Virus record (IMG/VR): IMGVR_UViG_3300048584_000058
Location: 1-40,804 of that record
From: a virus
Direction: 5' to 3' (one strand)
Length of the DNA stretch: 40,804 nucleotides
Positions 1-40,804 of this stretch are shown here, piece after piece. The notes under the pieces are model-generated. The model made no database searches, was not told the DNA's origin, and worked only from the letters and a program-made list of their open reading frames with translations. The translations under genes and the position numbers were made by a program. The stretch's first letter is position 1; each line of letters starts with the position of its first letter.

Positions 1-127
1 TAGAACACTGACGATTTATTAACTGATACTTACACAGTATTGACACAGCTTATAGTAGGAATATTATTCTCAATAATGATGTATATGTTGACAGCAGACC
101 ACGATACAAGAGGATATTTACAAAGAT
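1..127. repeat. 127-bp exact direct repeat, copy 1 (second copy 38436-38562)
   Basis: The first 127 bases are identical to 38436-38562; the first mismatch is A128 versus C38563, and it is silent in the overlapping reading frame. Similarity then continues imperfectly to about base 260. An exact match ending at 127 looks like the shared node of a k=127 assembly graph. That would make the window ends two branches leaving one node of a circular genome rather than a biological terminal repeat. This is inference from the length. Confidence 0.8.
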
Positions 128-176
128 AAAGCCATTAAAAAATAGTAAAAGAAGTACCAAAATATGTTGACAATAA
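1..176 (+). CDS. 3' part of hypothetical protein (allele A of the 38351-38611 gene)
   Basis: Reading begins inside the gene; the first whole codon is GAA at 3-5 and TAA is at 174-176. The encoded peptide is identical to the C-terminal 57 residues of the complete gene at 38351-38611, including TGA glycines, and the base differences are silent. The N-terminal 29 residues are missing only because the window starts here. It is basic, rich in Tyr, Asn and Arg, and of no recognised family. Confidence 0.75.
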
Positions 177-212
177 CCTACTTATCAACAAGCGACCCAA
201 TATATCTATACA

Positions 213-425
213 ATGATGATTACAAATGTAATTCTACTTCATAACCCATACAATCAAATGGAAACACCAACCCCACAGATACAACCGCCTAAAGAACCAA
301 CACAAGAACAACAGCAACTAGCTAACATCCTAGCACGAAGTCATCAATGACACTGTTGAGATAACTGTATGTGCGATAAATGCAAGGAGTATGGTATAGG
401 TATTTATTTTACCAATAATGAGTAA
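213..425 (+). CDS. Fused small zinc-ribbon-like protein (allele A)
   Basis: A 70-aa protein whose first 16 residues match the start of the 38648-38917 product and whose C-terminal half matches the zinc-ribbon-like product of 38886-39068. The C-terminus carries H-x-C-G-D-N-C-M-C-D-K-C, with Cys spacing CxxxCxCxxC that could bind zinc. Relative to the other allele, the sequence between the two genes has been lost in frame, making one chimeric ORF. TGA encodes two glycines flanking the first Cys. The function is unknown; a metal-binding regulator or adaptor is possible. Confidence 0.65.
375..410 (+). repeat. 36-bp seam repeat, copy 1 (others 1120-1155 and 39009-39044)
   Basis: The same 36 bases occur three times. 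Copies at 375-410 and 39009-39044 encode the end of a zinc-ribbon-like protein (residues DKCKEYGIGIYF). The copy at 1120-1155 lies outside any complete gene, just before the next start codon. Each copy abuts a point where allele A and allele B carry different genes, so it marks a cassette-exchange seam. Confidence 0.8.
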
Positions 426-430
426 TAACA

Positions 431-1108
431 ATGCATAAAATCAAAGTCATAAGATTCTACAAAGAAGACGTCGATGTTAATGAGATATGTCGCACATCAG
501 CAATTAAGCATAATTACATTACAGAGGCATGAGATAAACGAGATATGTGAACACAGAATGTTAGCATGACACAAGAAGTAATTCGTTACAAACTAATTAG
601 TACAAAAGATTATATGAAAGACGATGAGCTTGATGATTTTATTCTTTATGCAACATCTTCTTTGGTAAAAGACTTAAAAGAAAGAAGAAAAGAAATAGAA
701 AATTGACATCAACAGTGGGCTGAAGACTTGTGTGATATGTATGAAGAGAGGAATAAAAAGTTAATTGATATGTATAATGAGCAAGCAGAGCAAATCAAAA
801 AGGATGGTAGCTCACTTGTTGATGAGGCGTTTGAAGCGAAAAAAGAAGCATCATATAAAGCAGAAATAATAAAAATAGAAACAGATAGGATATTGAGAGA
901 AAATGAAGAGGCACTTAAAATGCAAGAATTATTAAAAGAAATTACTTACACAGATAGCGAATCGTTAGTTAGGACCCTTATGAATTTAGACCGAGATACA
1001 AGGTATGTATTATGAGATATAATTTATTCTAAAGATGACCTAAAAAAGGTAATAGAACGATATAAGTTTAACAATCCTGAAAAATATTGCAATAATGACG
1101 AAGATTAA
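431..1108 (+). CDS. Hypothetical coiled-coil protein, 225 aa
   Basis: The ATG at 431 follows five bases after the preceding TAA, and the frame runs through several TGA glycine codons to TAA at 1106-1108. Residues from about 80 to 175 are rich in Glu and Lys with heptad-like spacing, so a long coiled coil is likely. No catalytic motif is visible. It occupies the place held in allele B by an unrelated gene (39058-39642), so it is an alternative cassette between conserved flanks. Family not recognised. Confidence 0.7.
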
Positions 1109-1119
1109 AAAACGTTTGT

Positions 1120-1155
1120 GATAAATGCAAGGAGTATGGTATAGGTATTTATTTT
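1120..1155 (+). repeat. 36-bp seam repeat, copy 2, untranslated remnant
   Basis: This is an exact copy of the 3' coding seam at 375-410. Here it is preceded by a TAA-terminated cassette and has no start codon of its own, so it looks like a decayed gene end left by cassette insertion. It now forms the leader of the gene starting at 1170. Confidence 0.75.
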
Positions 1156-1169
1156 GTAAATAATAAGTA

Positions 1170-1382
1170 ATGAAACCACAACGACAATTCAACCTAGAGA
1201 AGATGGATACAGAACAACTAGAGAACAAAGTAAAAGACATTGTACGATGTATCAAATGAGCTAAGAGTATGGAAAGCAGAGAAGCGTTTCTCCATCAACT
1301 CGATGTGGCAAATAAGATACTAGAGACAAAGAAACAATTACTTCTTAACTTTGATACAAAAGATGGAGCATATGCAGACTAA
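1170..1382 (+). CDS. Hypothetical small protein (allele A of 39673-39885), 70 aa
   Basis: ATG at 1170, TAA at 1380-1382. It is nearly identical in protein sequence to 39673-39885, with mostly silent base changes, which is good evidence that it is a real selected gene. Predicted largely helical: an N-terminal polar segment, then KxxLxxKKQLLLNF. Its 3' end overlaps the next gene by 11 bases, implying coupled translation. Function unknown. Confidence 0.75.
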
Positions 1383-1653
1383 ATGCTATAGATGTTGAAA
1401 AAGAAATGTAGATGTTCATACTTGTAATCCTACAGATGTAGCGAGATGATATGAGATATGAGAAATGGTAAAAGCATTGTGAGAATACTGGGTAAAGCAT
1501 CCAGAGCTTAGATTTTGACAGTTACTATTTGCTATATGATACCTAGAAAGCGATGATAGTAATGATTGGGTACAAGAGGGGAAAGCAATAATCAAAGACC
1601 CGTTCTATAAGAATGATAGTAAATTGCAAGAATGTCTTGACAAAGCAAAGTAG
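1372..1653 (+). CDS. Zinc-knuckle small phage protein (allele A of 39875-40150), 93 aa
   Basis: Starts inside the previous gene (11-bp overlap) and ends at TAG 1651-1653. The N-terminus has C-x-x-C-G (residues 5-9) with H16 and C18, a likely zinc site. The middle segment LRFGQLLFAIGYLE followed by D-P-F resembles a widespread family of short phage proteins of unknown role. The allele at 39875 shares both ends but differs between residues 20 and 45. It is the last gene of the rightward operon in this allele. Confidence 0.7.
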
Positions 1654-1680
1654 ATTAGTAATATACAAGGGTTCAAATTA

Positions 1681-1758
1681 GCACAACTCCATTGTAACGG
1701 GATAACAAGCTCCGCAAGCCTATCCACGAGCAAGCTCTCGCTACAACAGTTATTGTGC
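1681..1758. ncRNA. Candidate three-way-junction structured RNA
   Basis: All stems are perfect: outer GCACAA (1681-1686) with TTGTGC (1753-1758); inner TTGTA (1692-1696) with TACAA (1742-1746); then two side hairpins, GGATA (1700-1704) with TATCC (1721-1725) and CGAG (1727-1730) with CTCG (1737-1740). Together they form a nested Y-shaped fold in the convergent gap. I see no tRNA features and no coding frame. The strand cannot be decided by pairing alone. It could be a processed operon end or a distinct small RNA. Confidence 0.5.
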
Positions 1759-1765
1759 AAACTTG

Positions 1766-1816
1766 GACTATAGGGATTAGCATCGCCTACGGCATTCCTA
1801 TGCTACTTATATAGTC
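1766..1816. terminator. Hairpin between convergent operons
   Basis: GACTATA (1766-1772) pairs perfectly with TATAGTC (1810-1816), enclosing a second stem TAGCAT/ATGCTA that competes with AGGGAT/ATTCCT. There is no clean T-tract on either side. It overlaps the stop codon of the leftward gene ending at 1803 and probably insulates the two operons. Confidence 0.45.
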
Positions 1817-2222
1817 ACATTTCTTTTTTAAGTAGTTCGTAGACATTATCATATTCATCAAGTTTCTGTTGTAGGCATAACTCAAACTTAGAAACAATAA
1901 CCGTTCATTTATACTTATTTATGTTTAGTTCGTGGTATTTAATAGACTCATCTAATTCGTTTAGCCTATACATCAATATTGTTATCCTACTTTGACTTTG
2001 TGCTATATTTACTTGTTTTATTGCTATATACAATGCTAATAGACCAACTACACAACCGATTACTACTTGCAGATAACCTAAATTTGATTGCAAAACTCAT
2101 AGACTATCTGTGGTATTTGTCACTTCTGGCAACACTAATTCGATATATAGCAGAACAAATGTCGAAAATAGAATAACAGCAACGAAACACCACGTTGTAT
2201 ATGTTTTTGCCCTTAAACTCAT
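1803..2222 (-). CDS. Hypothetical two-TM coiled-coil membrane protein, 139 aa
   Basis: ATG at 2222 reads through TGA glycines to TAG at 1805-1803. Residues about 10-30 form one hydrophobic helix and about 50-70 a second one (VVIGCVVGLLALYIAI), followed by a polar, Glu/Lys-rich helix. The N-out/C-in hairpin plus soluble tail is common among phage inner-membrane proteins such as superinfection-exclusion or spanin-like factors, but no family is recognised. It is the last gene of the leftward operon. Confidence 0.65.
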
Positions 2223-2290
2223 AAACAAACACATAGTAATAAATACCCATTACTAACCAAACAAAATGCAATATCAATAGCACTCCACAT
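2213..2290 (-). CDS. Possible 25-aa hydrophobic peptide
   Basis: ATG at 2290, TAA at 2215-2213, overlapping the start of the 2222 gene by ten bases as in a coupled pair. It is almost entirely hydrophobic (one predicted membrane segment). The evidence is only the overlap geometry and the composition; a competing reading frame also spans this stretch. Confidence 0.25.
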
Positions 2291-2406
2291 CGCCCGCTAT
2301 GCGTTCTTGTTACGTAAGAGGTCACCAAATTTCCACAATATATTTTGATTATCATACTAGAAATCTAATATGACAATCATACATTGTAAAAACTTGGGTA
2401 TATAAA

Positions 2407-2428
2407 AAACTGTCACAATAGACAGTTT
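2407..2428. terminator. Bidirectional intrinsic terminator
   Basis: AAACTGTC (2407-2414) and GACAGTTT (2421-2428) form a perfect 8-bp stem with a 6-base loop. On the minus strand the stem runs directly into a T-rich tract, and on the plus strand it is followed by CTTTTATTATACTTTTT. It sits downstream of the zincin gene and upstream of the 2222 gene, so the latter may have separate expression. Confidence 0.7.
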
Positions 2429-2509
2429 CTTTTATTATACTTTTTATATGATTTTGAGGAATATAATCCATAAATATACTGATATTTAGCGATTACAATC
2501 CCATAATAT

Positions 2510-2851
2510 CTATACTTTTAGCGATTTGATTTTCTTATACGCCTCTCTTGTATAGAACTCCATAGCATAAGCATAATACTCATGAAGTGGCTCATTTCAG
2601 TATCATATATACTCTCCTATTTCCCTAGTATAGTGAGTTAGTTCGTGTATAAACCGATCAAGTCTAGGTTGTCATAGTCGTATATGTCCTCATATGCTTT
2701 CCTCATAGGTATACATAGCAAGAGACGTTCATCGGTCGGTAGTATCAAATCATTTCTTCTCCATAATAACACAAAATCTCTCATAGTCGCCTATATATAT
2801 AAATAATCTTTTCTCGTGGAAACTATCATAGATTTCATATTGTTTGAGCAT
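2510..2851 (-). CDS. Putative zincin metallopeptidase, 113 aa
   Basis: The start ATG shares its A with the TAA of the upstream gene. Residues 69-73 are H-E-L-T-H, the HExxH zinc-binding signature, and a glutamate-rich helix (EYYAYAMEF) follows about 17 residues later and could give the third ligand. At 113 aa it is a minimal zincin. Its position at the end of the virion/lysis operon would suit processing of a phage or host surface protein, but the substrate is unknown. TGA encodes glycine at several sites, including next to the motif. Confidence 0.6.
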
Positions 2852-4479
2852 TATGGTAGACGTTTAGAATATATATCTGGCAGTCAGAACTCATTTCTTT
2901 GAGTTACACTATATCAAGGGTAACTATCCATAAGCAAGTCTTTATCATACTGGTTCTGCCCAGCTAGTGCGTTTATCTTTAGGTGAGTTACATTCTTTCC
3001 TGTGTATATCTGTTCATTATGCTCGTGAGCCGAAACCAAAACAACTTGTTTATTTGTGTCTGCGAATTTCCACGCTATCTTCTCAGGGTTTTTCTTGTCA
3101 AGTCTTTCTCAGTGGTGTGATAGATATTGTATTCCATCAACCTCAAATGTTCATATCTTGTCTCTAATAATTTGAAACTGTATGTCGGCGTTTGCTAGAT
3201 ACGCTTTCAACATCTCATAAAAGATAGTAGCGTATATTCTTTCGTTGTCTCATTCGTTTAGTGTACTCGCCCTATCGTGGTTTCATCATATTCATATAAA
3301 GTGTACTTTCTTCCCAGCTTTAAGAATATTCTTAAGGAAATCTACAAATACATTGACTCCATACATAAACAGATCCGCACCATATATTCAATTCATCCCC
3401 TCTATTTGCCCAGAGTGCATACCTCACTGCATAAGAGCTTCAAATATATCTCATAGACAGTTAATATATACCTCTTTGCTAGGGTTGCTTATTATGTCCT
3501 TTTCTATTGTTTTCAGTCTTGCAATTACTTTATCAGTTTCAACCTTTCATAAATGCGTATCTCATATGTGATATACTGGCTTCGCTCCCTTATAGATTTT
3601 ATGCTTCATAGCTTGTATATGTAATGGCTTGATACTGTTGACAAATGGCGCTATTTGCTCAAGAAATCACTCAAGAGTACCTAATACCCTAGCTTGTTTT
3701 TTAGCTACCTTTTCAAGATTTGTAACGTGAGCTTCTTTATATTTATGCTTGTATTTGTCTTGAAAGTTCTTGTATGTTGCTTCCTCGATTACTTCATCTA
3801 TAGTTCAAGCATCACTGGCATTGTCCATAGATAGTGGCGAAAGTATGTTGCTATCCTTATATAATCATATATTACTCTTGATAAGATTTCGGGCCTTTAC
3901 ACTCAATTCATATTTTGCCCTAATCGCCTCCCCAGACATATTCGCTCAATGTCTTGAATAGTCGTTAAAAATATTGTCAACTAATTCTACAGGTAATCTA
4001 TACACCTGCTTTACTTTCCCACTGACAGAGTTTTCATCCTTATAGATAACATACTCATTATTGATAACCTCATACTTTGGTTTATCAACAGAGTCGTCAT
4101 TGATTTCTTTTAGCTTAGTCTTTCACTCTTTGATAAGTTCCCTAGCCTTTTCAATAATTTCCCTAGTCTCTGTTTCATCTAGTTCGCTTCCCAATTCCTT
4201 AGATACTTTTTTTGCAAGTGCTTCATAGTTTTTTTTAGGGTGCTGAGTTTTTACCTCTAAAACTTTCTTCACAACATTTTCAGGTTTTTTCAGCATCCTA
4301 GCGACTTGTTTATAGATTAAATCCATAGGAGCGTATAAAATATAAATACGCCTATAGTACAATTTATTTTTCAGATTTCAAGTGATAATTTTAAGCTCTT
4401 TTTGATACTGGGCGGTATAATCTGCCACCCAGTATAGTCTATGAAGCTCTACGTATTTTTTCTTAGATAGATAAGCCAT
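2851..4479 (-). CDS. Metallophosphoesterase (calcineurin-like), 542 aa
   Basis: The C-terminal half carries the signature motifs in order: HIGDTHLG (D307, H309), CLGDIFEA, GIGGNHDR (N400, H401, D402), SHHGERL and SAHEH. This matches the metal-binding set of metallophosphoesterases, which hydrolyse phosphomono- or diesters, including nucleic acids and nucleotides. The N-terminal 240 residues are helical and charged, with no recognised domain; a DNA-binding or HTH-like segment near residues 50-75 is possible. Several motif glycines are TGA-encoded. It lies between the lysis genes and the zincin. Confidence 0.85.
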
Positions 4480-4485
4480 TTTGAC

Positions 4486-5316
4486 CTATTTTTGACTTGT
4501 TTTTGCTCTATAATGTCCAATATCATCAAGCATTCTATGGATATAATACTCATCTTCATAGTTTGTAAACAATGCAACGTGTCATTCATTCAAACATTTC
4601 TCCCAAGCAAGAACGATTTCTTTTTCTGCTTGTGTGTCTCCTGTCTTGTGTTTAGGCATAATAGTAGGATTTTCTAAAAAGTAAAAGTAAAATGATGTGT
4701 AGTGTAAAGTTTTACTTAATAACTGATTTTGCAACATTGGTTGCGATATTTCGATTACGTTATATGGTAGACTTCATAAGAAGTTTTCTACTATATAATA
4801 GTTTCAATTTGTCTTATGCTTAAATATTCTCCTAAGGTGTCAGGTGCTACCACCGAAAAGGTAGTCAACATCTCCATCATCTTTCACGTCTTGTGTGTAT
4901 TCTTTTCATACCTTACTCCCCAGAGTCAAACTCCATCATACTTTAATCAAATCCATATAATCTTGAGAATATGTACTTACGCTGTTCTTCATAAGAGTCA
5001 ATCATTTCTTCTTGAAGAAGTCAACAAACATATCTCAACCTTTACTGGTATACATTCCGTTCTCTTTACTCCATCAGTAGTCTGGCAACATAGCTCTAAG
5101 CTCTTTCACATCTGCATCAGTAAACGTATACCCTGTGTTATCTGTGATACATCAAAGAATAGCCCACATTACACATTCACTAGTCCCTTGTCTTGCTTCA
5201 AACCTCCAGTCTTGCCAGTGTGTCTTGGGTGTTTTTATTCATTGCAAAAGAGAACTACCGCCCTCGTAGTCGTGTTCTCCCAACCCTCATTCTATAACCC
5301 CTCAAAATCTATCCAT
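4486..5316 (-). CDS. Putative papain-fold cysteine peptidase or amidase, 276 aa
   Basis: A Cys-His-Asn order typical of papain-like folds is visible: C48 in GTSECVMWAILG, H160 in STGHLRRIF and N178 in VENFLG, spaced as in C39-type peptidases. The start used is ATG 5316; a GTG ten codons upstream would add a hydrophobic N-terminus. It overlaps the upstream 37-aa membrane gene by eight bases and follows the holin candidates, so a role as endolysin or in prohead/surface proteolysis is plausible. A later segment, GHVALFTN, resembles the His motif of CHAP domains. Confidence 0.5.
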
Positions 5317-5422
5317 AAACAACAGGAACAAAAGCAAATAAAGCACATACTACTCATAATATAGTCATAAGTATATATTTATTTTTAGGAAACATATACT
5401 CAAATCATACCCTACGTTTCAT
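5309..5422 (-). CDS. Small membrane protein, 37 aa (lysis candidate)
   Basis: ATG at 5422, TAG at 5311-5309. A basic N-terminus (MKRRVGFEY) is followed by one hydrophobic helix of about 18 residues ending VVYG. It is sandwiched between two other membrane-protein genes and the peptidase and overlaps the latter, which suggests a holin, antiholin or spanin-type job. Topology only; no family recognised. Confidence 0.5.
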
Positions 5423-5462
5423 ATTTTACAGTACATAGTAAACAGTACAGAGTGTACAGTAG

Positions 5463-5660
5463 TTATTTGGCAACTCACATATCGTGGAAATACTTTGTAT
5501 TAACCCGCTTAGTTATCTGATTCAGTATAAGCATCAATACAGGTACATAAGCACTATCCATACTCGATATGGTAGCAATTCAGAAAGCTACTAGAGCATT
5601 AAACACCTGCCAGATAAACGTCCTAAATGCCTTGTTGTTGTTTCGTAATGTTACAATCAT
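5463..5660 (-). CDS. Holin-like membrane protein, 65 aa
   Basis: It has a positively charged N-terminus, a hydrophobic helix (FIWQVFNALVAFGIATI) and a second short hydrophobic stretch (YVPVLMLILNQI), with a charged C-terminus. The size and two-helix pattern fit phage holins, which permeabilise the inner membrane to trigger lysis. It neighbours an XhlA-like protein and a peptidase. Assignment rests on topology and context. Confidence 0.55.
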
Positions 5661-5684
5661 TTGTTATAATAACAATGTAAAATG

Positions 5685-5912
5685 TTACTTTAGTTTTATA
5701 AAAGCTATAAGGAAAGCTCAAACAGATATAAGTAATGATATAACCATTTGTCGGCTCCCACTAGCTCATTTTCTCGCTTCCTTTTCGGCTTCATACTCTC
5801 TACGTGTGATGAAGTTTTCAGGCATTGCATCAAACTTTGATAGTATCTTGTCTATCTTATCTTCTAGCCTATCCATACGCTCTTCAACACGTTTAATTTG
5901 TAAATCAGTCAT
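5685..5912 (-). CDS. XhlA-like coiled-coil/TM lysis protein, 75 aa
   Basis: An N-terminal coiled coil (VEERMDRLEDKIDKILSKF) is followed by a polar linker and a single C-terminal membrane helix (MVISLLISVGAFLIAFI) with a short basic tail. This architecture matches haemolysin XhlA-type phage proteins that work with a holin. Its start is 17 bases downstream of the tail-fibre stop, so it is in the same operon. Confidence 0.6.
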
Positions 5913-5928
5913 AACAATGCTTACATAA

Positions 5929-8646
5929 CTATAAATCGGTACTATGTGGTATTAGCTTACTCGCTTTCTTTACTCAGTCGTTTATGATTGTCAAATCAGC
6001 TGGTATATCTGTTGTAACTATTGTGTTTATATTTGCTAGTTGTGCTTGTTCTGTTGGAGATAGTCAACTACCTACTGCAAACGCCACAACGTGGTCAGGT
6101 GCTGAATAAATATTCCCTCAGGTCGTATCTATAATAGTAACAACGCTTTTAGTTACACTATCATATCAGTATCAGTCTATCAACACTACTGGCACACTTG
6201 GAGAGGTTACGTTCTTAATCTTGAAATTCTCAAATGAGTAGTTTGCTGTATCAGGTGCATTGATTATACGCCCTTCATCTCTAATACCTGCCAATGTATA
6301 TAACCAGTATGTTTCATATGCATATAGTTCCTTTCGTGGTACATATACTTCAGGTAAAGACAATGGGTTGTCAACCTCTATCAAGAACGCACTATCATCA
6401 ATAGTATATCAAGATAATGTACTTCAATCTATACCATTACTCATATATACTGTATCATCTTCCTGTGATAGTCTGTATGTAATACTTTCAGGTCATCATA
6501 TTCAGTCCTCTAATGTACCTATTACTGTATCAATAAATAGTTTTGCATTTGTGCCATTTTGATACATAGCTCTCACTCTTATTTCTCTATCTGCTACGTA
6601 TGGGCTTGGGTCTGTTCGTGTATAAGGGAATGTAGTTACTATATCATTATATAATTCTGTGCTACTTGTCAAATCATATATTTGCAATCTAGTATTTGGC
6701 TCTCAATTAGTAACTGTTACTGATTGGGTAAGGATAGGTTGTATAATATTAACTGTCGCTCCTGCTGTTGTATAGGTTGGTACTGTTTGTCCTAAAGCTA
6801 TATGGATATTCACTACTCATGTTACTGCACTTACATTGATATCTGTTGTATATCCTGTAAATGTACTATCAGTCAAGTAGTAGTCTCACGCACTAGGTAT
6901 CTCTATTGCATATTGACTAGCAGCTCACGCTGTAAAGTTACACTCTATGAATCAAGCTCATACATTAGCGACCACATTTGGAGATACAAGTGAATTTTCT
7001 ATGTTACATCATTGGAACTCTTCATCAGTTGTTATTGCTAGGCATTCTACCATATTAGCTCATACTAAAGGTACTGTTGTCCAATCTATTGCTGTACTCT
7101 TGAAAATTGTACCTTGAAAATTATAGGTGGCACTAGCACTAGATGTCGACAATATTGCGAATAATCAGTCAACTACTGGTGCAAAGATAGTATTAGAAAA
7201 GTCTACTACATCAGTAGCACTTGCATTTATTTTGATACTATAATCTGATAATTGGTATAGGTTTGTCTGAAATGGTGTTTCAATAGAAACTATATTTATT
7301 TTAGTAACTGTTTTATTTGTAGCATCTCATATAGTAATAGGAGTTCTTGTTGATAACTGCCCCACTCATCACAAAGCAGCTTCTCAATTTCTTCATCATT
7401 GCGACACTCTCCTTATATGCTCTGCATCAATAGGAGCTTGCAAACTACCACCAGTCAATACAGTATCAGTATACCAAACAAAGTCGGTAATGTGATGTGA
7501 TACATTTGTACCCGATGTGCTAGCCCTATGCAATAACCGTCATATTCTTTGTACGTCTGCTAAATCAACAGGCGTTACACTTCATTCAATAAATCTATCA
7601 GCCAGTCTAAAGAAAAAACGTCAAGATGATGCATATTCTGACCTAGCTCATAATCTATATGCCCCCCGATTACCTAGTGAGTCCATAAGCACCATTATTG
7701 CCCCTTTTACGCCAACTATGGTATTACCCGCTGTTCTAATAATTGTTCACGTCAATATTCAATTAGGGTCTGAGAAATCAAATGCCTGTGCTAACCAACC
7801 TCAGAAAAATCATATAACTGATGCTCTCACAAATCAAATACCTCTCATAACTTCCACAACTCACGATGTTGATGCGGTTGTATAATCTTGCAAAGTAATC
7901 CCTTCTATTGTTGCTGGCAATCACATAGTGCTTATCTGATTAAGTGTGTAGTCAGCTACTGGTCTACCGATAGATAGTGGTTGTTCTGCTATAACGTTAG
8001 CATCTGGTGGTAGTATTCAGTTTCAAGCATCAAGTATCTCTATTCTTAATAACCTAACTTGACTTCAAGAACCTGTTTCATACTTCTCTAATTGAAATCA
8101 AGGTAGCAATCAAGCTGTTTTTACTACATTATATCAGAATGCGTATAATAACGATGTTGTTGTGTAATCTCTTGCAACCGTAACCATAGCATTTCTATCT
8201 CGGTTTGGATTGTTATTTGCTACGTTACTTGCAACAAAATTAAGCACATAACTATTATTTGCTGTTGTTGTGATAGATGTCATTGTGGCTTGTGTTGTTG
8301 TTGTACCTATATTGTTACTAGCGATAGCTCATATTGGTGTTGTTGTATCATATTCATCGAATACCCAAGCGAATATATATCAAACATTGGCAGTCGCTAT
8401 AACAAATGTAGGTGGTGTTTCACTTGATGAAACTGCTATTTTTCTATATACAGCTAAACGTCAAGTAGAGTATGTGTTATTATCAATCAATGTTCGTCAA
8501 GGTGCAGTTGTTGTTAATGTAGTAGTATTGGCAGCCTGAAATGCAACAACAAGCAAATCTCCAGTTTGGTGTTCTGGTAATGGTGCTGAAAACGATGTTG
8601 TAACTGTATCGTCTACTGTCTCGCTATATCTTTTGACGTATGCCAT
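5929..8646 (-). CDS. Large tail fibre or appendage protein, 905 aa
   Basis: A single frame of 906 codons under code 25, rich in Thr, Asn, Ala, Val and Ile, with a repeating beta-strand pattern typical of fibre shafts and beta-sandwich modules. The N-terminus (SETVDDTVTTSFSAPLPEHQTGDLLV) resembles repeat modules found in phage surface proteins. Its middle resembles beta-helix-like spacing. It is probably part of the receptor-binding apparatus that touches the host surface. With TGA as a stop it would break into more than ten pieces. Confidence 0.7.
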
Positions 8647-8652
8647 AATCTA

Positions 8653-9369
8653 CTATATTGATAAAGCTCTATTACATATCTCCGTTGTGAGTGTATCGTC
8701 TGTATAAAACGCATCTGTACTAGGGGAATAGGTATTGTATACTCTCCTGTAATACTTAGTCGTTCAGTATGTGTATTCTAGTACTTCATAGGTTGGTTGT
8801 ACGTCATATGTTACTGGTTCAGCTGTTCGTTGGGTTGCGAGGATTGTTCGGTCTGTTGTTGGAGTAAATCCTCATCAGTCAACCCATTCAACATCATAAT
8901 CCTTATTACTTCTTTTAGATAATACCTGTCAAACACTTCAACCACCCTGTATTCAGTTTATAGCATAGTTGGTTCATAATATTCCTTTATGCTCTGGTAT
9001 ATCTAAACGCTCCTTTTCTATCTTTAGAGTCCCCTTATTTATTGCCTCTATAATCTCATCTGGCGACTTCTCCTCTTGTTGTTCGGGGATAACGATATTT
9101 GATATTTTTTCATCGATTACACCTAGTGTTTCAGCGTGTTTTGTCTCTATTTTATTTTCTATTTCCTCTATTTCTTCCTTTACTTCATCTTTTATATCTT
9201 GTATTGATTGTTGTAATGGTTTGATTTTCTCGATAACCTCTTTTTTTATTTCTCTTTCTACCTCTTGTAAATCATCTAATGTCAAAGTTTCCTGCTCTAT
9301 CTCTTGCAGGTCGTCTATAGTCAATATATCTTCTTGGATTAGTTCCAGATCTTCAATAGTTATCTCCAT
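8653..9369 (-). CDS. Tail-fibre stem protein, 238 aa, paralogue of 9770-11113
   Basis: An acidic N-terminus with three LDDLQE-like repeats leads into a long coiled coil (residues about 40-110). Then come SPDEIIEAINKGTLKI, a Gly-rich YAINGIQGGGSVGQVL block and DYDVEWVDGGG. The GQVL-x-K-x-S-x-x-DYD-x-EW-x-D motif is common in trimeric phage fibres at the point where knob domains attach. The C-terminal domain (about 90 residues) is unique. It likely trimerises as a fibre or fibre adaptor. Confidence 0.7.
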
Positions 9370-9372
9370 ATA

Positions 9373-9582
9373 TTATTGTTTAGTAATACCTGTTTTTTCA
9401 CACAGCAAATCAATCATATCTTCGTCATTTACCCAATTATTAGTCTCCTCCTCTGTAAAAGTATGAGCGTACTGGCTACCTCAAGCACTATATGTAATAG
9501 TAAGCTGTCTTGTCTCAATATTATAAGACCATTGTCATATAGTTACTTCTACTTCTTGTTCTGGGAATGTCTTTGTAAACAT
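9373..9582 (-). CDS. Hypothetical 69-aa protein in tail-fibre cluster
   Basis: Tightly packed between fibre genes. The middle alternates polar and hydrophobic residues (YNIETRQLTITYSAGG), suggesting a small beta-sheet domain, with an acidic C-terminal helix. Family not recognised. It may be a fibre chaperone or adaptor, from context only. Confidence 0.55.
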
Positions 9583-9605
9583 AGTGAGTTATGTAAATAA
9601 TAAAG

Positions 9606-9746
9606 TTATTCCGCTTTTTCTTCTTTCTCTGCTTTCATGGCTTCGTTTGCACATTCTACATAGTATTGTTCCGCTTTCTTGTACGCTTCTTGTGCTTGCA
9701 ACATAGCAATGTGTGCGTCAAATGCTTTAGCTTTTAGTTCTGACAT
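9606..9746 (-). CDS. Small helical protein, 46 aa
   Basis: Ala/Glu/Lys-rich, predicted as one amphipathic helix or coiled coil (QAQEAYKKAEQYYVE). It has no TGA codon and the C-terminus is a charged EKEEKAE tail. It lies between two fibre genes with 23-base gaps on both sides. It could assist fibre assembly; function unknown. Confidence 0.55.
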   Translation of the reverse strand: MSELKAKAFDAHIAMLQAQEAYKKAEQYYVECANEAMKAEKEEKAE

Positions 9747-9769
9747 AATGGTATATATTAAGAATAAAT

Positions 9770-11113
9770 CTAATTAAACACAATAAACCCTACTCTTGTT
9801 TCTGCTGTAGCATTGGCATTTAGCCTTATTGTAAAACTTCACGCTGCAGGTACTACATTCTTGATAACCGCCGTAGTGTCATTTGTCATTACTACACAGT
9901 GTACTATACTGTTTACTGTACATAATGAGTTGGTTACTACAAGCGTATTAGCTCATGCTGCAAAGTTAACACTTCAACTAGGCTTGTTTATTGTCTGAGC
10001 CCCTGTTGTCCCTCAAGCAGTCATTGTTGCATCAAAGGTCGTCTTTCAGGTATTATCTACAACAAATCTATCTACTCATTGATTTTTCATATGTATAAAT
10101 CTCTTAGTTCAACTTCAACCATCTGTTCATGTTATGTTAGCATCATATACAGTCCATCAAGCTGTTCAGGTTTGATTTGAACCAATTTCAGTTCAATGTG
10201 CTATGTTCGTACCAGACGATGACGAAATTGATGAGTATATAGTCCTGTTTAGGACTAATCATGCGGTTCATGTTGCCCTAGATACAACAAATTGTCAAGA
10301 TGTACTTATTGATATCTGTCAACCAGCACCATTTCTTATTATTATTTCTCTGCTCGCTGTTTCAGAACCTCATGCATCCACCTCCATAAAAAATTGAGTT
10401 CAAGACCAGTATTGCCTAAATCTTGAAAAGTTAGTTGTTTGGTCTGCTGTTCTATAAAAAGCAGTACCTGTAGCTGTGTTTGCTAGTGTAAGTGAGTGAG
10501 TAGGAGCTGTTGTTCAGATACCTAATCTATTATTTACCTTATCCCAATACAGATTACTAGCTCAAGCCAATACTCATCAATCGTTGAACTGTACTCATCA
10601 GTCCGCACCTCAAGGGATACCATTGTCAGCCCACTCTAAGTCGTAATCAGCACCACTTTTTTTCCTAAGTACCTGTCAAGTAATACCACCTCAACCAACA
10701 CCATTTATAGCATAACTTGTTCCTAAGATGCCAGTTTTATCAGATCACTCTACACGTTCTTTTTTTATCTTGATTGTACCCTTGTTTATACTCTCTATAA
10801 TGGTATCTGGAGAAACTTCTTTTGGCTCTATCTTTATACTAGATACCTTGCTATCTATCAATATAGAAAGCTCTTTTTTGCCAGCATCAACCTTTTTAGA
10901 TATAGCAGAAATACTGGTTTTTAGTCCAGCTATCTCTTCTTTTGCATCTTCTTGTACTTCGTTGATTGCCTTTTGAATTGGTTTTACCTTTTCCATAACC
11001 TCCTTTTTGACACTTACAATCATATCTTTCTTGATTGCATCTTCTATCTCAAGTAAGTCATCATAGGTGCTTATTTCTCATCAAAGCTCAAGAAGTTCAT
11101 CTAAGCTATCCAT
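9770..11113 (-). CDS. Tail-fibre protein, 447 aa
   Basis: Shares the stem of the 8653-9369 product: acidic start, coiled coil (residues about 20-110), SPDTIIESINKGTIKI, YAINGVGGGG, GQVLRKKSGADYDLEW. It then adds a long C-terminal beta-rich region with repeated Asn/Thr/Gly stretches, ending FIVFN. The C-terminus is probably the host-contacting tip. Glycine is mostly TGA here (dense TGA around the DYD-EW junction). The shared stem shows duplication followed by tip exchange. Confidence 0.7.
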
Positions 11114-11135
11114 ATTGTGTTATGTTAGAATTAAA

Positions 11136-12362
11136 TTATGCTATTTTTTGTACTATAAATTCAGTATATGCGGGGTCGTTATTCTGTGCCGAACCAAAAG
11201 CATTATACACCTGTAATTCTATATAATCTCAAGCCGCTAGTTTTAATATAGTAGCTATTCTAGGTGTAAATGATGGTACTACAGGAGTTCAGGTCGCCGC
11301 CGCTACTCAAGGGCTTCTTGACACCTCTGTTCAATTTTTATTTACCCTAACGTGAGTAAATGGGTGGGAGTTAGATGTGCTCGCTGTGGCTCATACCACG
11401 CTATATATACCACCCAGACCAGCGGGTATAGTTATTCTCGAGTTGTTTGTTACATTGTCGTGGAAAGAACTTGTATCGTAATCTTCGGTGTTAAAAGTAA
11501 TTGTAGTCCAAGCTGCAAAAGCCATACTTTGAGCTAAAGACTGGGTTGCTCTACATCATATATCAGATAATAATATAGGATATGATTGTCAAAATGCCAA
11601 CGCTGTAGTCCCAACAGTTATAGCACCAGTTGTAGTCAATTTCCACTCACTACCAGCTTGTGTTGTCCCTCATTGTACCCAAACACTAGCTCATAAATCA
11701 ACCTCGTTATTTGCATTTGCATCAAAGTCGGTTGTTCTTGTCCAAGCTCACGCAGAACATAAATAGATACCATTCTGACTAGCTGTTGACTGGTTTTTCA
11801 CTAACACCCTTTGTCAAGCTGTTACTGCTACTCAATCAATAGTTTGCGTACCTGAAAGAGTTATATTTGCAGTTGTAGCACACACTACGTCAACTTTGTC
11901 TTTTATTCTTACTATGGCGTCATCATATACATCGTTTTTAGCTTTGATTTGTCAAGGCTTAGGAACAAGAGCCACTCAACCATTTAGATTTGTACCTGCT
12001 GCGAACTCCGCATCTGTTGCAACCTCTACAACTCATTTCACCGTTTCGCTTGCGTCCAATGGAGTAATCAAAGGACTCCAGTATGTTACATTTGTAGGAA
12101 CATTCCCAGTCCCTCAAAGTATAGCGATATATGACAATCAGTTAGTAAATGTAACTATATCATTGATATTATATGCAGTAGCTCAATTGTAAGCACCTCT
12201 AAAGGTTACAGAGTCTCACTTGTCGCCTTTTACATTAGCTCTTGTAATCTTCTTGAGCTTATCGCTATCCTGTGAGTCTGCAATCAATAGCCAGTCTGCA
12301 TTGACTGGCGTTACTTTCTCGACAAATTCACTTGGGAAACGTTTACTTTCTTTTCTTACCAT
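11136..12362 (-). CDS. Tail fibre with C1q/TNF-like C-terminal domain, 408 aa
   Basis: The N-terminal 60 residues carry DWLLIADSQDSDKLKKI, typical of fibre attachment regions. Two short modules resembling carbohydrate-binding repeats follow (AYNGATAYNINDIVTFTNG). The last 140 residues read like a trimeric jelly-roll: aromatic ITFNTEDYDTSSFHDN, then SRITIPAGLGGIYSV and a final YIELQVYNAFG strand. This pattern is typical of C1q-like receptor-binding knobs. It is probably the main adhesin together with the neighbouring fibres. Confidence 0.7.
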
Positions 12363-12386
12363 TATAGGTAGTTGATAAAATATAAA

Positions 12387-12560
12387 TTATCTTGGTTGTC
12401 GTGTATCATTTGGTATGTTTATTCAGTCAGTCTCATCGGTATTGAAAACAATATAAGCATTATTTTCATCAGTTATTACTAAGTCATCTAATGTAATAGG
12501 GTCAGATCATACAACAACCTGCGTCAATGTGCCGTCCTCTTGTCTTGCCTCTCGTGTCAT
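12387..12560 (-). CDS. Hypothetical 57-aa virion-region protein
   Basis: Acidic and beta-rich, with a run of hydrophobic-polar alternation (TLTQVVVGSDPITLDDLVIT) and a C-terminal NIPNDTRQPR. It lies 24 bases upstream of the C1q-like fibre. The N-terminal similarity to baseplate or fibre-docking segments is only impressionistic. Family not recognised. Confidence 0.5.
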
Positions 12561-12601
12561 TATATATATGTAATGATAAATGCTATTTTTCAAAGATATT
12601 T

Positions 12602-12676
12602 TTACTCTTCATCTTTCATATCGAGAATTCTATTAGATAAGAACAAAAGGAATATACCAAATAAAATCCAAAACAT
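12602..12676 (-). CDS. 24-aa single-pass membrane peptide
   Basis: The ATG at 12676 lies within 10 bases of the stop of the upstream large virion gene, and the frame closes at TAA 12604-12602. It reads as a membrane helix (FWILFGIFLLFL) followed by a short charged tail. Similar tiny membrane genes occur amid virion genes of other phages. Evidence is the tight packing and the composition. Confidence 0.4.
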   Translation of the reverse strand: MFWILFGIFLLFLSNRILDMKDEE

Positions 12677-12685
12677 ATTATGTAA

Positions 12686-14398
12686 TTATTGAATTAAAGA
12701 ATTTACTCAACCTCACAAAGCACCAAATCAAGCCGCACCAGCCAATCGCCCAAACTTTGACTTGTTCTTCTTAATGAATCTTTCAAAGCTCGTAGTTCAT
12801 ACCATATCTCACTTCTTAGCTAGTACCTTTCTAATCTCAAACAACATATTCTGCTTTCTTAGGCTTGCTTTTACTGCTGTATCATCTACATATTTAGCAA
12901 CTATACCATTAACCTCTTGTCATATGTCAACAATAGCATCTCTCAATGGTTTATCTGGTCATTCCAATATCTTTTTTACATACTTATCAGAATAAAATCT
13001 TTTTCTTGCCTGCAACACTCAATGTGCAGTTCAATCAGCCTCTTGTAAATATGTATTAAACTTCTTAATTGTGTTCAGATATGCTTTCTCAACGTCTCAT
13101 ACTATTTCTGGTGCTCTTTCTAGCTTAGTCAATCTACTAATTACCTCTTTCTTCGGTATTGCAGCGTTCTTTGTCAATACAAGCCCCTCTAATGCTCCTG
13201 CTTCGTCCTCTATTGCTTTGCTTACTTTGAATAAGTTCTCATCTATAGATGTTTTAGGGTCTATTACACTCTTTGCAACGTCAACCATTTCTTTTTCTAT
13301 CTTACTTGGTATTGTCTCTGTTTTCGATCATACCATCGTTGTTTCTCACGCCAGCCTTTTAGATGCAGAATAAGCCTTATTTACTGGTGGCTCTATTGTT
13401 CTGAATACCTTATTCAATTCTTTATTCTTAATAATATCCTCTCCACTCATATTTTTTGCTACTGTTTTCTGTAGGTTTCTATACTTCATAAGTTTTGATA
13501 GCTTGGCTCATTGTTTTAGATAACCTCAAGCACTAATAAGCTCCGCCACTCACAATGCAGTTTCTGTTCATCTTGCCAACTTGCTATTTGGGTCTCATCA
13601 TACAGCACTTCATTTACTGAACTCGCTGAATTTGCCTCCTTTTGCCTCTTTGCCTGTGATCTTTTCTATACCCCATATCAAAGCATCAACTGGCTTATCA
13701 AACAATCATATATCAGCTAGAAATTTCGGTAGTCATCAAACGTGGTTGTATATCCCCTCTCATATATCTTGTATAGCACTTCAATCTCATTCAACACTTC
13801 AGCTATCCATCTTTGATATTTGTCCTGTTTTCAATGAGCCAACAGCCTCTGCTGTACTCATACCACCATTTAGATACTCTTGCATCACATTCTTGAATAA
13901 TCACTGGTCTTTTTGTACTTGTTTCAATATCGCCTCATCTGGTGCTTTACTCACTCATACAAATCCATTGTTTATCATATCTATTCTGATTGCATCTGCC
14001 AACTGTGATTGTTTAGCTACCAACAACATATCTTGACTTTTATATTTGTCAGTTGTCTTGCTTGCTTGGTCTGCCAACTGTTCCGCTATCTTACGTCTAT
14101 CTTGTATAAACAAAGCATCTTGTTTAGCCTGCATAAACTGTGGCAATACTTGTTGAGCTTTTGTATAATCATACTTGGTACTCTTCAACAACGCTTCTTC
14201 TTCCTGTTTAGAAAGTGAGGTAAACATTACGCCCTTTTCTTCTTCAGGCGCATATGTCTGCATCGCTTGCTGTGGCATTCCCATTGGTGCAACAGGTTTT
14301 TGCTGTTGTGCAGGTGGTGCAAAACTAGCAAACTGCTCCTCTTGCTTAGGTATCTGTGCTCAATACTTGAAAGTGTCTTTCAAATTAAATCAGAACAT
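12686..14398 (-). CDS. Large internal virion protein, 570 aa
   Basis: One frame of 571 codons. Residues 1-60 are Pro/Gln/Ala-rich; the rest is strongly helical with many KxxE pairs, and an Ala/Gly-rich hydrophobic C-terminus (RLAGAAGFGALGG) could insert in membranes. In podoviruses, long helical proteins placed between the neck genes and the fibres are usually ejected with the DNA to form a channel. There is no enzymatic motif. It follows the CHAP protein with a 17-base gap, so the two probably form an ejection complex. Confidence 0.6.
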
Positions 14399-14415
14399 AG
14401 TCTATATATAATATA

Positions 14416-17289
14416 TTAAAATAGTGCTGGCATTTGCATAATTCAGAAGTTGCTTAGGTTGTTTACATCGTATACAAAGCCTCAACCAATAGATGTTGAT
14501 CATGTACTAGTATTTACCGACCTAGATGTATCCATTCCTAACTGTGATTTTATCGTATCAGATTGGCTTGTTATCCTGTCATATATTCATGTAAATCAAC
14601 TGACATCTCTTCATGCAGCTGCTAATGTCTGTAATTGTCTTTTATACCCACCAGCTACAACATCCAATGTCATTGCTAATACTGCTTTTTGTACATCTTT
14701 TGTTTGTCTTAGATTTGGTATTGTTTGAGCATATAATCTAATGTCATTATCAGTCAATACCCCCACTTCTCAATACACTCATCTTGCCAGATTAGGTAAC
14801 ATAGAAGTAAGTTGTGCCTTTATTTGTTGTGCCTGTGTATCATATGGATTGTTTGATTTTAATATTCACAATATAGGTCATGTATCTATCTTTGACATAC
14901 TTTTTTCCAACTCTCAAAGTTGAACCAACGCAGTCTCTGCTTTTTGTAGTGATTGTATAGAAGTAACGTCTAAGTCTTTACCTCACGCACTATATGTTAA
15001 TATGTCTTTTATGTCTGCATTCCTATCTCACATAATAGAAGATTTAGATTGTAGGAATGTTTCATATTGCTTTTTAGTGGCTTCGTCTTTTATGTCTTGT
15101 GGCTTAAATGTACTATTGTTGAAAACAGATATCATTCATAGGTTTGTTTCTCATGTGGTAGATGATCAGCCTCAAGTCAAATCATTCCCAGTCTTTCATA
15201 CTGCTTGTGTAAAGTACATCTTGTCGCTAGGTTTTACCCCGCTTCTAGTTCATATAGTCTCTTTTCAGTCTCAATTACTGTCAATATAATCAAAACTTCA
15301 ATCAGGATTGACATTTGTAATAAATGCAACGTGTCAAGCGTTTATTACCTTACCATTAGAGAGCGTAGCCTTAGCTCAATTATCTATTACAACCGCACCT
15401 CAAACAATAGGTACTGGAGAATACAAATCAGGCTTCTTGGTTATGCTTATCTTTTGTTCTATTGAGTCCTGAAACCCAAATCAAGTCAGGTCATTTACAA
15501 ATGCTCAACACTGCCCACCCTTTCATCATATCTCAACTTTTACATTGCCCCTTAATAGCTTATTTCAATTCAATACCTCCCCAACATATCAGGGATTGTC
15601 AAATCAAGCCATTGCACCAGTAGCTCTTGCAACACTATATTGCTGTTTTACCGATTCAACTGCCTTACTATCTAACCCATTAGTTACTCTAAATGTATCT
15701 TCTGTATATAGTTTGCCATTATGCCAAAAATACTTTGATCAATCCTTACCCTCCATTACCATTGGTGGTTTACCAATACCCGCTTTGTTGTTCATATACT
15801 CACTATAGCCATCTTTGTTTCTTATGTCTCCCATTATAGCACCCATAGACTCACTGTATGATTTGCCACTTGCCATATCGCTCTTTATTCTCTCTACCAT
15901 TTGTGCTTGACTAGACATAATCAATCAGTCATATTGCTTGAATATATCCTCAACAGCTGTTCATATAGCTTTATTAACTATGTATGGGTCTTTGCTGTTT
16001 ATATCTCAAAACTGTATCTTGTCTAATTGTAATGCACTTTCTATCTTCATTTGTTGGTCTATCGCCATTGTTTCTATGTTCCTCAAGAAGTCCATATCTG
16101 CCATCTTGAATTTATCTTCTCTTTGTTGCATATCTGAATACATAGAGTATGCCATTTGATACTTCTGCATCGTCATTTGTTCCTCTTGCATCTTTTGTTG
16201 TGCTTCTTTTTCAGTGATTTTCATTTCAGTCTCTATCAAAGACATTGTGTTATTGTACTTATCAGCTGTTGTCTGGTATTCTATAGACAAAGCGTTTCTT
16301 GTTTCTTGCAATAATCCGATCTGGTCTTGCATTATAGCAGTCAATCTTCCTCTTCATATTCCAGTTCCCTCAAATTGTTTCTCAAGCTCTCTCTTTGTAG
16401 CGTTTATTTGTCTGTCAACCTCTTTTATCTCTCATTCCTTATCTGCTAACTGTGATTGTAACTCCTTTATCTCTGGTGCTTGCAGTTTTTCTCTATACTC
16501 TTGATATATGTTGGGTTGTGTAACCTGTGAAAGTAGTTTAGTCATTGCGTCAGTTATCTTTGACGCCCCTGTGTCTTTTTTTGCCTCATCTCAAAACAAG
16601 AAATCCTTATATTTGTCATATATCGTTGCTTTTTGTACCCCAGCAACAATCTCTGCGTGCTTCTTTGGGTCTAATCATTGTATCTTTTCCAGATCATCAT
16701 TACTAATTACACCAGCATTTACTCACTTTACAATATCATTAGTCGACTTATTTGCAAGACTCCCTATATTCTTTCTATCTATTACATTTCTATTATACCA
16801 AGCATCAAGAGTTTTCTTTTGTGCCTCGCTTCTTTTAGCATACTCGAAATTTGTATTGAATAAGTTCCTATCATCAAATAACTCTGGGTTAGTCGTATAG
16901 TATTTATTCAAGTTGTCTACAATCTCTGACGTCCTTTCTGGTGCTGCAGTCTGATAATCCAATGGTTTTTGTGGTGAAACTGGCTTCCCTTCTTGAGGTT
17001 TTACGCTAGGAGCTTCACTGGGCGTTGCAGGTGGCACATCAGTTGGTTGTGCTACTTCTTTTGACGTTTCAACTGGTGCTGTTTCAGGTGTAACTGGTTC
17101 AGTAGGTGCAACAACTGGCTCAACTGGTCATTGAGTTCATAATCATTGTCAAGCTAGTGCATTTGCTGTTGCTTGAGGTCATCATTCTACTACTGTGACT
17201 GGTGCTATTGGAGCAACTGTATCAGAAGGAGTATTTGTCGCCTGTTGTGATGCTCTCTTCGCTTTTATTCTATCTGCTAGTGATGCCAT
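14416..17289 (-). CDS. Very large internal virion/ejection protein with CHAP domain, 957 aa
   Basis: The longest gene in the window. Residues 1-115 are Pro/Ala/Val-rich and low complexity, about 115-480 are helical and coiled-coil, and about 575-690 form a CHAP-type peptidoglycan hydrolase domain: C594 in GQCGAFVND, H653 in GHVAFITN and DYIDSN about 18 residues on. The C-terminal 250 residues are helical again. A muralytic domain inside an ejection protein would let the phage cross the host wall during DNA entry. Its ATG shares a base with the upstream TAA. Confidence 0.75.
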
Positions 17290-17672
17290 TAGGTCAATGG
17301 TGTAAAGTAACTAAATTGTATTCACGATGTTCACGATACTCTGTAATAACTATTTTCTGATACTGGGAACATTATTTGTACTACCTGTGGGTTTGCTCAG
17401 TCTACTTCCGCCTCCGCAACCTTTGTACCCGCTCATATTCAATCCATAAATCAAGATATTGTTTGACTATTGGCTGCGATAGTACACGCAAACACAAATC
17501 AAGGCTTTTTAGTGAAATATGTCTGGTTATTATTTATAGATTGTAACTTTCAGAACTTTCAGAATCTTACAGCTTGAGACTCTAGCTTCGGCTGGTTAAA
17601 ACCATACGCATAACTCGGTTGTTCTGGTCTCTCCACTACCCTTTCTGGTACTTTTATCAGCTTTCTATCCAT
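17289..17672 (-). CDS. Hypothetical neck/virion protein, 127 aa
   Basis: Starts eight bases inside the end of the upstream gene and ends one base into the CHAP gene's start. A basic N-terminal 40 residues (VPERVVERPEQPSYAYG) precede a beta-rich domain. The TGA glycines read in frame across the whole gene. The position between a propeller-like neck protein and the ejection proteins suggests a tail or head-completion component. Family not recognised. Confidence 0.6.
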
Positions 17673-19293
17673 TCTGCGGGTCTATAAAGTCAAATAAAGT
17701 CTTGATAGAGTACAATGTAGGTGTACTAAACTGGTTTGTTGTATTCAATACACATTTTATGCTCATTTCTAACCACTCTTTCATGTATTGTATGTTTGCC
17801 TTATTCTTTTTAGTATCTGTTATTGTTGTTATATACTGATAATGGTCTACATTTACAACAGGATATGTTGCATCTCATGTTGCGAGAACGCTTGTCATTG
17901 TCCCGCTACCTCATATAATGCCTTCATATTCCCATCAATATACTTCTCTTGTACATACTATTTGATTTTTAGCTTCTATAAACTCAACAACAGTATACTC
18001 TATTCATCAATATACATATGTATCTCATTTATTTGGCTTCAGTGTGTAACTACTGATATCGAAAACTATATATTTGTCATTATCTATCCTTGCATACACG
18101 TCAATAGACGTACTTGCTGGTAATTTGTATCATACTATAAGTCTACTATTGCTTTTAGTTGTCTCTATATCTCATCAATCAAATGTAATTGTTTCAACAT
18201 ATCAACTTTCTCCATAGTTTCAGTCTTGTATGCTAACTTGTCTTATAGCATAATCACCCGTCCCCCTTATTCTATATGCTACATATAAACTACCATTTGT
18301 GTAATATAATGCAGTAATTAACTGTGCGTCATCAAAGTATATATCTTTTACTAATGACATAGCTAATGGAGCTTTTACCTTCCCATATCAATACACAGAT
18401 CAACTTGATCATATATATATTATATTATTTGCCATTTCTACCGCATTCGTATAGAAAGGATATATATTCAGCAATTGCCTATCTTGTTTTATGATATCGC
18501 TATTGTAGAGCATAGGAACATCAAAACCACTCACAGCATACATTCTTTTTGTATTCTCCGTAAGATTATCAGTCCCACACACAATATAATCCATATTAGC
18601 TATTTGTGCCACGTTGATAACTGGGTTATCAGTCAATTTATTTATGTAATTAGGAAACGCATTTACTCAATCCCATTGCATAGAGTATCAATTGACTCAA
18701 TCATTGCTATATACGTTTATTGTGTCTCATAGTTCAGTTAATCCCCTACATTGTCAAGGCATATTCAATGTGTATGTAATTACCCACGTTGAAGTAGTAA
18801 TATCAACAGCAAATACTTTTTCTCTTCATCATACATACAAAAATCAACCACTTACAAGAAATGGTCTATGTGCAGCTCAATCACCAAAAGAAAGTATGTT
18901 TGTTGCACCTACTGGACTTCATGCACTATCGTTCCACCTCCATAGATTATTACTAGTCAATACAAATCAATACTCTTTTGCTTTTCAATAATTCAAAGCA
19001 TTAGAAAATCAAGGCGTTGAGTCTGTACCAGCGTTTACATCTTTTATAGCTCAAGGCAATAATGCAGTTAGTCTTTCAAGACCACCATAATTGAAGTTAT
19101 ACAATCCCAATACCTCATTAGGTCAAACCAATCAAAAGGTTGGGGTAGTATATTTATTACTCGAAAGCGTAACTCATCTTGATTGACTTCTCACGTTTAC
19201 TCATTGTGCATCAATACAAAATCAGTTTCAAGAAAATCTGTCATCTGTTATCCCGTTAGAAAATGATTGTTGTTGTTGATACGCTTGAGCCAT
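17665..19293 (-). CDS. Putative neck/tail-hub beta-propeller-like protein, 542 aa
   Basis: A beta-rich protein with recurring segments such as YGFVLTSNNLWRWND, FLYVGGREKVFAVD and GYSMQWDG, which look like propeller blades. Its place directly after the connector matches the P22 gp10-type DNA-stabilisation/tail-hub position. It would plug or extend the portal. More than 35 glycines are TGA. The homology to gp10-type proteins is inferred from position and fold pattern, not from a search. Confidence 0.6.
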
Positions 19294-19296
19294 CAC

Positions 19297-20025
19297 TTAT
19301 TCATATATAGATAAATCAGGCATCTCATCAGTTGCCACCAATTGTACTCTATTTCATAATGCTTTTACCATTTTTGTAAGCCCCTTTTCATACTCTGCCT
19401 CTGCTACTTGCTTATCATCATATTGTCTATTTTTTGCATACAAATCTACTACCAATCATTCAGCTATAAGATATGAGTATTGTCTTAGTTCTGTATGTCA
19501 TTCCCAGATTACATTCTCTGTACTTGCAGGAGTGATATCAATAGGTGTTGTCTTTGCAAACATAACCATTCAATCAGTTATATTCTCAACTGGTGTAGGA
19601 TACAAGAATATACCAGTATCATACAATGTATAAAATCACTTTCTTGGTTGGATTGCAGACAACTCATCATCTGATTGTCTAGGCTTAATCAAACTCAAAG
19701 GAACTGTTTTGTATTCCCAAGCATTCAACCACTTAACCTCTAATCTGTCTATCTCTATAACTCATCTTGTTTCTTCATTAGCCACTGGCAATGGGTACTC
19801 TCTCACATTAGCTATAATATCTTGCGTATAGATTTCAGAAAAATAGTCCTTATTTACTTTCTGTTTGATAAGGTCTTTGATTTCGTTAGCCCTCTTATTC
19901 ACATAAGGCATAGCATCGTTTATGTCAATACTTATTCCTGTGTGTTGTGTAGCATAATCTACTATCTGTGTTGCGTTCATAGCATTATAGCAAGATAAAT
20001 ATGCAGAGAAGTGAGCTAAGCCCAC
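19297..20025 (-). CDS. Head-tail connector / head-completion protein, 242 aa
   Basis: A helical N-terminus (residues about 25-65, INDAMPYVNKRANEIKDLI) and a beta-rich middle (REYPLPVANEETRGVIEIDRL) with an ordered TGFFLYPTP-like stretch fit adaptor proteins that dock beneath the portal. It directly follows the capsid gene by 13 bases, the usual place of gp4-like connectors. TGA is used at about six glycines. Assigned from context plus architecture. Confidence 0.6.
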
Positions 20026-20038
20026 CCCTCTAAAATAT

Positions 20039-21220
20039 TTACGCTACTAGGTCAAGCGAAAACATTCTTTTTGCTCACTCATCGAAAGTCTTAACTCCGT
20101 ACAAGTCGTAAGCCAAGATGTTGTATCCTGTCTTTTCTGGTACTTTGTTAAATTGTACTGTTGGAGCGATTTGCATCACTAGATCAATAGCACCCTTTCT
20201 ACAAGCAATTGCTTTTGCTCTTTGTGTACCGAATGAAGTATTAGAACCAGCTTCAGCGTAAGTTGTCTTACCAGAAGTTCTAAATCTTACATTTTGTGTT
20301 GATACAACAGCAGCAGCAATATTTAAGTTTTGGCTCAATGTATCTCTATTTGCTTGTGATACAGCGATGTATGTTGAAGCTCATGGAGTACCTGTACCTG
20401 TTACAGCCAATACGATATTAGCAGCGGTCAAAGCAGCAGATGCACCAAGAGAGATTTCTCAAGCAACAGCAGCAGTACCAGCGGCTCTAAATGTGAACAC
20501 AACACCACCGATAGTAAATGTATCAGCAGCGGTAGGATTGCCAGCTAGAGTCAAAGTTACTTCGTGCAATACATTGTTTGAACGATATACCTCAAATCCA
20601 TTGTAAAGTCTACCAACAAACCCATTTACGAGAGTGCTGTCAGCTTTTTCATATCCTGATAATACCATAGATTTAGCCATATTAGATATAGCCAATGGTG
20701 GTACTACGAGTTGTCGTGGAGCGTCATCCTCAATATCTTCTTGAAACATTGCAGCTTGCAAGTCAGAGAATACTGATTGTGCATTAGCAGCAGCCAAAGC
20801 GATAGGATTACCAGCTGTTCACCCGATACTTCCGTCATCAAATGTGAACCCAGCATTCAATACTTCAGCCAATACTGTTTGGTCGATTTGGTTACCCAAT
20901 CTGTAAGCAGCACGTTTTGTAAAGATAGCTTCAAGGTCGTATTTTGATTGTGCTTTGTCAAGATTATCAATATACACAGTTACGTCTTTTTGTTGATTGA
21001 TAGTCATAAATTCATCTTGCGATGTTGGGTATTGAACTGTACCTCCAGTTACTCTTGAGTAGTTGTTTACTCTTAGGTCTCCCTGAATAGGTCTGTGTAC
21101 TACATCCCCTGCAGATAAACCAGCTCTTTCTTCTTGGTTAGCAATTTTCATTGAAACCATTGTTCTTTGTTTGATCACTTGAATTCTCTTTGACCAGATC
21201 TCTGGAAAAAATTGATCCAT
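20039..21220 (-). CDS. Major capsid protein (HK97-fold), 393 aa
   Basis: A long N-terminal capsid region includes FPEIWSKRIQVIKQRTMVS, AGDVVHRPIQGDL and ARKxxYRLGNQIDQTVLAEV-like helices typical of P22/HK97-type coat proteins. Residues about 228-285 (TFTIGGVVFTFRAAG and following) resemble a small surface-exposed beta insertion seen in other coat proteins. Only about 4 of 31 glycines use TGA, far fewer than in neighbouring genes. It follows the scaffold gene with a 58-base AT-rich leader and is likely the most highly expressed gene. Confidence 0.8.
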
Positions 21221-21278
21221 TTGTAATAATAAATAAGTAATAAAGTGTTGCCTTACTACTTCCGTATATATTTATGTA

Positions 21279-21749
21279 CTACAGCTTTGGTTCAACGTAC
21301 TTTTTGAAGAATTCCTCATTTGACATCGAAAGCATAGCTTCACGAGAGTTGTCATCTAGTGGTTTTTCTACTCAATGCACGCCGATATCCTGTTGCTTAT
21401 GTACTAATAGTTCAGGTTTCGTCTCGGCTAAATAAAGCGTTGCAGCTTTTTCTATTGAGAGATTATTCTCTTGTTTATACTTCAAGATGTCATCTTTGAA
21501 TGATGCAAATTGAGGGTTGTCGACAAAGTATAATCTGTCTCATAGTTTCTTTTCTATAGCACTGTCAACATCGGCTTCAGTAGCTTCTGTAGGTTGTACT
21601 ACTTGAGATTGTTTAGCTTTTTCAGTCTTGAACCTGTTCTTATACTTTTCAGCCTGTTCTCTAGCTCTTTCGGCTTCGGCTTTCCAGTATTCAACTTGGT
21701 CATTACTTACAGTTTCTTCAATCTCGGTTTCATTTTCTAATTCTTCCAT
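21279..21749 (-). CDS. Scaffolding protein, 156 aa
   Basis: Highly acidic start (EELENETEIEETV), a central coiled coil (YWKAEAERAREQAEKYKNRF) and a Lys-rich C-terminus (EEFFKKYVEPKL) that could bind the coat. This charge pattern and the position immediately upstream of the capsid gene are diagnostic of scaffolds. A single TGA near residue 70 joins the two halves into one gene. Confidence 0.75.
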
Positions 21750-21844
21750 GATAGGATATAGGTTAATTGTAAAGCGGTAACCACTCGCAATAAGATGTTA
21801 ATACGGCTAACATCGAACGCCAGTAAACAAGCTTTTAGTGTCAT
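21737..21844 (-). CDS. Possible 35-aa hydrophobic ORF with duplicated start
   Basis: Begins MTLKA, encoded by a 15-base copy of the start of the adjacent 21863-22159 gene (also MTLKA), and ends overlapping the scaffold start. The rest is hydrophobic. It may be a duplicated gene start or a real small membrane peptide. The region also holds a perfect 7-bp hairpin (GATGTTA at 21794-21800 with TAACATC at 21808-21814), so it may instead be a regulatory leader. Confidence 0.25.
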   Translation of the reverse strand: MTLKACLLAFDVSRINILLRVVTALQLTYILSWKN

Positions 21845-21862
21845 CAGTCATTGGACAATTTA

Positions 21863-22159
21863 TTATTCAGAGTCTTTAAATAGTGCTTCTACATCTCAAG
21901 GTGTAAACTCAACCTCTTTAGGATTAGCAAGCTCTTCATTTGGGTCTATTTCCTCTATCTCGTGTTTCTTCATATTCAATATGTTTGATATTGCTTGATA
22001 TTCCCACTTCATAAAGTCTGTTTGTGTGAACTCTTTCTCATCTATGTTGTTGTTGTTTAGAATATTCAACGCCAAGAACTTTCTCCTTTTGTGCAATATC
22101 TTTTCTACTTCCTCCCATTGTCTGAATGGTGCTAAATCTTTAATAGCTTTTAGTGTCAT
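21863..22159 (-). CDS. Hypothetical small protein between portal and scaffold, 98 aa
   Basis: Mostly helical: a basic N-terminus (WEEVEKILHKRRKFLALNIL), then KWEYQAISNILNMKKHEIEEI and an acidic C-terminus. A single in-frame TGA near the C-terminus adds 10 residues. In many phages a small gene between portal and scaffold encodes an assembly factor; the family is not recognised here. Confidence 0.55.
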
Positions 22160-22180
22160 ATATAATAATTACGTATAAAA

Positions 22181-24073
22181 CTACCTTGATATAACTTCTT
22201 GTCATTGTTGTTGTGATGCTTGCCCCATTTGAATATTAGCACTAGCATTAGCAACCTCTTGAAGTCCTCCTTGTTGCTGTAGTTGTGTTCCGGTCTCAAT
22301 CATTATTTGAGTCAACGTATACAACAGCTTGTCTTTTACTTCGTTATCTTCTGCTTTCTGTAGATATATGTAGTATGTAAATATATCAGCATTAGGATTG
22401 CTTAGTATTGTCTTTGGCATTATGTTTTGATTTACCATAAACAAATACTCTTGTGCTTGTCTTTCTTCTGCAGACAAAGGGCATATTATATTGATTTCAT
22501 TAGCATTCATACCATTATATCTATATGTTAATCTCTTTGCGAACTGCTTAGATATCTTTGGCGTTTCTGGGTCTTGTAATATAACAGGTAGTTGCAAGTT
22601 CATGTAGTCTTTCATCTTGCTATTGATAGCATCAACATCAGACTTACTTCCTATCAATATATATGGACTATTCTTTGTGCTTATATCGTCCTTAGTAAAC
22701 GTATGAGACCTCCATTCAAAGTTATTGTTTAGAATTACAAACTTCTTTTGTCATCTCCTAAAGTTTGTCTGATATGATTTCCATCGCAAGAACGACATAT
22801 CTTTATAGAACCACGACTTCACACTATTTCTTAGACTTACATAGAGATTAGCGTTAGCTTGTATCTGTTGAGACTCTGCTTTAGTCATTGTCTTATCAGG
22901 TACTAATCACTGTTGCAAGCTATCTATCTTTGTGTCTTTTACTGCCTGTGTTTCTAGTTCTCTAATCATAGTAAATACATCCTGTTTTATCTCGCTATTT
23001 GGTAGCTCGTACATTGCATTACTGATTGGTGTTTCTTCAGCAATATTCTCATCAAGAAATATATATTTTGTGTCAATACTTGGCTTATTCAACTCATCTT
23101 TATTCTTCACAAGCCTAGAGTTCACTAAGAACGTTCCTCCCATAGCCTCTTTCTTCGCTTTGATTACACTCGCATTCAACAAGATAGATATAGCGTTCTG
23201 TTTGCTCTCTAATTCATCTCGCATAGATTTCCCAAATGGGTTTCATCTTTCTGGCTTATAGAAATTCAATGCAATAGGTCGTGATATATTGTTTGCATCA
23301 TCTTTCTCCTCTTTCAAAGTGGCTTCAATCACCTCATACTTGAATAAATGTGTTTGTGAAGCATCTGTAACACACACACACTTCCTCCCCTTATAGATTG
23401 TATAGTGATAATACACATCCATTGCGAAGTTTGCACAACTATTTACATCTCAAACATAATTATAGTTGTTCTTTTGTGCATATGTTCTCCTATTCTGCTC
23501 ACTTTCACTATCATATTGTGTAGCTATCCATTTATTTACTCATGCAACATCTAATCAGCCCTTAGCTTTCAGATCATACAATGTTGTTTGCATCATAAAT
23601 CAGAAATATCTGCTATCTTGTGCGGTATATCTTCCTGTTTGTGTCGGCATTGGGTCAAATATAGCACTCAATGGATTGATTGCCCTAAACCTTGGCATCA
23701 TTAACGTCTCATCAAATCCAAGATATGCTAATATTCAAACACCAAAAAAGAAACTGTCTTGCTCGATCTGGTATAATAGTTGTTGATATTGCTTTTCATT
23801 TATATCAAATTCATATACTGTCGATAGGTTTTCAGCTTCTTCTTGTCAAATCCATCAATCTTTACTGATAAACTTAGTCTTTAGCCCATCAGAAAAGAAT
23901 GTAGCAATCTGTGTATCAATAAAGTTTGCAATGAGATTGACTGTGATTATGTCTGGTTTCTTCCTTGCATTATTCTGTTTGAGAATTCTGTCTCTAAACT
24001 GTGTTCTCTTATTCTGAACATATAATAATCAAGTAGAATACTCGTCTTTTATCTGTGTAATAAGGTCTTGCAT
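22181..24073 (-). CDS. Portal protein, 630 aa
   Basis: The gene is the right size and lies directly between the large terminase and the scaffold/capsid pair. The N-terminal portion has the arrangement of portal clip and wing regions, with FYKPERGNPFGKSM and LIRELETQAVKDTKI in the middle and a Gln-rich C-terminus (TQLQQQGGLQ). The ring at the capsid vertex serves as DNA channel and terminase dock. TGA is used but sparsely relative to neighbours. Assigned from context, length and the start/stop overlap pattern. Confidence 0.75.
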
Positions 24074-24116
24074 TATACACATATACACACAAACTCTACT
24101 TTTCAAAGAGATTTTA

Positions 24117-25472
24117 CTAGAAAAGTACACTATTATTGTCTATTGATACAATTACTGTATTATTTGTTGTCGCTGGCCGTAATTCATAGTACATTCTCAT
24201 CATTACACAATCAGCACGATCAGGACTTCTTCATATTCTTCTCTTCATATCTTCTTTACTCTCTAATTGTATCTTCTGGTCGTTCTCATTCTTGAGTAAT
24301 ATGTTTGATAACTCTTGCATTAGTTTGTCTTTATGCTTTCATCACATATTCAACCTGACCATTCTCTTTTCTGCCAGCTCTTGTAATTTGAAATAACACT
24401 GTGTCTTTAGATTACTAAAGTTCTTTGTCTCTCAAGCTCTCTGTATCGCTCTTGCATTGTTTATGAATTGCGTGCATCATCTTAGTTGATCTGCAACTCA
24501 TCATCATACTCAATCACTATCAATACATATATTACGTCTTGGCACCTTGTATTCACTCTCAAGCTCTCTAATTACATTAGCAGTTAAATCAGTTGTCTGT
24601 CATTGATATTCATACTCTTTCAACTGCTCTAATCATTCCCAGTATGTAATAAATGTTGTATCATTTCAAAGCCTAGCAACATCACATATAAGATATCTTC
24701 AATCTTTCTTCTCTACATTGCTAGTAAATAAATCACTAATCTCATCATATCTAAATAGCTTCCCCGTATTGTCATCATAGTCAAAGTTTCAATATAATAG
24801 TCTCTGTCTTGTTATCTCATCTGCCTTCTCTAATTGTTCTATATAATTCTTATCTATGTGCTTATTGTCTATTGCCAATGCTGGTATAAATTGCCTGTAT
24901 GGTTGCAATACTCAATCTCTATATGGTTTGTAGTATCTCTCGTAAACGTGTCACTTATCAGGATTAAACGTCTCTAGTATCTTGGGTTTAAGTCAATGCT
25001 TAGTGTTGTTTTGTCTTCCGCACCTTGTATTCAATATCATTATTGCCTGCGAGTCAACTTCATTACTCTCATCTATAAAGCCTCACGTTAATTCAAGAGA
25101 TCAAAATCTTGTATATAATGGGTCGCTTGGTTGATATGCCAAATCCAACAACAATATCTCACTTCAATTCTCAAATCTAATAGTATTGTCTTGCTGGTTG
25201 AGCTTTCCCTTGTTTGCATCAGGAATATCATAATCAGCCAAGAACTTGAAATATGTATTGAGTGTTGTTCTCTTTAGATTAGTCAACTCCTTTCTTCAGA
25301 AAAACCACCTCGTTCATTCATACTTGCTTGCCATCATCCAGACTCGCATCACTCATAGATAACTCTTCCCTCCTCAAGCTCATCATCAATATCAAATCTC
25401 TGTAGTTATCTCATCCATAAGATACTGCATTGCTAATCATTGCTTCTTACTGAATTGTAACTCTAATCTCAT
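24117..25472 (-). CDS. terL: Terminase large subunit, 451 aa
   Basis: ATPase motifs: Walker A at residues 29-37 (GGGAGGGKS, with five of these glycines TGA-encoded), Walker B at 132-138 (FIDESNE). Nuclease-domain acidic residues follow in CDVARLGNDTT (about residue 248), CIDSDGVGGG (about 302) and DRADCVM near the C-terminus. This is the two-domain arrangement of headful or cos packaging motors. It overlaps the small subunit by 10 bases and ends in tandem stops TAG-TAA. About 85% of its glycines are TGA. Confidence 0.93.
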
Positions 25473-25861
25473 ATTATGATTTTTATCTCATCAATTTTCT
25501 TTATAGCTCAATCCTTATCAGTAACATCTCATCATAGAACAGTTACTCTTGCCATATCATCTTTCACTATATCTTTAGCAAGTTGCATATCTCATCTCTC
25601 GAGCTTATTCTTTTCTTCTATCTCATCAAGATATCTATCAAATAATGCTCAAACTCTTTTTATTCTCTCCCTCGCATTTCCCACTATATAAGCGATAGTT
25701 GGGTCTTTAGTTCAGCTTTGTTCAACTTCTTTCAACGAACTATTAACAGCACCAAGAGATATATTTGTCTCTTTTGCTATTTCCCTTTGTGTTTTGTTTG
25801 GATTAACCGCAATTACTTCGGCAACCTTTCATATGTTTTTCCTCTTATCTACTCTTACCAT
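25463..25861 (-). CDS. Terminase small subunit (putative), 132 aa
   Basis: N-terminal HTH-like region (RKNIGKVAEVIAVNPNKTQ, then REIAKETNISLGAVNSSLK) followed by a helical oligomerisation region and a short basic/acidic tail. Position immediately upstream of, and overlapping, terL is the usual place for a DNA-recognition subunit. TGA glycines occur at the tail. The HTH assignment is good; the terminase role is inferred from location. Confidence 0.7.
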
Positions 25862-25862
25862 T

Positions 25863-26105
25863 TTAGATCTTAGAAAGTAAGTATTCAATATTATTCTTTA
25901 GGTTTGGAAGTCAAGGGAGCTTTCAGTGTTTGTTTATGTAAAGCTCTTGAGCTATCTCTAATTGTGTCTTTGTGCCTTCGTTTGCTTTCTCCTCTCTTTT
26001 GAGTTGTTGGAGTTCTTCATAGAGCATTGCAACGGGCACAGTCATTCTATTGCATAATCTATCACACAATCATTCCATATATTCTATTATTTCTTTTTTT
26101 TGCAT
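25863..26105 (-). CDS. Hypothetical helical protein, 80 aa
   Basis: Ends one base before the small terminase start, as in a coupled pair. It has acidic/basic amphipathic helices (YEELQQLKREEKANEG) and a C-terminal LPNLKNNIEYLLSKI. No family recognised. The tight spacing argues that it is a real gene of the packaging operon. Confidence 0.6.
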
Positions 26106-26317
26106 TGGATTTCGTGAGTGATAAATTCATCAATATGCTGTACCAAGAATGCTTGGAACTCTTGCAGTGTCGCCTTAGCTGTTGTCGTTTCTGTTTGCTG
26201 TATGTAATACAATACTGCATCGAATGCAATAGTACACATATATCATAATGTGTGTCATCTGTATTTTATGTTAGTGGCTTTAGCTTTCTTTGGGTTTATA
26301 TTATCCATATGTTTCAT
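26087..26317 (-). CDS. Hypothetical protein, 76 aa
   Basis: ATG at 26317 (an internal ATG at 26308 is an alternative). It ends in a run of lysines encoded by an A-rich tract, overlapping the next gene start by 19 bases. The middle is a hydrophobic/aromatic helix (MCTIAFDAVLYYIQQ). No family recognised. Confidence 0.55.
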
Positions 26318-26418
26318 AATATATCTCAAAATATCACTATTAGGTTTGTGATATTATGTATTTGTCTATCATAATATAATGGAATAAATAGTATAGGATG
26401 TGCCGATATTATTATATA

Positions 26419-26443
26419 TAGACTATAATACCTCTTTAGTCTA
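26419..26443. promoter_or_regulatory. Perfect 7-bp inverted repeat (operator or weak terminator)
   Basis: TAGACTA (26419-26425) and TAGTCTA (26437-26443) with an 11-base spacer, located in the 158-base gap upstream of the gene starting at 26317. An AT-rich stretch with TATAATAAT lies downstream on the minus strand, so an operator overlapping a promoter is likely. Confidence 0.35.
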
Positions 26444-26474
26444 ATGATTTGCTTTGCTTTGTCAAGAGATTTTT

Positions 26475-26693
26475 TTACATTTTTATTATTTGTAAAACAT
26501 CATACAATTCTCTCCTTAGTTGCTTGAATGGTTCTGTTTTTATTCTTCACAGAATACTTGCAAGAGATGCTTTTAGATGCCCTAGTGTTTTAGCATCTAT
26601 GTTTCAAGCAGTATACTCTTCTTGTAAAAGTTCTTTTAGCTCATTGTGTTTATCTAGGATTGAGTTTAACTCATCTTCGTTGTTTGTATTCAT
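26475..26693 (-). CDS. Hypothetical helical protein, 72 aa
   Basis: Predicted all-helical with polar/acidic character: residues DELNSILDKHNELKELLQEE, then HLKASLASILGRIKTEPFKQ. TGA glycines occur at GNIDA and LGRI. It is the first gene after the non-coding island on the leftward strand. Function unknown. Confidence 0.6.
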
Positions 26694-26714
26694 AATACAT
26701 ATTTACAATATACT

Positions 26715-26860
26715 CATATGGGATGGTTACGTTCATGTTGACTATCATCACTAAGTAGTAACAACCATAATTTACCATTCTCTAGTGCAGGCGTACGCCA
26801 TTCTAGTGGTGCGATGCTGTGTTATGTCTTACAGCTGATTATATGACATCATCCCATATG
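26715..26860. ncRNA. Structured non-coding element closed by a perfect 11-bp stem
   Basis: CATATGGGATG (26715-26725) pairs perfectly with CATCCCATATG (26850-26860). Read on the minus strand, the interior forms an ATGTC/GACAT stem near the 5' side, a GGCGTACGCC palindrome flanked by near-direct CACTAGAATGG repeats, and a GTTG...ACTA/TAGT...CAAC hairpin near the 3' side. No plausible CDS covers it. It lies beside the tRNA-like element. It could be a structured ncRNA, a split tRNA relative or a recombination site. Confidence 0.45.
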
Positions 26861-26898
26861 AATACATTGAGCGTATATTTCTCTTAAAACATACAAAC

Positions 26899-26982
26899 AG
26901 GGTGGGTAGGATTTTCACCTACATTGCCAGCCTTATGGTTTCCCATAGTTGAATACTGGTGTATTACTTATACGACCACCCT
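26899..26982 (-). tRNA. tRNA-like cloverleaf, anticodon UCA, with anticodon-loop insert (candidate UGA-reading tRNA-Gly)
   Basis: Read on the minus strand: acceptor AGGGTGG with CCACCCT (7 Watson-Crick pairs); two spacer bases TC; D arm GTAT/ATAC; anticodon stem CCAGT/GCTGG; loop starting ATTCAA, which puts UCA at the anticodon; variable CAAT; T stem GTAGG/CCTAC directly on the acceptor. A TATGG-GAAA-CCATA hairpin (about 16 nt in all with flanks) interrupts the loop after position 37, the canonical tRNA intron site. A 5-base D loop, T loop TGAAAAT and no encoded CCA make it degenerate. UCA pairs with UGA, glycine in this code. Confidence 0.6.
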
Positions 26983-27029
26983 ATATAACAAGCGGCATAC
27001 ATAGTATACCACCATTGTAATAATAAAAA

Positions 27030-27347
27030 CTATAAGTTATAGAATAGCCCGAACGCTACCCCTGCGAATAATCATACCAACATCCACATAATAGTATGTG
27101 CATTATTGATCTGCTTTATTTCATCAATCATTTCTTTTTGTTCTTCTTCAACCTTTTGCATAAATCATTCACTATACCACTGCTCGATATGTAATAAGTC
27201 CTCAGGTATCTTATCTTCATCACTAAAATGCATTGTAATATCGTCTCAAAGACCGCTTGTCGTGGTGAAAATTTTGTCAAACTTGAATGTTTTGTCTTCA
27301 AGGTGAGCGTTTACCTCTTCAACATCTTTTTTCTTCGATTTTGCCAT
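27030..27347 (-). CDS. C-tail-anchored membrane protein, 105 aa
   Basis: Acidic/helical soluble part (KSKKKDVEEVNAHLEDK, then EQWYSEGFMQKVEEEQKEM) and one C-terminal membrane helix (MWMLVGLFAGVAFGLFYNL). ATG at 27347, TAG at 27032-27030. It lies upstream of the tRNA-like element. Such tail-anchored phage proteins often modify the host envelope or replication site; no specific family recognised. Confidence 0.6.
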
Positions 27348-27424
27348 TTTTTATGTGATAAGTATCTAAATCTAATTATATCCTATCCTACTTGCTGGGT
27401 AGGAAGACATCAAACGAGCCTCGC

Positions 27425-27826
27425 CTATAGCACTCTAGTCTTGTCGGATGGCGTGTATTTGTATGGTAGTTGTATGGCTTGTTCAAATGTCATTCACTTT
27501 AGCATTCTTTCTCTAATGGTTTTTTCTTTGAGCGTTGTGTGCTTTCTTATCTTGTCGCTTAGCTTGTCGGTTGGTTTGATTGCTTCCTCCCTTGACATGT
27601 ATTTTTTATATAGCCTTGATTGGAATGTTGACCGACAGCATCTGTCTCACTCGTATTGACTATATCGCTTCCTTACGTTACTGTGTTTTGTGTTCACGGG
27701 CAGTATAGCATCATCATAATTTCTCTTTAGTCTTTGTACTCTGTTTATGAATACTTGATATGAGCACTTTTCTCACTGATAGCTATTGTAGAACATAAAC
27801 GCCATCTTGTCTTTAGGCTTGCTCAT
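27425..27826 (-). CDS. Basic helical protein with HTH-like repeats, 133 aa
   Basis: Strongly Lys/Arg-rich with two similar segments, YMSREEAIK and RMLKGMTFEQAIQLP, which resemble short repeated HTH or winged segments seen in homing-endonuclease accessory domains and phage regulators. One CxxC-like pair (DRCCR) lies mid-protein. It starts inside the 27813 gene (14-base overlap). A DNA-binding role is likely; the target is unknown. Confidence 0.55.
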
Positions 27827-27962
27827 TGTCGATCATAAGTTGTAAACATCTTTCATCTTCTTCGTTTATAGGTTTTAGTAGTTTAATCCAGTATAGCTTT
27901 TCAGCCCTAGACATACTCGTATAATCCCTGTAATATAGTTTATTTGTTGTTATCGCTTTCAT
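27813..27962 (-). CDS. Small protein overlapping the nuclease gene, 49 aa
   Basis: Begins 23 bases inside the NinG-like gene and ends inside the next gene, so it is embedded in a chain of overlapping starts. The alternative internal ATG at 27914 would give 33 aa. Content is basic and aromatic (TNKLYYRDYTSMSRAEKLYW). The function is unknown and it could be spurious, but the coupled overlaps suggest translation. Confidence 0.45.
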   Translation of the reverse strand: MKAITTNKLYYRDYTSMSRAEKLYWIKLLKPINEEDERCLQLMIDNEQA

Positions 27963-28443
27963 AGTTTGCATTGTGTTGAATAAAATCATATCGTTTCTGT
28001 ATCATTTCAGCATACTGAAATCATTTTATGTTGATTGTTCACTTGTCTTGTAATATATCATCTACCCACTCTCTGCCGAACTTGTCTATCATAAACAACG
28101 TGTACTTTTGATAGTTTCCGTTCTTCATAACATTGCATCATACGCATTGAGGTCGCACATTGTCATTGTTGTATTTATGCTTTAGTGAGCTTCCTGCTGT
28201 TCTAAAGTGTCAAGGGTGCATTGCCGAGCTGTGTCGTTGGTCTATCGTGCCACACGTTACACATACACAATATCAATTCTTGCTTTTAGATAATAACAGA
28301 TAATCGCTATAGACTACCCACGCTAAGTGGTGGAGCTTTGGGTTTTTGTTACTTCATAGATTGTGCTTGTATGCTTCAAGGATGTGCAGTATTCAAAACC
28401 TTTCGCAATCTTTCGTTATCTCTGCTCGCTTGTTTTTTTTCAT
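27940..28443 (-). CDS. ninG: NinG/Rap-like recombination nuclease, 167 aa
   Basis: Contains the family pattern: CVCVTCG (C59, C61, C64), GHF (H79), NVRPQC-x-x-C (C100, C103), then GNYQKY, a zinc finger plus HNH-like core. NinG (Rap) of lambda resolves or cleaves branched recombination intermediates and works with phage annealing proteins, so it may partner the Rad52-like protein at 34786. Start ATG 28443; the frame is open further upstream but without ATG. A matching promoter lies at 28547-28574. Confidence 0.8.
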
Positions 28444-28546
28444 TGCTTTTTTTAGTGTTAATCTATACCGTTCAGCGTTGTCGCCTAGTTGTGTATAGTA
28501 TCTTACAACCTTAATATATGCTTTGATATAACTTGATTGTGATTGT

Positions 28547-28574
28547 AGTATAATATTATTTTTTTGAATTGCAA
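28547..28574 (-). promoter_or_regulatory. Internal promoter upstream of ninG
   Basis: Minus-strand TTGCAA (28574-28569), 16-base spacer, TATACT (28552-28547). It has the same hexamers and the same spacing as the plus-strand promoter at 34698-34725, which supports it as functional. It would start a transcript about 95 bases before the ninG ATG. Confidence 0.6.
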
Positions 28575-28584
28575 GAGGAAATTG

Positions 28585-28761
28585 TTATTTTGTGTTGACA
28601 TTTTGCTTTTCATACATTCACCACAATTCCCTTGCGTAATTATTTAGTTGTTGACTGGTTATTTGTCATTTCTCATACTTCACTATAGCTTTTGCTATCT
28701 TGTTTGACTGATCTGTATTACCCCTTATCCTTAGGATCTTGACTATTTGCTTTGGTGTCAT
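28585..28761 (-). CDS. Hypothetical small protein, 58 aa
   Basis: Its start overlaps the DnaB stop codon (TAATG), a classical coupling arrangement. It is basic, with KQIVKILRIRGNTDQSNKIAKA followed by NNYARELWGMYEKQN. No family recognised; a helicase accessory or loader fragment is possible from position only. Confidence 0.6.
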
Positions 28762-30032
28762 TATCTTTTTATGGTAAGTGGTAATTCATTTATTTTCATT
28801 TTAGATAGATCACTTGTCATTGCTATTCTTGCAAGGTTTCAGCTTCTGTTCTTTCTAATCAGTATATCAAATTTTGTGTTGTCATAATGTCAGTCTCAAT
28901 CCTTATCCCTATGAAGCATAATAACTATGTCAGCATCCTGCTCTATGTTTCAGCTATCTCTTAGATCTGATAGCTCTGGCTCATCGTTTCTTTTTTCTAC
29001 ATTCCTGTTTAGTTGCGATAGTATAACAATTGATATACCTAGTTCCTTTGCAAGTGTTTTGAGCGATGAAGTCATATATCATATCTCTTGGGTGCGGTTC
29101 ATAACCTTGAGATTGCTTTTTATCAGTCATAAATGATCTATGAAGACCACGTTGTGTCATTGCACTATTGCACCTCTACGGATAGAACGCTCAAGGGAAT
29201 TGAAGTCAAATATCTTATCATAAAACATTGCTTTTTTGAGTATGTCAGCTTTTGGCTCTGCTCTTTCTGCTATCATACTTTGATTTTCTTCTCTGCTTAG
29301 TTGCTGTGTAGGCAAATCAGTCCAATTACTCAAAAGCCTTTTTATTATTTCATTGTTGCTCATTTCTAGTGAATAAACTGTCGCTCTTTTGTCTTGCTGT
29401 AGTATCCTTTGCATAAGCTCTATAATCAATGCGGTTTTTCAAAATCAAGGCCTTCACGCAACCACTATCAACTGTCATTCTTTGTATCATCACAAGTATT
29501 TATCAAGCAAAGAATATCAGTAGTTTGCTATATTTGTTTCCTTTGTTGTAATATCTTCCAGTGTAGATATAAGCAGATCGTATCAAGATATTCAACTATC
29601 CCTTATATCCATCGAGTTCAATACCGATCTCATTTTGATGAGCATTTCATCACTAGACAAATCATTTATTCAATTCTGAATGTTTTGTGATATTTTCAAT
29701 AGTTTTCTTTTCATAAACAATTCAAGTAATATATCTTCATAATCTTTCCGCCCAGATGAACTCATAACGTGGCAAGATAACTGGAATAGATACTCATTGT
29801 CTAATCAGGTTATGTTTGATATAGTCAACACCTCGATGCTTTTTGATTGCTTTTGCAGTGCAATCATCGCATCGTAAATCTTTTGATGATCTTGGTAATA
29901 TAACCAATCGGGTTTTAGATTACATAGTGAAAGTATATCGTTGTCAATCATTATGCAAGATAACAACGCCCTCTCCACTTCGTAATTGTTTGGTTGTGTT
30001 TGTATATCTAGCATTGTATTACACGTTATCAT
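28761..30032 (-). CDS. dnaB: Replicative DNA helicase, DnaB family, 423 aa
   Basis: An N-terminal DnaB domain ([30 protein letters not shown]) is followed by the RecA-like motor: Walker A GRPGFGKT at residues 193-200 (three of its glycines TGA), Walker B VVFIDHLGLI near 300, LSQLNR, and the [18 protein letters not shown] segment with the arginine finger region. It unwinds the replication fork as a hexamer. It overlaps the upstream replisome-organizer gene by 14 bases. An internal ATG at 30014 is an alternative start. Confidence 0.93.
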
Positions 30033-30768
30033 CTAAAGTGGCGTATATCTTTTCCTTGACTGGTTTAGGCTTTACTAATCTTCATCGCTCTATTTGTTTT
30101 TTAATCCAGTTGTCGAATGCTGTACTCGGGACTTTTATTCATCATCTGGTTTGGTTATGTTCCCAACACATTTCAGAAGCTCGCTCTAATTCTTTTCTAT
30201 CATATCATTCTTTTTCATATCTGTCTATAACAATTCATATTTTTTCTATATATTGTTCTTTGTTTACAAAGTCAATAGATTTCTTTTTATTTGTTCTTTT
30301 TTCTTCAGCAACAATAGTTGTATTATCGTTAGATAATATATTACCTATACTATCCTTATCTATACTATCCTTACCTAACCTATCCTTACCTGTGTCTACC
30401 GTTGGTATACCAACTAGGTGCGGACTGGTGTTTTGACTATAAACGTCATTTTCAAGGCTTAGTTGAGAAAACTCCTCCTGATACTGTGTTTTTGTATATC
30501 TATCTCCCCTCAAATAGTTATTGACTTTTCGATGTCTTATTACACATATTCATTTTTCAAATGGTATTATGTAAGATTTCATTCTAAGAATATCTAAATC
30601 ATTTTGTGTTGCATTTGCCAACAACATAATTCTTCTTGGCGAACTGATAAATCAATCGTCATCTGCTCTCATACATAGATGAAAGTATAGATTTTGTGTT
30701 GATGTAGGCATATCAAGAAAATGATCCGTATCGACTACGTCTAGTGAGAACATCCTGCGTTTTGCCAT
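30019..30768 (-). CDS. Phage replisome organizer / DnaD-like replication protein, 249 aa
   Basis: The N-terminus (RRMFSLDVVDTDHFLDMP, then LYFHLCMRADDDGFI and VNNYLRGDRYTKTQYQEEF) has the winged-helix pattern of replisome-organizer N-terminal domains. A long charged linker with repeated DRLGKDSIDKDSIG follows, then a C-terminal ALR-like FDNWIKKQIERG helix. Such proteins bind the origin and load DnaB, which is encoded next with overlap. Origin sequences may lie in the linker-encoding repeats or the adjacent pseudoknot region. Confidence 0.75.
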
Positions 30769-30773
30769 TTTAT

Positions 30774-30779
30774 ATTATA
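30774..30779 (-). promoter_or_regulatory. -10 hexamer just upstream of the replication gene start
   Basis: Minus-strand TATAAT ends five bases before the ATG at 30768. If used as a -10 element, the transcript would start at or next to the ATG, giving a leaderless mRNA. No clear -35 at a standard distance. This fits the general lack of Shine-Dalgarno sequences in the window. Confidence 0.4.
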
Positions 30780-30798
30780 GATAATAAATCAAACAAAA

Positions 30799-30883
30799 AA
30801 CCACCTCGATTGTGTCGAAGCGGTACAAGATGTGTTCTGTATTACTACGGCTTCGACCTCGTACCAATACAATCAAGATGGTT
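30799..30883. promoter_or_regulatory. Large inverted repeat enclosing a perfect pseudoknot
   Basis: The outer arms 30799-30813 and 30869-30883 pair at 13 of 15 positions. Inside, GTCGAAGC (30814-30821) pairs perfectly with GCTTCGAC (30850-30857), and GGTAC (30822-30826), inside that loop, pairs perfectly with GTACC (30861-30865) outside it: an H-type pseudoknot. It lies between the divergent operons, so it may be an origin/operator structure or a structured leader RNA for either strand. Confidence 0.6.
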
Positions 30884-30889
30884 GTTTGA

Positions 30890-30907
30890 CACCTACCTAA
30901 ATAGGTG
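30890..30907. terminator. Hairpin downstream of the pseudoknot
   Basis: CACCTA (30890-30895) pairs with TAGGTG (30902-30907) across a six-base loop. There is no T tract in the plus direction. It could instead be a dyad binding site for an early regulator. Confidence 0.35.
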
Positions 30908-31031
30908 CGGTGTTGTGTCATATATAATGAAAACTTTTGTAATTGCAAGGGATTTTTATACTTTTTTACTGTGTAAGAAAAAGGATATTTATGCCCTTTT
31001 CGTGACACAGATGAAAAATGTAGTGTAAAAT

Positions 31032-31059
31032 TTGACAAATAATTTTTTTTGACTAATAT
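31032..31059 (+). promoter_or_regulatory. Promoter of the rightward operon
   Basis: TTGACA at 31032-31037, spacer 16, TAATAT at 31054-31059, upstream of the first rightward gene at 31094. It shares the -35 and spacer with the promoters at 31306 and 36722. Confidence 0.6.
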
Positions 31060-31093
31060 AGAGATACACAAGTTTTATCACTTATATACAAAT

Positions 31094-31288
31094 ATGGAAA
31101 CAATCATCGCATCACTATTCTACATTACTGTATTATTCAACGGACAACCAACAAACATCGTATCGTGTCAAGATGGAAGACACTACCTAGAGCAAGTAAC
31201 TATTACAAGAGCGTATAGAAACCACTTTACAGCAAGAGATCATTATGACAACGCAACATTGATTTGCTACTATACACAAAAAAAATAA
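31094..31288 (+). CDS. Small secreted- or membrane-like protein, 64 aa
   Basis: First gene of the rightward operon; ATG 31094 is preferred to an upstream in-frame TTG that overlaps the -10 element. A short hydrophobic N-terminus (IIASLFYITVLF) is followed by a cysteine-containing polar part (SCQDGRHYLEQ, LICYYTQ). It lacks TGA. It could be exported or host-interacting; family unknown. Confidence 0.6.
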   Translation: METIIASLFYITVLFNGQPTNIVSCQDGRHYLEQVTITRAYRNHFTARDHYDNATLICYYTQKK

Positions 31289-31305
31289 ATGTCAACTTGA
31301 AATAT

Positions 31306-31333
31306 TTGACAAACAAAATCAAATCCTTATACT
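31306..31333 (+). promoter_or_regulatory. Strong promoter
   Basis: TTGACA (31306-31311), 16-base spacer, TATACT (31328-31333). The surrounding bases (AAATATTTGACAAA) are repeated at 36718-36731, showing a conserved extended promoter box. Confidence 0.75.
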
Positions 31334-31365
31334 AATTACATCGAACAACATTTATCCTTATTTAT

Positions 31366-31539
31366 ATGACAATGACAAAAGAACAGTACATCGAAGAAAA
31401 CTACGACATCATCAGATATGAATATGAACAAGAGCTTATGGAACACTGATACAATCCAGCAACTGTAAGCGAGGTTGATGATGGGCGAGATGAATTTGTA
31501 AACAGATATACACAAGACATTTTATTTGATAAGGAATAA
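31366..31539 (+). CDS. Hypothetical small acidic protein, 57 aa
   Basis: ATG at 31366 soon after a strong promoter; TAA at 31537-31539. Very acidic (EQYIEENYDIIRYEYEQEL), like small early phage inhibitors or DNA-mimic proteins. One TGA glycine. Function unknown. Confidence 0.6.
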
Positions 31540-31541
31540 CA

Positions 31542-31790
31542 ATGGATATATTATGAAAAAGACCAACCGAATGACAACCAGTTGACTATCCTTGTGAGCT
31601 TGGTTATCAATGCCCTATATGTAAGATAGAACGAGATGAATTGCTAAACTGGAGCGAATACAATTATTGCTTGCGATGCCCCAGATGCGAACTTGATATA
31701 CCAAGTTGCCTATGTAAACAAGATATAAAAGCTAATATAGAGACGTTTATGCAAACAATAAAACATTTATTATCTAACCACCAAAACTAA
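31542..31790 (+). CDS. Zinc-ribbon protein, 82 aa
   Basis: CPIC (24-27), C43, CPRC (46-49) and further C56/C58 give two CxxC knuckles of a zinc ribbon, with two TGA glycines near the N-terminus. It begins two bases after the previous stop. A transcription-factor- or nucleic-acid-binding role is plausible; family unclear. Confidence 0.6.
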
Positions 31791-31791
31791 C

Positions 31792-32025
31792 ATGCAATAC
31801 CGAGAAAACTACGAAATCAAAAAGATAGTAGACAAGGGGAATAACCGTAATTACTATTGATACACTACAGATTGAAAGATACTAGACTTGTATTCACCAT
31901 GCCCACTGGATAAGAAAAATATCTTTGGTTTAGAGTTCCTAGTGTACGTTCATAAGCAAATACCTTGAGTAAAGTTTACAAAAGATTGCAAATTTATTTC
32001 TTGTAAAAAGCATAATGATAGATAA
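31792..32025 (+). CDS. Hypothetical protein with paired cysteines, 77 aa
   Basis: Starts one base after the previous TAA. An aromatic/basic middle (YYGYTTDGKILDLY) and a C-terminal KDCKFISCKKH cysteine pair, possibly metal-binding. It overlaps the next gene by 11 bases. Family unknown. Confidence 0.55.
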
Positions 32026-32182
32026 ACAAATCTTTGATCTTATGGATAAGCTAGTTGCAAGATGAAACTACCTATTGCACACTAAGGAATATATACGAAC
32101 AGAGGTACAAGAAGATGAAGAGTTTCAGAACATAAAAGCGGAGATAAAGAAATTGAAACTTTTAGCTCCTAGTCAATCATAA
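32015..32182 (+). CDS. Hypothetical helical protein, 55 aa
   Basis: Starts within the preceding gene and shares the A of its TAA with the next ATG. Predicted helical with many Lys/Glu. No recognisable domain. Confidence 0.5.
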
Positions 32183-32310
32183 TGAGACACGATATAATCC
32201 GAGTAATCCTATGGGTGTTGGTATGTGTACCTATTGTACGGTATCACGAGATATGGGGAGTTATTGCGTGTGCTATATTACGGTTTGCATATGAGATGTT
32301 TGATAAATAG
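32182..32310 (+). CDS. Small membrane protein, 42 aa
   Basis: One clear hydrophobic helix (VILWVLVCVPIV) followed by a shorter one. Stop-start overlap (TAATG) with the upstream gene implies coupling. Unknown role. Confidence 0.5.
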   Translation: MRHDIIRVILWVLVCVPIVRYHEIWGVIACAILRFAYEMFDK

Positions 32311-32333
32311 TTTTTATTCTTAAATTAAATATA

Positions 32334-33458
32334 ATGATTAAGCAAATCAAAGATAAAATATTGTCTATAGATAATATAGACGAAAAAATAGATTTTATAA
32401 ATCAACTAAGAGCAGCAATACACGAGGTTTCTCCATTTAAAGACAACCCAGTTGATTTTGTAACCTGGATAAAGAACGATTGAGTAACTGCTAATGATTA
32501 CAATCCAAACGAAGTCGCACCACCAGAAATGGAGCTTTTGGAAATAAGCATTATGAACGACTGATATACACAACCTATAGTCTGATGGGGGAGAGATGAC
32601 AATGTTTTTGAAATAATAGACTGATTTCATAGACACAGGGTAGGCAAAGAAAGCAAGATTGTTTCGAAATGATTAATGTGATACTTACCAGTTGTAAATG
32701 TTAGAAAAGCACAACAAGACAAAAATGACAGGATCGCATCAACTATTAGACATAATCGCGCAAGATGAAAGCATAAGGTAGATGCAATGAGTGAAATAGT
32801 AATAGAATTAAAAAACAGAAACCGAAGAAATGAAAGAATAGCAAAAGAACTAGGTATGGACGAAGACGAGGTACTAAGACTATTACAAATATCATGACTA
32901 CAAGAAATGTTTATGGATGACGATTTCTCAAGAGCATGGGTTTCTGATGACGAAATAGAATGATTTGTTTGATTAGATGACACATTAGATGATGAGTTTA
33001 TAAAGTGAGTACGCACTGTAAATGTAGAAGATCCCGACAGAATATTTCACACATATGACAAATGGGAATGTTTTAAAAACTGATTTTATAAGCAAACCAT
33101 AGAATGAAAGAACCGCGATCTACTAGAAACAGAATTTGCAGAATTTTTTAAACAAGATTGACTATTTGAAATAACTTGAAATAAAGTTATATTAGAACGA
33201 AAGAACTCATGTGAACATTATTTAACAAACAAATGTATGAATAGAATTGCTTGGATGTGACAGGCTGCGGTTTGCTATCACACAAGAATACCAAACAAAT
33301 TTAGCTCTGGTTGGTTTTTGCTAGACATAGATACACAGCAAAAAAACAATCAAATAGCATTAAATATCATAAACACACGAATGAAAAACAATAATAGGCA
33401 AGAAATAACAATGAAAGATGCTATGGGATGAGTTGATAGACAGGTTAGTATTTATTAA
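32334..33458 (+). CDS. ParB-like protein, IbrB family, 374 aa
   Basis: The ParB/Srx-type core is visible: NPNEVAPPEMELLEISI, GYTQPIVGWGRDD, then IIDGFHRHRVG (residues 94-104, the family's DG-x-HR-type motif) and a helical HTH region (RRNERIAKELGMDEDEVLRLL). It is encoded directly before the PAPS-reductase-like gene, the standard IbrB-IbrA order in phages and islands. The DG-x-HR motif is also a feature of DndB-type proteins. Most glycines are TGA. Probably regulates or assists the partner. Confidence 0.75.
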
Positions 33459-33470
33459 TAATTATTCAAA

Positions 33471-34694
33471 ATGAAAAAATATATAGACATATCCGTTTAC
33501 GAAGCAACTAGGAAAAGAATATCGCTATCTTTTGATCTATTCGATAGATTATATATTTCTTATTCTGGGGGGAAGGATAGTACCGTGATGACACACATGG
33601 TATTAGATGAAGCTAGAAAGAGAAATAGAAAGGTTGGATTGCTTATTATTGACTTAGAGGCTCAATATATAGATACCATAAAGCACATTGAAGAGATGAT
33701 AGAGACATATAAGGATGTTATAGATCTTCATCGGTTTTGTGGGGAATTGTTGCTTAGAAATGCATTATCTACATTTGAGCCTAAGTGGGTTTGTTGGGAT
33801 GAAACAAAGAAAGAAGACTGGGTTAGAGAAAAGCCAAAACACGCATCCGATCTATCTCAATATGATTTTTATAAGCCAAAAATGGAGTTTGAGGAGATGA
33901 TGGTCTTATTTGGCGAGCGATATGGGAAATGAGAAGATGTGGGTGGGTTTATATGAATTAGGGCTGATGAGAGTTTGCATAGATATAGAGCAATAGTAAG
34001 TCAAAAGAAGTGAATAATGTATAATGATCTTAAATGGACTACTAAAGTTTCTAATGGCGTATATAATTTATATCCTATATATGATTGGAAAACTAGTGAT
34101 ATATGGATATTCCACTGAAAGTTTAAAGAGCTTACTTATAACAATGTTTATGAAAAAATGCTTAAGGCTGGGGTTAAGTTGTGAGACCAAAGGCTATGTC
34201 AACCATATTGAGACGACCAGAAAAAAGGCATATGGTTATATCAAATACTAGAGCCCAAGACCCGAGTTAAATTACTAAAAAGGGTGTCTGGCGTAAACTC
34301 ATGATCCTTATACATAAAAGAAAGGGGATCTATAAATTGAAATACATATATTACAAAGCCAGAAAATATGTCTTGGCAAAAGTATTGTAATTTTTTATTA
34401 AGCACTATGCCACCAAAAACAAGAGAGAATTACGCAAATAGATTTAAAATATTTATGGCTGGTTGGAAAAAAAGATGATATGAGAAAATACCAGATGAGG
34501 CACCACATGATTTAGAGGTTGCAGCACGAGTCCCATCCTGGAAAAGAATGTGTAGAAGCATCTTAAGGAATGATTATTATTGCAAATGACTAGGGCAAAC
34601 ACAGCCGAAGTCTGAAGCCTATATAAAACTAAAACAAATAAAAGAAAAAAGAAAGCTAGAAAAAACCATTATGTCAACACAAAAAGTCAATTAA
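33471..34694 (+). CDS. PP-loop ATPase, PAPS-reductase-like (IbrA family), 407 aa
   Basis: PP-loop SGGKDST at residues 32-38, followed by a conserved LEAQY and a C-terminal half (VSGVNSGSLY, MPPKTRENYANRF) like that of IbrA/DUF3440 proteins. Its ATP-pyrophosphatase core could adenylate or sulfurate a nucleic acid, as in DndC. It lies 12 bases after the ParB-like gene. The first 150 residues use only GGN for glycine while the C-terminal part uses TGA often, suggesting recent acquisition or a mosaic. Function in the phage is unproven. Confidence 0.75.
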
Positions 34695-34697
34695 AAC

Positions 34698-34725
34698 TTG
34701 CAATCTATAAAAATAGTCGTATACT
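34698..34725 (+). promoter_or_regulatory. Promoter upstream of the Rad52-like gene
   Basis: TTGCAA (34698-34703), 16-base spacer, TATACT (34720-34725). Identical hexamers and spacing to the minus-strand ninG promoter at 28547-28574, so the two recombination genes may be co-regulated. Confidence 0.7.
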
Positions 34726-34785
34726 CTCTATGTGGCTATCTCAATCCATAAGCAACGAGAGCATTTATTCTTTACCATATACAAT

Positions 34786-35265
34786 ATGGATCTATCTAAA
34801 CTAAGCAAAGTAATCCCCTTTCAATTCAGAATATGAAGTTGAGTGGGGCAAGCAAAAGAAGTAAACTGAAAAAAGGTTTACGAGAAGTATAGCGTATTAG
34901 GCTATATTGACGCAAGAGATGCAATGGAACTACTAGACGAGGTTGTTTGACCTCAAAACTGGATGAGAGACCATAAAACAGTATGAGACAATCTTTTCTG
35001 TGGCGTGGGTATCAAAATCGAGTGAGAGCGAGTATGGAAATGGGATTGTGGAACTGAAAGCAACACAGAGAAAGAAAAATGAGAGAGTAGCGACAGTTTC
35101 AAGAGAGCTTGTGTAAACTGGGGAATATGAAGATTTCTTTATACATTACCTAGATTACATATTACGGCAGAAGAAGCCAGCAGGGCTAGATACGATATAA
35201 CAGCATTTGTAAAGAATAAGCACAAAGAAGAACTAAACAAGCGACATAAATCAATTACTCTTTAA
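34786..35265 (+). CDS. Rad52-family single-strand annealing protein, 159 aa
   Basis: The signature helix FKRACVNWGIGRFLY (105-119) with upstream VLGYIDARDAMELLDEVVGPQNW is characteristic of phage Rad52/Sak-type annealing proteins. It would anneal complementary ssDNA during recombination or replication. Next to it are an SSB-like gene and, elsewhere, a NinG-like nuclease. Eleven or so glycines are TGA, including one in the signature helix. Confidence 0.88.
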
Positions 35266-35284
35266 TCTTAAATTATTATTATCA

Positions 35285-35515
35285 ATGGCAATCAAAAACA
35301 TCGTAGCAATTACAGGAGAATACAAGAACAAGAATGGAGAAATGAAGAAACAATATACGACAATAGGGAAACTAATTGAAAAAGAAGACGGAAAGTTATC
35401 AATCAAGATAGATACAATACCACTTGGATGGGATGGATGGGCTACACCTTATGATAGAGATGAAAAAAGCAAGTCAAGTGATGTGAATGACGTATCAAAT
35501 GATCTCCCATTTTAG
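35285..35515 (+). CDS. SSB-like small ssDNA-binding protein, 76 aa
   Basis: A beta-rich single OB-fold-like domain with GEYKNKNGEMKKQYTTIGKL and LSIKIDTIPLGWDG, and a C-terminal acidic tail ending DLPF, reminiscent of the SSB tail that recruits partner proteins. Its location directly after the annealing protein supports the role. All glycines are GGA, with no TGA. Confidence 0.7.
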   Translation: MAIKNIVAITGEYKNKNGEMKKQYTTIGKLIEKEDGKLSIKIDTIPLGWDGWATPYDRDEKSKSSDVNDVSNDLPF

Positions 35516-35537
35516 TCTCTAACCTTATCCATTAGCG

Positions 35538-35936
35538 ATGGAAGACATATTAAAAGAACTTGAGCAATTATCACAACAGGGGGTAGATACCTACTCCCTA
35601 GTTGACAGGCAGAGAGTTATCCAACTAAAACTGGAGTTTGGTAAATGCAGAGCAGAGAATAAAGCAGAGAAAAAACTCCTTGCGAGAAAGCTCAAAAAGA
35701 TGCACGCCGAGAAACTAGCAATAATCAGAAGGGAGCTAGATGAGAACTGAAAGAAAATAAGCCTCGATGATGCAAAAGCTAAAATCCAGCTTGATGAAGA
35801 ATATGTAGCATTGGAAATTCAGAACGATGTATATGAGTATAGAGATGATTTATGAGACGTAATAAAAGACGTATTCTCGGAACTCAATACATTGATGAGA
35901 GATGCTATGAAGCTAGTGGAAGAACAAACAGCGTAA
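35538..35936 (+). CDS. Hypothetical coiled-coil protein, 132 aa
   Basis: A long basic/acidic coiled coil (CRAENKAEKKLLARKLKKM, then EEYVALEIQNDVYEYRDD). A TGA near residue 71 encodes Gly within the coil and must be read through to give the full protein. No family recognised; recombination context suggests a helper. Confidence 0.6.
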
Positions 35937-35959
35937 TATTTATTATTATCTAATCTAAA

Positions 35960-36211
35960 ATGACATTAAAAACCTTTTGAAAGTGGCTTCTCATCGTTGC
36001 CATTATACTATGAATTGTATATTTTGCCTTTGGGAGCAATAATGTACCAGCTAAGGAAGAAAAAACAGAAAAAGAAGCGTTTCTTGAAAAACGAACAATG
36101 GTTTGAGTTTACAAGTATGAAGAACAAGAAGCGGAGAGAATAAGACTTGAAGCAAAAGCTAAGAAAGATGCACTTTTATCTGAATTAAACTGATCGGATT
36201 TTACGAAGTAG
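35960..36211 (+). CDS. Single-pass membrane protein with charged tail, 83 aa
   Basis: N-terminal signal-anchor helix (LLIVAIILGIVYFAFG) and a highly charged soluble coiled-coil tail (EEKTEKEAFLEKR, EEQEAERIRLEAKAKKDALL). Resembles phage membrane-tethered accessory or spanin-type proteins. It precedes a lysozyme-like gene by 32 bases. Confidence 0.6.
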
Positions 36212-36243
36212 ACCAACCTACACAAAAAAAGGATAGTGAGTAT

Positions 36244-36696
36244 ATGGAGAAAATATGCAAAAGAGCTAAAACCAGCCCACTATGTAACGACCGACCAATG
36301 TATTATATGATAAAGTCTAAAGCAGACAAAGAAAATGTTCCGATCTGGATATTGCTTGGTATAATGTCAAAAGAGTCTTGATTTGGTACGCTCTGGCATC
36401 ATACCAATGTAGAGAATTGCAGGGCTAATACGTTCAACTGGCATTGAAGCAAAGCAGACAGGAGAGCAGATAGAGCGTATAGAGACCAGTATATTTGACC
36501 TTGATGTCGATTATACAAATATGAAAGCATCGAGCATTGAATACAAAGTCTAGTCTATACAATAGGAAGATGATACAAAGCATGTTTGAGTAGAAAAACC
36601 AGTAGAGATATGGTTGTGTGTATATCGTATAAATACGTTTGACAGCCTAACGTTTCAGAGGATACACGAGTAAACCATGTTTTATCATATCAATAA
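36244..36696 (+). CDS. Lysozyme/transglycosylase-like muramidase, 150 aa
   Basis: IPIWILLGIMSKESGFG-type motif with E44 in KESGFG matches the catalytic glutamate of SLT/lysozyme-like enzymes, followed by aromatic NTFNWHGSK and an YIGPG-like turn. It has six cysteines spread through the protein. ATG 36244 is the first in frame. It could be the endolysin or a virion-associated hydrolase; its rightward early-operon position is unusual for an endolysin. Confidence 0.65.
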
Positions 36697-36721
36697 TTCT
36701 ATAATTGTCAATCTCAAATAT

Positions 36722-36749
36722 TTGACAAATGAAAATATATTCTTATAAT
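36722..36749 (+). promoter_or_regulatory. Near-consensus promoter
   Basis: TTGACA (36722-36727), 16-base spacer, TATAAT (36744-36749), followed by a gene start 31 bases later. Bases around the -35 repeat those at 31302-31315. Confidence 0.8.
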
Positions 36750-36779
36750 GGGATTACTTTATATATAACTATCAACGCA

Positions 36780-37373
36780 ATGACGCTAATACAGACACCA
36801 CTCATTCATCCGACATTGAAACGAGAAGCGCGACACAATCCAGTATGATTTGGTTTTATTATTAAGAAAAATAAACCAGTAGTAGATCATTGAAGCTATA
36901 CACTAGAAGAACTTTTAGCCCTATGATTTGTTGAACTCCCTACTACAGATACTGGAAGGGATTGGATAGATGAAGTAATAGAATTTTATAATTGTCAAGC
37001 AGAGACCGATGACCAAATATATTGCCCACTCATTCGTGATGCGATAGAAAAGCATATGCCAAAACCAGTAGAGCAAGAACTTATACCTTTGGATGTTGAT
37101 GATGCTTTCTACAAGATATTCCATAGTGGGAATTGTATATTGGCAGAAAACCCTAAATCTGTGATAAAATTCGACAAAGAATGAATAAAGAAAATCTTAT
37201 CTAAATACTGAGCACCTAAACAGGGAGCACCTACAACAAGTACCATTGAGGAGCTGGTAGATAAGATAGATGACCTTGTGTTTGAATATGAGTACGGTGG
37301 GTCTGAACAAGTAAAACAACTCTTATCATCATACAATCTTACAAGTAAGAAGTATACAAAAGATGAAAAATAA
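36780..37373 (+). CDS. Hypothetical protein, 197 aa
   Basis: First gene after the strong promoter. Mixed alpha/beta with acidic stretches (ELIPLDVDDAFYKIFH, IEELVDKIDDLVFEYEY). TGA at eight or so glycines. It overlaps the next membrane gene by 11 bases. No family recognised. Confidence 0.65.
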
Positions 37374-37434
37374 TACAGTATTTATAGCTTGGGTAATAAT
37401 ATTTGTTTTAATAGTTATTATACGAGCTAAGTAA
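37363..37434 (+). CDS. 23-aa membrane peptide
   Basis: Starts inside the preceding gene; a single hydrophobic helix (FIAWVIIFVLIVII) ending RAK. The small size and the overlap are typical of a real coupled membrane gene. Confidence 0.45.
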   Translation: MKNNTVFIAWVIIFVLIVIIRAK

Positions 37435-37456
37435 TTTTATATACTCCTTACACCCT

Positions 37457-37861
37457 ATGACTAAGCAAGAAAAGATTTCAAAAATTTATTCTATAATTGC
37501 AAGAAAGGATTTGTCTTTTGGTTGTTATATATTAGATGATAATATAAAATATCAGGTATTATCTGTATATCCCCAATCATCTACTTGAATTATAGCGGTA
37601 GAAACAACTTTGCAAATTACAAAACATAACTATTCTATTATAGGACATCCTGTTATGCTCGGCGATGTGTTGGATTGGTTATATAAAAATAGATTGGAAT
37701 GCAACGCATTGAGTAATGTAGAGGAGTTTTGATATGATGAAACTTGAAACTACTACAATAATAGAAATTATATTATTAGCATCCGAGAGAAATTGAGAGA
37801 ACCTGTAGACAATTGTACTCCCAAATGTATAGACTATATCTACTCCCTAATAACTAAATAA
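37457..37861 (+). CDS. Hypothetical phage protein (HPVMLGDVLDW-type), 134 aa
   Basis: The central HPVMLGDVLDWLYKNR and a C-terminal CIDYIYSLI match a widespread family of small phage proteins of unknown role that occur in many tailed phages. One or two TGA glycines in the middle. An AT-rich gap without genes (37862-37983) follows. Confidence 0.65.
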
Positions 37862-37983
37862 ACTTAACCTTACTAAGTAGTATATTAGTTAACTATTCTT
37901 CAAAAAACCTTACAAGAACTTTAGGGGGACAGTGAAGCTACCAGTTGCTACGCAAGATTGCATTTAATATTTAATTATTATAG

Positions 37984-38337
37984 ATGAAAGAAATAAAATT
38001 TAGATTTCGGACAGATGCAACAAATGAAATGCTGTATGGGGAGCCAGCATTAAGAGTATTGTATCATAATCTCGAGAATAAAATACCAGTTATGCAATTC
38101 ACTTGACTCCTCGATAAGAACTGAAAAGAGATATATGAATGAGATATTGTAAAATGCTCTAGTGGTTGCCCACATATTATTAAACGAGTTGACGATATGT
38201 GATGAACATATTGATGATGAATGCCTTGATTTGTTTTAGATGGACTAAAGCGTAATTGTTGAGAGTGATATGCTTGGACATGAGAAGAAGAGGTTATTTG
38301 AGATATATATTCTAACCCAGAGCTTTTACCTACATAA
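37984..38337 (+). CDS. YopX-family protein, 117 aa
   Basis: MQFTGLLDKNGKEIYEGDIV (residues 37-56) is the hallmark of YopX phage proteins, with a C-terminal VIGDIYSNPELL. A glycine-rich stretch encoded by consecutive TGA triplets lies in the middle (GGTYGGGMPG). YopX proteins are common in phages; their role is unknown. Confidence 0.85.
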
Positions 38338-38350
38338 ATACCTATACACT

Positions 38351-38611
38351 ATGGAACTAACACTATTACAATGATATAACTTTCATAAATATTACGGTAG
38401 GGATGTTATATATAAAAACGAAAATATGTGAAAGCTAGAACACTGACGATTTATTAACTGATACTTACACAGTATTGACACAGCTTATAGTAGGAATATT
38501 ATTCTCAATAATGATGTATATGTTGACAGCAGACCACGATACAAGAGGATATTTACAAAGATCAAGCCATTAAAAAATAGTAAAAGAAGTACCAAAATAT
38601 GTTGACAATAA
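38351..38611 (+). CDS. Hypothetical protein, 86 aa (complete copy of the truncated gene at 1-176)
   Basis: ATG 38351 to TAA 38609-38611. Its last 57 codons recur at the window start. Basic, rich in Tyr/Asn/Arg (DSRPRYKRIFTKIKPLKNSK at the C-terminus). Four TGA glycines. Family not recognised. Confidence 0.65.
38436..38562. repeat. 127-bp exact direct repeat, copy 2
   Basis: Exact copy of 1-127; both lie in the same frame of the same gene. From base 38563 on, the two alleles diverge. See copy 1 for the interpretation. Confidence 0.8.
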
Positions 38612-38647
38612 CCTACTTATCAACAAGCGACCCAATATATCTATACA

Positions 38648-38917
38648 ATGATGATTACAAATGTAATTCTACTTCCTAACCTATACAATCAAATGCAACT
38701 CCTAGACAAAACACAAGATACTATCACACTAGAGCTTACCCACGATGAATTATATTTATGGGCAAAAGCACTAGACGAGTATGAAAAACAGAACTATCAA
38801 CGAGATGATAAGAAAAAGACTCTCGCAATGGAGATGAGTAGGTATATATGGAGAGTAAAGTATAATTTATATGATACAGCCACTAATGGAAACACAACAA
38901 CAAGCCAATGAGCCTAG
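38648..38917 (+). CDS. Hypothetical protein, 89 aa
   Basis: Helical and charged (ELTHDELYLWAKALDEYEKQ, then RDDKKKTLAMEMSRYIWRV). It overlaps the next gene by 32 bases. In allele A its 5' end is fused directly to the zinc-ribbon-like tail. No family recognised. Confidence 0.6.
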
Positions 38918-39068
38918 CGATAACATCAATGTCTATACCAAAGAAGAACAACTAGCCAACATCCTAGCACGAAGCCACCAATGACACTGTTGAGATAACT
39001 GTATGTGTGATAAATGCAAGGAGTATGGTATAGGTATTTATTTTACTGCCGCAAATAATGATTGATAA
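38886..39068 (+). CDS. Small zinc-ribbon-like protein, 60 aa
   Basis: CxxxCxCxxC motif (C35, C39, C41, C44) with two TGA glycines around it, identical to the tail of the allele-A fusion. It ends GAT-TGA-TAA: a terminal TGA glycine next to the real stop. It overlaps the next gene by 11 bases. Confidence 0.6.
39009..39044 (+). repeat. 36-bp seam repeat, copy 3
   Basis: Identical to 375-410 and 1120-1155. In allele B it ends the zinc-ribbon coding region, next to the alternative cassette that starts at 39058. Confidence 0.8.
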
Positions 39069-39642
39069 CTTTGATAAGTTCCCACGAGAACGAAAAGATT
39101 GAGAGTTCTATTTTGTCCAAATACTTGATAGGAATCGTTCTGCGTCTAGTAACAATGGTAGATGTATTAAATCATACTTCATCGACTCACAAGAATACCT
39201 AGAGAAAAGAAAGGATGATATGGTAAAACTTGCTGATTGTTTCGATGCTAGAATATATATACATCCAGCGAGAAGGAATAAGTTCAACGTGTGACTCGAT
39301 ATGCTTTGATATACAGCAGATTGTATCAAGACTGGTAGTACAGAAAGACTACGAAGGGCATACGAAACGGCGTGCTGAAAGAACAAGTGAGTAGAAAAGA
39401 TTTGGATTGTCGATGTTGACACCAAAGACAAAGAAATACTTTATTCTACAGCACAGGCGATAGCATACTGTAGACCATACAGAGAACCATATGTAATAAT
39501 GCCAACAGTTAATTGATACCACATGCTATATAAATGATGATTTGACACAGAGGTATATAATAAATGATTAGAGTGAAGCAGGTATAAACGAGACATCCAC
39601 AAAAACAATCCGACAGTGCTGTATGCACCAGACGGTTCTTAA
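39058..39642 (+). CDS. Hypothetical protein with primase-like DxD/NGYH motifs, 194 aa
   Basis: IWIVDVDTKD near residue 125 and PTVNGYHML near residue 155 resemble the hhDhD and s-x-H motifs of archaeo-eukaryotic primases, and DIHKNNPTVLY closes the conserved part. Similar proteins occur in many phages. The N-terminal 100 residues (YFVQILDRNRSASSNNGRCIKSYF) match the same group. It replaces the coiled-coil gene of allele A. The primase relationship is a hypothesis. Confidence 0.5.
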
Positions 39643-39672
39643 AATAATATTTATCTTAAACCAATATATACT

Positions 39673-39885
39673 ATGAAACCACAACGACAATTCAACCTAG
39701 AGAAGATGGACACAGAACAACTAGAGAATAAGGTAAAAGACATTGTGCGATGTATCAAATGAGCTAAGAGTATGGAAAGTAGAGAAGCGTTTCTCTACCA
39801 ACTCGATGTAGCAAATAAGATACTAGAAACAAAGAAACAATTACTTCTTAACTTTGATACAAAAGATGGAGCATATGCAGACTAA
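39673..39885 (+). CDS. Hypothetical small protein (allele B), 70 aa
   Basis: Protein nearly identical to the 1170-1382 product, with mostly synonymous base differences, so this gene is under purifying selection in both alleles. An AT-rich leader (TATTTATCTTAAA) precedes it. An 11-base overlap with the next gene is conserved. Confidence 0.75.
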
Positions 39886-40150
39886 GTGTCCTAGATGTTG
39901 AAAAAGAAACGCGATGTTGCACACATGTACGCCAACAGATAGAGCAAGAGAAATAGAGGAAATACTAGAAACACTTAAGGAACACTGGTTAAACAATCAA
40001 TATCTTAGATTTTGACAGTTACTATTTGCTATATGATACCTAGAGAATGACGATAGTAACGATTGGGTATATTGAGCACCACTAAAGCTAAAAGACCCAT
40101 TCAATAAAAGCGATGAGATACTTTTAGAATTACTCAAGAAAGATGTTTAA
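39875..40150 (+). CDS. Zinc-knuckle small phage protein (allele B), 91 aa
   Basis: CPRC-G (5-9) plus H16/C18 and a central LRFGQLLFAIGYLE block, as in allele A; the 25 residues between differ. Ends TAA 40148-40150, eight bases inside the next gene. Confidence 0.7.
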
Positions 40151-40418
40151 GTGGTTCGATAAATACAAGTTTGTACAACTCTATATGGATAATTACTCTA
40201 ACTGAAATGAATCTGTACAGCAATGTATAACTAGATGTATAGAGGAGTGAATACCATGAACGTGAGATGCTGTATTCGACTTCTTTATGGAGAATATTGT
40301 AAAGCCATGTGTTAAAGAGCCAGATAGGATATATAAACACACGCCACAAAAGGTCACTCGTTTACAAAAAGCGAGTGATGATTTATGGCTTGCGTATTGA
40401 CCAAAGTTTAATTGATAA
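40143..40418 (+). CDS. Hypothetical protein, 91 aa
   Basis: Starts within the preceding gene and ends AAT-TGA-TAA. Alpha-helical with repeated acidic/aromatic patches (VFDFFMENIVKPCVKEPDR). It is absent from allele A, where the operon ends. Family not recognised. Confidence 0.55.
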
Positions 40419-40429
40419 ACAATAACCAT

Positions 40430-40699
40430 ATGGATTATTCGTGAGCGCGGCATCAAATTGAAGTAAAAAAAAATATAATATTTAATTGGTTAGATGTGCC
40501 ATGTAAAGTAGGTGATTTTGTAGTAATACAAATACCAAAACAAAATAAAAAAAATGAAATAACATATTCACCCATTACCTGAGTCATACGCTGGGTGTGA
40601 GCAACAACATTTTTTATAGAGTGAGATAATAGATTATTTCACACAAATCGGATTAGCTTCTTATCTGACGATATATCTGTTTATGACCTAATATGATAA
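40430..40699 (+). CDS. Hypothetical KVGDFV-type small protein, 89 aa
   Basis: VPCKVGDFVVIQIPKQ and SPITGVIRWVGATTFFIEGDN suggest a small beta-barrel (SH3- or KOW-like). Ends ATA-TGA-TAA. The next gene is a tandem paralogue. Function unknown. Confidence 0.55.
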
Positions 40700-40701
40700 A
40701 T

Positions 40702-40804
40702 ATGGAATATAAGGTAGGTGATTTTGTTAGAATACAAATACCAGACAGGCAAAATACACTAGAGCCATATGGAACAATAACCTGAACTATATGTTTCATG
40801 GACA
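40702..40804 (+). CDS. 5' part of a paralogue of the preceding gene
   Basis: The start MEYKVGDFVRIQIPDRQ repeats the preceding protein's VGDFV-IQIP core and ITGTI segment; the gene runs off the window end. Tandem duplication at the operon end of allele B. Confidence 0.6.

What the first reader, a model, noticed from the sequence alone, without database searches (positions are those of the whole stretch)
26899..26982. Phage tRNA-like element with anticodon UCA and an intron-like hairpin in the anticodon loop
A complete cloverleaf is readable on the minus strand with anticodon UCA, the one needed to read UGA as glycine. A roughly 16-nt hairpin insert sits at the canonical 37/38 intron position, and the D and T loops are non-canonical. 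A phage-encoded decoder for a host-specific recoded codon, with a miniature intron, would be new. The degenerate elbow means it may instead be a tRNA mimic or decoy.
Basis: partly seen in the sequence, partly recalled or inferred. Interest (0 to 1): 0.85.

Follow-up and report, generated by a model that had tools for sequence, protein, structure and literature searches.

The report
Phage tRNA-Trp relative, anticodon loop interrupted

Summary
On the minus strand at 26982-26898 lies a complete cloverleaf with anticodon UCA and a 16-nt hairpin in the anticodon loop. Rfam's tRNA model scores it 39.9 bits (cut-off 29); the cloverleaf is also the minimum-energy fold, and nothing comparable turned up in shuffled or related DNA. 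ARAGORN and the default Rfam scan miss it.
The second half does not. Every host and phage tRNA(UCA) seen here has G1:C72, G3:C70 and U73; this one has A1:U72, G2:C71, G3:C70 and G73, the Trp pattern. Its closest match among 125 canonical tRNAs is tRNA-Trp(CCG) of a host-type genome that reads CGA/CGG as Trp; tRNA-Gly(UCA) ranks 63rd and 85th. A working tRNA-Trp(UCA) would misread hundreds of UGA(Gly) codons. The elbow is lost on both sides, unlike nearly all 109 host tRNAs.
No relative carries it, so the insert cannot be tested by covariation, and no known intron type fits. Best reading: a tRNA-Trp-derived, non-decoding tRNA mimic (0.42), with a recently inactivated tRNA as main rival (0.30). 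An odd single case of moderate interest.

The parts
26898..26982 (-). tRNA-like gene, whole cloverleaf with insert (85 nt, no encoded CCA)
   Evidence: RF00005 39.9 bits; MFE = cloverleaf, z -3.04; insert-tolerant cloverleaf search
26976..26982 (-). acceptor stem 5' strand AGGGUGG (A1, G2, G3)
   Evidence: pairs with 26899-26905; Trp-type identity pairs
26961..26973 (-). D arm GUAU-AAGUA-AUAC; 5-nt loop without G18 G19
   Evidence: 107 of 109 host tRNAs have GG there
26955..26959 (-). anticodon stem 5' strand CCAGU; with GCUGG at 26927-26931 identical to host-type tRNA-Trp(CCG), U.G pair included
26950..26952 (-). anticodon UCA (loop AUUCAAC at 26954-26948)
   Evidence: comparison with tRNA(UCA) loops
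26932..26947 (-). 16-nt insert UAUGG-GAAA-CCAUA-AG, a 5-bp hairpin with a GNRA tetraloop
   Evidence: unique in the window and in the loci held at that time
26906..26922 (-). T arm GUAGG-UGAAAAU-CCUAC; loop lacks UUC
   Evidence: 109 of 109 host tRNAs have UUCRA
26898..26905 (-). acceptor 3' strand CCACCCU and discriminator G73
26706..26869 (-). separate strongly folding region 28 nt downstream of the tRNA: 20-nt terminal arms (90% complementary) around three inner hairpins; function unknown, link to the tRNA inferred from position only
   Evidence: no relative
26991..27013 (-). 10-bp hairpin just upstream of the tRNA, terminator-like in a simple scan

Best explanation
A phage RNA descended from, or built like, the tryptophan tRNAs of its Absconditabacteria-type host, kept as a folded cloverleaf but not used for decoding. 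Shown by sequence: all four stems intact, Trp-type acceptor end (A1:U72, G2:C71, G3:C70, G73), anticodon UCA, decoding loop interrupted by a GNRA hairpin, D and T loops stripped of the elbow contacts. Inferred: the hairpin and missing elbow keep it out of the ribosome, which protects a phage that uses UGA as glycine in hundreds of places, while the intact acceptor/T-stem stack can still be bound by tRNA-handling proteins (RNase P, RNase Z, CCA-adding enzyme, possibly TrpRS or an anticodon nuclease). The likeliest jobs are a processing signal in the transcript that also holds the folded RNA downstream, or a decoy.
For: Real tRNA fold. Acceptor end of the Trp type: A1:U72 with G73 was found only in tRNA-Trp among the host tRNAs (and by reading). 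Closest of 125 canonical tRNAs is tRNA-Trp(CCG), 31 of 45 positions against a median of 19; tRNA-Gly(UCA) ranks 63 and 85. The four best pairwise alignments in a chosen set of 11 are Trp tRNAs. Without the insert it aligns with four Trp tRNAs with 98.8% of cells paired and 13 of 17 pairs changed on both sides, 0 of 500 shuffles, so stems were kept while their sequence changed. Elbow lost on both sides while host tRNAs keep it. UGA is Gly throughout, so a working tRNA-Trp(UCA) would be harmful. A strongly folding RNA lies 28 nt downstream in the same intergenic gap.
Against: No transcript, processing or protein-binding data. No relative was found in the viral contigs tested, phage records, 353 class-level genomes or 19 TerL-related records, so long-term conservation cannot be shown. 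The compensatory changes may predate loss of function. Second- and third-ranked tRNAs are Asp and Gln, which also bear G73, so part of the Trp resemblance rests on few positions.
Confidence: 0.42

Rival explanations
1. Recently inactivated phage tRNA: a tRNA-Trp-type gene was killed by the hairpin insertion and by loop mutations and is on its way out.
For: Insert, elbow loss and an anticodon that would be toxic in this code all point to lost function. No TerL relative keeps the gene. Other tRNA-like genes with anticodon-loop inserts turn up singly and without conserved relatives, for example L247 and L459, and one in an unrelated phage, L534.
Against: All 21 base pairs are intact, the hairpin is perfect, and stems differ from the nearest tRNA by paired changes; free decay should have broken some pairs, although a very recent loss would not.
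Confidence: 0.3
2. Functional tRNA after removal of the 16-nt insert by an unknown splicing activity, charged with Trp because of its identity set.
For: Removal of the insert gives a stable canonical cloverleaf with a 7-nt loop, z -3.76. Trp-type acceptor.
Against: It would put Trp at UGA, which is Gly throughout this phage. No known splicing system fits. Elbow missing.
Confidence: 0.1
3. One reading: a phage tRNA-Gly(UCA) with a miniature intron that reads UGA as glycine.
For: Anticodon UCA, loop AUUCAAC close to the loops of tRNA-Gly(UCA), UGA is the main Gly codon.
Against: Lacks G1:C72, C2:G71 and U73 (PMC8629427). Gly(UCA) is no closer than a middling tRNA. Genomes of the host type already carry an intron-free tRNA-Gly(UCA). 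No intron type fits.
Confidence: 0.08
4. Anticodon-nuclease-resistant or decoy phage tRNA in the sense of van den Berg et al. 2023: the altered anticodon loop blocks or distracts a host tRNase.
For: The anticodon loop is altered in the extreme, as that hypothesis expects (PMC10264068); the tRNA body resembles host Trp tRNAs.
Against: No host nuclease is known here; a resistant replacement tRNA would still have to decode, which the insert should prevent.
Confidence: 0.08
5. Chance cloverleaf in AT-rich DNA.
For: Default tools miss it.
Against: 39.9 bits in RF00005, z -3.04, clear gap to background in about 1.8 Mb.
Confidence: 0.02

Closest known systems
Host-type tRNA-Trp(CCG) and tRNA-Trp(UCG), which read reassigned CGG/CGA (Absconditabacteria; Shulgina and Eddy 2021, PMC8629427)
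   Same: G73, A1:U72 (G1:U72 in the UCG form), anticodon stem CCAGU/GCUGG identical to the CCG form, 4-nt variable loop
   Different: Anticodon UCA instead of CCG/UCG, 16-nt hairpin in the loop, no elbow nucleotides
tRNA-Gly(UCA) of Gracilibacteria/Absconditabacteria
   Same: Anticodon UCA, loop xUUCAAC
   Different: Acceptor pairs 1:72 and 2:71 and discriminator differ; canonical elbow and no insert in the host genes
Phage suppressor tRNA-Trp(UCA) of code-4 phages (as described in PMC10746230)
   Same: Trp-type acceptor with UCA anticodon, phage-encoded
   Different: Those phages read UGA as Trp; this one reads it as Gly, and its loop is interrupted
Phage tRNAs with altered anticodon loops (van den Berg et al. 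2023, PMC10264068)
   Same: Phage tRNA with an altered anticodon loop
   Different: There the changes are mutations, no insertion or intron is mentioned, and decoding is kept
tRNA-like processing signals (t-elements of plant mitochondria; own knowledge)
   Same: tRNA-shaped acceptor/T stack without need for a working anticodon
   Different: Not shown to be cleaved; phage, not mitochondrion

Membership tests
tRNA (RF00005) | Full-length match above the curated cut-off, cloverleaf fold | tested here: met
   39.9 bits against 29, model 1-71; MFE cloverleaf
tRNA (RF00005) | Elbow nucleotides: GG in the D loop, UUC in the T loop | tested here: not met
   AAGUA and UGAAAAU, against 107 of 109 and 109 of 109 host tRNAs
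tRNA-Gly(UCA) of code-25 bacteria | G1:C72, C2:G71, G3:C70, U73 | tested here: not met
   A1:U72, G2:C71, G3:C70, G73 (rule in PMC8629427)
tRNA-Gly(UCA) of code-25 bacteria | Anticodon UCA | tested here: met
tRNA-Trp | G73 with A/G1:U72 | tested here: met
   PMC8629427
tRNA-Trp | Anticodon for a Trp codon of this code (CCA, UCG, CCG) | tested here: not met
   Anticodon UCA; UGA is Gly
tRNA-Trp | Charging by TrpRS | not testable with these tools
   needs aminoacylation assay
Intron-containing tRNA (group I, bacterial) | Self-splicing intron core of about 200 nt or more | tested here: not met
   Insert is 16 nt; no intron family in Rfam scans
Intron-containing tRNA (archaeal/eukaryotic type) | Bulge-helix-bulge at the exon-intron joints | tested here: not met
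   Predicted loop is 7 nt against 2 nt around a hairpin
Phage UGA suppressor tRNA | UGA read as its amino acid (Trp, by identity) in phage genes | tested here: not met
   UGA columns are Gly, Trp near zero
Nuclease-resistant or decoy phage tRNA | Host tRNase that targets the cognate host tRNA | not testable with these tools
   host not identified at genome level

The most novel reading that the evidence does not exclude
A phage-encoded, splicing-gated tRNA-Trp(UCA): silent while the hairpin is in place, and once a so far unknown bacterial or phage activity removes 16 nt it inserts Trp at UGA(Gly) codons, a code-breaking weapon or late switch in a host that reads UGA as glycine.
Probability: 0.04. 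Interest if true: 0.9.

Novelty: new variant of a known kind. Interest (0 to 1): 0.42.

Why it matters
Phage tRNAs in recoded hosts test how code changes spread between virus and host. Here the anticodon says glycine and the body says tryptophan, in a phage lineage that seems to share two host recodings (UGA to Gly, CGA/CGG to Trp). Knowing whether such an interrupted tRNA is spliced, used as a mimic or simply dead would show whether small anticodon-loop inserts in phage tRNAs, which standard finders miss, have a function.

Tried and rejected
Search by the DnaB gene: nothing useful. Terminase relatives and whole records of 19 of them: none has a similar element; most lack tRNAs. BLAST of the 346-nt intergenic region against phages, 353 class-level genomes and all loci held: chance hits only; the spliced tRNA against the same genomes: none. 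Folding of gaps upstream of TerL in relatives: no counterpart of the downstream structured RNA. Idea of a lineage-wide family of tRNA mini-introns: candidates L247, L459, L236/L248 and L408 share no position or hairpin; L247 and L459 have no relatives in the class genomes searched; and an ordinary phage (L534) has a similar insert, so it was dropped. Missing CCA as evidence of non-function was dropped because genome G043 also lacks encoded CCA in many tRNAs. A code-4 reading (UGA as Trp), suggested by the acceptor end, was tested and rejected.

Full report
Observation. The minus strand at 26982-26898 folds into a complete cloverleaf: AGGGUGG / U C / GUAU-AAGUA-AUAC / A / CCAGU-[AUUCAAC UAUGGGAAACCAUAAG]-GCUGG / CAAU / GUAGG-UGAAAAU-CCUAC / CCACCCU / G. 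Rfam's tRNA model gives 39.9 bits over its whole length against a cut-off of 29. ARAGORN and whole-window Rfam scans miss it, presumably because the interrupted loop defeats their filters. The cloverleaf is both MFE and centroid, z -3.04. An insert-tolerant finder scored it 51.4, while no non-tRNA in 483 kb of code-25 DNA or its shuffles reached 45 and the next non-tRNA in another 1.3 Mb scored 44.6. It lies in an intergenic gap of the minus-strand genes, between a 105-aa gene (27030-27347) and a 72-aa gene (26475-26693), 1.4 kb upstream of the large terminase gene.

Code. Main genes of the window use UGA 431 times in frame and end only in UAA or UAG. At UGA positions of TerL, TGA-free homologues have Gly in most rows and Trp almost never. 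In NinG, DnaB and the ParB-like gene Gly is also the commonest residue, and Trp is never seen at a UGA position outside TerL. UGA is glycine. CGA/CGG codons of TerL in the relatives often fall on invariant Trp columns; in the window itself TerL codon 56 faces Trp in 78 homologues, and four of the five CGR sites with homologues in the ParB-like, PAPS-reductase-like and Rad52-like genes face Trp in a homologue, while a few sites elsewhere face Arg, Lys or Gln. This matches the code described for Absconditabacteria (PMC8629427), so the host is probably of that group; for this particular phage the CGR part rests on few sites.

Identity. Two Gracilibacteria genomes (G001, G002) and an Absconditabacteria-type genome (G043, with a related TerL that has 26 UGA and CGA at Trp columns; the taxon is my inference from its code) supplied 109 distinct tRNAs. 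All tRNA(UCA) among them, including one on a phage contig (L248), have G1:C72, G3:C70 and U73; three of four also have C2:G71. The window tRNA has A1:U72, G2:C71, G3:C70 and G73. A1:U72 with G73 was found only in tRNA-Trp (several G043 tRNAs were read by eye, where the automatic parse was shifted by one base). Over 45 stem and key positions its best match among 125 canonical tRNAs is tRNA-Trp(CCG) of G043, 31 of 45 against a median of 19; the anticodon stem CCAGU/GCUGG is identical. Two tRNA-Gly(UCA) rank 63 and 85. The margin over second place (Asp, 29) is small, so descent from tRNA-Trp is likely, not proven.

Structure under selection. Aligned without the insert to four Trp tRNAs, 98.8% of cells pair and 13 of 17 pairs show changes on both sides, with 0 of 500 shuffles reaching this (the D stem was left out because its alignment was shifted, and four of the five rows are ordinary tRNAs). 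The stems therefore changed by paired substitutions at some time. The elbow did not survive: the D loop has no GG and the T loop no UUC, whereas 107 and 109 of 109 host tRNAs have them.

The insert. Sixteen bases, a 5-bp hairpin with a GAAA tetraloop plus AG. By comparison with UCA loops CUUCAAC, UUUCAAC and CUUCAGC it sits best after position 38. Removing it restores a 7-nt loop and a stable cloverleaf. It is far too short for a self-splicing intron, forms no bulge-helix-bulge, and has no copy elsewhere in the window or in the loci held. No related phage or class-level genome carries the element with or without it, so no covariation test of the hairpin is possible. Single tRNA-like genes with unrelated anticodon-loop inserts occur elsewhere, in host contig L247, plasmid-like contig L459 and an ordinary phage, L534, so an interrupted anticodon loop alone is not evidence of a splicing system.

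Mechanism. A Trp-charged tRNA with UCA would misread glycine codons all over this phage, and a Gly-charged one is not supported by its acceptor end. With the elbow gone and a hairpin beside the anticodon, ordinary decoding is unlikely. What is kept is the acceptor/T stack and the overall shape. I therefore favour a non-decoding mimic, either a processing signal in a transcript that also contains the strongly folding RNA 28 nt downstream (26869-26706, z -3.76; whole gap z -4.27) or a decoy. A recently dead gene is the main rival. These functions are inferred, not shown.

Verdict. Observation confirmed; interpretation partly supported (UGA is Gly, anticodon UCA, insert real) but the glycine decoder with a mini-intron is unlikely. 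New variant of a known kind, moderate interest.

Noticed in passing
window TerL codon 56 (gene 24117-25511, minus); L002, L005, L008, L010, L011, L025, L037, L439: CGA/CGG codons fall on Trp columns of TGA-free homologues: these phages seem to share the host's second recoding (CGA/CGG to Trp) besides UGA to Gly. In the library searched, only the 2021 code survey held all of the terms phage, Absconditabacteria, CGG and tryptophan.
   Followed up: partly
window 26706-26869 (minus): Strong RNA fold with 20-nt terminal arms and three inner hairpins just 3' of the tRNA, no relative found.
   Followed up: partly
window 2225-2519 (minus): Intergenic region with a very long palindromic hairpin (about 33 bp), z -6.8; function unknown, perhaps a terminator.
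   Followed up: no
window 1-263 vs 38436-38698; 1170-1572 vs 39673-40069: Both ends of the record carry similar DNA (98% and 86%): a diverged duplication or strain variants at a wrap-around, not a plain terminal repeat.
   Followed up: no
window 20039-21220 (minus): Major capsid gene uses UGA for Gly only 4 times against 27 GGN, while most neighbours prefer UGA.
   Followed up: no
window 32334-34694 (+): ParB-like gene next to a PAPS-reductase/DUF3440 gene, an arrangement like IbrB-IbrA pairs (name from own knowledge).
   Followed up: no
L534 4696-4791 (+): Phage tRNA with canonical arms and a 22-nt hairpin insert in the anticodon loop, among several other tRNAs.
   Followed up: partly
L247 72-171; L459 280-387: tRNA-like genes with large anticodon-loop inserts in a Gracilibacteria contig and in a plasmid-like contig of G043; no relatives in the class genomes searched.
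   Followed up: partly
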